Assembly: GCA_003249935.1 (NCBI GenBank)
Contig: QKHT01000038.1
Coordinates: forward strand, 1 to 51,118
Source: Bacteroidota bacterium
GTDB taxonomy: Bacteria > Bacteroidota > Bacteroidia > Bacteroidales > UBA5342
Direction of reading: 5' to 3'
Length of the DNA stretch: 51,118 nt
Program-made: the position numbers and the translations under genes
Notes under the pieces: model-generated
Databases searched by the model: none
What the model was told of the DNA's origin: nothing
What the model saw: the letters and a program-made list of their open reading frames with translations, nothing else
In this document: positions 1-51,118 of the stretch, piece after piece
Layout of the letters: every line of letters starts with the position of its first letter
How positions within the stretch are numbered: position 1 is the stretch's first letter

Positions 1-3000
1 CCTTAATGTTCCTAACACTGCGAAAACACTTGTGTTCTCGTTTGTAGGTATGAATAGTCAGGATGTAGACATTACCGGAAAATCAACAGTAACAGTTTCC
101 ATGAAGAGTTCGGCCACCGAAATGGATGAAGTGGTTGTAACTGCATTGGGGATTCGAAGAAGTGAAAAGGCCTTAGGGTATTCAACTCAAAGTATTAAAG
201 GTGATGAATTGGTTAAAGCACCAGAGCAGAATTTAGTAAATTCCTTAGGCGGAAGAATCTCTGGAGTTCAGGTTACGAATAGTTCTGGTGCAGTGGGATC
301 ATCATCTCGTATGATTTTGCGAGGTGCAAGTTCTATTTACGGAGACAATCAACCTTTGTTTGTAGTAGATGGAGTTCCAATTTCTAATTCTAATGATGGA
401 ACAGCAGGTACTTCCGGCGGGTTTGACACCCCGAATGGTGTCGCGGATATTAATCCCAATGATATTGAATCAATTGAAGTACTGAAAGGGCCAAATGCAT
501 CAGCACTTTATGGTATAAGAGCATCAAATGGGGTGGTTGTTATTACGACAAAAAAAGGAAAAACCAATAAAACAATTGGTGTTGAATTTACTTCAAGTCT
601 AACATTCGAGAATCCATTGGTTTTACCAAGTTTCCAAAATTCTTATGGACAAGGGCCGAATAAGGATTTTTTTGATTATGGTAATGGAACTAGTGGAGAT
701 GGTGGTGTTGATGAAAGTTGGGGGCCTCCTTTAGATCGAGGTCTTAAATTTATGCAGTTTAATTCGTATATTAATAATCCAACCAATCCGCAACCTGAGC
801 CATGGGTGTCTCATCCAGATAATGTTAAAAATTTCTATGAAACTGGTGTCACTTCAAAGAATGATATATCACTTTCAGGAGGGGATGACAAAACGTCATT
901 TCGTTTGGGCTTTGGATATTCTAAACAAAAGGGAATGGTTCCTTTTACTGATTTTAAGAAATCCAATGTGAATGTAAATGGAAGTCACAAATTCACGAAA
1001 AAATTAAGCTCAAATTTTAGCGTTAAATACAATAAATCTGAAAGTGATAATTTGCCATCGGGAGGATATGATGGTGCAAATGTTGTACAGCAAACTATTT
1101 GGTCTGGTAGAAATGTGGATATTGCTTCATTAAAAGATTGGCGAAATTTGCCAAAGGTGCTTCCTGGAGGAACTTATGGTGCAGGATCATTACCAATAAA
1201 CTGGAACACTGCATTTCAGAATAATCCCTATTGGCAGTTGGAAACTAATAAAAATTCATTTGTCAGAGATCGAATTATAGGCAATTTTGGTATCAACTTG
1301 GATATAACAAGTTGGTTGAACTTGACAGCTAATGTGGGATTAGATGAGTATAATACTAAAACTTCCACGAGATTTGCCAAAGGAAGTGCTGGTGATGCTC
1401 CTACTTATGCTTTATATAATGGTAATAGAGATGGTTCAGATGGTTATTATGATGAATCTCTAAACGGATTTTATGAAACTAATATGGATATGATGCTGGG
1501 ATTTAGAAAGAATATAGGTACTCATTTCAAAACTTCTTTCAATATTGGCGGAAATAGAATGTATCAAAAGACTTCATTTGACTTTCGTGCTATCCAATTA
1601 GAATTGCCAGATTTATATAATTTAGGAAATATTAAAGCAGGAACTTCATTGTTTAATAGAAATAGACACGGTGAGCAAGCGATAAATAGTATTTTCGGCT
1701 CAGGAGAAATTTCGTACAATGAATATTTATTTTTAAATATTACAGGTAGAAATGATTGGGCAAGTGTATTACCAGTAGATAATAACTCATTCTTTTATCC
1801 CTCTGTTACATTAAGTGCGGTTCTTTCAGATCTTTTAGATTTAAAATCAAGTAAGATAGATCTATTAAAGGTTAGGGCAGGCTGGGCAGAAGTTGGTGGA
1901 TTCGGACCATTGTCTCCATCGGATATTTTACCAGTATATTCATTGTCTTCACTGCCTTGGAATGGTAATACATTTGCAAGTTATCCTACGACATTAAACA
2001 ATTCCAAACTGAAGACACAAACCACAACAGGGTTAGAAGGAGGGATGCAGCTGGCAATGTTTAGAAACAAATTGCGTTTGGACGTTACTGGTTATGATCA
2101 GACAAGTAAAGATTTGGTGTTACCAGTACAAGTTACTCGTGCTTCTGGTGTATTTAAGGTCTGGGATAATGTAGGAGAGTTGAGAAATCGTGGAGTTGAA
2201 ATCCATTTAGGGAGCACGATATATGAAGACAAACGAAATGATTTTGCCGTCGATGTAGATATAAATTTTGCAAAAAATCATAACGAAGTAATTAAGGCAG
2301 GAAAAGATGATACAAACAATGATGAAGCATTGGTAATCGGGGGACAATGGAATATGGATTTGCAAGTTCGTGAAGGCTATTCGTACGGAGTAATATATGG
2401 TTCTTCGTTGGCTCGCAATAAAAATGGAGATGTTATTTATAAAAATGGTCTACCTCAAGTTGGAGAGCAAAAGGTATTGGGTGATATTGAACCTGATTGG
2501 ACTGGTGGTGTAAATTTGTCTGTTAGATATAAAGGGTTTTCTATTGGAACATTGTTTGATGCAAAAATAGGGGGTAATGTTTATTCTATGACAAATGCGT
2601 GGGGACAATATTCTGGAATTCTGAAGGAAACGCTTGTTGGGCGTGAAACTGGAGTTGTAGGTCAGGGAGTGATGCTTGATGAAAATGGGAATTATGTGCC
2701 GAATAATGTTGTAGTAAGTGCTGAAAATTTCAATCATAACACCTATGGAAGTGAAATCGTAGAAACATCGGTTTTTGATGCTTCTTATGTTAAATTCCGA
2801 CAATTATCTATCGGGTATAATCTTCCGAATTCTTGGTGCTCTGCAATTGGTTTAAGTAATATAAATGTGGCGTTTATTGGTAGGAATCTTGCTATTTTGT
2901 ATAAAAAAGCTCCACATATTGATCCGGAAACCGGGTTTAGTAATGATAACGGGAGCCAAGGGATGGAGTTTGGGCAATTACCGTCATCTAGGAGCCTAGG

Positions 3001-3025
3001 GTTTAGTTTAAATGTTAAATTTTAA
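1..3025 (+). CDS. SusC/RagA-family TonB-linked outer-membrane transporter (5' truncated by window edge)
   Basis: This is the outer-membrane beta-barrel that imports oligosaccharides or peptides with energy from TonB, acting as a pair with the SusD-like lipoprotein just downstream. The frame is open to the left edge (base 2 reads LNVPNTAKTL), so the true start, signal peptide and part of the carboxypeptidase-D-like domain lie outside the window. Visible in order are the SusC signature VVVTALGIRRSEKALGYS, the plug domain with LRGASSIYGDNQPLFVVDG and IESIEVLKGPNASALYG, then about 800 residues of barrel ending in a typical aromatic C-terminus (SLNVKF). About 1,007 residues are visible, close to the usual SusC length. 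It is the first visible gene of a four-gene operon. The substrate cannot be read from the sequence because no glycoside hydrolase is in view. Confidence 0.95.
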   Translation, partial: LNVPNTAKTLVFSFVGMNSQDVDITGKSTVTVSMKSSATEMDEVVVTALGIRRSEKALGYSTQSIKGDELVKAPEQNLVNSLGGRISGVQVTNSSGAVGSSSRMILRGASSIYGDNQPLFVVDGVPISNSNDGTAGTSGGFDTPNGVADINPNDIESIEVLKGPNASALYGIRASNGVVVITTKKGKTNKTIGVEFTSSLTFENPLVLPSFQNSYGQGPNKDFFDYGNGTSGDGGVDESWGPPLDRGLKFMQFNSYINNPTNPQPEPWVSHPDNVKNFYETGVTSKNDISLSGGDDKTSFRLGFGYSKQKGMVPFTDFKKSNVNVNGSHKFTKKLSSNFSVKYNKSESDNLPSGGYDGANVVQQTIWSGRNVDIASLKDWRNLPKVLPGGTYGAGSLPINWNTAFQNNPYWQLETNKNSFVRDRIIGNFGINLDITSWLNLTANVGLDEYNTKTSTRFAKGSAGDAPTYALYNGNRDGSDGYYDESLNGFYETNMDMMLGFRKNIGTHFKTSFNIGGNRMYQKTSFDFRAIQLELPDLYNLGNIKAGTSLFNRNRHGEQAINSIFGSGEISYNEYLFLNITGRNDWASVLPVDNNSFFYPSVTLSAVLSDLLDLKSSKIDLLKVRAGWAEVGGFGPLSPSDILPVYSLSSLPWNGNTFASYPTTLNNSKLKTQTTTGLEGGMQLAMFRNKLRLDVTGYDQTSKDLVLPVQVTRASGVFKVWDNVGELRNRGVEIHLGSTIYEDKRNDFAVDVDINFAKNHNEVIKAGKDDTNNDEALVIGGQWNMDLQVREGYSYGVIYGSSLARNKNGDVIYKNGLPQVGEQKVLGDIEPDWTGGVNLSVRYKGFSIGTLFDAKIGGNVYSMTNAWGQYSGILKETLVGRETGVVGQGVMLDENGNYVPNNVVVSAENFNHNTYGSEIVETSVFDASYVKFRQLSIGYNLPNSWCSAIGLSNINVAFIGRNLAILYKKAPHIDPETGFSNDNGSQGMEFGQLPSSRSLGFSLNVKF

Positions 3026-3037
3026 AAGGAAATTAAT

Positions 3038-4474
3038 ATGAAAAATGTAAGATATATCATGCTACTCTTTGTTGCAGCATTACTTTTTGTGCGATGCGAT
3101 AATAGTTTTGAAGATATAAATAAGAATATTGATGATCCAATTAGCGTGCCTTCAAGTATGATAATAGGAACTATTGTAAGGGATGCTGTGAATGAACTAT
3201 ATTCAACCTTTAATGGGAGTGAAATCGGTGAAACATGGAGTCAACACATTTCCCTCATTCAATATAATGATCCAGAACGATATAAACCTCGTGTAACTTC
3301 AATGGATGGGGTTTGGAATCGATTATATACATGTGCTTCGAATGCGAATCAAATGTATTCTTTGGCTCTGGTTGAAGGAAATAAGACTAATCAGGGAGTA
3401 GCACTTTTATTAAAAGCATATTGCTTTTCTATATTAACTGATTTGTATGGTGACATTCCATTTAATGAGGCACTTAAAGGACCTAGTGATGGAAATTTTA
3501 CACCTGTTTATGATTCTCAGGAAAAAGTATATGAGGGCTTGTTAAGCATGATTGAGGAGTCAATTGTCTTACTTAAAGATGGATCTGGGGAAATTGATGG
3601 TAGTATGGATATTTTATATTCGGGAAATAAATCGAGATGGTTAAAGTTTGCGTATTCATTTAAGTTTAGAGCTTTGATGCGAATTTCCCAAAAAAAGGAT
3701 GTAAGTGCAAGTTTGCAAGCATTAATTGACAGTAAAGAATTGTTTTCATCAAATGATGAGGAGGCGAAAGTAGTTTTTTTATCAGTTTCTCCTGAAGCGA
3801 ATCCAATTTTTGAAAATGTAGTCGCAGGTGCTAGAAATGAGTTTAAGATGGCTGCTACATTTATTGATGCACTTAAAAGTACGGATGACCCTAGGTTAAC
3901 AATCATGGCTCAGGAGGCAAAAAATGGTGGTTATGTTGGAAAACCAAGTGGTTATGAAGAGTCTCCATTACCTAATTTTGGTTATGATGATGTGTCCCCA
4001 ATTGGTAAAAAGTATTTAGAGCCAACTGCACCGGGATATTTTCTATCTTATTCTGAATTGTTGTTTTTGCAGGCCGAAGCAGCAAAAAGAGGGCTAATTG
4101 CGGGTGGCGATGAACGTGCTAAAAGTTATTATGAATTGGCAATTATGAATTCGTTGACTGAAAATGGCGTAGCATTAAGTTACAATAAATTTATAGCTCA
4201 TCCAAAAGTCTCGTACCAATCTGCAAATGCACTTGAATTAATAGGAACTCAAAAGTGGATTGTATTGTTCTGTCAGGGATTTGAATCTTGGACAGAATGG
4301 CGTCGTACTGGCTTTCCAGTTTTGACACCGGCCGCACAAGGTTATATTAATGTAATACCAAGTCGTTTAAAATACGAATCCACTGAAGTTTCTGTTAATG
4401 GCATTAATTACAAAGCTGCTATCAAAAGGCAAGGTCCAGATGAATTAAATACCAAAATTTGGTGGATGAAGTAA
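3038..4474 (+). CDS. SusD/RagB-family nutrient-binding lipoprotein
   Basis: This surface lipoprotein caps the SusC barrel and binds the substrate. The N-terminus is a lipoprotein signal: a hydrophobic stretch after MKNVRYIM ends at a Cys near residue 21 (LFVRCDNS). The mature start SFEDINKNIDDP and the alpha-helical TPR-like body (for example LLKAYCFSILTDLYGDIPF and the C-terminal WTEWRRTGFP) match the SusD-like_2 branch. Its 478 residues are normal for the family. It lies 12 nt after the SusC stop, so it is almost certainly co-transcribed. Family assignment is firm; ligand specificity is unknown. Confidence 0.93.
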   Translation: MKNVRYIMLLFVAALLFVRCDNSFEDINKNIDDPISVPSSMIIGTIVRDAVNELYSTFNGSEIGETWSQHISLIQYNDPERYKPRVTSMDGVWNRLYTCASNANQMYSLALVEGNKTNQGVALLLKAYCFSILTDLYGDIPFNEALKGPSDGNFTPVYDSQEKVYEGLLSMIEESIVLLKDGSGEIDGSMDILYSGNKSRWLKFAYSFKFRALMRISQKKDVSASLQALIDSKELFSSNDEEAKVVFLSVSPEANPIFENVVAGARNEFKMAATFIDALKSTDDPRLTIMAQEAKNGGYVGKPSGYEESPLPNFGYDDVSPIGKKYLEPTAPGYFLSYSELLFLQAEAAKRGLIAGGDERAKSYYELAIMNSLTENGVALSYNKFIAHPKVSYQSANALELIGTQKWIVLFCQGFESWTEWRRTGFPVLTPAAQGYINVIPSRLKYESTEVSVNGINYKAAIKRQGPDELNTKIWWMK

Positions 4475-4495
4475 GTAATCTTTAAAATTATAAAA

Positions 4496-5551
4496 ATGAA
4501 AATAGCACATATATTCACTCTGGTTGCGTTGTCCATGATTGGGTTTCAATCATGTGATGACAACGATACAATTGTTACAAGTAAAGAAGGTGGATTGATA
4601 GAAATTAAAAATCCATCCATAAATTATGTCGTAGGGAATCCTGGCCCCTACACTAGTAGTGTTAGGGTATATCAAGGAGCGGTCAAAACTACTAAGTTGG
4701 AAATCTACAAGACCTTTAACACAATCGTTTCGGATACAACAAAGGTTGATAAACAAATTCTTGATACTATTCCATATTTGCAAGTCACACCAAAAAAAAT
4801 TCTTGATACAATTTATGTTAATTCTGATAGATTTAAAATTATTATAGACACGGTCGTTAAGGTTGATTCTGCTTTTCTTAAGCCAGTTAAATCCAATACA
4901 GTTTTATTTAAAACTATTGATTTAGCTGCTGCAACTGATCAAAACAGTATTCAAAGCTTTAACTTTACTTTTGACGAATTAAAAAAGGACTTAAAGGTTG
5001 AAGGTAAAGATCTTCCGGTTCTTGATGGCGATTACAGAATTGGTGACAATTGGGAACTTAGTTATAAATCGTTTGTTAATGATGGGCGTACGGTGTTTCA
5101 AAATACTCCAACCAAAGTTACTGTGGCTACCAGGTATGCTGGTAAATACAGATTAGTAAAGGGTTATTATTATCGAATCGGTGTTTTGACTGATCAAGGT
5201 TCGTATTGGCCAGAGTTTACTCTGATTGAATCTATAGATGCTAAAACATATAAAATGAATGGGTTAGCTGCATGGCCTGAGAACAAACTATTTTTTCAAA
5301 TTGATGGTGCGGGTAAAATTTCATACCCTGCAACATGGGATGGGGCATCACAACTTCTTAATTCACAACCTTTAATTACTGTTGAAACAAATCCGGTTGA
5401 TATGAAGGAAGTTAAGGATTTACCGAATGTCAATATGGTAATTAAAGACGATGTAAATGGCAAGGATCAGCTTATAATGGCCTTTGGATATTATACAGCG
5501 GGTTCCGGGCCAAGAACTTTCTATCAGGTAATGGAGAAAATTGTCGAATAA
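4496..5551 (+). CDS. SusCD-associated lipoprotein, SusE-like position, unknown fold
   Basis: I do not recognise a named family with confidence. The N-terminus is a lipoprotein signal ending at a Cys near residue 20 (GFQSCDDND), so the product is probably anchored in the outer membrane and surface exposed. Residues 70-125 hold a run of Asp-Thr motifs (SDTTKVD, ILDTIPYL, ILDTIYVNS, IIDTVVKVDSAF) that look like a degenerate short repeat. The C-terminal half is rich in aromatics (KGYYYRIGVL, GSYWPEF, AWPENKLFFQID), as in glycan-binding surface proteins. Its place directly after SusD, in the same operon, suggests an accessory glycan-binding role like SusE/SusF; that role is inference from context. 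Confidence 0.7.
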   Translation: MKIAHIFTLVALSMIGFQSCDDNDTIVTSKEGGLIEIKNPSINYVVGNPGPYTSSVRVYQGAVKTTKLEIYKTFNTIVSDTTKVDKQILDTIPYLQVTPKKILDTIYVNSDRFKIIIDTVVKVDSAFLKPVKSNTVLFKTIDLAAATDQNSIQSFNFTFDELKKDLKVEGKDLPVLDGDYRIGDNWELSYKSFVNDGRTVFQNTPTKVTVATRYAGKYRLVKGYYYRIGVLTDQGSYWPEFTLIESIDAKTYKMNGLAAWPENKLFFQIDGAGKISYPATWDGASQLLNSQPLITVETNPVDMKEVKDLPNVNMVIKDDVNGKDQLIMAFGYYTAGSGPRTFYQVMEKIVE

Positions 5552-5569
5552 TTTTTTAAAATTTATATT

Positions 5570-6892
5570 ATGAAATTAAATATAAAAGCAAAACACGCTT
5601 CTTTAACACTTTTGGCATTATTAATGGCCTTTATTGTTAGTTGCGATATGGAAGACAATACGGGTTATAGTACGTTAAAGATAACAACACCAACGATTTC
5701 CATAACTCCTATGTCCGCCGACACTATTAGTCTCGTTGAAACGGATTCTGTTTTTGAATACACAGTTACATTAAGTGTTGCTCAATCTGTAGATATAAAA
5801 TTAAACGTGTCCCAAATTGCAGGCACAGCTTCAACTGATGACTATGAAATGTCTCCTACAATTGATTTTCCAGCAGGTAGTACATCAGCCAAATTTAAAA
5901 TTAAAATAAAAAATGATGATTTGTCTGAAAGTACTGAGACTTTGACTATACAGATTGGAGATACTCAATTGGCAAATGCAAGCATGGTTCCGGTGAAGTA
6001 CACCTTTAAATTGTTAAATTCAACTTCAGATGATTTAGTAATGAATTTATCATGGACCACAGATGTGAAAGATGCCATTGGATTGGATTTAGCCCCTGAT
6101 CAAGTTGTTGACTTAAGGCTTTTACTTGTAAATTCATTGGGAACAGTAGTTGAAACTGCTAATGGTACTTCATTTGAATCCTTAATCTTAAGTGCTTCAA
6201 AGTATCCTGATGGAGAATATCTCATTGGGGCAGATATTTTTGAAACAATCAATGCTGGTGAATTCAACAAATTAGTTAATCTTTCATTAAACTTGGAGTT
6301 TAATCAGGCAGGTAAAATAAACAAAAGCACTTTCGATTTTCCTTCTGTCATGACTAATGAGTTTTCGTGTGATGCTTACCGTACTTATATGGGTAAATTG
6401 ACTAAAACTGGTACCAACTTTGAGTTTACAAAAGAAATCTCCTTTCTTAAACCGTCCTCAGTAAAGTGGTATGGAAAAGATGCGACTTATAAAAGCGAAG
6501 TAGAAGTTGTTACTGGTTGCGATTTGCTCCTAACAGGTTTAGGTTTTGGTTGGATGTTAGATTGGTGGGGTGAAACCATCGTTGATGGGGGCACATTAAA
6601 ATACACAGTTGATGGTGATGGAAAGGTAACTATCCCTCTTCAGGACTATTGTACCACTACATATAAGGGAAAAGAGCAACCCATTTACAAAATATCTGGT
6701 TCCGGAACTATTGATAAGTCTGGAACTTTTCCTGTAATGAATTTAAAATATGATTTTATTCAGGATGGCAATAGTATTGGTAAAATAGCAAAAGAATACG
6801 ATTGGTTGACCGACTATTTTGAAGCTTCCTTGTCATTAGATTCGATACAAGATAAAACTGTTGTTTTACGCATACCAAGATTTAAGAAATAA
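5570..6892 (+). CDS. Lipoprotein with N-terminal Calx-beta-like domain, SusF-like position
   Basis: This is the last gene of the SusCD operon. It begins with a lipoprotein signal (Cys near residue 26, FIVSCDMEDN). Residues 40-145 resemble a Calx-beta/immunoglobulin-like domain: the segments GTASTDDYEM, IDFPAGSTSAKFKIKI and LSESTETLTIQI are the usual strand and calcium-loop pattern. The remaining ~290 residues are beta-rich with aromatic patches (GFGWMLDWWGE) and no recognised catalytic motif. The C-terminal part is organised like the preceding lipoprotein, in keeping with a pair of accessory glycan-binding proteins. It is followed by a strong terminator at 6911. The lipoprotein call is firm; the glycan-binding role is inferred. 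Confidence 0.72.
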   Translation: MKLNIKAKHASLTLLALLMAFIVSCDMEDNTGYSTLKITTPTISITPMSADTISLVETDSVFEYTVTLSVAQSVDIKLNVSQIAGTASTDDYEMSPTIDFPAGSTSAKFKIKIKNDDLSESTETLTIQIGDTQLANASMVPVKYTFKLLNSTSDDLVMNLSWTTDVKDAIGLDLAPDQVVDLRLLLVNSLGTVVETANGTSFESLILSASKYPDGEYLIGADIFETINAGEFNKLVNLSLNLEFNQAGKINKSTFDFPSVMTNEFSCDAYRTYMGKLTKTGTNFEFTKEISFLKPSSVKWYGKDATYKSEVEVVTGCDLLLTGLGFGWMLDWWGETIVDGGTLKYTVDGDGKVTIPLQDYCTTTYKGKEQPIYKISGSGTIDKSGTFPVMNLKYDFIQDGNSIGKIAKEYDWLTDYFEASLSLDSIQDKTVVLRIPRFKK

Positions 6893-6909
6893 ATTCTATT
6901 TCAAAAAAT

Positions 6910-6940
6910 AAAAGCCGCCTTAGGGCGGCTTTTTTATTTT
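6910..6940 (+). terminator. Rho-independent terminator of the SusCD operon
   Basis: A perfect stem AGCCGCC/GGCGGCT, extended by A-T pairs on both sides, carries a 4-nt loop and a T-rich tail. It lies 18 nt after the last lipoprotein stop and separates that operon from the EamA-like gene. Confidence 0.9.
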
Positions 6941-6972
6941 AAAGTGTAAATTCGAGATTCAATACAATTTAA

Positions 6973-7811
6973 ATGAAGGGAATTATTTATTTGTTGCTAG
7001 CCGAAATGTCTTTCGCCTTGTCGTCGGCTATTGGCAAGTATATTTTAATCGATAGCGATATATATGGTATTCAGATTACATTTTTAAGGTTTGCCTTTGG
7101 CTTCATCTTTGGATATTGGGGAATGAAGCATTCTGGAATTTCTTTTACACCGATTAAAAAATGGCCAATATTTCTTCGTGCAGTCTTTAATACGATATCG
7201 GCCATGTTGTTTTTTTATTCGCTGAAATTTACAACAGTGACCAACGCCAATATGCTGGGCAATAGTTATCCGATTTGGGTGGTTCTTTTTGCACCACTTT
7301 TTATACATGAGAAGTATAAAAAATCGAATATATTATTCCTTGTTGTGGCAATTGTTGGTGTATATTTAGTCATGAACCCCGATATTTTGGTCATGTAAAT
7401 AAAGGTGATTTGGTGGCTTTTATTTCCGGGATTACGTCCAGTGTTGCCGTGTTGTCATTAAGACAAGCGCGTAAAAATGATCGTTCGGAGCTGATTATTT
7501 TTTATCTGATGGGGACAGGGTTTGTAGTCAATGGTTTATTTATGCTTTTTTATTGGGCTCAGCCTACATTTACACAGTGGATATACCTTTGTATCTCTGC
7601 CATTTTGGGCTTGGCCGGTCAATGGTTTGTTACAGTTGGGTATAAGTATATTGAAGCATCAAAGGGAAGTCTTATTTCGACATCAAGGGTTTTGTTCGCA
7701 GGGAGTTTAGGTGTAATTTGGTTCAATGATCAAATAACTTTTACGTTCCTGCTCGGTACTTCGCTCATTTTGTCAGCCCAAATGTATATTCTCTATTCGA
7801 ACAAAAAATAA
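6973..7811 (+). pseudogene. DMT/EamA-family transporter disrupted by a frameshift
   Basis: Two adjacent frames together make one drug/metabolite exporter of about 280 residues, the family's normal size. Part one (6973-7398, 141 aa) carries the first EamA repeat with about five membrane segments and ends ...YLVMNPDILVM. Part two continues in the -1 frame without a gap (HVNKGDLVAFISG from about 7394) and carries the second EamA repeat to 7811. The family normally reads straight through this joint, so one base is missing, most likely near TTTTGGTCATG at 7386-7395. This could be a real inactivating mutation or a sequencing/assembly error. Part two has only a TTG start with no clear ribosome site, so independent translation is unlikely. 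There is no slippery heptamer to suggest programmed frameshifting. Confidence 0.8.
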
Positions 7812-7840
7812 AGGCTGCCTTTTACAGCAGCCTTTTTATT
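7809..7840. terminator. Bidirectional terminator between eamA-like and biotin carrier genes
   Basis: Stem AAGGCTGC/GCAGCCTT with an 8-nt loop is flanked by A's on the left and T's on the right. It sits between two convergent genes and can serve both strands. Confidence 0.85.
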
Positions 7841-7854
7841 TCAGTAATAAAAAT

Positions 7855-8187
7855 TTAGTCTTCAGCGTATTCTATCTCAACCAGAGTTGCAGCTTTAGGC
7901 ACTCTGTCGCCGATATTTACTGCAAACTTTTTTACGATACCATTGTATGGCATGGTAATGGTATTCACCATTTTCATGGCTTCAAATGTTAGCAAAGGTT
8001 GCCCCTCTTTAAGAACATCTCCTTCCTTGGCTAAAAATTCCAAGATAGTACCCGGTATGTACGAAAGTATTTTGGTTGGGTCTGGTTCTTCCCAAACCTT
8101 TCTGTTCTCGTACTTTTTGGTGTACTTTGTCATATATGTGGCGTAAAAAACCCTGAATGGTTTTAATTCGCTATTATCTATTGCCAT
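7855..8187 (-). CDS. Biotin carboxyl carrier protein of an acyl-CoA carboxylase/decarboxylase
   Basis: This small protein (110 aa) carries the biotin that shuttles carboxyl groups to the adjacent carboxyltransferase. The C-terminal 75 residues form a biotinyl/lipoyl domain with the biotinylation motif EAMKM (Lys72 from the chosen start) and the GDxVxxGQ turn (GDVLKEGQPL). The N-terminus (SELKPFRVFYATYMTKYTKK) is short; there is no Pro/Ala linker of the AccB type. I chose the ATG at 8187; the frame extends upstream only to a TTG at 8214, directly abutting the upstream stop. It is 27 nt after the carboxyltransferase and clearly in one operon. No biotin carboxylase is in the window, so either that gene is elsewhere or the complex is a decarboxylase. 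Confidence 0.85.
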   Translation of the reverse strand: MAIDNSELKPFRVFYATYMTKYTKKYENRKVWEEPDPTKILSYIPGTILEFLAKEGDVLKEGQPLLTFEAMKMVNTITMPYNGIVKKFAVNIGDRVPKAATLVEIEYAED

Positions 8188-8214
8188 ATATTTTTTTATT
8201 TTGTTATCGAACAA

Positions 8215-9759
8215 TTAAAACGGTGGAATCCCGTGTTTTTTTGTTGGCCGATAATCGGTTTTGTTTTTACTAACCTCAAGTGCATGAATGAGTAACGAAC
8301 GAGTTTCAGCCGGTTCGATTACTGCATCAATATATCCTTTAGATGCTGCAACATAGGGATTTGCAAATTTTTCCTTATATTCGGCAACTTTCAATTTCCG
8401 CATTTCATCGGGATTTTCGGCTTCATCAATCTCCTTTTTAAAAATGATGTTTGCTGCACCTTCCGGTCCCATTACTGCAATTTCGGCACTTGGCCATGCA
8501 AAGTTAAAGTCTGAACCAAGGTGCCTTGAGTTCATCGCTATATAACCACCGCCGTAAGCTTTGCGTAAGATTACCGTTACTTTCGGTACAGTGGCTTCGC
8601 TATAAGCATAAAGCAATTTTGCACCATGTCTGATAACGCCCGCATGTTCCTGATCAACCCCGGGTAAATAACCAGGCATATCTTCGAATGTAACAATTGG
8701 AATATTGAATGCGTCGCAGAAACGAATGAATCTGGCTGCTTTGTCGGAACTGTCGCAATCGAGAACCCCGGCAAGTACTAATGGCTGGTTCGCCACAAAA
8801 CCTACCGATTCACCATTAATACGACCAAAACCAATGACAATATTTGCGGCCCACATCTCCTGAATTTCAAAGAAATCTGAATCGTCTACCACCGCACGAA
8901 GTAAATCTCTCACATCATAGGGCGATTTAGCATCGCCAGGCACGATATCTTCTATTTTTATCGAAGAAATTGGGTCCTTTGCAGGGTACTTCTTTGTTTT
9001 TGCTTCGTTGTTGCGAGGAATAAAAGATAGAAGTTTTTTTATTTGATCAAAACACTCTGTTTCGCTTTCTGCAAAGAAATGCGCATTTCCTGTAATTTCA
9101 GCATGAATTCTTGCTCCGCCAAGCTCTTCCATGCCGATTTTTTCGCCTAATACAGTTTCAATTACACTTGGACCTGTAATAAACATTTTTGATATTTTAT
9201 CGACCATAAATACAAAGTCGGTAAGTGCCGGAGAGTAAACTGCCCCACCAGCACAAGGACCAAGTATTACAGAAATCTGCGGAATTACGCCAGATGCCAT
9301 GGTGTTGCGATAAAAAATTTCGCCATAACCAGCCAATGAGTTTACACCTTCCTGAATACGTGCACCACCAGAATCGTTGATCCCAATAAGTGGAACACGC
9401 ATTTTTAAGGCATGATCCATAATTTTGGTTATTTTTCGGGCATGGCTCAAGCCTAAAGAGCCACCTGCAACGGTAAAATCTTGTGCAAATACACACACCG
9501 GACCGCCCAAAATAGTTCCGGTACCAATTAGTACTCCATCACCATGTAATACCTTCTTTTCCATGTCGAAATCACGAGCCTGATGTTCTACGAACAAATC
9601 ATACTCGCTAAAGGAATCACGGTCTAATAATGCTAAAATACGCTCCCGGGCAGTTAACTTACCCATTGCGTTTTGCTTTTCAATGGCTGCATCGCCACCA
9701 CCCTTTTGTACCAGCGCTCGCCTTTTCCTGAGGTCTGTAATACTTTTTCTAAGTGACAT
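8215..9759 (-). CDS. Acyl-CoA carboxylase carboxyltransferase subunit (propionyl-CoA carboxylase beta / methylmalonyl-CoA decarboxylase alpha)
   Basis: This enzyme moves the carboxyl group between biotin and propionyl-CoA/methylmalonyl-CoA. That step belongs to the succinate-propionate pathway typical of Bacteroidales. The family is shown by GKLTARERILALLD at the N-terminus, DSGGARIQEGVNSLAGYGE with the acyl-CoA oxyanion glycines, GPCAGGAVYSPALTDF, and the C-terminal half with VTVILRKAYGGGYIAMNS and WPSAEIAVMGPEGAANI. From the ATG at 9759 the product has 514 residues, the usual length. The frame extends another 39 codons to 9876, but a -7 promoter motif at 9812-9819 falls inside that extension and family members start at MSLRKSI. 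An AGG precedes the chosen ATG. Whether it runs as carboxylase or decarboxylase cannot be told from this subunit alone. Confidence 0.93.
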   Translation of the reverse strand: MSLRKSITDLRKRRALVQKGGGDAAIEKQNAMGKLTARERILALLDRDSFSEYDLFVEHQARDFDMEKKVLHGDGVLIGTGTILGGPVCVFAQDFTVAGGSLGLSHARKITKIMDHALKMRVPLIGINDSGGARIQEGVNSLAGYGEIFYRNTMASGVIPQISVILGPCAGGAVYSPALTDFVFMVDKISKMFITGPSVIETVLGEKIGMEELGGARIHAEITGNAHFFAESETECFDQIKKLLSFIPRNNEAKTKKYPAKDPISSIKIEDIVPGDAKSPYDVRDLLRAVVDDSDFFEIQEMWAANIVIGFGRINGESVGFVANQPLVLAGVLDCDSSDKAARFIRFCDAFNIPIVTFEDMPGYLPGVDQEHAGVIRHGAKLLYAYSEATVPKVTVILRKAYGGGYIAMNSRHLGSDFNFAWPSAEIAVMGPEGAANIIFKKEIDEAENPDEMRKLKVAEYKEKFANPYVAASKGYIDAVIEPAETRSLLIHALEVSKNKTDYRPTKKHGIPPF

Positions 9760-9811
9760 AACCTGATATTTAGTTAAATTGCTACTTTTATTTCTTTTGT
9801 AAAAACAGTCA

Positions 9812-9819
9812 CAAATGTA
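9812..9819 (-). promoter_or_regulatory. Candidate Bacteroidetes -7 element for the carboxyltransferase operon
   Basis: TACATTTG on the minus strand fits the TAnnTTTG consensus of the Bacteroidetes primary sigma factor. A TSS near 9805 would give a leader of about 45 nt before the ATG at 9759. No good -33 TTTG is seen at the expected spacing. Confidence 0.4.
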
Positions 9820-10058
9820 CACATTCTTTGAATACTTTTGCACACAAGGAGGTAATTTGTGTAAGTTTCGTTCCAAAAAAATATTGTTTTATGTTTTGTT
9901 CTAACGCACATTTTTTCTTGATTGGAAACTGGTTGGTATTAATGGGACGTTTTTCAATAGATTCTATTTGGATGCCATATTAATTAGCAGGTTTATTTTT
10001 TGTGAATAATTATTGATTCAAAACTGTTTAAACATCAGGTTATTCGAGGCATTATTGT

Positions 10059-10066
10059 TATATTTG
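10059..10066 (+). promoter_or_regulatory. Candidate -7 element for gyrB
   Basis: TATATTTG matches TAnnTTTG and would give a leader of about 60 nt before gyrB. A -33 element is not obvious. Confidence 0.35.
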
Positions 10067-10128
10067 TTTGATAATTTATTTGAAGCAAAAGTCGTTGACA
10101 GTCACGATTTTTAAAGGTTATAATATAA

Positions 10129-12093
<1,965 letters not shown>

Positions 12094-12111
12094 TTGATTT
12101 TTAAAATGAAA

Positions 12112-12148
12112 TAAAAAAGGCACCTTACTTTTAAGGTGCCTTTTTTAT
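12112..12148. terminator. Bidirectional terminator between gyrB and GH57 gene
   Basis: Perfect 9-bp stem GGCACCTTA/TAAGGTGCC with a 4-nt loop, preceded by six A's and followed by six T's. It lies between two convergent genes. Confidence 0.93.
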
Positions 12149-12171
12149 TCTCGACTTTACAGTTTTATCGC

Positions 12172-13527
12172 TTAATTTTTTGTTTTCTTTTTTGATTTTG
12201 CATCCGATTTGGCCTCATGATCTGCTTTCCCGGTTATTTTATTTCTTGCTTTAAGGCGCGATTCTAAAAGTTTAATCTCACTGTTTTTTTCCTGAATTGT
12301 TTTTTCAAGGATTTGCATTTTCTTAAAAATATCATCTTCACCAGGAATAGCCTCTTTAACACGTTCCGCAAAATCACTCAATACATTCATATAGTTTATA
12401 AATGCATCGTAAGGCGATTGGTACGGATTGAAGTAGGCATGAATATCACCGTCTGAAAAGAATTTCGTACACATGTAATAAAAGTGGTCACTTGCCTGAA
12501 GGTAGAGCCAGTCTTTTTGTAATTTTATATCCGAGACTTGAGTTATTAAATGTTTTAAATCATACAATTTATTAAATGCTTCATTCTGAAGTTCATTGCC
12601 CAACCATGCAGATAGGTCTCGTTCTTCATCGGCCCATGAAATCGGATAAGGGACATTAATCGCTCCGGAAGAAATCGATTTCCTGAATATTTCTGAAGGC
12701 GTATTAAATGATATTCCTTTTTCGATTATTGCTTCTGGTAGTTTTTTCAGAAATTCAAATATTCCTGATTCTTTTGGTTGATGCTCACCAAAAGTTTCAT
12801 AGTCCATAAAAAGATTTATGATTGGTTCATTCTCTAAAATAGTGGAAACCCATCCTGCGTATTTTTGGGCCGTTAAAGGATACTCATTCCAGCCTTTATT
12901 CGAGAATCTAAATGCGATATCATCACTTAGTTTAAAGTTTCTTAAAAGAATTTTTAATCTTGGGTTGATGTTATTGCAGTACACAAAATTTGGACTTTTC
13001 CAACCTAATACATGCTTTGCTCCTTCAGAAAGCATGCCTGAATAGCCCATCGAGGCAATTGTTGCACCGATCTCATCGCTATAAATGAGTTCGGTGTTTC
13101 TAAATATTTTTGGTTCAACCCCAAACAGCAGCTTGATTTTTTCGCTATGCATACGGATTTGTTTTTTAAATTCAAATTCGTCCTTAAATGAGCATAGCGA
13201 ATGGGCATATGTTTCGGACAGAAATTCAACTTGTCCGGTATCTGCTAAAGCCCTAAACGAATCTATAACCTCCGGTTTATAAAGTTGAAACTGATCTATA
13301 GCCAAACCTGAAATTGAGAATGTGATTTTAAATTTATTTTTGTTCTTTTTAATCAGGTCCAATAAAATGGTATTTGTAGGTAGGTAACATCGTTCCGAAA
13401 CCTGTGTTACAATACTTTCGTTCGTGTAATCATCGTAATAGTAGTTGTCTGAACCAATGTCAAAAAAACGGTATCTTTTGAGTCGAAATGGTTGATGAAC
13501 CTGAAAATATAAGCAAATTGTCTTCAT
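12172..13527 (-). CDS. Glycoside hydrolase family 57 alpha-amylase/4-alpha-glucanotransferase-like protein
   Basis: GH57 enzymes cleave or transfer alpha-1,4-glucan chains with retention. The protein opens with the family signature FQVHQPFRLKRYRFF (HQPFR at residues 11-15). It has the RNTELIYSDEIG segment near 143-154 and the conserved MDYETFGEHQ at 241-250, whose Asp242 is the expected acid/base region. Residues ~395-430 look like a coiled coil (KKMQILEKTIQEKNSEIKLLESRLKARN) and the end is a Lys-rich tail, an unusual addition probably for partner binding. It is the last gene of a glycogen operon, 6 nt after the GT4 gene, and is likely cytoplasmic because no signal peptide is present. Exact specificity (amylase, branching or transferase) is not resolved. 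Confidence 0.9.
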   Translation of the reverse strand: MKTICLYFQVHQPFRLKRYRFFDIGSDNYYYDDYTNESIVTQVSERCYLPTNTILLDLIKKNKNKFKITFSISGLAIDQFQLYKPEVIDSFRALADTGQVEFLSETYAHSLCSFKDEFEFKKQIRMHSEKIKLLFGVEPKIFRNTELIYSDEIGATIASMGYSGMLSEGAKHVLGWKSPNFVYCNNINPRLKILLRNFKLSDDIAFRFSNKGWNEYPLTAQKYAGWVSTILENEPIINLFMDYETFGEHQPKESGIFEFLKKLPEAIIEKGISFNTPSEIFRKSISSGAINVPYPISWADEERDLSAWLGNELQNEAFNKLYDLKHLITQVSDIKLQKDWLYLQASDHFYYMCTKFFSDGDIHAYFNPYQSPYDAFINYMNVLSDFAERVKEAIPGEDDIFKKMQILEKTIQEKNSEIKLLESRLKARNKITGKADHEAKSDAKSKKKTKN

Positions 13528-13533
13528 TGGAGA

Positions 13534-14829
13534 TTAGTTTTCAGTGGTTAATACTCGATCATAAATTTGGCGCACTTTTAATGCCGCCTGATCCCATTTT
13601 AAACTATTTACTTCTGCTTTACCTTTCGTTTTAAATTCATTTGAAAGTGCATTATATTTAAGCAATCCATAAATAGCATCGGCCATCGCATCGATATCCC
13701 AAAAATCTATTTTTATTGCATGCTTTAGTATTTCCGAAACACCCGATTGTTTTGAAATAATTACCGGTACATTAGACTGCATTGCTTCCAGCGGGGAGAT
13801 GCCAAATGGTTCAGACACAGAAGGCATTATATATACATCACTGTATTTTAGTAATTCAAAAACCTGTTCGCCTTTTAAGAAACCTGTAAAATGAAACCGA
13901 TCGGCAATTTTTCGTTGGGCAGCCAAACGAATCATTTTATTCATCATATCTCCGCTTCCGGCCATTACAAAGCGTACATTGTCCATTTTTTGAAGAACTT
14001 TATACGCCGCTTCAATAAAATACTCAGGCCCTTTTTGCATTGTTATCCGACCCAAAAAAGTAACTATTTTATTGTTATTATGCTTATCAATTGTTACAGC
14101 ATTCAGTTCTTCATTGGGTTCAACGGCATTGTAAACGGTGGTAATTTTCGATTCTGGGATGCCATATTTTTCAATAACAATTTGTTTGGTTAAATTTGAT
14201 ACTGTTATGATATGATCAGCTTCGGTCATTCCCCATTGCTCAATGGCAAACACATGTGGATTAACATTTCCACGGCTACGATCAAATTCTGTGGCATGCA
14301 CATGGATAACCAAAGGCTTTCCACTCGTTTTTTTTGCACTAATGCCGGCTGGAAAAGTTAGCCAATCGTGGGCATGAATGATATCGAATTGGTTGTTTTC
14401 TGCAATTCGTTGGGCCACAATACCGTATTTTTCTATTTCGTTATATAGGGTTGAACCATAAGTCCCGCTAAATTCTACGAAACCTTCTTCTGTAGTCTGA
14501 ATTGTTGTGAATTGATCTGAGACTTCTGTGGATTTTATCCGCCAAAATTCTTCCGGATCGACATATGGTGCAATTGTTGAACGAACCTCCAAATAGTCAA
14601 TTGTTCGTTCATTTTCTGTAAGTTTAACCTTTTGGCTCTTAATTGGAATCTTGTTTGCTCCAATAAATTCAACATTGTCTAAAAGTTCGTCGCCGTAAGC
14701 TTTAGGTACAACGAAAAGCAAATCAAGATCCGACTGTTGTATCAGACCTTTAGACAAGCCATAACATGCGGTTCCTAAACCACCTGAAATGTGGGGTGGA
14801 AATTCCCATCCAAACATCAATACTCTCAT
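13534..14829 (-). CDS. GT4-family glycosyltransferase, glycogen synthase-like
   Basis: A GT-B fold glycosyltransferase of 431 residues. The N-terminus MFGWEFPPHISGGLGTACYG carries the glycine-rich acceptor loop (GGLG) also seen in glycogen/starch synthases. The C-terminal domain carries the donor-site signature SVSEPFGISPLEAMQSNVPVI, typical of GT4 retaining enzymes. Its position between a glycogen debranching enzyme and a GH57 enzyme argues that it elongates alpha-glucan, probably as the cell's glycogen synthase. It lies 25 nt downstream of the debranching gene and 6 nt upstream of GH57. The donor (UDP- or ADP-glucose) is not readable. Confidence 0.88.
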   Translation of the reverse strand: MRVLMFGWEFPPHISGGLGTACYGLSKGLIQQSDLDLLFVVPKAYGDELLDNVEFIGANKIPIKSQKVKLTENERTIDYLEVRSTIAPYVDPEEFWRIKSTEVSDQFTTIQTTEEGFVEFSGTYGSTLYNEIEKYGIVAQRIAENNQFDIIHAHDWLTFPAGISAKKTSGKPLVIHVHATEFDRSRGNVNPHVFAIEQWGMTEADHIITVSNLTKQIVIEKYGIPESKITTVYNAVEPNEELNAVTIDKHNNNKIVTFLGRITMQKGPEYFIEAAYKVLQKMDNVRFVMAGSGDMMNKMIRLAAQRKIADRFHFTGFLKGEQVFELLKYSDVYIMPSVSEPFGISPLEAMQSNVPVIISKQSGVSEILKHAIKIDFWDIDAMADAIYGLLKYNALSNEFKTKGKAEVNSLKWDQAALKVRQIYDRVLTTEN

Positions 14830-14854
14830 TTTAATATCCCGGTTTTGATTAATA

Positions 14855-16783
14855 TTATACGTTGTTTATTATTCGGGAGAGGCGAATCATCTCGGCAACA
14901 TTTGCTGCATACGATACCGCACCTCTTCCCTGATGAGGTGGATCTCCGTCGTAATATTCCGAAAGTGTACCTATGCAATGCTTCGACATCTCGTCATCAA
15001 ATGCTTCAATTACTTGTTTCAGATGCTGAACGCCACTGTTCTTGTATATTTTTAAATACGATTCACCATATACGCCCAATAACCAAGGCCACGCTGTGCC
15101 CTGATGATAGCCATAATGGCGGGTATTGTGGTCACCAACTAATTCGCCGATGTACATTGGATCTTCAGGTGAGAGGGTGCGTAATCCTCGCGGTGTAAAT
15201 AAATATTTGTTTACTACATCCAGAATTCTCTTTTGTTGTTCCTTGGTGAGCGCAGAATGTGGTAACCCAATTGCAAATAGCATGTTAGGTCTAATTTGAC
15301 TGTTTTTTTCGTCTCCATTTACAAAGTCAAAAAGGCAATCATGTTTGGTGTTCCAAAATACATTTGCGAAATTTTGCTCAATTTGTGAAATTGTTTTCTC
15401 AATAACTGTGCTTAATTCCGATTTTTGTTTTATGTTTTTAAAGTAAAATACTAAACTATTGTACCATAGGGCATTAATTTCTGGTAGGTATCCATAACGT
15501 GGATTTACCGGAATGTTGTTAACTGACGAATTCATCCACGATGCTGGTCGGTTAATATCGCTGGTAACAGCTATTAATCCGTTTTGATCTAACCTGATTC
15601 CGGGAAGTTTTGATTTGTATATTCTTCTAAATACTTTTTCGAAAATTGGCTTGTATCGATTAAATCCGGCACCGCCAACAGAAACAATTTGCTGAAAACA
15701 GTTTAGTGCCCAAAATGAAACATCCGGTGCATCGTATTCATCTACATTTTCTGGTAATGTACCTTTTGAAAGATATGCCTTAAAATCCTCTATTACTTTT
15801 TTTTCCGCTTTTCTAAATGAAATCTGATCGTTACGAGACAGGGTGAGGCCTAAAAGAGAAATAAAAGTGTCTCTTGCTCTTGGTTTGAACCATGGATAGC
15901 CAGCCTGAATATCTAGTTCATCATTTTTAATTATGAAAAACTGTTGTGCGGCATTATCTAAGCAACTTAATAAACTATTTCTTTGTGGGCGGCGATTGAC
16001 TTCTATATTAAACTTTCGCTTCAGCGTTTCTGTATTAATTTCACTCAAACCGGCTGAAACAACAATGGTTTCACCTTTACTAATGGGTAATTCAAAATAT
16101 CCGGGTACAAATAAATCTTCAGAGAACTCGTATCCTCTTTCTTGTTCCTTGCTGTATTCAATACCATAATACCAGTCCGGCACTGAAATAAATTCATTGT
16201 CTTTCGAGAATTGAAGATATAACTCAGGATAATTCTCATATTGTTTGAAGCGGAGTCCATTTTCTAACGATTCTATTTCATTTTTCACCAACAAATTTGC
16301 TTTCATTAGTTGGTGGTAATTTCTAAATGCAAAGAATGGTTTAAATCTGATCGTTGTAGGAGAATGCGCTTCAACCAAAGTATATCGCAACAAAACCCTG
16401 TCTTCACCGGATATAAAAACTTTTTCGCGGGTAAGAATTACGCCTCCCACCCGATATGTTACAATCGGAATAGATTCACATTCAAATTCACGGATGTATT
16501 TATGGCCCTTAGGTGAATAGTGATTCTCGGCAAACTTGTGAATTCCCAAATTAAACTCCGAATTATGTTGAATGACTGTTTCGTCCAATGAAGACAAAAG
16601 TACATGCAAATCGTTATCTATAGATTTTATTGGACATACTAAAAGCCCATGATATTTACGTGTATTACATCCGGATACCGTTGTACAACTGTATGCGCCT
16701 GTTCTGCTGGTGCGAAGTAGTTCTTTACTCAGCGACTCTTTCAGATTAATTAAATCCTGTTTCTCAAAATTGAGGTACCCCAT
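14855..16783 (-). CDS. Glycogen debranching enzyme (amylo-alpha-1,6-glucosidase)
   Basis: The enzyme removes alpha-1,6 branches from glycogen in the cytoplasm. An N-terminal GDE_N domain (RTSRTGAYSCTTVSGCNTRK and YHGLLV) is followed by an (alpha/alpha)6 GH133-like domain with the signature PWFKPRARDTFISLLGLTL and the C-terminal RHYGYHQGTAWPWLLGVYG. From the ATG at 16783 it has 642 residues. The frame extends 11 codons to a TTG at 16816, but family members start at M-x-YLNF, as here. It is the first gene of the operon with the GT4 and GH57 genes, an arrangement known from Bacteroides. No signal peptide is present. Confidence 0.92.
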   Translation of the reverse strand: MGYLNFEKQDLINLKESLSKELLRTSRTGAYSCTTVSGCNTRKYHGLLVCPIKSIDNDLHVLLSSLDETVIQHNSEFNLGIHKFAENHYSPKGHKYIREFECESIPIVTYRVGGVILTREKVFISGEDRVLLRYTLVEAHSPTTIRFKPFFAFRNYHQLMKANLLVKNEIESLENGLRFKQYENYPELYLQFSKDNEFISVPDWYYGIEYSKEQERGYEFSEDLFVPGYFELPISKGETIVVSAGLSEINTETLKRKFNIEVNRRPQRNSLLSCLDNAAQQFFIIKNDELDIQAGYPWFKPRARDTFISLLGLTLSRNDQISFRKAEKKVIEDFKAYLSKGTLPENVDEYDAPDVSFWALNCFQQIVSVGGAGFNRYKPIFEKVFRRIYKSKLPGIRLDQNGLIAVTSDINRPASWMNSSVNNIPVNPRYGYLPEINALWYNSLVFYFKNIKQKSELSTVIEKTISQIEQNFANVFWNTKHDCLFDFVNGDEKNSQIRPNMLFAIGLPHSALTKEQQKRILDVVNKYLFTPRGLRTLSPEDPMYIGELVGDHNTRHYGYHQGTAWPWLLGVYGESYLKIYKNSGVQHLKQVIEAFDDEMSKHCIGTLSEYYDGDPPHQGRGAVSYAANVAEMIRLSRIINNV

Positions 16784-16850
16784 TTGAGTATATTGAATGT
16801 GTTGAACTTTATACAAATAATCTCATTTACAAAGCTAAAGAAATAATTTA

Positions 16851-16878
16851 AAAAAAGCGGAATCATTTCGATTCCGCT
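16851..16878 (-). terminator. Terminator of gldJ-like gene
   Basis: On the minus strand the stem AGCGGAATC/GATTCCGCT with a 5-nt loop is followed by TTTTTT. It begins 7 nt beyond the gldJ-like stop and isolates that gene from the glycogen operon downstream. Confidence 0.9.
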
Positions 16879-16884
16879 CACTTA

Positions 16885-18438
16885 TTATTTCTTTGTTGCA
16901 TTGTATGAACTTCCGACGCGATCCATCGCACATCTGAATCCTAAGTCGTCACGAGACCGGGATTCGTCCAGATATCGTCTTGTTGATGGATTTAGCCAAT
17001 ATGGTTTATCTCTCCATCCACCGCCTTTGTAGACTCTGGTCGTATTGCTAATACGAGATGAAAGCATTCCTTCACCAAAATCTCCATCGGGAGAGTATAA
17101 TTGAGCTGTTGCCGAATCGTTTTCTGCTTTAGTTTTCCAGTTTTTTCGAATCAAACTGGATCGGGCATCACCATCGAGATAATTACGCAAATCTGAAGAA
17201 GGATATTTGCCTTTGAGGATTGAATCCGGTGCATCTTTATAAATAACCCGACCTAATGAATCGAGTTGTGCAATTCTTGCAGGTGAACCATTAATATCGC
17301 CTTCAATTATCGAAGGTGCCTGAAATCTATTTCCTCGAACCGGGTTAAACTCATCTACAACTTCATAAGAGGTAGTTCTGTAAACGTCAAATACCCATTC
17401 ATTTACGTTTCCGGCCATGTTATAAAGACCCCAGTCGTTGGGCGCAAAACTATTTACCGGAACTGTTACACATGCTCCGTCATTGAGGTTCCCGGCCATT
17501 CCCATCAAGTCGCCTCTGCCTCTGGCAAAGTTAGCCATCATATTTCCTCTGTTCTTTTCATCTTTATCTCTTAGGGAGGCACCATCCCATGGGTAAATCC
17601 TTTTTTCTACATAAGAATCCATATAAGGATCGCCAACTATGCCATACGCTGCATATTCCCATTCAGCCTCTGTGGGCAGTCGGAATTTTGGCAACAGAAG
17701 TCCGTCGTTATAATCTGCCTTACGCACAGTGCCAAAAGCATCCTCTAATGGTCTTTTACCTTCAGTAGGCTTATAGTCAGATCGCATCAAGTACTTCTTG
17801 GTTGAGAAAACATTAAAAGAGATCTCCTCCTGATTGCTATTAGCTTGTATTTGTTGAAAGTTAGGAAGTTCTATAATTCCTTTATCTGCAAGAGTTTTTT
17901 CATTTACCCTGTCTGTTCGCCAGTCGCAATAATCACTGGCTTGCTTCCACGATACGCCAACAACCGGATACAAATCGAAGGAAGCATGACGGAAGTAATA
18001 CTCAACATACGGATCATTATACCCTAATGGCCTTTGCCACACTAAAGTATCGGGTAAAGCTTGTCTGTGCACATCAGGGTAATTATGATATACTAATTTT
18101 AACCAGTGTAGATATTCACGCCAGTCACGATTAGAGATCTCATGCTGATCCATATAGAATGAATTCACTGTAACCCTTCGTTGCATATTATTCCAATCAC
18201 CAGGCAAATCTTCTATTGTTCGACCTAATGTAAAAGTACCCCCTTCAATAAACACCATGCCTGGTGGAGTACTTTGTTCTACATAATCTCTGGTTTCGAA
18301 TCCACCATATTTGGCATCGTTATATACCCATCCGGTGGTATTCGATACACCCTTCCTACCGCCAACAGGACCGCAAGCGACACCTATTATCAGTAGCAAA
18401 ATACCTGAGAAAATGCTAATTCTACGATTAATATACAT
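16885..18438 (-). CDS. gldJ: GldJ-like gliding motility / type IX secretion lipoprotein (SUMF1 fold)
   Basis: The product is a lipoprotein (signal peptide ending at a Cys near residue 22, GVACGPVGG) with a formylglycine-generating-enzyme (SUMF1) fold. GldJ features are visible: TTGWVYNDAKYGGFETRDY and PPGMVFIEGGTFTLGR at the start, EISNRDWREYLHWLK and TEAEWEYAAYG in the middle, NMAGNVNEWVFDVYR, and YKGGGWRDKPYWLNPSTRRY at the end. GldJ is required for gliding and for stability of the GldK/T9SS ring in gliding Bacteroidota. It is monocistronic here, with its own terminator and no gldKLMN nearby, as is usual for gldJ. The catalytic SUMF1 cysteine pair is not evident, in keeping with a structural role. 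GldK is the main alternative, but the N-terminus fits GldJ better. Confidence 0.8.
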   Translation of the reverse strand: MYINRRISIFSGILLLIIGVACGPVGGRKGVSNTTGWVYNDAKYGGFETRDYVEQSTPPGMVFIEGGTFTLGRTIEDLPGDWNNMQRRVTVNSFYMDQHEISNRDWREYLHWLKLVYHNYPDVHRQALPDTLVWQRPLGYNDPYVEYYFRHASFDLYPVVGVSWKQASDYCDWRTDRVNEKTLADKGIIELPNFQQIQANSNQEEISFNVFSTKKYLMRSDYKPTEGKRPLEDAFGTVRKADYNDGLLLPKFRLPTEAEWEYAAYGIVGDPYMDSYVEKRIYPWDGASLRDKDEKNRGNMMANFARGRGDLMGMAGNLNDGACVTVPVNSFAPNDWGLYNMAGNVNEWVFDVYRTTSYEVVDEFNPVRGNRFQAPSIIEGDINGSPARIAQLDSLGRVIYKDAPDSILKGKYPSSDLRNYLDGDARSSLIRKNWKTKAENDSATAQLYSPDGDFGEGMLSSRISNTTRVYKGGGWRDKPYWLNPSTRRYLDESRSRDDLGFRCAMDRVGSSYNATKK

Positions 18439-18470
18439 ATTTAAAAAGTTTCATTCTCGGTTACACGACA

Positions 18471-18478
18471 CAAATATA
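18471..18478 (-). promoter_or_regulatory. Candidate -7 element for gldJ-like gene
   Basis: TATATTTG on the minus strand fits TAnnTTTG and lies 33 nt upstream of the gldJ-like ATG. Confidence 0.4.
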
Positions 18479-18588
18479 AAACTTATTTCGAATAAACTTA
18501 TTGTGATGTCCCGAAAAATTATTTTGTTTCAATTTATAATTGAATGCTTTAAAAATAAGAGATAATTTTTTTTTTACATCCTAATTCA

Positions 18589-18596
18589 TACTTTTG
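18589..18596 (+). promoter_or_regulatory. Candidate -7 element for the exopolysaccharide operon
   Basis: TACTTTTG fits TAnnTTTG. A T-rich tract lies where the -33 element is expected. The predicted TSS near 18603 excludes the GTG at 18594 and supports the ATG at 18633 as the start of the Wza-like gene. Confidence 0.45.
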
Positions 18597-18632
18597 TGTT
18601 CTTTAATTAATTTGATTTGTAGATTATATCAG

Positions 18633-19406
18633 ATGAAAAAATATTTTTATCTATTTTTTTTGATTAGCATATTAGGTTTAACCTCATGCGTAACAAATAA
18701 AAAACTAATGTACCTTCAGCCTGCCGATGGTGAGATTATTCCAAACTATGCGAAGGAGGTTGCTGCTGTTTATAGGGTTCAGCCTGGAGATGAGTTGTTT
18801 ATAAAATTAGCACCCTTAGATGCAGATCTCAACGATTATTTTAAGAGTGAAGTGTCGGGAGCGTATTTTAGTACCGAGACTTCTGTGAGTTTAAGCAGTT
18901 TTTTGGTAGATGAAAAGGGCTTTATCAGTTATCCTCTGATTGGTATGATACATGTAGGAGGTAAAACAACGAGTGAAATTAAAGATATTATTGAAGCGAG
19001 TTTCAAAAATATTGTTATAGAAGGAGGATCTGTTTTTGTTAAACTTGTTAATAATTATGTGAGTGTGCTTGGTGATGTTAAGATGCCCGGCCGTTTTGTA
19101 ATCTATAAAGAAAGATTGTCGGTTTTTCATGCCATTGCTATGGCAGGAGATTTGTTACCTTTTGCATCCAGGAGTTCAGTAAAAATAGTACGCCAGACAC
19201 CAGATGGACCGGTGGTTAAAACATTTGATTTGCGAAGTGATGAAATTCTTGGCTCAGAATTTTATTACATTCAGCCCAATGATGTAATATATGTTGGAAA
19301 AATGAAAGGTCAATTTTTTCGTTTTGAATCACTTACAAATATTATGACAGTGCTTTCAGGATCATTATCAATATTTTTAATTGCCTTAACAATAAACAAA
19401 AATTAA
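18633..19406 (+). CDS. Wza-like outer-membrane polysaccharide export lipoprotein
   Basis: Wza-type proteins form the outer-membrane channel for capsule or exopolysaccharide. A lipoprotein signal ends at Cys19 (GLTSCVTNKK). The poly-export domain follows with VYRVQPGDELFIKL, then a SLBB-type beta-grasp region (VSVLGDVKMPGRFVIY), and a C-terminal hydrophobic segment (IMTVLSGSLSIFLIALTI) that probably inserts into the membrane. The start was set at the ATG 18633 (257 aa) because upstream in-frame codons overlap the promoter. It is the first gene of the EPS operon, with the Wzc kinase 3 nt downstream. Confidence 0.92.
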   Translation: MKKYFYLFFLISILGLTSCVTNKKLMYLQPADGEIIPNYAKEVAAVYRVQPGDELFIKLAPLDADLNDYFKSEVSGAYFSTETSVSLSSFLVDEKGFISYPLIGMIHVGGKTTSEIKDIIEASFKNIVIEGGSVFVKLVNNYVSVLGDVKMPGRFVIYKERLSVFHAIAMAGDLLPFASRSSVKIVRQTPDGPVVKTFDLRSDEILGSEFYYIQPNDVIYVGKMKGQFFRFESLTNIMTVLSGSLSIFLIALTINKN

Positions 19407-19409
19407 GAA

Positions 19410-21845
19410 ATGGCTAATTCAGAACACAATCTTTCAATACAGGATAGCTTTGTTCAGGTTGATGGAGCAAATAGTAAAATAGATATTCGGAAATGGCTTT
19501 ATAAAATGCTCTTTAACTGGCATTTGTTTGTAATTGTTTTGTTTTTAGCAATGATTGGCGCATTTATTGTCAATAAAACTATATTACCACAGTACAAGGT
19601 TCGAGCAAGTGTTTTAATAAAAGAGACCGAATCTGGTGGGTCATTATCTGCCGGAGGGGTACCGGATTTGATGAGTGGTTTATTCGGACAGTCTCGGAAT
19701 GTGGCCAACCAATTTGCTATTCTATCGTCTTATAAGCTCATTAATCGCGCAGCAAAGAAACTTCCGCTTGAGGTGGCTTATGAAAAATTGACATTGTTTA
19801 AAAATATACCTTATTATAAAGATTCACCAATAAAAGTTGTTTTTGATACCTTGAACGCTGAATCAAGTGATCTTTTGTTCCGTTTTGAATACCTGGAAGG
19901 CAATAAGTTTGAGATAAGTTCCAAAGGCAATAAAAAAATAGATTCTTTTGAGAAGGAAGGTATATTTGGTCAGAAATTGACTTTTGCGTGGGGTGCCCTC
20001 ACTATTTTTAAACAGGATTTGTATTGGGATGATGAAGATATTAAGCCGGTATCTTTTAGGTATATGTCTCCTTTGGATTTGTATAATCAGTTTTCGCAAA
20101 TAATGAAGCTCGATTATATAATGGAAGACGCAACCATCGTTGAGATAAATATTGTAAGTAATAATCCCGCAAGAGATCAGGAATTTTTGCTGGCACTCAC
20201 AAATGAATTTCTGAATGAAAATCTTGAACGTAAGAATATTGAGGCTATTAGAACCATTGATTTTATTGATAATCAGTTAAAGCAATTGTCCGATTCTCTT
20301 ACTTTTGCCGAAAACAGTCTTGAAAATTTTCGCTCCACCAATTTAGTTTTGAACTTGGATGCACAAGCACAGATTTTATTGGAACAAATGACAGAGATGG
20401 ATAAATCGAAATCCATTTTAAAGGTTCAGGCAAAATATTATGAATATTTACTCGATTATGTTCAAAAAGGCGATTTGGATAAAGAGATAATATCACCGGT
20501 AACTGTGGGTGTGGTTGAACCAGCTATTGTAAAGTATACCGCAGATTTGTCGGAATTGCAGATGCGACGGAAATCTATCGGGTCAAATAATGCGATTAGT
20601 GATGTTATTGAAACAAAGCTCAGTTTTTTAAGACAAGGTTTGCATCAAACGGTTCAAAATGTGTTAAATTCCACAAATATTCAAATTGCAGACATCGACA
20701 AAAGAATTGGACAATTTGAATCGAAGGTTGAATTGTTACCCGGTAATGAAAAAAAATTACTCAATTTGCAACGACGGTTTAAAGTTACCGATGAGTATTA
20801 CACCTTTCTGTTGCAAAAGAAGAGCGAAGCACAAATTATCAAAGCCTCAAGCACACCTGACAATATTATCTTAGATGATGCCATGGTGATGGAAAGGACC
20901 AATGCCAAGACATTGAAAATTAATTATCTTCTTGCTATATTTTTAGGCTTGGCTATTCCGTTCGGTTATTTAATTGTAATTGACTATATTGGCACCACGA
21001 TACAGTCCAAAGAAGACATTGAATCGGTAACAAATCTACCGGTATTGGGTATGGTTCCACGAAAGGAAAAGTTTGATCTTATACCGGTATTAGAAGCACC
21101 AAAATCTACTTTTTCCGAAGGTTTCAGGTCTTTAAGAACCAGACTGGAATTTATGGCAAAAGGCCAGCAGAGTTTTGCAACCCTTATAACCAGTTGCTTG
21201 CCAGGTGAAGGAAAAACATTTGTTTCTTTAAATCTGTCGGCTGTTTTTGGGTTGGCAGACAAAAAGACTATTCTGTTGGGATTTGATTTACGTAAACCCA
21301 AGGTGGCTTCTTATTTAAAAGTAAAGGCAGAAAAGGGTTTGAGTAATTACTTAATTGGTGCGGCTACACTCGATGAAATTGTTGTTAGACCTAATGGTTT
21401 AAATTTCGATATTATATTCTCCGGGCCTATTCCACCGAATCCGGGCGAATTGTTGGGCTCGGATCGAATGACAGACTTATTTCGCGAATTGCGCTTAAAA
21501 TACGACCTAATAATTATCGATTCAGCTCCTGTTGGCCTTGTAAACGATACCTTCTTGTTGGCTAAACATGTGGATGTTAATGTATTTGTTGTTCGCCATA
21601 AAAGAACAGACAAAGAATTATTACGTGATAATTTAGCCGCAGCACATGATAATAATATGGAAAATATTGCAATTGCTGTAAACGATGTCTTTTTTAAAAC
21701 GAATATGTCTAATCCTTTTAACTGGTTTGGTCGAACCGGATTGAAATACGGTTCGGGCTATGGTGGTTATTATGGCTATGGTTATAATTACGGTTATGGC
21801 TATGGTTTTGATATTGGCAAAAAAAATGGTTATCTGGACGATTAA
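19410..21845 (+). CDS. wzc: Wzc-like tyrosine autokinase / polysaccharide co-polymerase
   Basis: This inner-membrane protein controls chain length and export with Wza. A Wzz domain with a membrane segment near residue 35-55 is followed by coiled-coil and GNVR regions (residues ~270-480), a second membrane segment near 505-525, and a cytoplasmic BY-kinase domain. That domain shows Walker A SCLPGEGKT (about 594-602), Walker A' LLGFDLRKP (about 620) and Walker B LIIIDSAPVG (about 700). The last 33 residues contain ten tyrosines in a Gly-Tyr-rich tail, the autophosphorylation cluster. At 811 residues, kinase and Wzz are fused as in proteobacterial Wzc. It sits between the Wza-like gene and the NusG paralogue. 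Confidence 0.93.
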   Translation: MANSEHNLSIQDSFVQVDGANSKIDIRKWLYKMLFNWHLFVIVLFLAMIGAFIVNKTILPQYKVRASVLIKETESGGSLSAGGVPDLMSGLFGQSRNVANQFAILSSYKLINRAAKKLPLEVAYEKLTLFKNIPYYKDSPIKVVFDTLNAESSDLLFRFEYLEGNKFEISSKGNKKIDSFEKEGIFGQKLTFAWGALTIFKQDLYWDDEDIKPVSFRYMSPLDLYNQFSQIMKLDYIMEDATIVEINIVSNNPARDQEFLLALTNEFLNENLERKNIEAIRTIDFIDNQLKQLSDSLTFAENSLENFRSTNLVLNLDAQAQILLEQMTEMDKSKSILKVQAKYYEYLLDYVQKGDLDKEIISPVTVGVVEPAIVKYTADLSELQMRRKSIGSNNAISDVIETKLSFLRQGLHQTVQNVLNSTNIQIADIDKRIGQFESKVELLPGNEKKLLNLQRRFKVTDEYYTFLLQKKSEAQIIKASSTPDNIILDDAMVMERTNAKTLKINYLLAIFLGLAIPFGYLIVIDYIGTTIQSKEDIESVTNLPVLGMVPRKEKFDLIPVLEAPKSTFSEGFRSLRTRLEFMAKGQQSFATLITSCLPGEGKTFVSLNLSAVFGLADKKTILLGFDLRKPKVASYLKVKAEKGLSNYLIGAATLDEIVVRPNGLNFDIIFSGPIPPNPGELLGSDRMTDLFRELRLKYDLIIIDSAPVGLVNDTFLLAKHVDVNVFVVRHKRTDKELLRDNLAAAHDNNMENIAIAVNDVFFKTNMSNPFNWFGRTGLKYGSGYGGYYGYGYNYGYGYGFDIGKKNGYLDD

Positions 21846-21857
21846 AAATTTTGCTGG

Positions 21858-21888
21858 TGGGTGTAATCAAATTTTATGGTTACACCCA
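21858..21888 (+). other. Stem-loop between wzc and the NusG-like gene
   Basis: Nine-bp perfect stem TGGGTGTAA/TTACACCCA with a 13-nt loop in the 90-nt gap after wzc. It has no T-tract, so it is not a classical terminator; it could be a pause, processing or antiterminator-recruitment site. Function is unproven. Confidence 0.5.
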
Positions 21889-21935
21889 TTACATTATTGC
21901 ACAAAGCCTTTGCCTTTAAGTAAATTTGATTAATT

Positions 21936-22463
21936 ATGGAAGCTGAAAAAGTTGTTGAAAAACATGCTGTCTGGTATGCTGTTTACACTAACTCGAGAGC
22001 AGAGAAACGTGCAGGCGAATTATTACTCCAAGAAGGAATCGAAAATTATGTTCCCATTGTAAAAGTACTAAGGCAGTGGAGCGATAGAAAAAAATGGGTA
22101 GAAGTGCCTTTGGTACCCGGTTATATTTTTGTAAAAACTTCTGAACGAAAACGCAGTAAAGTATTGGCCATTACGGGTGTCGTTGGTTTTGTAAAATTTA
22201 ATGACACTATTCCTGAAATACCTGATGAGCAAATAGAAACACTTAAGATACTTGTTGAAAGTAAAGCCGAGTTAAGGTTCTCAAACTCAAATATAAAAAA
22301 AGGAGATCGGGTCGAAATTTTAAAAGGACCCTTTATGGGGGCTATCGGGGAGGTAATTTCTGAAAAAGGTAAAAGTGTTTTTCAATTGGTTATGACTACG
22401 CTTGGGTTTTGTTTTCAAATGGATGTGCAGCGTGAAGATTTAAACGTGATAAGAGATACTTAG
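21936..22463 (+). CDS. UpxY-type NusG paralogue (operon-specific transcription antiterminator)
   Basis: It belongs to the NusG/RfaH group that binds RNA polymerase and lets it read through long polysaccharide operons. The NGN domain is visible (VWYAVYTNSRAEKRAGELLL, PLVPGYIFVKTSERKR, GVVGFVKFND), followed by a KOW domain (KKGDRVEILKGPFMGAIGEV). Its 175 residues match UpxY proteins of Bacteroides capsule loci. UpxY is normally the first gene of its operon; here it is third, after wza and wzc, so it may act mainly on the genes downstream. It starts 91 nt after wzc and ends 2 nt before the flippase. Confidence 0.9.
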   Translation: MEAEKVVEKHAVWYAVYTNSRAEKRAGELLLQEGIENYVPIVKVLRQWSDRKKWVEVPLVPGYIFVKTSERKRSKVLAITGVVGFVKFNDTIPEIPDEQIETLKILVESKAELRFSNSNIKKGDRVEILKGPFMGAIGEVISEKGKSVFQLVMTTLGFCFQMDVQREDLNVIRDT

Positions 22464-22465
22464 TC

Positions 22466-23887
22466 ATGAATTTAATTAAAAACCTTTTGCGATATGTGCC
22501 AACGCTGATAATCCCACCGATATTAGGGATTATTTATGTTCCGATTTATACGCATTGGTTTTCTCCTGGCGATTATGGCGATCTGGCTCTTGCTCGCGTT
22601 TCAATTAATCTCATTAGTCAATGTTTTGCCTGGTTAGGTGCCGGTTTAGTGAAGTTTTATGGCGATTTGAACCGCGAGAAGAGTGCTGCATCTGCAGTTT
22701 CTACTGTTTTGATTTCGGGATTGATTCTGGCACTTTTCGTACTCTTTTTAGGAATTTTTTTTGCTATTGTTTCCTGTCAAAGTGATTCCGGATATTATAT
22801 ATATACCTTGATACTGTTTTTTACAACGTTTAATTATACCGTTTCATTGGATATACTATGGTCGCGTCAGGAATCGACAAAACACAGTTTTTTTTATGGA
22901 ATTTCACTCATTGCAACTTTTCTGGGGGGGCTCATTTTTGCCGGAATTATAGATCGGTCTATTAACAGTGTTTTACTGGGTAATGCATTGGGATACTTTT
23001 TTTCATGGTTATTTTTATTCGTCCATGAAAAACTGTACACTTTTTATGCTTTTTCTCATTTTAACTTCCAGATACTACGAAAGTTTTTTAAATATGGGTA
23101 TCCATTGGTTATCGGTGGATTGGCAGACTGGATTGTGCGACTTTCCGATCGTTTTGTTATTAAATATTTTCTCGATTCGGCAGCTGTTGGTTTGTATACT
23201 CCGGTCTATAATATTGTCTGGAGTGTTTTAAATATTGTTGTCAGTGCATTTTTACTTAGCGAAAATCCTTATTTCTTATCACTGGGGAATCAAAATATTG
23301 CCAAAAAGACCCTGTTTTTAAGACAGTCGATGTCTTTGTTTCTTTTCGTAATGATACCTTGCATTAGTGTAACAATTTTTCAGGGGGAAAGAATAGTTGG
23401 TCTGTTTGTTGATAAAAGCTATTTCGACGGTTTGGCTATAATTCCATATGTTGTTCTTTCTGTTTTAATGGCTGGTGTTATTCGTAGTTTTCAGTTACCA
23501 ATTATTGATGCGGGCAAAACCAAGCAAATTATGACTATAAATATCGTGTTGGCTATTGTAAATTTGGGATTTAATATCATTCTATTACCACTCATAGGCT
23601 TTAAAGGTGCTGCAATAGCAACACTAATTGCCTATTGTTCCGGACTTATCTTATCTGTAATTTATTGTCGGCAAATAATTGTTTGGCGATTCCCGTTTAA
23701 CCGTTTACTACTATCTACTTTTGCATCAATCCTTATTTTTGGTCCACTTACTTTAGTTTCAGAACAGTTGAATTTAATTTGGTTTGTCGGTTCACACATT
23801 ATTGGTTTTGTTGTATATTTACTACTCTTTCTTGGTCTTAATATGATAAAATTGTCAGATTTTAATTTTGTGTCCTCTAAAAATTAG
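22466..23887 (+). CDS. Wzx-type oligosaccharide flippase (MOP superfamily)
   Basis: An integral membrane protein of 473 residues with about 12-14 hydrophobic segments. It begins NLIKNLLRYVPTLIIPPILG with the RxxPTxI-type start of polysaccharide synthesis proteins (PF01943/PF13440). The pattern WFSPGDYGDLALARVSINL and RLSDRFVIKYFLDSAAVGLY is typical of flippases that move lipid-linked repeat units across the inner membrane. It follows the NusG paralogue by 2 nt and is directly upstream of the polymerase/ligase-like gene. Confidence 0.88.
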   Translation: MNLIKNLLRYVPTLIIPPILGIIYVPIYTHWFSPGDYGDLALARVSINLISQCFAWLGAGLVKFYGDLNREKSAASAVSTVLISGLILALFVLFLGIFFAIVSCQSDSGYYIYTLILFFTTFNYTVSLDILWSRQESTKHSFFYGISLIATFLGGLIFAGIIDRSINSVLLGNALGYFFSWLFLFVHEKLYTFYAFSHFNFQILRKFFKYGYPLVIGGLADWIVRLSDRFVIKYFLDSAAVGLYTPVYNIVWSVLNIVVSAFLLSENPYFLSLGNQNIAKKTLFLRQSMSLFLFVMIPCISVTIFQGERIVGLFVDKSYFDGLAIIPYVVLSVLMAGVIRSFQLPIIDAGKTKQIMTINIVLAIVNLGFNIILLPLIGFKGAAIATLIAYCSGLILSVIYCRQIIVWRFPFNRLLLSTFASILIFGPLTLVSEQLNLIWFVGSHIIGFVVYLLLFLGLNMIKLSDFNFVSSKN

Positions 23888-23900
23888 TATTGTTCCGAAA

Positions 23901-25169
23901 ATGAATTGGATTCTCTATTTTAAAATTTTAGTCCTTATTTTTACGTTATCTGTTACAATCCGATTGGCTGTGATGTCGAAATATGTGTTATTGGTGGCGT
24001 TCATAGTGCTACTTATTCCATTCCCAATTACATTTAATGCGATGGGAAAAGATCTCGTTAACATGTCAACAATTAATATTTTCTGTGCATATTTTGTTAC
24101 AAAAAGTTATTGCCAAAAGTTATCCAGGTATCATATTTTAGCACTGATATTCGTTTTAATGTCGGCGATTTCTATACTTATAAATTGGGTTCAATTGGAC
24201 TATTTGTCGGCAATTCGTCAATTTTCCTATATTGTTTCAGGATTTGCATTGTTTTCCGTTATCCACAATATTCAATTTGATCGGCGTACTATTCAATTTT
24301 TATTTCGATGTTTAATGATTGGATTTCTTATGCAAATTGTTGTATCTATAATACAATATCATTTCCCGGAAAACAACATCATGAGGTTTTTTTCCACCCG
24401 TACCTATGTGCCTCAATATGCCGAAGATTTAAATCATTTTCGCTTTAGTGGACTTCTATTCGATTACGAACTCACGGGATTTTATTTTTCGATTCTCTTT
24501 GTTGTGTCTTCTTGGATTGGTATAGTATACAAAAGATTTTTCGAAATGACCATAGCTCCTATTTTGTTAATTGGTTTATTATTAACGTTATCGAGAGGTG
24601 GAATCATAGTCGCATTTTTGGGTATACTGTTTGGTGTTTTTTTGTTCTCCCGTCATTTAAGGGACTATATGTTTCGAATAGTTTTTGTGGTTTTCTTAAT
24701 TTTTGTTGTTACCGGAATATATTATCTGGTTTTCCCTAAGGGAATTGATGGATTAATATTTAGGGTTGAACAATTATCGGAGCCCGAATATTCCGGTAGT
24801 TTTCTGTCGGTAGTTAACCGTGAAGTGTGGCAAACAGAAAACTTTTCTTTAACATGGTTTGGAACCGGAAAGAGCAGTCCGGGAATGTGGTTGCATTCCT
24901 TGTACCTTACACTGCTGTATCAAAATGGTTTATTGGGTTATTTGTCTTTTCTTACATTTTTAATCGTTTTATTTTTGGGTGTTTGGCTGAACCGAAAACA
25001 AGAAATTGTATCAATCCTTTTAATTGTTTGTGTTTTATTTATGGTTCATGAACTTAAAGTTGAGCATATCCGTACAGTGGTTTTCGAAGAATTAACTTGG
25101 TTTCTGTTTGGTTTATTTGCTATTTCGGTGACGAAAAATGACCAGGCCAACAAAAAACTCATATTTTAA
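23901..25169 (+). CDS. O-antigen ligase/polymerase-like membrane protein (Wzy/WaaL type)
   Basis: A polytopic membrane protein with about 11-12 segments and the Wzy_C/O-antigen ligase pattern: a long periplasmic loop between residues ~270 and 330 (IFRVEQLSEPEYSGSF through GTGKSSPGMWLHSLYLTLLY), with the conserved H-S-x-Y/L-x-x-L motif. It probably polymerises repeat units exported by the neighbouring flippase. The start is uncertain: the ATG at 23901 gives 422 aa, while an in-frame GTG at 23868 would overlap the flippase by 20 nt. I prefer the ATG. Polymerase and ligase roles cannot be told apart by sequence alone. Confidence 0.8.
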   Translation: MNWILYFKILVLIFTLSVTIRLAVMSKYVLLVAFIVLLIPFPITFNAMGKDLVNMSTINIFCAYFVTKSYCQKLSRYHILALIFVLMSAISILINWVQLDYLSAIRQFSYIVSGFALFSVIHNIQFDRRTIQFLFRCLMIGFLMQIVVSIIQYHFPENNIMRFFSTRTYVPQYAEDLNHFRFSGLLFDYELTGFYFSILFVVSSWIGIVYKRFFEMTIAPILLIGLLLTLSRGGIIVAFLGILFGVFLFSRHLRDYMFRIVFVVFLIFVVTGIYYLVFPKGIDGLIFRVEQLSEPEYSGSFLSVVNREVWQTENFSLTWFGTGKSSPGMWLHSLYLTLLYQNGLLGYLSFLTFLIVLFLGVWLNRKQEIVSILLIVCVLFMVHELKVEHIRTVVFEELTWFLFGLFAISVTKNDQANKKLIF

Positions 25170-25224
25170 TGTGGCGTTTCTCGAAATTGTGTTAATTTCG
25201 TTTGATTGAAAATTTTAACGATTT

Positions 25225-25773
25225 ATGAAAGTTTTAGAAACATCGATAAAAGATTTGTTTATAATTGAACCCAGGGTATTTGGGGACGACCGTGGTTATT
25301 TTTTTGAGCCTTACAATCAAACGGTTTTTAATGATATTTTTGGCCATATTCAATGGGTTCAGGACAATGAGTCAAAATCGAAATTTGGAGTTGTTCGTGG
25401 CTTGCACTTTCAGAAACCACCTTTTGCTCAAACAAAACTAGTCCGTTGTATCGTGGGCGAAGTGTTTGATGTAGCAGTGGATTGCCGAAAGGGTTCTCCC
25501 ACTTTCGGGCAAAGTTTTGGTGTGAATTTGTCTGGCGAAAATAAACGTCAATTACTCATTCCCAAAGGATTCGCTCATGGATTTGCTGTACTAAGTCCCG
25601 AAGCTATATTTGCATATAAAGTTGATAATGTGTATAATGCACCAAGTGAGGGCGGAATATTTTGGAATGATCCGGCTCTGAACATCCAATGGCCATTGGA
25701 CCTGGTTCAGGCCAATCTTTCGCCAAAAGATTTGATACTCGAAACGTTCAAAAACAGTGACTTACCTTTTTAA
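25225..25773 (+). CDS. rfbC: dTDP-4-dehydrorhamnose 3,5-epimerase
   Basis: RmlC/RfbC is the third enzyme of dTDP-L-rhamnose synthesis, a double epimerase of the cupin fold. The start VFGDDRGYFFEPYNQ and the catalytic-His segment GVVRGLHFQKPPFAQTKLVR are diagnostic, as are FDVAVDCRKGSPTFG and PKGFAHGFAVLS. The length of 182 residues is normal. It is followed at 21 nt by rfbD and then rfbA, in one operon with the polysaccharide genes. Confidence 0.96.
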   Translation: MKVLETSIKDLFIIEPRVFGDDRGYFFEPYNQTVFNDIFGHIQWVQDNESKSKFGVVRGLHFQKPPFAQTKLVRCIVGEVFDVAVDCRKGSPTFGQSFGVNLSGENKRQLLIPKGFAHGFAVLSPEAIFAYKVDNVYNAPSEGGIFWNDPALNIQWPLDLVQANLSPKDLILETFKNSDLPF

Positions 25774-25794
25774 TTAATTAATCGTATCTTAATA

Positions 25795-26655
25795 ATGAAA
25801 ACAGTTTTAGTTACCGGGTCGTATGGTCAGTTGGGGTCTGCAATGGAAACGTTGTCAATAAATTACCCCGATCTGAAGTTTGCATTTTACGATGTAGACC
25901 GACTTGATATTACAAATGAAAATGCTGTATTGGATCTGGTCGCTGAACTTAAACCGGCCTTTATAGTCAATTGTGCAGCATATACTGCGGTAGACGATGC
26001 AGAAGAAAATTTGGATTTAGCCACGAAGATAAATGTAGATGGACCGCGAAATCTTGCTCGGGCAGCAAAAGCGGTACAAGGTAAACTCATTCATATTTCT
26101 ACCGATTATGTTTTTAATGGAGACTCTTGGTTGCCTTATAAAGAAACGGACGCTGTTGATCCCATAGGAGCTTATGGCCTTACAAAATTAAATGGTGAAT
26201 TAGCCGTTTTTGAGGCTGATCCTGCTTCAATTGTAATCCGAACCTCGTGGCTCTATTCGCAATTTGGAAAGAATTTTGTAAAAACAATTCTGCGGGTTTC
26301 GGCCGGAAGAGATGAGATGGGTGTGATTTACGATCAGGTCGGTACACCCACTAATGCAATGGACCTTGCCGATGCCATTTTACAAATTTGTATAAGTGAA
26401 GCATCGCAAACAGCAAGTGGTGTGTATCATTATTCCAACGAAGGTGCAGTATCGTGGTACGATTTTGCTTCAGCCATTGTTGAAATTGCCGGAATTAATT
26501 GCAAGATAAAACCATTAGAAACTTTTGAATATCCGGCCAAAACTAAGCGGCCGCACTATTCGGTTCTGAACAAAAGGAAAATACGGGAAACCTTCGATAT
26601 TTCTATTCCCTATTGGCGCGATTCTTTAATTAAGTGTATCGATCTACTTAAGTAA
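25795..26655 (+). CDS. rfbD: dTDP-4-dehydrorhamnose reductase
   Basis: RmlD/RfbD reduces dTDP-4-keto-L-rhamnose to dTDP-L-rhamnose. It is an extended SDR with the nucleotide loop VTGSYGQLGS at the N-terminus, the conserved VNCAAYTAVDDAE, ISTDYVFNGD, and the catalytic YGLTKLNGE (YxxxK). The C-terminal GVYHYSNEGAVSWYDFA and KRPHYSVLNKRKI match the family. The 286 residues are full length. It lies between rfbC and rfbA. Confidence 0.96.
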   Translation: MKTVLVTGSYGQLGSAMETLSINYPDLKFAFYDVDRLDITNENAVLDLVAELKPAFIVNCAAYTAVDDAEENLDLATKINVDGPRNLARAAKAVQGKLIHISTDYVFNGDSWLPYKETDAVDPIGAYGLTKLNGELAVFEADPASIVIRTSWLYSQFGKNFVKTILRVSAGRDEMGVIYDQVGTPTNAMDLADAILQICISEASQTASGVYHYSNEGAVSWYDFASAIVEIAGINCKIKPLETFEYPAKTKRPHYSVLNKRKIRETFDISIPYWRDSLIKCIDLLK

Positions 26656-26675
26656 TAACATTTAAAACGAATTAA

Positions 26676-27548
26676 ATGAAAGGAATTATACTTGCCGGAG
26701 GTGCCGGCAGTCGTTTGCATCCAATTACCAAGGCTGTTTCGAAACAGTTATTGCCGGTTTACGATAAACCGATGATTTACTATCCTTTGTCGGTTCTTAT
26801 GCTGGCCAATATTCGCGAAGTCCTTATTATCACAACGCCCGAGGATCAGTTATCGTTTATAAAATTACTCGGAGATGGTAGTCAGTTTGGGATGAAAATT
26901 GAATTTACGGTTCAACCTTCGCCTGATGGCCTTGCTCAAGCTTTTATTCTTGGCAAGGATTTTATAGGTGAAGATAGTGTTTGTCTCGTTTTGGGCGATA
27001 ATATTTTTTATGGTCATGGACTTACAGAACTGCTTGCGAGTGCTGTAAGTGTCGTTGAAGATGAAGGGAAATCTGCAGTTTTTGGTTATTTTGTGAATGA
27101 TCCGGAGCGTTATGGGGTATGTACTTTCGATAAGGAAGGTAATGTAACCAGTATCGAAGAAAAGCCGGTTCAACCAAAATCTAATTACGCTGTCATCGGA
27201 TTGTATTTTTATCCAAATAGTGTGGTGAATATTGCTAAAAGTATTAAACCATCGCCACGGGGCGAACTTGAAATTACTACTGTAAATCAGGAATATCTTG
27301 ATCGCGGTCAGCTTAAAGTTGAACTCATGGGACGTGGCTATGCCTGGCTCGATACCGGTACGCATGAATCGTTGATTGATGCTGGTAGTTTTGTGCAAAC
27401 CATTGAGGCACGTACCGGACTTAAAGTTGCATGTCTCGAAGAAATTGCACTTACCAAAAAATGGATCACCAAAGAAGATTTAAAAATCTCTCTCGAAAGT
27501 TTGGGTAAATCGTCTTATGGACAGTATTTACGTCAATTGATAAAATAA
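26676..27548 (+). CDS. rfbA: Glucose-1-phosphate thymidylyltransferase
   Basis: RmlA/RfbA makes dTDP-glucose, the first step of dTDP-rhamnose synthesis. The signature [20 protein letters not shown] followed by [15 protein letters not shown] is at the N-terminus. Further conserved segments are [27 protein letters not shown] and the C-terminal [14 protein letters not shown]. Its 290 residues are typical. It closes the EPS operon and is followed by a strong terminator. The second enzyme, the dehydratase RfbB, is not in the window and must be encoded elsewhere if the pathway is complete. Confidence 0.97.
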
Positions 27549-27585
27549 AAAAAAGAGGCTTTTGCCTCTTTTTTTTATTTTTTTA
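27546..27585. terminator. Terminator between rfbA and CoA transferase genes
   Basis: Stem AAAAGAGGC/GCCTCTTTT with a 4-nt loop, flanked by A and T tracts on both sides. It lies between convergent genes and can serve both strands. Confidence 0.93.
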
Positions 27586-28887
27586 TTAACCCACAAAATG
27601 GAAGTGTGGACCATAACGTTCGAATGCTGCTTTGTCAAGCATTTCGCGATCGTCCGGATGGGCTACTTTAATAATCTCTTTAGCACGAGCCTGAAGTGTT
27701 TTGCCATAAAGATAAGCATAACCAAATTCAGTGACCAGATAGTGTAAGTGCGCGCGTGAAGTGACAACACCTGCGCCCGGAAGCAATGTATTGCAAATTT
27801 TTGAAATACCTTTTTCTGTACGTGATGGAATTGCAATAATTGCTTTACCATCTGGCGATAAAGCAGCCCCACGCATAAAGTCAACCTGTCCACCAAAACC
27901 CGAGTAGAATTTGGTGCCGATAGAGTCCGAATTTACCTGACCGGTAATATCTACCGAAATAGCAGAGTTAATCGCTGTTACTTTTGGGTTTTTACGAATG
28001 ACTGAAGGGTCGTTTGTGTAAGCCACATCTTTCATCAATACAGCAGGATTATCATCTACAAACTCGTAAACCTCTTTGCTGCCCATAAGGAACGTCGAAA
28101 CTAATTTGCCTTTATCGATACCCTTCTTAGAGCAATCAATCACGCCTTTATTATATAAATCAAGAACGCCGTCTGCAAACATTTCGGTATGCACACCCAA
28201 ATGTTTATGGTTTCCAAGTTGTGCTAAAACTGCATTTGGAATTGAACCGATACCCATTTGTAAAGTAGCACCATCTTCAACTAATTCGGCACAAATTTTG
28301 CCGATGGCAATTTCTGTTTCGTTTGGTACTCCGAAATGTGCCTCCATCAGTGGGGTGTCGTCCTGACAAAAAATGTCAATTTCACTCATTTTAATTAATC
28401 CGTCACCAAAGGTACGTGGCATGTGCGGGTTTATTACGCCAATCACTGTGTCAGCAGTTTCAACAGCCGCTAATGTCGCATCCACAGAGGTTCCTAATGA
28501 AACATAGCCATGTTTATCTGGTGGGCTAACCTGTACAAAAACCACATTCGGACGGCAAAACCCTTCACGAATCAGTTTCTGTGTTTCAAATAAAAGTACC
28601 GGAATGTAATCGGCCCAACCTGCTTGCGTGTCTTTACGTACGTTATGACCTACAAAAAACGATTCGAGCGAAAATATCCCTTCGAACTCACGATTAGTGT
28701 AAGGCGCAGGTCCTTCTGTGTGAAGATGTTGCAAAGTTACGTTACGGAGTTCACCATTTCGGCCTCTGTCGCATAAGGCATTAATAAGCTTTTGCGGAGC
28801 ACAGGCCACGCTATGAATATGGATTCTGTCACCACTTTTTACAACCTTTACGGCTTCTTCGGCCGATACAATCTTTATGTCTTTCAT
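27586..28887 (-). CDS. Acetyl-CoA hydrolase/transferase family protein (4-hydroxybutyrate/butyrate CoA-transferase type)
   Basis: The enzyme moves or hydrolyses CoA on short-chain acids, typically acetate with butyrate, succinate or 4-hydroxybutyrate. Both halves of the class I CoA-transferase fold are present: an N-terminal part with TLQHLHTEGPAPYT, and a C-terminal part with the CoA-site MGIGSIPNAVLAQLG, GVHTEMFADGVLDL (likely catalytic Glu) and FYSGFGGQVDFMRGAA. Its 433 residues are normal. It stands alone, so the substrate cannot be inferred from neighbours. A fermentation role (acetate exchange) would fit an anaerobe. Confidence 0.9.
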   Translation of the reverse strand: MKDIKIVSAEEAVKVVKSGDRIHIHSVACAPQKLINALCDRGRNGELRNVTLQHLHTEGPAPYTNREFEGIFSLESFFVGHNVRKDTQAGWADYIPVLLFETQKLIREGFCRPNVVFVQVSPPDKHGYVSLGTSVDATLAAVETADTVIGVINPHMPRTFGDGLIKMSEIDIFCQDDTPLMEAHFGVPNETEIAIGKICAELVEDGATLQMGIGSIPNAVLAQLGNHKHLGVHTEMFADGVLDLYNKGVIDCSKKGIDKGKLVSTFLMGSKEVYEFVDDNPAVLMKDVAYTNDPSVIRKNPKVTAINSAISVDITGQVNSDSIGTKFYSGFGGQVDFMRGAALSPDGKAIIAIPSRTEKGISKICNTLLPGAGVVTSRAHLHYLVTEFGYAYLYGKTLQARAKEIIKVAHPDDREMLDKAAFERYGPHFHFVG

Positions 28888-29745
28888 TATAATCGTATTA
28901 TTTTATCCGTCTTTTCTAAAACGGTGCAAAAATAGTACTATTGGTTCAAAAATAAAACCTAAATCGGCTCATTGATTGCTAATTAGAACGATTCTAAAAC
29001 AATGCTGAAAAATTTCTGTAATTGTGCAATCTTGTCGCTCTTTTTAGAATCTTGCATTAATTTACCTTTCTGTTTCCAGAAAATAGTATGAACCATATTT
29101 GGGCTTTTTTTGGGCTAACATTCTTAAAAACATAAAATTTTCGTATTCCTTTTGTCTGAAAAAAATTATAGAATTCGATAGAAAGGTACTGTCTGATTGT
29201 TCAATTGCTCTGTTTGTTAACGTAATTGGTGTTTTTCCAAAGATAAACATCGAGGATTATGGCAAGAGGCAACTTGTAATAGAAATATTGGGTTATATTT
29301 TGTTTTTGAGCCACCTTCATCGCGTTCTCACATAGTATTCTCATGCGGGGTGTTTTTTTAGTTGTGGTAATTCAAATGATATTGCTTTATCCGATAAAAG
29401 TTAACCGCAAGCCATCGTAATGATTGCTTCGGTTATATTCATATTCCATAATAGATATAGTGCATACTATCCGGCAGTAGTAAGAACAAAGGTTTTAAAT
29501 ATCAATAGATCGTTTGATTGTTGATTTTGAATTTTATGAAACATAACATGCTTGCGTAATAATTTTGAAAATCTGATTATTTTTTAGGGGCTATGATAAA
29601 ATGTGTTAAAAAAATCCATTGATTATTCACAGTGCGCAAATAGAAATAATCCATTAATTAGTATCGATATACCAATAAAACAGAATGCCCGGCATGTACA
29701 ACAAATTCTATTTACAGCATTTGTTTATCATATCATTTTTTTAAG
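28888..29745. other. Long AT-rich region without a recognisable gene
   Basis: These 858 bases lie between the CoA transferase promoter side and the 3' end of the tetR gene. Short open frames exist on both strands (for example plus 29099-29335, TTG start) but none has a ribosome site, a family resemblance or good codon use. Two CAAAAATA motifs (28927 and 28947) read as TATTTTTG on the minus strand and may be -7 elements of the CoA transferase gene. I see no tRNA, terminator or repeat in the rest. Confidence 0.55.
28927..28934 (-). promoter_or_regulatory. Candidate -7 element for the CoA transferase gene
   Basis: TATTTTTG on the minus strand fits TAnnTTTG, 40 nt upstream of the ATG. A second identical octamer lies 20 nt further upstream (28947-28954), so either could be used. 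Confidence 0.35.
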
Positions 29746-30333
29746 TTATGCTTTTAAGCAATTATAGAATTCAAGTAGTTGGAGACTCATTCGTTCAATT
29801 GCGGTTTCGTGGTCTCGCTTATGGTGTATAAGACTTTGGGCAACACCCCAATTTAACGTGAAAAATAATTCCGACAAAAGGGTTGTGTTTAAGCCGACTT
29901 TTAATTCTCCCTTAGCCACAGCCCGGTCCATTACAAGTTTTGTCGTTGCGATTTCCGTCATTACGAAACCATCTTTTTTAGATGCGTAATTTGGATAATG
30001 CCGTGAAGCATCAATAAACAACGAAAGTAAATTAATTGGTAAATAAGTCGGATATGGAACTAAAGCTTTGTCGATAAGTGATTTTGCTTTGTCGATACAT
30101 AGGTTTATAAATTTAAGGAAGGTGGTCTCTTCTTCAATATCGATGCATGTAATTACCAGGTATTTATCGACTACGGCCATAAAAAGTTCTTCTTTATTTC
30201 TAAAGTGGTGATAGAGTGCCCCTTTAGTTAATCCAATGGCGTTACTTATATCTTTGATGGAAACGCCTTCGAAACTCTTATTTAAAAAAAGAGTATACGC
30301 CTTGTCAATTATATATTCTTTTGTGTTGTTCAT
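29746..30333 (-). CDS. TetR/AcrR-family transcriptional regulator
   Basis: A 195-residue repressor with the N-terminal TetR helix-turn-helix (YIIDKAYTLFLNKSFEGVSI, then KDISNAIGLTKGALYHHF and RNKEELF). The C-terminal ligand domain is variable and does not reveal its inducer. No transporter or enzyme gene is adjacent in the same direction, so the target is unknown. An imperfect palindrome at 30341-30358, just upstream of its ATG, together with a -7 element at 30360, suggests that it represses itself. Confidence 0.92.
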   Translation of the reverse strand: MNNTKEYIIDKAYTLFLNKSFEGVSIKDISNAIGLTKGALYHHFRNKEELFMAVVDKYLVITCIDIEEETTFLKFINLCIDKAKSLIDKALVPYPTYLPINLLSLFIDASRHYPNYASKKDGFVMTEIATTKLVMDRAVAKGELKVGLNTTLLSELFFTLNWGVAQSLIHHKRDHETAIERMSLQLLEFYNCLKA

Positions 30334-30340
30334 AAAAAAA

Positions 30341-30358
30341 ATACCAATCGTTCAGTAT
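30341..30358. promoter_or_regulatory. Candidate TetR operator (18-bp imperfect palindrome)
   Basis: ATACCAATCGTTCAGTAT is a dyad with matching pattern ATACnnAnCGnTnnGTAT. It covers the predicted transcription start of tetR, an ideal place for autorepression. Binding is inferred only. Confidence 0.5.
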
Positions 30359-30359
30359 G

Positions 30360-30367
30360 CAAAGTTA
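30360..30367 (-). promoter_or_regulatory. Candidate -7 element for tetR
   Basis: TAACTTTG on the minus strand fits TAnnTTTG, 27 nt upstream of the tetR ATG and immediately upstream of the palindrome. Confidence 0.45.
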
Positions 30368-30548
30368 GTGATTGTTTTTAAAGTGGAAATATTTTTTATT
30401 TTAAATGGCCTTTGGTGTATCGCACTTTTCCTGTGTTATGTTCCCGAAGTCTGTTTTCGAGGTTCATTGTACTGCCATAATAGAATGTTTTATGCGACAG
30501 GCTTTGCAAAATGTAGGTGTAAAATTTCATGACAAACGGTTTTTAAAC

Positions 30549-30575
30549 AAAAAGCCGGCTAAAAAGCCGGCTTTT
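30549..30575 (-). terminator. Terminator of tRNA-Ser
   Basis: Self-complementary arms AGCCGGCT/AGCCGGCT with a 4-nt loop, followed on the minus strand by TTTTT. It begins right after the tRNA 3' end. Confidence 0.85.
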
Positions 30576-30576
30576 G

Positions 30577-30661
30577 CGGAGAGAGAGGGATTCGAACCCC
30601 CGGTACCTCACAGTACAACGGTTTTCAAGACCGCCGCGATCGACCACTCTGCCATCTCTCC
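30577..30661 (-). tRNA. tRNA-Ser (anticodon UGA)
   Basis: On the minus strand the sequence starts GGAGAGATGGCAGAGTGG and closes its acceptor stem with TCTCTCC plus discriminator G. The anticodon loop CTTGAAA gives TGA, reading UCA. A long variable arm (TGTACTGTGAGGTACC region) is typical of serine tRNA, and the T loop GGTTCGAATCC is intact. The CCA end is not encoded. Length is 85 nt. Confidence 0.95.
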
Positions 30662-30904
30662 CAGAGCGGTGCAAAAGTACTGCAATATTTTTAATTTGCA
30701 AATATTGAGATTAAAAAATGATTATTAATCTGCAATTATTTTTCTGTTTTAAGTCAATGCGAAAAGCTGTAAATGCGCATTGTGAAATTACATTTTTGAA
30801 AATGAGCCAATTAATTCGGTATGACAAATATTGGCAATGACTCCATCTTTTTTTCCTAATTTTACATGAGTAATTAAAAATCACGAATTATAAGCAATAT
30901 AGAT

Positions 30905-32278
30905 ATGGAAAAGGCAAAAGAATTTATCGAAAGAGAGTGGTTTACCATAACCGGTCAGTTGTTTTCGCTTATGAAAATTGAATCGGTGAGTGCCAAACCT
31001 GAACTAAAAAAGAAAATGTACGAAGCCGCCGATTATTGGCAGGTGCTGCTTCTGGATGCAGGCGTCGATACGGCCGAGGTTATCGAAACAGCCGGTAATC
31101 CTGTAACGTATGGCGAAAAGATTATTGATCCGAAAGCACCAACAATAATGGTATATGCACATATGGATGTTATGCCGGCCGAGCCACTTAATTTATGGAA
31201 ATATCAGCCGTTCGAACCTCGCGAAGAAAACGGATACATCCTTGGTCGCGGTGCAAATGACGATAAAGGCCAGTCATTTATACAACTGAAAGCGTTTGAA
31301 TATCTTGCTAAAAATAACCTTTTGAAAGTAAATGTAAAGTTTATTATTGAAGGCGAGGAAGAAGTCGGGTCGCCCTCATTGGCTGGTTTTTTGGAAAAGC
31401 ACAAAGATCAATTAGCCTGCGACTTCATTCTTGTCAGCGACACCAATATGGCAGGTATTGATATGCCGGGTATTACAACTGGTTTGCGAGGACTTGCTTA
31501 TTGGGAAATTGAAGTAAAAGGGCCATCGCACGATTTGCACAGTGGTATTTTTGGTGGCGCAGTCGCAAATCCGGCCAATGTTCTGGCATCGATGCTTGCC
31601 AACGTTCATAATGCCGATGGTGCCATTACGATACCGGGATTTTACGATAAAGTTCGCGAGCTTTCGTACGAAGAACGTGCAAAAATTAACGAAGCAACTT
31701 ATAACGAAACCGATTACAAAGCAAGTCTTGGCGTATCGGCATTGCATGGTGAAAACGGATATTCGACATTGGAGCGAACCGGCATAAGGCCAACATTCGA
31801 TATTTGTGGTATTTGGTCGGGGTATACCGGCGAAGGAACAAAAACTGTATTACCAGCGGTGGCGAAGGCGAAAATATCGAGCCGTTTAGTGCCTAACCAG
31901 TCATACGCAGAAATGGCGGCATTGGTAAAAGACTTTTTTGAACAGAATATGCCGGAAGGCGTCACTGTTACCGTAAAGGATTTGCATGGCGGCGATCCGT
32001 ACGAATGTCCGGCCGATTTTGTGCCGCTAAAAGCAGCGGAGCAGGCCTTATTTAAAATATTTGGTAAGCCGGCTGTGCATCTCCGGTCGGGTGGTTCAAT
32101 TCCGATAATCAGTACATTCGAAAAAATTTTGGGGGTAAAAACACTGCTCATTGGTTTTGGCCTCGGCAGCGATGCGATCCATTCGCCTAACGAAAACTTC
32201 AGTATCAATAATCTTAAAAAAGGTATTGAGTCGATGATACAGTTTTACATTGAATATCAACAAAATATAGGTAAATAG
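30905..32278 (+). CDS. M20-family metallodipeptidase (CNDP/PepV-like)
   Basis: A cytoplasmic zinc dipeptidase of 457 residues. The dinuclear-metal motifs are visible: YAHMDVMPAE (His86, Asp88), GRGANDDKGQ (Asp119/120) and IIEGEEEVGSPS (Glu151-153), plus the C-terminal GGSIPIIS and SDAIHSPNENF with the last His ligand. The central lid domain includes EIEVKGPSHDLHSGIFGGAV. The sequence follows the carnosine/non-specific dipeptidase branch rather than ArgE or DapE. It stands alone upstream of the PhnW-like gene with a 93-nt gap, so co-transcription is possible but not evident. Confidence 0.93.
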   Translation: MEKAKEFIEREWFTITGQLFSLMKIESVSAKPELKKKMYEAADYWQVLLLDAGVDTAEVIETAGNPVTYGEKIIDPKAPTIMVYAHMDVMPAEPLNLWKYQPFEPREENGYILGRGANDDKGQSFIQLKAFEYLAKNNLLKVNVKFIIEGEEEVGSPSLAGFLEKHKDQLACDFILVSDTNMAGIDMPGITTGLRGLAYWEIEVKGPSHDLHSGIFGGAVANPANVLASMLANVHNADGAITIPGFYDKVRELSYEERAKINEATYNETDYKASLGVSALHGENGYSTLERTGIRPTFDICGIWSGYTGEGTKTVLPAVAKAKISSRLVPNQSYAEMAALVKDFFEQNMPEGVTVTVKDLHGGDPYECPADFVPLKAAEQALFKIFGKPAVHLRSGGSIPIISTFEKILGVKTLLIGFGLGSDAIHSPNENFSINNLKKGIESMIQFYIEYQQNIGK

Positions 32279-32371
32279 CAAAAATATTTTGTCGCTTAAT
32301 ATGCAGCAATAAAAACGTAATATCCTGTTCATCCTAACTTAATTTAGCGGGGTTAAATTGCCGCAAAATTG

Positions 32372-33064
32372 ATGGACATGGAAAATACGAAAATGGTTGC
32401 AGCCAAAGCGGTTAAAACAAACCATACTGCAAAAAGCTTAGTTGAAGTTCGCGAAGGCGATAGAATTCAGTTTTTGCGTTCGAAACTGGCAATTTCCGAT
32501 CGGTATGGAATCGATGCCATTTCTATCCCCGGAAGTGCAGGTTTTGGCATTGAATCGGTATTGTCGTCAGCAATTTTTTATGGCGATGGGGTAATATTTA
32601 TTGGCAAAAGTGAGCATAAATTAAATACTAAAAAGATACTTGGTACGTATAAAATACCTTTTTACGAAGTATATGCCGAAACAAACATTACAATTATCGA
32701 CGAATTGGTAAGCGTATTGCATACTTCGCGCCGCTACAAGCATTTGGTGTTGTCGGTTAATACGTTGAACAACGATTTTTACGATCTGTTGGATCGTATT
32801 GCCGGGTTGCACCAAGCAACCGGGATTCAAATTATTTGCGATTTTAATGGTTCGCTTATCAATATTTCGGCAATGCCTGATTTTTGCGATATTGATTGTA
32901 TGGTTTTTGCCATTGAGGAGTTTGGCTCCGGCATGCATTTGCAAAACATTGTGTTGGCTCACCGCCGATTTCTTACTTCGTGCGAAGGGCAAAGCCACAC
33001 TGTTTCGCTCGATTTGTATTCGGCATGGCGATTGCAGTTCGAAAACTCATGCCACAACACATAG
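32372..33064 (+). CDS. Degenerate class V aminotransferase (PhnW-like) lacking the PLP lysine and both ends
   Basis: No standard family fits its full length, but its layout follows 2-aminoethylphosphonate transaminase (PhnW). SIPGSAGFGIESVLSSAIF corresponds to the PLP-phosphate loop. QIICDFNGSLINI corresponds to the strand with the pyridine-binding Asp, which is kept. DCMVFAIEEFGSG aligns with the usual SANKCxxGxPG, so the PLP lysine is replaced by Glu. HTVSLDLYSAWRLQFE matches the SLSLDLYDQW segment, after which the protein ends about 110 residues short. The N-terminal ~20 residues of PhnW are also missing. It cannot be a normal transaminase; it may be a pseudoenzyme or a decaying gene. The frame is intact with good codon use. 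I chose the ATG at 32372 (230 aa) over the TTG just before it. Confidence 0.6.
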   Translation: MDMENTKMVAAKAVKTNHTAKSLVEVREGDRIQFLRSKLAISDRYGIDAISIPGSAGFGIESVLSSAIFYGDGVIFIGKSEHKLNTKKILGTYKIPFYEVYAETNITIIDELVSVLHTSRRYKHLVLSVNTLNNDFYDLLDRIAGLHQATGIQIICDFNGSLINISAMPDFCDIDCMVFAIEEFGSGMHLQNIVLAHRRFLTSCEGQSHTVSLDLYSAWRLQFENSCHNT

Positions 33065-33400
33065 TTTTTTGGTTTCGGGTTGAACCATGGCAATGCATTC
33101 CGGGTTTTTGGCTGAACCTTCTGCCTTATGTTTATAAACATCATTCGCAGGATAGGGGCTGAAACATCCTATAAAAAAAACATAATAATGCCAAATTGTC
33201 AATCACATGGTGATCTGTACGAAAATTGAACTCCAATATAAAATGGATTGATTATTAGAAATATACAATAAAATTACGCGCAGAAACTTTCCTCTATTTC
33301 TTTGTGATAAGAGCTGTTTATAGTGCCTATGGTCTTAAATATAAGATTCAAAGGCATTATTTTTTTATATTTGTTCGATTAAATGATATTTACGTCTATA
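33065..33400. other. Intergenic region upstream of cysH
   Basis: These 336 bases contain no credible gene. A -7 motif for cysH lies near 33366. A weak stem near 33147-33170 (AGGAT/ATCCT) is followed by A's, so it is not a plus-strand terminator. No sulfur-related riboswitch is recognised. Confidence 0.5.
33366..33373 (+). promoter_or_regulatory. Candidate -7 element for cysH
   Basis: TATATTTG fits TAnnTTTG. A TSS near 33380 leaves a 21-nt leader for the ATG at 33401 but only about 3 nt for the ATG at 33383. Confidence 0.4.
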
Positions 33401-34102
33401 ATGGAAGCAAAAGTAGAATCGCTGAATCATATTCTTGGTAATGCAACTGCCGAAAAAATAGTTGCAACAATTTATGCCGAATTTGGTGAGAAAGTAGCAT
33501 TTTCGTCGAGCCTTGGGGCCGAAGATCAGGTGCTTACCGATATGGTAATGAAGCATGCAAAGGGTATGCGTATTTTTACACTCGATACAGGCAGGTTATT
33601 TCCCGAAACATACGATCTTATTGCTCGTACGAACAATAAGTACAAAACTAAAATAGAGGTTTTCTTTCCCGATTATCAACAGGTACAGGAAATGGTTAAT
33701 ACCAAGGGGATAAATCTGTTTTTCGATAGTGTAGATCATCGCAAATTGTGTTGTCGGTTGCGCAAAATTGAACCATTAAAACGTGCTTTTTCGGGGCTTG
33801 ATGCCTGGGTTTGCGGTTTGCGGGCATCGCAATCGGTTACTCGCGAAGGGCTTAAAGTTGTAGAGTGGGATAGTGCCAATGGTTTGGTTAAAATAAATCC
33901 GTTGGCCAATTGGACCGAAGAGCAGGTTTGGGCTTATCTAAACGATAATAAAGTGCCATACAATCCGTTGCACGATAAAGGGTTTCCGAGTATTGGTTGC
34001 CAGCCCTGTACCAGGGCGGTAATGCCGGGCGAAGATGTACGTGCCGGGCGATGGTATTGGGAAAATCCCGACACCAAAGAATGCGGCCTTCATAAGCGGT
34101 AA
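33401..34102 (+). CDS. cysH: Phosphoadenylyl/adenylyl-sulfate reductase (APS-reductase type, 4Fe-4S)
   Basis: The enzyme reduces activated sulfate (APS or PAPS) to sulfite in assimilation. The N-terminal PP-loop fold shows AFSSSLGAEDQVLTDMV and FTLDTGRLFPETY. Cysteine pairs KLCCRLRK (C117, C118 from the chosen start) and GCQPCTRAV (C200, C203) form the 4Fe-4S ligands that mark APS reductases. The C-terminal catalytic cysteine is in KECGLHKR (C228). I chose ATG 33401 (233 aa) because of the promoter position; ATG 33383 would add six residues. CysD/CysN and sulfite reductase genes are not in the window. Confidence 0.93.
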   Translation: MEAKVESLNHILGNATAEKIVATIYAEFGEKVAFSSSLGAEDQVLTDMVMKHAKGMRIFTLDTGRLFPETYDLIARTNNKYKTKIEVFFPDYQQVQEMVNTKGINLFFDSVDHRKLCCRLRKIEPLKRAFSGLDAWVCGLRASQSVTREGLKVVEWDSANGLVKINPLANWTEEQVWAYLNDNKVPYNPLHDKGFPSIGCQPCTRAVMPGEDVRAGRWYWENPDTKECGLHKR

Positions 34103-34116
34103 TATGGTTAACTATG

Positions 34117-34320
34117 CTGCGTGAGGGATTGCAGCGGTAGCCCGCAGGTGACGGACCTATATAATGGAATTTTTACATATGATGTGTGGGCATTTGATGA
34201 GAAATAGATTTTAATGAAATGTCGTTTTTCTGAATGATGTGCATGCTTTTATCGGGGAGTTCCGGCACCGAGGACTACAAGCGGAAAGCCCGACCCGAGT
34301 TTACGAGGGGCACGCCCCCC
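34117..34320 (+). ncRNA. Structured intergenic element resembling flavo-1 RNA
   Basis: The region holds two related half-sites, GAGGGATTGCAGCGGTAGCC (from 34123) and GGACTACAAGCGGAAAGCCC (from 34272). The outer ends pair: GCGTG (34119-34123) with CACGC (34311-34315), next to GGG and CCC runs. This layout, with AGCGG in the first half and AGCGGAAAGC in the second, resembles the flavo-1 intergenic RNAs reported in many Bacteroidetes. Its function is unknown. It lies between cysH and the dCMP deaminase gene on the plus strand. The match is from memory of the motif and was not tested against a covariance model. Confidence 0.45.
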
Positions 34321-34350
34321 AATAAATGATAAAAACAAGAATGTTCGAAT

Positions 34351-34788
34351 ATGTACAACCACGAAAAGCAGTTAAATCTGGACAGACGATATTTGAGGAT
34401 GGCGCACATTTGGGCCGAAAATTCGTACTGTGTACGACGGAAAGTTGGCGCATTGCTGGTAAAGGATAAAATGATAATTTCGGATGGTTACAACGGCACA
34501 CCGTCGGGGTTTGAAAATGTTTGCGAAAATGATGAGGGACTTACTAAGCCGTATGTACTTCATGCAGAGGCGAATGCAATAAGCAAAGTGGCGCGAAGCA
34601 ATAACAGCAGCGACGGCTCTACATTGTATGTAACCTCGTCGCCTTGTATTGAATGTGCAAAACTCATTATTCAGGCGGGCATAAAAAGAGTGATATTTTC
34701 GGATAAATACAGGTTGGAAGATGGCATAGAACTCATGAAACGTGCCGATATTGAAGTTGTACATCTTAATTTGGAAGATAATGAATAG
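34351..34788 (+). CDS. dCMP deaminase (ComEB-like)
   Basis: A zinc-dependent cytidine/deoxycytidylate deaminase of 145 residues that supplies dUMP for dTTP synthesis. The zinc and catalytic residues are clear: LHAEANAI (His71, Glu73) and SSPCIECAKLI (Cys99, Cys102). The N-terminal SYCVRRKVGALLVKD and GYNGTPSGFENVC are typical of dCMP deaminases. It overlaps the start of the ctpA-like gene by 8 nt, so the two are translationally coupled. Confidence 0.94.
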   Translation: MYNHEKQLNLDRRYLRMAHIWAENSYCVRRKVGALLVKDKMIISDGYNGTPSGFENVCENDEGLTKPYVLHAEANAISKVARSNNSSDGSTLYVTSSPCIECAKLIIQAGIKRVIFSDKYRLEDGIELMKRADIEVVHLNLEDNE

Positions 34789-36418
34789 TTCGGAAAATTT
34801 GTTGAAGAGATTACTGCCTGTATTAATTGCAGTAGCAATTGTAGTAGGTATTATAGCGGGAAATTTAATGTCCAGATATTCGGGTCGACAACAGGCTAAT
34901 GTATCTTTGAGCCAGCAAGGTTCTGGTAAAATAGATGCGATACTCGACCTGGTAGAGCGGCAGTATGTGGATAAGATTAAACGCGATTCGATGGAAGAGT
35001 CGCTGATTCCAAAGCTATTAGAAGAATTGGATCCGCATTCGGTTTACATACCGGCAAGTGACCTTCAGGCGGTAAACGAAGAGCTCGATAGTAGTTTTGG
35101 CGGAATTGGGGTTCAGTTTAATATACAAGATGATACCGTGATGGTGATGGATGTAATTTCGGGAGGTCCTTCCGAGCGGGTTGGAATTCATGCAGGCGAC
35201 AGAATTGTATCGGTGAATGATACGGTTTTTGTTGGAAAAAAAATATCGAATGATAAGGTAATGAAAAAGTTACGCGGCCCCAAAGGTACCAAAGTTAAGG
35301 TTGGTGTAGTGCGTAATGGTATTAAAGGCGGAATGAATTTTGAAATTACCCGGGGCGATATTCCCGTATATAGTGTGGATGTTTCGTATATTATAAAACC
35401 GGGTATCGGTTATATAAAGGTAAGTAAGTTCAGCCGGAATACTTATTCGGAGTTTTTAAATGCACTTTGTGAATTAAAGGCACTGGAAGCAAAATCGGTT
35501 ATTGTGGATTTAAGAGGCAATCAGGGCGGCTTTTTGGATCAGGCCGTACAAATGATCAATGAATTTATGAACCGAGGTGATTTAATCGTGTATACACAGG
35601 GGAAATCTTCGGCACGACAGGAGTTTAGGGCTGATGGTTCGGGTACATGTAAAGATGAAAAACTGATTATACTCATTGATGAATGGTCGGCATCGGCTTC
35701 CGAAATTTTTTCCGGCGCAATTCAGGATAACGACCGTGGCTTAATTATTGGCCGTCGTAGTTTTGGCAAAGGATTGGTTCAGAATCAGTTCCCAATATCC
35801 GATGGTTCGGCAGTTCGACTAACGATTGCCAGATATTACACCCCATCGGGGCGTTGTATTCAAAAATCGTATGGCGATGACAAGGAAGATTATTACAAGG
35901 ATATCTTCAACCGTTATATGCATGGTGAAATGGATAAAAAGGACAGCATTAAACTCAACGGTGAGAAATTTAAAACAAAGAGCGGAAGGTTGGTTTATGG
36001 TGGTGGGGGTATAATGCCCGATATTTTTGTTCCTATTGATACCACCGGAATGACACCATTTTTTAACAAAGTGGTTCAAAAGGGATTAATCTATTCTTAC
36101 GCATTTAAATATACCGATAGAAATCGCGAAATACTTAAGTCCTATCAAACGTTTGGGGCTCTTAACGGGTATCTTAACGGCGAAAATTTGTATGCCAAAT
36201 TCGTTGATTTTTGCTTCGAAAATGGTGTTAATCCATCGGATAAAGAACGAGCCACATCCAAAATGTTGATAGAATCGCAATTGAAAGCTTATATTTCGCG
36301 CAATATATTAGATAATAAGGGCTTTTATCCGGCATTGTTGCCCATAGACGAAACGTTGCAAAAGGCATTGGAAATTCTTTCGGGAGGTAGTGCAAAATTC
36401 GAATCGTATTTGAGATGA
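34781..36418 (+). CDS. C-terminal processing peptidase (S41 family, CtpA/Prc-like)
   Basis: An envelope serine protease with an N-terminal membrane anchor (LLPVLIAVAIVVGIIAGN), a PDZ domain (residues ~85-175, with GGIGVQFNI and SERVGIHAGDRIVSVND), and the S41 catalytic core. The core has SASASEIFSGA (catalytic Ser, about residue 305) and RSFGKGLVQ (Lys). The C-terminal ~150 residues are a family extension. From the ATG at 34781 it has 545 residues; an in-frame ATG at 34742 lies well inside the upstream gene and is unlikely. It overlaps dCMP deaminase by 8 nt and the next gene by 4 nt. Confidence 0.94.
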   Translation: MNSSENLLKRLLPVLIAVAIVVGIIAGNLMSRYSGRQQANVSLSQQGSGKIDAILDLVERQYVDKIKRDSMEESLIPKLLEELDPHSVYIPASDLQAVNEELDSSFGGIGVQFNIQDDTVMVMDVISGGPSERVGIHAGDRIVSVNDTVFVGKKISNDKVMKKLRGPKGTKVKVGVVRNGIKGGMNFEITRGDIPVYSVDVSYIIKPGIGYIKVSKFSRNTYSEFLNALCELKALEAKSVIVDLRGNQGGFLDQAVQMINEFMNRGDLIVYTQGKSSARQEFRADGSGTCKDEKLIILIDEWSASASEIFSGAIQDNDRGLIIGRRSFGKGLVQNQFPISDGSAVRLTIARYYTPSGRCIQKSYGDDKEDYYKDIFNRYMHGEMDKKDSIKLNGEKFKTKSGRLVYGGGGIMPDIFVPIDTTGMTPFFNKVVQKGLIYSYAFKYTDRNREILKSYQTFGALNGYLNGENLYAKFVDFCFENGVNPSDKERATSKMLIESQLKAYISRNILDNKGFYPALLPIDETLQKALEILSGGSAKFESYLR

Positions 36419-37011
36419 CAACGGACAAATTTAATGGATGGGTGGCTGTATATTGTGCCTCGAGCACAAGTGTTCACCCAAAATATTTTGCAGCATCTGA
36501 GAAACTTTCGGCAGCACTTGCAACCCATGGATTTGGTATTGTTTATGGGGGTGGGTCCAAAGGGCTTATGGGTGCGGTTGCCGACGAAATGTTACGGATG
36601 GGTGGCCGCATCAGGGGGATTATTCCCACTTTTATGACCGAAGTAGAGTGGCATCATAAGGGTTTGAATAGCTTGCAGTTGGTTGAAACGATGGCCGAAA
36701 GGAAAATGATGATGGTCGAAAATACCGTTGGTGTTGTGGCACTTCCCGGAGGTGTGGGTACTCTCGAAGAGATTCTTGAAGTGATTAGCCATAAGCGACT
36801 TGGGTTGTATTTTAACCCGGTTATATTTTTAAATATTGATGGTTATTTTAATCCGTTAATTGAGATGCTTGAACGGATGGTTGAAGAAAAATTTATGAGG
36901 GTTGAACACCTGAAGCTATGGTCAGTGGCAAAAAATGCAGAAGAGGTTATAGAATTGATTAAAAATACCGAACTTTGGCCCGCAAATGCACGCAATTTTG
37001 CGGGATTGTAG
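36415..37011 (+). CDS. LOG/TIGR00730 Rossmann-fold protein (cytokinin riboside phosphoribohydrolase family)
   Basis: A 198-residue lysine-decarboxylase-like Rossmann protein. The motifs are YGGGSKGLMGAVADEML, the family's RK motif in MAERKMMMVE, and the active-site VALPGGVGTLEEILEV (PGGxGTxxE). In plants and some bacteria such proteins hydrolyse nucleoside 5'-monophosphates to release a base; here the substrate is unknown. Its ATG overlaps the CtpA stop (ATGA), so it is translated with that gene. It precedes the DUF4271 gene by 6 nt. Confidence 0.93.
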   Translation: MTTDKFNGWVAVYCASSTSVHPKYFAASEKLSAALATHGFGIVYGGGSKGLMGAVADEMLRMGGRIRGIIPTFMTEVEWHHKGLNSLQLVETMAERKMMMVENTVGVVALPGGVGTLEEILEVISHKRLGLYFNPVIFLNIDGYFNPLIEMLERMVEEKFMRVEHLKLWSVAKNAEEVIELIKNTELWPANARNFAGL

Positions 37012-37017
37012 TTTATT

Positions 37018-37764
37018 ATGAATATAGCAAAGCCGTTCGATCTCAAAGCAAACAGTAAAATATTATGGTTATTTCCATTCGTATATGGTAAAGGCCTGTT
37101 GTTACCCCATGCCGATAACTGGTTTACTGATGTGATGTCGGTAATTCTCTTATTGCTTACTTTTTTAACATGGTTGGTGTTGGGTTCGGGCTCGGGTTAT
37201 TTGCGACTAAAATTTTACGAATTATTTGAAAGTACGGTAAGAAAAAGTTATATGCCCGATATGGTGGCACATGAACCATTATACAAAGCTATACTTACCT
37301 TTAACTATGCTATTTCGGCCGGATTATTTGCCACATTTGCTGCCGAAAAAATGGGTGCAAGTATTGGTATTGTCCTGTTTTTGATTTGTCTCGTTGCTAT
37401 TTTAGTTTTACATGGCATAAAAGTCAGTTGTATTTGGGGCTTACATTACCTTTTTGGTTCGAAGGCCACACAGCCAAGGGTTGAGTTATGGACACAGAAT
37501 TACATCTTTCTAAACGAAATTACAGGAATATTTTACCTTGTATTCACAATTTTTATGGCTTATGGCAATAGTTTGTTTATACAAATTGCGCTTGTTGGTG
37601 GTGGTATTATAACTGTTATCTATTTAATTTTAAACGTAATACGTATTTTTAGTATTTTTTTCTTCAATATTGGCTCTTTGTTTTACCTTATTTTGTACTT
37701 TTGTACCCTTGAAATTCTACCCCTGATAATTATAGCAAAGTTGTTGATCGGGGGTGGTTTATAG
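37018..37764 (+). CDS. DUF4271 integral membrane protein
   Basis: A 248-residue membrane protein with about six hydrophobic helices (for example VMSVILLLLTFLTWLVLG and IGIVLFLICLVAILVLH). It matches the DUF4271 family, which in Bacteroidota is commonly placed directly upstream of hemD, as here. No function is known. It starts 6 nt after the LOG-family gene, and 22 nt separate it from hemD. Confidence 0.85.
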   Translation: MNIAKPFDLKANSKILWLFPFVYGKGLLLPHADNWFTDVMSVILLLLTFLTWLVLGSGSGYLRLKFYELFESTVRKSYMPDMVAHEPLYKAILTFNYAISAGLFATFAAEKMGASIGIVLFLICLVAILVLHGIKVSCIWGLHYLFGSKATQPRVELWTQNYIFLNEITGIFYLVFTIFMAYGNSLFIQIALVGGGIITVIYLILNVIRIFSIFFFNIGSLFYLILYFCTLEILPLIIIAKLLIGGGL

Positions 37765-37786
37765 TTAATTTTAAAATAATAACTGC

Positions 37787-38542
37787 TTGAAAATCAAGAA
37801 AATATTAATATCGCAGCCCCAACCAAGTGTTGGTAAGTCTCCTTACTTCGATTTAGCTGAGAAGACAGGGGTGCAAATAGATTTTCGTCCTTTTATTAAG
37901 GTTGAAGGTGTTTCGGCAAAGGATTTCAGGTCTCAAAAGGTAAATCTATTGGATTATACAGCAGTTGTATTTACAAGTAAAAATGCAATTGACCATTACT
38001 TCAGGCTTGCTCAGGAGTTACGCATTACGATCCCTGACACTATGAAGTATTTTTGTATTTCGGAAGAAAGAGCGCATTATCTACAGAAGTATATTGTGTA
38101 CCGCAAACGGAAGATTTTTTATGGCACAGGAAAGTTTCCCGAACTTTTGGATGTAATGCAAAAGCATAAAGGCGAAAAGTTTTTATTGCCAATGTCCGAT
38201 GTTCACGTAGACGAAGGTCAGGAATTGATGAAATCGCAGGGGTTTGATTTTACCGAAGCAATTATGTACCGCACCGTTAGCAATGATTTGACTGATATTG
38301 GTGATTTGAGCTACGATATCGTGGTGTTTTTCAGCCCTTCGGGAATTGAATCGTTACTTAAAAATTTCCCCGATTTTAAACAAAACGATCTTAAAATAGG
38401 TGCTTTTGGGCCCCGAACTGCAAAGGCTGTTATTGACAGTGGTTTAAGACTCGATTTGCAAGCCCCGAATCCCAAAGCACCATCAATTACCACGGCTTTG
38501 GAGCAATTTATTACAGAACATAACAAAGCATTTACCCGGTAA
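37787..38542 (+). CDS. hemD: Uroporphyrinogen-III synthase (HemD-like)
   Basis: HemD closes and flips the D ring of the tetrapyrrole to give uroporphyrinogen III. The protein has the two-domain fold with VVFTSKNAIDHYF at the first hinge and VVFFSPSGIESLLKNF and GAFGPRTAKAV in the second. The family in Bacteroidota starts K-x-x-x-I-L-x-SQP, which is reached here only with the TTG at 37787; there is no ATG nearby. The TTG start therefore appears real. No other heme genes are adjacent. The alternative is a HemD-fold protein of other role, as members in this phylum are divergent. Confidence 0.85.
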   Translation: MKIKKILISQPQPSVGKSPYFDLAEKTGVQIDFRPFIKVEGVSAKDFRSQKVNLLDYTAVVFTSKNAIDHYFRLAQELRITIPDTMKYFCISEERAHYLQKYIVYRKRKIFYGTGKFPELLDVMQKHKGEKFLLPMSDVHVDEGQELMKSQGFDFTEAIMYRTVSNDLTDIGDLSYDIVVFFSPSGIESLLKNFPDFKQNDLKIGAFGPRTAKAVIDSGLRLDLQAPNPKAPSITTALEQFITEHNKAFTR

Positions 38543-38570
38543 AATTGGGGTAAATGAATAATATTAACAG

Positions 38571-38608
38571 AAAGGTGGCCTGTGTTGCAGGGCACCTTTT
38601 GTTTTTTT
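38571..38608 (+). terminator. Terminator between hemD and rnpA
   Basis: Stem AAAGGTGGCCT/AGGGCACCTTT (one mismatch), loop of 7 nt, followed by TTTTGTTTTTTT. It ends the dCMP deaminase-hemD operon and rules out the TTG at 38607 as the rnpA start. Confidence 0.85.
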
Positions 38609-38633
38609 GATAAAAATTCATCAACTTGCTGTA

Positions 38634-39047
38634 ATGTTAAGGCAAACATTAAAATCGGACGAACGTTTAAAGAGCGAAAAAACCATCGGTTTGCTTTTTA
38701 AATCGGGCTATTCGGTAATGGCTTATCCGTTATTGTTTATCTTCATGCCCTTAGTTGAACCCGAAACTCACCACAAAGTCATGGTGTCGGTAAGCAAAAA
38801 GAAGTTTAAACGGGCTGTAAAGCGCAATCTCATTAAAAGACGGTTACGGGAGGTTTACAGGCTTAATAAGCAATGTATCAGTGGGTTGTCGTGTAAGCAC
38901 CATTGGGCCATTGGTGTAATTTATATCGGTAAAGAAATTTTGGCCTATCGTCGTATCGAAAGTGCGTACAGAATCGGAGCACAAAAGATGACGAGAATTA
39001 CCATTGAAAAGGGCGACCACGGTTCAGCCAAAAACACGAAGGCATAA
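38634..39047 (+). CDS. rnpA: Ribonuclease P protein component
   Basis: RnpA assists the RNase P RNA in removing tRNA 5' leaders. The RNR signature [19 protein letters not shown] is present in the middle, preceded by VMVSVSKKK. The protein starts [18 protein letters not shown], as usual. From the ATG at 38634 it has 137 residues. It is followed within 2 nt by yidD, the standard rnpA-yidD arrangement. The rpmH gene is not next to it. Confidence 0.94.
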
Positions 39048-39048
39048 C

Positions 39049-39291
39049 ATGAAATTTTTAGTCAAATACCTCTCTTTAGCTTTAAATGCAGTGTTTATAT
39101 TGCTGGTAAATGTTTATCGGTATGTTATTTCGCCCATAAAGCCCGCCACCTGCCGTTATGTGCCTACGTGCAGCGAATATACGCTTCAGGCACTCAAAAA
39201 ATATGGTCCTTTCAAAGGGTTGTATCTTGGAATAAAGCGCATTTTAAGCTGTCATCCATGGGGTGGGCATGGTTACGATCCATTACCATAG
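39049..39291 (+). CDS. yidD: Membrane protein insertion efficiency factor YidD
   Basis: YidD is a small (80 aa) membrane-associated protein that helps YidC-dependent insertion. Diagnostic segments are [35 protein letters not shown], and the end [13 protein letters not shown]. The ATG at 39049 directly follows the rnpA stop; a longer in-frame start at 39004 overlaps rnpA and is less likely. Confidence 0.95.
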
Positions 39292-39295
39292 CGTT

Positions 39296-41221
39296 TTAGT
39301 TTTTTCGATGAACCGGTGTATCGAGGGTTAGCTCTAAAGTTGAGGCATCGAAACGGATTAACCCATCGTCGCACATAATCCGGATTATTGCTAAAACATC
39401 TTCTTTTGAGGCAGGAATTGCAGCAAGCATATCGTTTAGATTGTATGAACCGTGTTGCAACGTGTGCAGAATTCGTTGTTTAATGCCTTCCAGAAATGGC
39501 AATGTACGTGCTTTTTTGCGGCTTCGGCAAATATCGCATATCCCGCAGGGTTCGGCCCCTTGCTCTCCAAAATATTCAAGTAACAGGTTTTCTCTGCATG
39601 TCAGCGATTCGTCGATGTATTTCAGCATGGCATTCATCCTTTGCGTCATCCGGTCTTGCATTACTTCGTAAACTGCTTCGGGAATTACGATGTTTTCCAT
39701 AGAAGTACGGGGTTGTTTTAAAATAATAAGTGGTAGTTTTTTTCGTGGCACATATTTGATTATATGCATTTTATCGATATAAACCAAACTTTCGTAAACA
39801 TATTTTCGGTCAGTTCCAAGCCGTGAAGCCACTAAATCTTCACTGAAGTATACATATTCAGTAAAAAGTCCGGTGTACGAACGTAAAATAACCTGAAGTA
39901 GCGCCGAAAACTCGGGGTGGTGGTTTTCGAAATGAAACAATTCGTTTTTGCCGGCACTGAAATGAATGCGCGACGGACTATCCTGAATGTCGGTATATTC
40001 AATAAATCCGGCTGCTTCGAGCAATTTAAGAGCGTTATGTGTTTGAATTTGTGGAAGTTTAAAGTCGAGGCAAAAAAGAGGCATATCAAAATCGAATACA
40101 CTATTTTGGCCCGAACCAATGGGAATTGTAAGTTTATTACACAGCGATTGGTAAATACGGGCGATAAATTCACGTTCGGGAAAAGCATCGGTGACTCTTT
40201 TTTTTATGGTTCGGCTGTCGCTGGGGCCATAAAGTAATACGGCATAGGCCATTTCGCCATCCCGTCCGGCTCGTCCGGCCTCCTGAAAGTAAGCTTCGGG
40301 CGATTCGGGCACATCGTAATGAATCACCATACGCACATCGGCTTTATCGATGCCCATTCCAAAAGCGTTTGTGGCCACAATTATTCGTAATGAACCGTTA
40401 GTCCAACCCTCTTGTGCGGCATCTTTCTGGTGCGGTTCAAGGCCGGCATGAAAAAATCCGGCACTAATATTCTTGTCGCTGAGCCACTGTGCAAGTTCCT
40501 TGGTTTTTGCCCGGCTCCGTACGTATACAATGCCACTACCGGATACTTTCTGAAGTATGCCAAGCATCTCTTCGCTTTTGTCCTGCGTTTTACGAACCAC
40601 GTAACTCAAGTTATTACGCCTATAACTTTTACGAAAAATATTACCATCATTAAAGTGAAGTTTTTCGCAAATATCTTCAATAACACGACCTGTGGCTGTG
40701 GCTGTTAGTGCCAATACCGGTGCTCCCGCAACAAGCTTCCTGAATTCGCATATTCGCAGGTAACCGGGCCTGAAGTCGTACCCCCATTGCGATATACAGT
40801 GGGCTTCGTCTACTGTGATAAAGCTGACATTAAGATAAGGGAGACGTTTTAAAAAGAGTTCCGATTCGAGCCGTTCGGGCGAAAGATAAAGGAATTTGTA
40901 ATCGCCATAGATACAGTTGTCCAATGCTGCAATAATTTCGGCACGCCGCATCCCCGAAAAAATGGCCGTGGCTTTAATCCCTTTATTGCGCAGGTTCTTT
41001 ACCTGATCTTTCATTAGCGCAATGAGGGGCGTAATTACAATGCAAACCCCATCCATTGCCATCGCCGGAACCTGAAAGGTTAGCGATTTTCCACCGCCGG
41101 TGGGCATTAATCCAAGGGTGTCTTTGCCTGCATAAACCGACTCCACAATGTCCTCCTGCAACGGCCTGAATTGGTCGTAACCCCAGTATTTTTGTAATAT
41201 ATCGCGATGTAGTTGGGCCAT
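39296..41221 (-). CDS. recQ: ATP-dependent DNA helicase RecQ
   Basis: RecQ unwinds DNA 3' to 5' in recombination and repair. The SF2 motifs are visible: GLMPTGGGKSLTFQVPA (Walker A, ~residues 38-54), TVDEAHCISQWGYDFRP (DEAH box), TATATGRV, and the C-terminal helicase half with GFFHAGLEPHQK and FGMGIDKADVRMVIH. The RQC zinc site is seen near residues 545-575 (CRENLLLEYF, CGICDICRSRKK). The HRDC domain is not evident, so the protein ends after RQC (641 aa). The start is set at ATG 41221 because the -7 motif at 41233-41240 lies just upstream. It converges on yidD with a 4-nt gap and no clear terminator. Confidence 0.94.
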   Translation of the reverse strand: MAQLHRDILQKYWGYDQFRPLQEDIVESVYAGKDTLGLMPTGGGKSLTFQVPAMAMDGVCIVITPLIALMKDQVKNLRNKGIKATAIFSGMRRAEIIAALDNCIYGDYKFLYLSPERLESELFLKRLPYLNVSFITVDEAHCISQWGYDFRPGYLRICEFRKLVAGAPVLALTATATGRVIEDICEKLHFNDGNIFRKSYRRNNLSYVVRKTQDKSEEMLGILQKVSGSGIVYVRSRAKTKELAQWLSDKNISAGFFHAGLEPHQKDAAQEGWTNGSLRIIVATNAFGMGIDKADVRMVIHYDVPESPEAYFQEAGRAGRDGEMAYAVLLYGPSDSRTIKKRVTDAFPEREFIARIYQSLCNKLTIPIGSGQNSVFDFDMPLFCLDFKLPQIQTHNALKLLEAAGFIEYTDIQDSPSRIHFSAGKNELFHFENHHPEFSALLQVILRSYTGLFTEYVYFSEDLVASRLGTDRKYVYESLVYIDKMHIIKYVPRKKLPLIILKQPRTSMENIVIPEAVYEVMQDRMTQRMNAMLKYIDESLTCRENLLLEYFGEQGAEPCGICDICRSRKKARTLPFLEGIKQRILHTLQHGSYNLNDMLAAIPASKEDVLAIIRIMCDDGLIRFDASTLELTLDTPVHRKN

Positions 41222-41232
41222 AATTGATGTGG

Positions 41233-41240
41233 CAAAGTTA
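41233..41240 (-). promoter_or_regulatory. Candidate -7 element for recQ
   Basis: TAACTTTG on the minus strand fits TAnnTTTG, with a TTG about 18 nt upstream as a possible -33 element. The predicted TSS lies about 5 nt before the ATG, giving a nearly leaderless mRNA. Confidence 0.4.
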
Positions 41241-41245
41241 CACAA

Positions 41246-41563
41246 ACTAATATAAAATCAATGCTTTAGTTATGGTAAGCATCGCTCTTTAGATAATTTT
41301 TTAATTAAAGAACTTAAAACTCCTTAACAAGACACAATAGATAAACCTTTTTTTCTACTTTTGCTGAAATTAAAAAGTTGAAGAAGGTAATGACCTCATT
41401 TAAAAATAAAATGGTTACAAAAATGAGTGCTTTTCTTGAGGTGTTTTTATTTTCGACATCCAAAATGAGCGTTGTTGACTTTTTTCTGCTGATTAATGAC
41501 AAGAAAATCTGGTTTAAAAATTTAATGTTAACCGCTTAATTCAATAATCAACATTTTTGTATT
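41246..41563. other. Divergent intergenic region between recQ and the first SurA-like gene
   Basis: About 318 AT-rich bases with no credible gene; a 62-codon minus frame (41314-41502) lacks family resemblance. Only the recQ promoter motif at the left edge is recognisable. Confidence 0.5.
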
Positions 41564-43495
41564 ATGAAAAGACTGTCAGTCATTTGCGCAGCACTTACGG
41601 TAAGTTTAAGTGTGTTCAGCACTGAAAACAATTCGGCCACTTTGCTTACAATTGGGGGTAAACCGGTAACGGTTGGTGAATTTGATTACATTTTCTCAAA
41701 GAACAACACCGATTCGGTCATCACCAAGCAAAAAATAGATGAATACATGAAGTTATTTGTAAACTTCAAATTAAAGGTGCTTGAAGCCGAAAACCGTGGA
41801 ATGGATACTACAACATCGTTCGTAAATGAACTAAAAACATACCGGGATCAGTTGGCTGAACCCTATATGACCGACCGCGAAATAGACGAAGAACTAATGA
41901 AGATGGCTTACGAACGGATTACTCACGAAGTGAGCGCGAGCCATATTCTCATACGGTTTCAGGAAGGTAACCCGGATACCACTGCGGCATACAACAAAAT
42001 AATGGCCATTTTAGCCCGTATCAAAAAGGGCGAAAACTTCGAAAAATTAGCTTCTGAAACTTCTGAGGATACCTACTCTGCAAAAAACGGTGGAAAACTT
42101 GGGTATTTTAAAGGTTTTCAAATGATTAAACCATTTGAAGATGCCTGTTATGAAAACAAAGTTGGTGACATTGTTGGACCTGTAAAAACCATTTATGGAT
42201 ATCATCTGATTAAGATAAACGATCTCCGTCCATCATCGGGCGATGTAAGGGTGGCCCATATATTAAAATTGGTCGATCAGGATGCGCCGGCAGAAGCATG
42301 GAATGAAGCCAACGAAAAGATTAACAATATCAGGCAACAGCTGGCCGATGGCGCAGATTTTACAAAATTGGCTGCCGAAAACAGTGACGATCAGGCTACT
42401 GCCGAAAATGGTGGCGAATTGTCGTGGTTTGGTGTTGGCGAAGTGGTTCCTGAGTTTCTTCAGGCAGCATTTGCGCTTAAAAATCCGGGAGATATTTCAT
42501 CGCCGGTAAAAACCATGTATGGTTTTCACATCATTAAGTTGCTCGAAAAAAGACCGGTACGAAGTATGGCCGAAATGCGCGATGAGATAAAAAGCAGCTT
42601 GTCGCGCTCTCCTCTCGGCGGCAAATCGAAAGAGGTGTTTTATGCCAAGCGTAAAGCCGAATATAACTATACCGAAAATAAAGCGATGTTTGATAAGCTC
42701 GTCGAAATTTCGCATCAATACACCTATCGCGACAGTATGTTTAAAGTAGTAACAAGAGGTATGAATGAACCAATTTTTACACTTGATGGAAAAGTGTGGA
42801 CCGTTGAAAATTTTGCTGATTATCTTGTGGCTAATCCACGTGGCGAAACGCCCGACGAAACTGAGCGTGTAAGGCTGAAACTTGATCGGTATTCGCGTCA
42901 GGAAATAGATATTTACGAAAAGTCGCAACTCGAACGCAAATACCCTGAATTCAGATATTTGATGAATGAATATCACGATGGTATTTTGTTGTTTGATATT
43001 AGTCAGAAAGAAATTTGGAACAAAGCCTCGGAAGATGAAAAAGGGTTAATTGCATTCCATAACAAAATTAAGAAGAACTATAAATGGGAAGAACCACATT
43101 TTGCGGGTAAAATTTATTTTTGCGAAACGGATTCTGCCAAAGGTTTGGCTCAAAAATTATTGAAAAAGGGAACTGAAAAGCAGATGCTCGACAGCATTAA
43201 TAAACTTGGACCCGTAATTCGGATCGAAGAGGGCATTTATAAACAAAAGGATAACAATAGTGTGGATGCACTTGTATGGGGATTAAAACCATTCGAACCC
43301 TTTATGCAATATAAGGCTGCATTTGTTGTGGGAAAAGCCTACAAAGTTGGTGCACCTAAAGAATTATCGCTGGTAAGAGGTTCGGTTATTTCTGATTATC
43401 AGAATTATCTCGAAAAGGCGTGGCTCAAAAAACTTGCAAAAAAGTATCCTGTAAAAATTAATAAAAAGGTTATTAATCAGATAAAAATTAAGTAA
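41564..43495 (+). CDS. Periplasmic peptidyl-prolyl isomerase with two parvulin domains (SurA/PpiD-like)
   Basis: A chaperone/isomerase for outer-membrane proteins. It has a signal peptide (MKRLSVICAALTVSLSVFS), a SurA-type N-terminal helical part (residues ~25-120), then two rotamase domains: ~123-222 (EVSASHILIRFQEGN, GGKLGYFKGFQMIKPFEDA) and ~227-330 (VRVAHILKLVDQ, GGELSWFGVGEVVPEF). The C-terminal ~300 residues are specific to this phylum. Its 643 residues match Bacteroidota members. It is followed by its own terminator at 43507, then two related proteins. Confidence 0.9.
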   Translation: MKRLSVICAALTVSLSVFSTENNSATLLTIGGKPVTVGEFDYIFSKNNTDSVITKQKIDEYMKLFVNFKLKVLEAENRGMDTTTSFVNELKTYRDQLAEPYMTDREIDEELMKMAYERITHEVSASHILIRFQEGNPDTTAAYNKIMAILARIKKGENFEKLASETSEDTYSAKNGGKLGYFKGFQMIKPFEDACYENKVGDIVGPVKTIYGYHLIKINDLRPSSGDVRVAHILKLVDQDAPAEAWNEANEKINNIRQQLADGADFTKLAAENSDDQATAENGGELSWFGVGEVVPEFLQAAFALKNPGDISSPVKTMYGFHIIKLLEKRPVRSMAEMRDEIKSSLSRSPLGGKSKEVFYAKRKAEYNYTENKAMFDKLVEISHQYTYRDSMFKVVTRGMNEPIFTLDGKVWTVENFADYLVANPRGETPDETERVRLKLDRYSRQEIDIYEKSQLERKYPEFRYLMNEYHDGILLFDISQKEIWNKASEDEKGLIAFHNKIKKNYKWEEPHFAGKIYFCETDSAKGLAQKLLKKGTEKQMLDSINKLGPVIRIEEGIYKQKDNNSVDALVWGLKPFEPFMQYKAAFVVGKAYKVGAPKELSLVRGSVISDYQNYLEKAWLKKLAKKYPVKINKKVINQIKIK

Positions 43496-43506
43496 AGTAA
43501 ACTGAG

Positions 43507-43547
43507 AGTTGCCCCGGAACAATATTCGGGGCAACTTTTATTTTTCT
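43507..43547 (+). terminator. Terminator after the first parvulin gene
   Basis: Perfect 10-bp stem AGTTGCCCCG/CGGGGCAACT, 10-nt loop, followed by TTTATTTTTC. Confidence 0.9.
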
Positions 43548-43557
43548 AATAATTACA

Positions 43558-44460
43558 ATGAAAACAGAAAAGAGCAAAACACAAAACATGCTTTACCGAA
43601 AATTTTTGGCATTGATTGTGGTGCTTTTTTTTGTAATATTTTGCGGGTGTAGCAAAAATCAGGTTAAACTCAGTGACGATGTTGTTGCACAGGCGAATGG
43701 GAAAAGTCTTACTCGCGCCGATATACGCGCAGTTGTGCCGGTTGGAACCAAAGATGGCGATAGTATTGAAATGGCAAACAGGTTTATTGAAGCATGGGTT
43801 ACAAACGAAATCATTCTTCAAAAAGCACTGCGAAATATTTCGGAAAATGATGAAACAATCACCAAAATGGTGGAGGATTATCGCAATGCATTGGTTGTAC
43901 AAAAATATTTGGTAAATCTTATTGCTCAAAAAACGGGTAAAAAACCGGGAGAGGAGGATATAGCGGCTTGGTATCAAAAAAACAGTTCGCGTTTTATCCT
44001 TGATAAATGTTTAATTCAGGGTGTTTATATTGCTGTGCCTCAATCGGCTCCAAATATAATGCAGGCACAACAATGGGCCAAAACCGGTCGAAGTGCCGAT
44101 TTACAAAAACTACAGGAATATGCAATAAAGTATTCGATAAGTTACGATGACTTCAGAAATGTTTGGGTACCGTTACCCGAAATGCTCAGTAAAATGTCGT
44201 CTGCTATTGTTCCATCCGACGAATTTGCACGTAAAAACAATTTTTATGTAACATCGGCTGGCGGAACCACGTATATACTTCGAATCTTTTCATCTATACC
44301 ATCGGGACAACCTGCGCCAAAATCATATATTGAACCAACGATTATTGAAATGATTATGAAAGAACGGAAAGAGGCATTTCTTGCTAAATTCAAAAAGGAG
44401 ATACTTGATAAAGCCATAAAGGATAAAAATGTATTGTATCATGAAGCATATAAAAAATAG
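43558..44460 (+). CDS. SurA-N-like lipoprotein without clear isomerase domain
   Basis: A lipoprotein (Cys at residue 31, FVIFCGCSKNQ) whose N-terminal part resembles SurA/PpiC proteins (DDVVAQANGKSLTRADIRAV, WVTNEIILQKAL). A parvulin domain is not recognisable: the His and GGxLG motifs are absent and the region around 150-250 is at best a degenerate remnant. It may be a chaperone-like partner of its two neighbours. An internal ATG at residue 11 (43588) is an alternative start. Its end overlaps the next gene by 20 nt, showing coupling. Confidence 0.7.
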   Translation: MKTEKSKTQNMLYRKFLALIVVLFFVIFCGCSKNQVKLSDDVVAQANGKSLTRADIRAVVPVGTKDGDSIEMANRFIEAWVTNEIILQKALRNISENDETITKMVEDYRNALVVQKYLVNLIAQKTGKKPGEEDIAAWYQKNSSRFILDKCLIQGVYIAVPQSAPNIMQAQQWAKTGRSADLQKLQEYAIKYSISYDDFRNVWVPLPEMLSKMSSAIVPSDEFARKNNFYVTSAGGTTYILRIFSSIPSGQPAPKSYIEPTIIEMIMKERKEAFLAKFKKEILDKAIKDKNVLYHEAYKK

Positions 44461-45799
44461 CGTAAACATCATTTTATTTTGTCTTTTTTGTAGTCTTACA
44501 GCACTACAAGCACAGGACAATATCATCGACGGAATCGTTGCGGTAGTAGGAGGCGATGCTGTATATAAATCGGACATTGAGGCTCAATATATGCGAATGA
44601 AGGCCGAAGGGGTGGATGTTCAGGGCGACCTGAAATGCCGGTTACTCGAGGATATGATGATTCAAAAGTTATTGCTAAATCAGTCGCGCCTCGACAGTAT
44701 AGAAGTGTCGGAATCTGAAGTACTTAACGCCGTAGATCAACGGATGCAGTACTTTATTAGTCAAATTGGGTCGAAGGAAAAAGTTGAAGAGTATTTTAAA
44801 AAGAATTCCGTGGCATTAAAGGAAGAGCTGAAGGATGTAATTCGCGAACAAAATCTTACCGAGCAGATGCGAAATAAGATAACAAAAGATATAAAAACCA
44901 CACCATCTGAGGTTCGCGTTTTTTTTAAGGATTTTAATAAAGATAGTTTGCCGTTAATTCCGGAACAATACGAAATATTGCAAATTATGGCTAAACCTAA
45001 AGTGGATCAGGCCGAAATTGACCGGATTAAAAACCGTTTGCGCGAATTTCAGGACCGAATAAAAGCTGGTGAAGATTTTAATATGTTGGCTATACTTTAT
45101 TCCGAAGATTTAGGTAGTGCCCGACGCGGAGGCGAACTTGGAATGAAGGGAAAGGGTGAATTTGTACCCGAATTTGCTGATGTTGCCTTTAGTTTGCGCG
45201 ATCCGAAACACGTTTCGCGTATTGTAGAGTCGGAATATGGTTACCATATTATTCAGCTTATTTCGCGCGAAGGCAGTAAAATTAACTGTCGTCATATCTT
45301 ATTAAAACCACGAATTTCGGACAATGCCTCTAAAGCTGCTTTGGCTCGGCTCGATAGTATAAGTGAAGGTATTAAAACGAACAAAATTCCATTTGAACAA
45401 GCTGCTTTGCTCTATTCCGAAGACAAAGATTCAAGAAGTAACGGTGGTTTAATTGCAAACCCCAATACCGGAGCTTCGCGGTTCAGACTTACCGAACTAC
45501 CGGGTGAACTTTCGGCTCAGGTCGAAAAATTAAAGGTGGGCGACATTTCGAAACCCTTTAAAATGGTTGACGCTAAAGGTCAGGAGGTTTATGTAATGAT
45601 AAAAATAAAGAATAAATTGCCGGCACATAAAGCCAATGTTACCGATGATTATCAGATACTTAAAGATGTGGTACTGAATAAGAAGAAGGAAACAAAACTA
45701 AACGAATGGATTAAAGAAAAACAGGGAGATACGTATATTTCTATCGATCCGAAATGGATAAATTGCGATTTTAGATATTCGGGCTGGATTAAAAAATGA
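44441..45799 (+). CDS. SurA-like periplasmic peptidyl-prolyl isomerase/chaperone
   Basis: A 452-residue secreted protein with signal peptide (ILFCLFCSLTALQAQ). Its N-terminal segment IIDGIVAVVGGDAVYKSDIE is the SurA start, followed by a helical chaperone domain and two rotamase domains. These are at ~174-276 (YEILQIMAKPKV, GGELGMKGKGEFVPEFADV) and ~280-385 (INCRHILLKPRI, with a less complete GG motif). It is the closest SurA orthologue in the window. The ATG at 44441 overlaps the previous gene by 20 nt; the frame also has an ATG at 44429. It overlaps the next gene by 4 nt. Confidence 0.92.
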   Translation: MKHIKNSVNIILFCLFCSLTALQAQDNIIDGIVAVVGGDAVYKSDIEAQYMRMKAEGVDVQGDLKCRLLEDMMIQKLLLNQSRLDSIEVSESEVLNAVDQRMQYFISQIGSKEKVEEYFKKNSVALKEELKDVIREQNLTEQMRNKITKDIKTTPSEVRVFFKDFNKDSLPLIPEQYEILQIMAKPKVDQAEIDRIKNRLREFQDRIKAGEDFNMLAILYSEDLGSARRGGELGMKGKGEFVPEFADVAFSLRDPKHVSRIVESEYGYHIIQLISREGSKINCRHILLKPRISDNASKAALARLDSISEGIKTNKIPFEQAALLYSEDKDSRSNGGLIANPNTGASRFRLTELPGELSAQVEKLKVGDISKPFKMVDAKGQEVYVMIKIKNKLPAHKANVTDDYQILKDVVLNKKKETKLNEWIKEKQGDTYISIDPKWINCDFRYSGWIKK

Positions 45800-47325
45800 A
45801 GCGATTAAATCAATTGGGCAGGCTTCGACCTGCCTTTTTTCTTATTCTGTTTGTTGCGGCTTCAATCTTAGCGCAACAACCCAAACGTCGGCGCATTTCG
45901 CTCGAATGGGCCGATAAAACGTTATATGATGCCACTATCGATAAAGATGCGCGCTTTTTGGTTGGCCATGTAAAATTTATGGATCAGGGGGCATTTATGT
46001 ATTGCGATAGTGCCGTATTGCGCGAAAACAATAACAATTTCGATGCTTATGGTTCAGTACATATTGTAAGAGGCGACACTTTCCATGTGTATGGCAATAC
46101 GCTCTTTTACGATGGATTTACTAAGATTGCCCAACTTCGCGGCAATATAAAGCTTATCAATAAAACGACTGTTTTAACCACCGATAAGCTCGATTACGAC
46201 CTTGGAAACGATATTGGTTACTATTACGAAAATGGTAAAATTGTGGATAGTACCACTACATTAACCAGTTTGATAGGCCGATACTATGCCAAAACTGAAG
46301 ATGTACATTTTCGTAAAAATGTGGTGGCTACAAATCCTGAGTATGTAATGACTACCGATACACTCAACTATAATACGGTAAGTGACATTGCCATTATTCT
46401 GGGACCGACAAAAATTGTGGGCGACAGTGCCTATGGCTATTCCGAAAAAGGATGGTACAACATGAAGACCAAAGATTTGAATCTCGATAAAAATTCGATT
46501 CTGATAAAAAAGAACCAGAAGATGAAGGGCGATAATATATTCTTTAACCGGTTGAAAAATATTGGAAAAAACAGCAGTTTTATCGAACTTGAAGATACGG
46601 CTCAAAAAGTGATAATGAGCGGGAAAAATGGGTTTTACGACGATGCAGCCGGTTTTTCTTTTCTTACCGATTCTGCTGTATTTAAGCAATATACACCTAC
46701 CGATACACTGTTTTTGCATGCAGATACGTTGCAATCGGTTATCGATACCTCGGGCCAACGGGTGTTAAAAGCATACCATAACGTACGATTCTGGAGAAGA
46801 GATGTGCAAGGCAAATGCGATTCGTTGGTGTATGCTATGGCCGATTCTACAATAAGAATGTTTAATGAACCGGTATTGTGGTCGCAATACAATCAGCTTA
46901 CAGGGACCTATATTCGTATTTACAATGCAAATGGTAAAATAGATCATGTAGAGATGGAAGATAAGGCCATGGTTATTTCCCGCGAGGATTCATTGCGGTT
47001 CAACCAGATAAAAGGTGCGCTAATCACCGGCTATATGTTTAACAATACGTTGAATAAAATTTATGTCGACGGGAATGCGCAAAGCTTATATTTCCCTCGT
47101 GATAAGCAGTTTATTATTGGTATGAATTATGTGGAGAGCAGTTACCTTACCATTTACTTTGAGGGCGGTAAGTCGATAAAACGAATTGTAATGACCCCGC
47201 AAACCACCGGTAAAATGCAGCCGCCCAACCTTAAAGCCAATGGTGATGAAAAGCTCGACGGATTTACCTGGCAGCATCTGATTCGACCCTCATCGCGCGA
47301 AGATATATTTAGAAAAACCAAATAG
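45796..47325 (+). CDS. OstA/LptA-like outer-membrane biogenesis protein
   Basis: A secreted beta-jellyroll protein of the OstA family, which includes LptA and the LptD N-terminus, acting in lipopolysaccharide transport. The signal peptide is RPAFFLILFVAASILAQQ. Repeated OstA-type strands follow (GHVKFMDQGAFMYCDSAVL, FDAYGSVHIVRGDTFHVYG, LRGNIKLINKTTVLTTDKLD), as in LptA. The length of 509 residues exceeds LptA, and no LptD barrel is present, as is usual for this phylum-specific form. Its ATG overlaps the SurA-like stop (ATGA), so both are made together. Confidence 0.88.
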   Translation: MKRLNQLGRLRPAFFLILFVAASILAQQPKRRRISLEWADKTLYDATIDKDARFLVGHVKFMDQGAFMYCDSAVLRENNNNFDAYGSVHIVRGDTFHVYGNTLFYDGFTKIAQLRGNIKLINKTTVLTTDKLDYDLGNDIGYYYENGKIVDSTTTLTSLIGRYYAKTEDVHFRKNVVATNPEYVMTTDTLNYNTVSDIAIILGPTKIVGDSAYGYSEKGWYNMKTKDLNLDKNSILIKKNQKMKGDNIFFNRLKNIGKNSSFIELEDTAQKVIMSGKNGFYDDAAGFSFLTDSAVFKQYTPTDTLFLHADTLQSVIDTSGQRVLKAYHNVRFWRRDVQGKCDSLVYAMADSTIRMFNEPVLWSQYNQLTGTYIRIYNANGKIDHVEMEDKAMVISREDSLRFNQIKGALITGYMFNNTLNKIYVDGNAQSLYFPRDKQFIIGMNYVESSYLTIYFEGGKSIKRIVMTPQTTGKMQPPNLKANGDEKLDGFTWQHLIRPSSREDIFRKTK

Positions 47326-47333
47326 TTAATAAT

Positions 47334-47388
47334 AAAAAGCTTTTTGCAATTATGCCATTTAACCGACATAATGCAATAAGCTTTTTGT
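47334..47388. terminator. Long imperfect bidirectional terminator hairpin
   Basis: Arms starting AAAAAGCTTTTTGCA and ending TGCAATAAGCTTTTT pair over about 20 bp with one mismatch and one bulge, with a T tract on each strand. It lies between convergent genes. Confidence 0.85.
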
Positions 47389-47402
47389 GTGAACCTATGC
47401 TA

Positions 47403-48215
47403 CTACAAAACCTGTTTAAGATATTGCGCCATTTTTACATTTAAAAGCCACTGATTTTGGATTGGGATATTCGTATATGGTTGATATGGCATGTACGGAT
47501 ATGGACCAAATTCGGGGCAGATGTAAAACTCCTTTGCACCACGCTGTTCTGCTTTGGTCAAAATCTCTTTCCACCATGCTACAAAAGTATTCAATGCCTC
47601 TTTCCACTCCGGCGCAAAGGGATCATTAACCTGTGCCGATTGGGTATGGCCGATGCGGGCGTGTAGATAGTAGCTGTGCGACATAGCCAGGGCCAATGCG
47701 GGTTGTTGATCTTCCAGAAAACTTTCGCTTACATTGCACCAGTGCGAAAAATCGGCATTCAGCCTTAATTGCGGATATTTGTTCAGATACGTTTTTGTGG
47801 AAAAGGCCGAATAGTTGAACCGGCCACGGTGTGTTTCGTGAATAATTCGGATGCCTGTTTCCTGCTCAATTTTAAAAGCTTTTTCAATGACTTTGCAGTT
47901 ATCTTCGAACGAGAAATAGTCCTTACCGGTATGCGAATTGATAAACACCGGATTGAGTGCCGCAAGGTATTGTAACCGCTCCGAAAATCTGATAATGTAC
48001 GCTTCAACTGTTTCTGCTTGCAACGGCAACCACTGCTGAGCAATAAATGCACATTGGGTTGTTTTGATGGCATTGAGTAACTCTTTTTCAAATGCTTTGT
48101 CGGCTGGCACATTCACTTCCACGCCATCGTACCCCGCTTCCAATGCTTTGTCGATAAACGCTGCGCCACCTATACCATCCTGTCCCCAATAGGGACATAT
48201 ATATTTTACTACCAT
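47403..48215 (-). CDS. Sugar phosphate isomerase/epimerase (AP endonuclease 2 / xylose isomerase-like TIM barrel)
   Basis: A 270-residue TIM-barrel protein. Divalent-metal ligands typical of the family are visible: HETHRGR (Glu127), NADFSHWC (Asp155 and His158), YLHARIGH (His185) and CPEFGPYP (Glu235). No signal peptide is present, so it acts in the cytoplasm. It is 26 nt downstream of the PhyH-family gene in one operon, and the AraC regulator is divergent. This suggests a small catabolic unit for a sugar or polyol, whose substrate is unknown. Confidence 0.88.
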   Translation of the reverse strand: MVVKYICPYWGQDGIGGAAFIDKALEAGYDGVEVNVPADKAFEKELLNAIKTTQCAFIAQQWLPLQAETVEAYIIRFSERLQYLAALNPVFINSHTGKDYFSFEDNCKVIEKAFKIEQETGIRIIHETHRGRFNYSAFSTKTYLNKYPQLRLNADFSHWCNVSESFLEDQQPALALAMSHSYYLHARIGHTQSAQVNDPFAPEWKEALNTFVAWWKEILTKAEQRGAKEFYICPEFGPYPYMPYQPYTNIPIQNQWLLNVKMAQYLKQVL

Positions 48216-48241
48216 TTTGTGAGTCGGTTAATACAAAAATA

Positions 48242-49123
48242 TTACATTGGGAATAATTTAGGAAAAAATTGTCCTTCCATTTTTTGTCCTTTGTTTATTT
48301 TTGGTACGCCAACTAATATCTCTTCATCCGAATTTGATTGAGTGCCATCGGCAAACACATTCAATACAAAAGCACGTCTTTGCTTATCCGAAAAGTTTTC
48401 GAATGAACCGTGTACTAATAGCGGGTGGTGAAAAGCGGCATATCCTTTCTTCATTTCTATTGGCACCGGATTATCCAGCTGTTGTGCCTGTTCGGGTGTA
48501 AGATAGGTGCGAAGTTCGTTCATGGCACCGGTAAGTACCGGTTTATCGAGTAACCCCCATTCCTGACTTTTGGGTATATACTGTAAGCAACCGTTTTCCT
48601 GCGATGCATCGTCGAGACCAATCCATGCCGTTAAATGTTGCATGGGTGTTGAGCGTGTCCAGTACGAATAGTCCTGATGCCAGGCCACTACGCCACCATG
48701 TTTGGCCGGTTTACAAAACAGTTGATCGTGCCAGAATCTTACATCTTTATTTCCTAACAGCTGGTAAGCTGCCATTACAAATGCTGGATTCCATAATACA
48801 TCGTGAAATCCCGGTGTCATGCGCCAATGCCCTAACGAATGGAAGATGATTTTTGTGGGATCTGTGGATTCATTGGTGTGAAATTCATATAGCAAATCGT
48901 GGTTTGGATGTTTGGTATCCATGATAATATTCAGTTCTTCATTGAGTTGGTCAACTTGCCACTCTTCAAGTAATTTGATGTTCGAAACATATCCGAATTC
49001 GTTAAAATGAGCCACCTGTTCGTCGCTTATTTTATACTTTTCCCACGCTTCGGGCGTAGTTGGCCAGCTAAACATTTCCGAAACCAACTGACTGTGCATT
49101 GAAAGATCTCTGTTCAATTTCAT
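48242..49123 (-). CDS. Phytanoyl-CoA dioxygenase (PhyH) family Fe(II)/2-oxoglutarate oxygenase
   Basis: A 293-residue non-heme iron oxygenase. The facial triad is readable: VVAWHQDYSYW gives His149 and Asp151, and PLLVHGSFEN gives the distal His238, with Arg249/250 as the likely 2-oxoglutarate ligand. Related proteins hydroxylate small molecules. Its pairing with a TIM-barrel isomerase and an AraC regulator points to catabolism, but the substrate is not known. A -7 motif at 49158 lies 35 nt upstream of the ATG. An oxygen-dependent enzyme suggests that the host is not strictly anaerobic. Confidence 0.9.
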   Translation of the reverse strand: MKLNRDLSMHSQLVSEMFSWPTTPEAWEKYKISDEQVAHFNEFGYVSNIKLLEEWQVDQLNEELNIIMDTKHPNHDLLYEFHTNESTDPTKIIFHSLGHWRMTPGFHDVLWNPAFVMAAYQLLGNKDVRFWHDQLFCKPAKHGGVVAWHQDYSYWTRSTPMQHLTAWIGLDDASQENGCLQYIPKSQEWGLLDKPVLTGAMNELRTYLTPEQAQQLDNPVPIEMKKGYAAFHHPLLVHGSFENFSDKQRRAFVLNVFADGTQSNSDEEILVGVPKINKGQKMEGQFFPKLFPM

Positions 49124-49157
49124 AATTAGATGTATTTGTATTCTTATTTATACTTAA

Positions 49158-49165
49158 CAAAAATA
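49158..49165 (-). promoter_or_regulatory. Candidate -7 element for the PhyH-isomerase operon
   Basis: TATTTTTG on the minus strand fits TAnnTTTG, with no clear -33 element. It lies in the 146-nt divergent gap shared with the AraC gene. Confidence 0.4.
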
Positions 49166-49269
49166 AGAAGGGTTGACGATTTATTTGTATCTGTTATTAA
49201 CCAAAACATATTCTATTTTGTTGTATAACTATTATTATTAATGAATAGAGTACATAGATAGGTTATAAA

Positions 49270-50115
49270 ATGAAAGCAATTCTCGAAACTATAGAATCAA
49301 ATGCGCATACCATTACGTCGTATCATTACCAACAGAATACTTTTGGTGCGCCATGGCATTTTCATCCGCAATTCGAATTGGTTTATATTGTTTCGGGCCA
49401 GGGTACCCGATATGTTGGTAATAGCATCGAACTGTTCGAGAAGGGCGATTTTGTGCTTATTGCAGGCAATGTGCCGCATTGTTGGAAAAATAGTTCCGAT
49501 TACGTTGGTGCTTGTCACTCTATTGTGGTTCAATGGATGCCAAATGCGATAAAATCGCTACCGGAGTTTAATGTATTCGATGGATTAGTTGCAAAAGCAA
49601 AACTTGGAATACATTTTTCTCCTGATGATCCGGTTCATTACGAAACGTTAATGAATAATGTGGTCGTTAATGATCCACTTTTAAGGGTTCTCAATTTTCT
49701 AATGCTTTTTTCGGAACTCAAAAATGAAGTAAACTACCGGCTTTTGTGCGATAGCGAACAAGAATATAAATTAAGTGTCGTAAATAACGACCGACTGAAT
49801 AAAGTGTATCTGTTTATCGAGAATCATTTTGATGAAAAGGTGACTCTTAAGGATATTGCATCGGAAGTGAATATGGGAAGTGAATCTTTTAGTCGTTTTT
49901 TTAGTGAGTCAATGAATAAACCGTTCTTTTCGTTTTTGAACGAGTTCAGAATAAAAAAGGCATGTAAAATGCTTTCGGAAACCAATCGGTCGGTTTCCGA
50001 AATTTGCTATAGTTGTGGTTTCGAAAGCCTGCCTTTCTTTCATAAACAGTTCAAAAAGTATAAAGATACCACGCCATTCAGGTACCGCACTTCATTCTTA
50101 AAAGCGATGACTTAA
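49270..50115 (+). CDS. AraC-family transcriptional regulator with cupin sensor
   Basis: A 281-residue regulator. The N-terminal cupin-like domain (WHFHPQFELVYIVSGQGTRY, ELFEKGDFVLIAGNVPHCW) senses a ligand. The C-terminal AraC DNA-binding domain has both helix-turn-helix units: VTLKDIASEVNMGSESFSRF and SVSEICYSCGFESLPFFHKQ. It is transcribed away from the PhyH-isomerase operon and probably controls it. No operator repeats are clearly visible in the gap. Confidence 0.93.
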   Translation: MKAILETIESNAHTITSYHYQQNTFGAPWHFHPQFELVYIVSGQGTRYVGNSIELFEKGDFVLIAGNVPHCWKNSSDYVGACHSIVVQWMPNAIKSLPEFNVFDGLVAKAKLGIHFSPDDPVHYETLMNNVVVNDPLLRVLNFLMLFSELKNEVNYRLLCDSEQEYKLSVVNNDRLNKVYLFIENHFDEKVTLKDIASEVNMGSESFSRFFSESMNKPFFSFLNEFRIKKACKMLSETNRSVSEICYSCGFESLPFFHKQFKKYKDTTPFRYRTSFLKAMT

Positions 50116-50349
50116 CGGGCTGTTGGCTGTTGACTATTGGGCAAGTGAGCAATTGGCACTATGTTCACCACCAACAAGGCACAAATGCACAAAGAATTAG
50201 GTCGTTAAAACAATCTCCAATTAATGCAAAAAATCGGTGTTTTATCGCAAAGGTAAAGGCGGAAGGGGAGAGCTTGTATTAACCAATCGTTTCATCGAAT
50301 AGCATAATCCCATCGTCACATAGCACATTATTAATATTGTGGCATGTTT

Positions 50350-50429
50350 CTACCATAATTGCACCGCTACGCGGCTCGAAGATAAAAAATAGTTCAATAC
50401 AAAGCCGCGTAGCGGCGGCATTATGGTAG
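50350..50429. repeat. Inverted repeat doublet 1 (REPIN-like)
   Basis: An inverted copy (50350-50376) and a direct copy (50403-50429) face each other across 26 nt and can form a hairpin of about 25 bp with few mismatches. Confidence 0.8.
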
Positions 50430-50608
50430 AGATATGCAATTATTTACGGTTCAAATAGCCGCATAGCGGCGGCATTATGGTAGAAGAATTAACCGAACAG
50501 ATATTTATATAGCCGCATAGCGGCGGCATTATGGTAGCATAATTTATTGTCGCAAAAAGGAATGATGCCACCGCTACGCGGCTCTGCATTTATATTGTAG
50601 CATGTTTA

Positions 50609-50688
50609 CTACCATAATTGCACCGCTACGCGGCTCGAAAGTGAAAAATCATTCGATAATCAGCCGCATAGCGGCGACAGTTTGGCAG
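50609..50688. repeat. Inverted repeat doublet 2 (REPIN-like)
   Basis: Inverted copy (50609-50635) and direct copy (50662-50688) are separated by 26 nt, as in doublet 1. Both loops start CGAA and share an AAAAAT stretch. The right arm is the CAGTTTGGCAG variant, so the outer pairing is weaker. Confidence 0.75.
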
Positions 50689-50774
50689 AAGAATTAACCG
50701 AACAGATATTTATATAGCCGCATAGCGGCGGCATTATGGTAGAGATATGCAATTATTTACGGTTCAAATAGCCG

Positions 50775-50818
50775 CATAGCGGCGACAGTTTGGTAGCATA
50801 GCGGCGACAGTTTGGTAG
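50775..50818 (+). repeat. 22-bp perfect tandem duplication inside the array
   Basis: The segment CATAGCGGCGACAGTTTGG plus TAG occurs twice back to back (50775-50796 and 50797-50818). This explains the one 76-bp interval (54 + 22) and points to replication slippage. Confidence 0.9.
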
Positions 50819-50980
50819 AAGAATTAACCGAACAGATGTTTATATAGCCGCATAGCGGCGCCATTATGGTAGATGAATTAAATGAGCAGTTGTTTATTTA
50901 GCCGCATAGCGGCGGCAGTATGGTAGAAGAATTAACCGAACAGATATTTATATAGCCGCGTAGCGGCGGCAGTATGGTAG

Positions 50981-51118
50981 AATGATTGTATGAATATTAA
51001 CACAAAAATATTTGTATGCGGTAACGAGGCCACATTTTTAGTGGAGTATCTCACCATGACGGGTATTTATGTTTTTAGTATATTTTATTGAATAATGTTA
51101 AAACTAAAAATAGAACAG
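50981..51118. other. Region right of the repeat array
   Basis: A 33-codon frame starts at ATG 50990 and ends at 51091; it has no recognised family. A small inverted pair CCAC/GTGG surrounds ATTTTTA near 51030-51044. No gene is supported. Confidence 0.35.

Follow-up and report, generated by a model that had tools for sequence, protein, structure and literature searches.

The window, a stretch of 51,118 nucleotides analysed at its full length, makes up the whole of contig C52 in an assembly of 4.27 Mb and 326 contigs that is 97.5% complete. Close to its end lies an array of palindromic repeats, which starts 235 bp 3′ of the stop codon of a 281-aa gene and leaves 137 bp between its last unit and the contig end. 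Judged by eye, the C-terminal part of the 281-aa protein reads like an AraC-type regulator. Elsewhere in the window, at 21756–21803, there is a short 18-bp tandem repeat (GGCTATGGTTATAATTAC) of 2.7 copies. The gene and the parts of the array are as follows.

49270–50115, + strand: upstream gene, 281 aa
50350–50981: whole REP/BIME-like array, 12 hairpins, nine on the + strand and three on the − strand
50350–50376, − strand: inverted REP unit, hairpin 50363–50375, tail GCAATTATGGTAG running leftward
50403–50429, + strand: REP unit, hairpin GCCGCGTAGCGGC followed by GGCATTATGGTAG
50430–50456, + strand: spacer B (AGATATGCAATTATTTACGGTTCAAAT)
50457–50483, + strand: REP unit
50484–50510, + strand: spacer A (AAGAATTAACCGAACAGATATTTATAT)
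50511–50537, + strand: REP unit, closing the first direct block
50562–50583, − strand: inverted unit, hairpin 50570–50582, tail without GGTAG; terminal hairpin of an inverted dimer
50609–50635, − strand: inverted REP unit, hairpin 50622–50634 followed by GCAATTATGGTAG; head-to-head with the unit at 50662
50662–50688, + strand: REP unit with an altered tail (GACAGTTTGGCAG)
50689–50715, + strand: spacer A
50716–50742, + strand: REP unit
50743–50769, + strand: spacer B
50770–50796, + strand: REP unit
50774–50817, + strand: 22-bp perfect tandem duplication (two copies of GCATAGCGGCGACAGTTTGGTA)
50819–50845, + strand: spacer A, one change
50846–50872, + strand: REP unit
50873–50899, + strand: spacer C, diverged from A
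50900–50926, + strand: REP unit
50927–50953, + strand: spacer A
50954–50980, + strand: REP unit, the final one

All 12 hairpins have intact or near-intact stems. Each unit consists of a GCCGC-RTA-GCGGC hairpin, with a 5-bp stem and a 3-nt loop, followed by GNCATTATGGTAG and a spacer of ~27 nt; the 13-nt tail, present on one strand of the unit, ends in GGTAG, and its GTAG starts 9 nt past the hairpin. A preliminary description of this DNA had reported an alternation of 27-bp spacers and a palindromic repeat of the same length (AGCCGCRTAGCGGCGNCAKTWTGGTAG), and we confirmed this alternation within 50350–50981. The same description gave the array a strict 54-bp period over ~630 bp and a single inverted module, neither of which survived closer measurement. 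The nine direct units form three blocks of three (starting at 50403, 50457, and 50511; 50662, 50716, and 50770; and 50846, 50900, and 50954), with a step of exactly 54 bp within each block but steps of 151 and 76 bp between blocks. Three inverted copies, rather than one inverted module, and the 22-bp duplication interrupt the direct blocks, and it is the duplication that breaks the final register. The inserted copy of this duplication can be placed with both of its ends at GGTAG, although the junction is ambiguous because the duplication is tandem.

Three kinds of spacer are present, in the copy numbers originally given: spacer A, beginning AAGAATTAACCG, occurs four times (at 50484, 50689, 50819 with one change, and 50927), spacer B, beginning AGATATGCAATT, twice (at 50430 and 50743), and spacer C, beginning ATGAATTAAATG, once (at 50873). 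The spacer order had been given with swapped labels; with A = AAGAATT, B = AGATATG, and C = ATGAATT, it reads B, A, inverted pair, A, B, 22-bp duplication, A′, C, A. Spacer C is itself a diverged A, identical at 20 of 27 positions, and the array also contains a 130-bp higher-order repeat. The inverted unit at 50350–50376 stands head-to-head with the unit at 50403, their 35-nt arms being 86% complementary. The head-to-head modules at 50350–50429 and 50609–50688, each with a 26-nt centre, have the arrangement that defines a BIME or REPIN, in which a short conserved spacer separates two oppositely oriented REPs, often repeated in tandem; the same module occurs on contig C296 and in another genome (L088).

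A 28-bp repeat pattern matched the 4.27-Mb genome seven times, always inside the array, which is far more than chance would give. A family pattern that includes the tail matched 18 times, with eight matches inside the array and the remaining 10 spread over nine other contigs; the reversed control gave no match in either search. These dispersed copies, which the preliminary description had proposed as the check on a REP family, support the REP-like nature of the array, and a 27-bp unit with 18 matches in its own genome fits the usual notion of a REP as a 20–40-bp palindrome with many extragenic copies, even though this copy number is low relative to classical REP families. Other copies, too, are located at contig ends; contigs C127 and C242 end in the same sequence, and their copies are probably one place. 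Spacer A was found nowhere outside the array, and the composite unit may not have moved to other sites.

In a scan of named genomes, the family was present in Saprospiraceae, Prolixibacteraceae, other Bacteroidales, and a Parafilimonas MAG, and the layout of hairpin, GRCATTATGGTAG, ~24–27 nt, and second hairpin was kept across genomes. Among 149 sampled genomes of the order, by comparison, the repeat pattern occurred in its own genome and in none of the 148 others, including the one other genome sampled there from the organism's family; the distribution is patchy. Only one of 52 family copies in other genomes falls inside an ORF, though ORFs account for 76% of the DNA, and the copies adjoin unrelated genes in unidirectional, convergent, and divergent settings. 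An analysis of stem pairs in 50 rows, with the search seeds excluded, revealed compensatory changes, with alternative Watson–Crick pairs at all five positions (for example, CG, GC, and TA at pair 2 and GC, CG, and TA at pair 4). The 5′ foot of the hairpin is A-rich, with a single conserved A, and inspection by eye for IS608-style pairing between guide and cleavage sequences showed no clear complementarity between this foot and GTAG.

Near family copies on two other contigs of the genome (L035, G000:C318, 550–640; L042, G000:C114, 1920–1970), we observed another palindrome (GCCTCGGAGAGGC), whose tail (GACAGATTTGGTAG or GAAAGAATGGTAG) is similar. The first of these contigs also carries, at 369–480, two units with the same spacer, in one of which the hairpin lacks its centre and AGCC is fused to TGGTAG; this is decay by internal deletion.

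The preliminary description had raised a RAYT-type transposase as a possible source of the array, and a Y1_Tnp gene alongside dispersed copies as support for a REP family. Using the PF01797 profile and the L088 protein as queries, we obtained five matches in the array's own genome, namely four Y1 genes of nearly full length and one fragment. One of the four has a TAG inside its open frame. Such genes therefore exist, but none is flanked by the array's repeat, and none lies inside or adjoins the array. The four longer genes are divergent from one another, each is surrounded by a different palindrome family of its own, and a tree places their proteins outside the clade described below. The search of this assembly thus yielded no cognate-clade transposase; the fragment, on contig C251, is cut by the contig end and too short for the tree, and was judged by eye. 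One of these genes (L009, G000:C221, 1100–2600 and beyond) sits amid dozens of alternating palindromes (CCCCGTAGGGG, GCCCGTAGGGC, and CGCCTACGGCG) at 45–50-bp steps, and this locus is a dense REPtron with a different stem in the same genome as the array. Immediately 3′ of another (L008, G000:C74, 730–1110) are six GAGCCTACGGCTC hairpins, 65–74 bp apart, with GTAGG in the spacers.

Three other genomes (L088, L091, and L097) do have Y1 transposases flanked by the array's repeat, and it is in these genomes, not in the array's own assembly, that the REPtron arrangement of a gene flanked by the same repeat was found. In a tree of 51 Y1 proteins, the three enzymes form one clade with support of 100/100 inside the Y---Q--HH group. 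They carry DH[IV]H, WQ, and Y---Q--HH motifs in ~150 aa, as does TnpA_Y1 subclass 1.2, which also occurs in Cyanobacteria, and the proposed link to a Y1 transposase thus stands, whereas its assignment to the RAYTs, which carry Y---NP, does not. The NCBIfam IS200/IS605 transposase model passes its cut-off, whereas REP_Tyr_transpos scores far below its own; among solved structures, that of the IS608 transposase is closest in sequence. A related enzyme (L148), 60% identical to that of L088, has GCCCC-GTA-GGGGC followed by gaccttatggtag beside it.

We counted hairpins around Y1 genes under a definition set before counting (5-bp stem, at least 4 G/C, loop of 3–4), on which the cluster counts depend. 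At least three same-stem hairpins lay within ~1.5 kb at 20 of 41 Y---Q--HH loci. Such clusters were absent from all 14 ribosomal L13 loci (13 of which came from the same genome set), all 15 window segments, and all five classical IS200-type loci without the HH motif. The 2018 survey by Quentin and colleagues describes subclass 1.2 as low-copy and without IS properties, and enters 'no' for REPs (PMC6006769). The loci counted here differ from that entry in their hairpin clusters but resemble the surveyed enzymes in a DH[IV]H-like HUH motif, WQ, Y---Q--HH, a length of ~150 aa, a conserved C-terminal extension, and their occurrence in Bacteroidetes (PMC6006769).

Hairpin clusters were common in a set of 81 Y1-transposase loci from Bacteroidota, almost all of them of the Y---Q--HH type. 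The most widespread 4-mer at a fixed distance from the hairpin in this set was GTAG at +9, tied with the overlapping TAGA. It was present at 28 loci with 13 different stems, and 23 loci were left when the GCCGC group and its kin (L076, L088, L091, L097, and L148) were removed; in 300 shuffles of the downstream 40 nt, no more than seven loci had GTAG at +9 and no more than 10 had it at any one offset. This evidence is strong, although not fully independent, as the loci are related by descent. Distances between consecutive hairpins of similar stem peaked at 50–54 bp, in 29 loci. Because this spacing recurs over different stems, the array's 54-bp step is the normal spacing of the class and no accident. 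The preliminary description was right that the array is more regular than ordinary dispersed REPs, but a spacing of ~52–54 bp is common to many unrelated palindromes beside subclass-1.2 transposases, and the regular step is therefore a property of the class rather than of this array.

With canonical GTAG REPs, BIMEs, and REPINs and their RAYTs (TnpA_REP groups 2 and 3; subclasses 2.2 and 2.5), the array shares a short GC-rich palindrome, GTAG, an extragenic location, copies both dispersed and clustered and both direct and inverted, and a Y1 HUH transposase with a co-varying palindrome. The hairpin of a canonical REP, however, has GT[AG]G at its 5′ foot (PMC6006769, PMC8266576), within 0–2 nt, where the array has none; the array's GTAG is instead on the 3′ side, 9 nt beyond the hairpin, the hairpins of its family run head-to-tail every 50–54 bp, and the linked enzyme is Y---Q--HH. 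The array behaves like canonical REPs, but as both the 5′-foot GTAG and the Y---NP enzyme are absent, we file it as REP/BIME-like and not under canonical REPs. A second likeness is to IS200/IS605 elements (IS608 and ISDra2; TnpA_Y1 subclass 1.1), in that the succession of hairpin, short linker, tetranucleotide, longer linker, and hairpin resembles the junction of right and left ends in IS608 (PMC5934647). Those elements are near-identical and multi-copy, with tnpA between the hairpin ends; here there is no identical multi-copy element, and the dispersed repeats do not carry the transposase gene with them, which is itself low-copy. In the openly searchable literature, we found neither REPs reported for subclass 1.2 nor a description of hairpins followed on their 3′ side by GTAG at +9, and the link between this Bacteroidota repeat class and subclass-1.2 transposases is provisionally new.

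We read the array as a REP/BIME-like element that has expanded in tandem into a cluster, and consider it likely that such units are mobilised in trans by an IS200/IS605-like Y---Q--HH Y1 (HUH) transposase of TnpA_Y1 subclass 1.2; amplification of the array in trans by such an enzyme is probable. We infer the mobilisation itself, the position and direction of cleavage, and, for this organism, a cognate enzyme, past or present. IS608 TnpA binds subterminal hairpins on single-stranded DNA and cuts 3′ of a tetranucleotide, and its circular junction has the order right-end hairpin, cleavage site, left-end hairpin (PMC5934647). The order in the array, namely hairpin, 9 nt, GTAG, ~25 nt, and hairpin, matches this junction, and we propose GGTAG between hairpins as the site of cleavage and joining. 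By this analogy, the transposase would bind hairpins in single-stranded DNA such as the lagging-strand template, and would cut at or beside GGTAG between two hairpins, the upstream hairpin acting in the role of the IS608 right end and the downstream hairpin in that of the left end; cut units would then be joined at another GGTAG. Because the end of each unit would be the insertion target for the next, growth would be head-to-tail and could yield reused spacers and a fixed ~54-bp step, with slippage and recombination adding duplications such as the 22-bp one. Against this explanation stand the lack of a cognate transposase among those found in the assembly, the confinement of spacer A to the array, and the small number of copies in the genome.

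The serious rival for this array is growth without a transposase, in which ordinary slippage or recombination duplicated a resident REP dimer locally and in tandem, which we regard as quite possible, if on the less probable side. The 22-bp duplication and the 130-bp higher-order repeat speak for such growth, as do the confinement of spacer A and an assembly in which no cognate transposase was found, and local duplication alone could have built the array after the first units arrived. Pure slippage, however, gives no cause for a fixed distance, and in many genomes hairpins near Y1 transposases show the same 50–54-bp step and +9 GTAG although their stems are unrelated. Local duplication would also account for growth of the array and not for dispersal of the family, and it is compatible with a mobile origin of that family. 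Also compatible with a mobile origin, and not exclusive of it, is a role selected by the host, as an RNA terminator or mRNA 3′-end stabiliser of the upstream gene or as a DNA site for an architectural protein, a reading we think unlikely. The position of the array downstream of an ORF fits it, as does folding, which is much better than in shuffles both for the array as RNA (z = −10.6) and for one module as single-stranded DNA (z = −4.4), and REPs with such side roles are known (PMC3733652, PMC6006769). Yet palindromic repeats fold well whatever their function, the family copies adjoin unrelated genes in all relative orientations, and no Rfam family reached its gathering score. A known structured RNA was accordingly rejected, the Rfam matches being to eukaryotic miRNA models only, weak matches to the palindrome far below threshold.

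Two further readings concern the nature of the locus itself. That the array is an assembly artefact at the end of a metagenome contig is very improbable: it does lie near a contig end, as do other copies, and its copy number could be wrong, but point changes set its units apart in an order that does not repeat, the head-to-head module recurs on C296 and in L088, and the same spacing rule holds in three single-contig genomes (L165, L172, and L177). A CRISPR array, whether active or degenerate, has almost no likelihood at all. Short repeats regularly alternating with spacers of equal length, 27 bp each, recall one, and the genome has a cas1 gene; here, however, spacers A and B are reused, the repeats vary and run in both directions, and the genome has dispersed copies of the repeat core outside any array. 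No cas genes were found beside the array in the 9 kb examined, the cas1 contig has no repeats of the array's kind, and the viral collection held no exact match to the spacer A pattern or the repeat pattern. We therefore ruled out a CRISPR array on reused spacers, mixed orientation, unlinked cas1, and the lack of a viral match. Expansion of a composite ~54-bp unit, and not spacer acquisition, is supported, as the preliminary description had proposed. The only cas1 found (L178; G000:C89, 1536–2384) is full-length; its contig, 3,064 bp long, has no CRISPR array.

Extending mobilisation by subclass-1.2 enzymes beyond this array, we tentatively propose, with a little less than even confidence, a distinct class of '3′-GTAG REPs' that is widespread in Bacteroidota, in which hairpins with GTAG at +9 recur every 50–54 bp and would be processed by subclass-1.2 Y1 transposases. 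GTAG would then be a joint cleavage and insertion site, and arrays would grow unit by unit through single-strand transposition and not through slippage. To our knowledge, nearly all study of REP elements has been in Proteobacteria, and we know of no account of how they spread. If subclass-1.2 enzymes do mobilise 3′-GTAG REPs, they would form a bridge between IS200/IS605 insertion sequences, with which they share the Y---Q motif and a similar layout of hairpin and cleavage site, and domesticated RAYTs, and would offer a testable intermediate together with a ready set of enzyme–repeat pairs within one phylum. Such repeats would also account for CRISPR-like arrays in Bacteroidota, which CRISPR finders may misreport.

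Other loci depart from this layout. At one subclass-1.2 locus (L122), the hairpin tails end in GTAC, not GTAG, at the same distance, and the tetranucleotide may vary with the enzyme. In L061 and L064, copies of the repeat are spacerless, with a period of 25 bp (GGTAGCCGC...), so each GTAG runs into the foot of the hairpin that follows, an overlap like that of a canonical REP.
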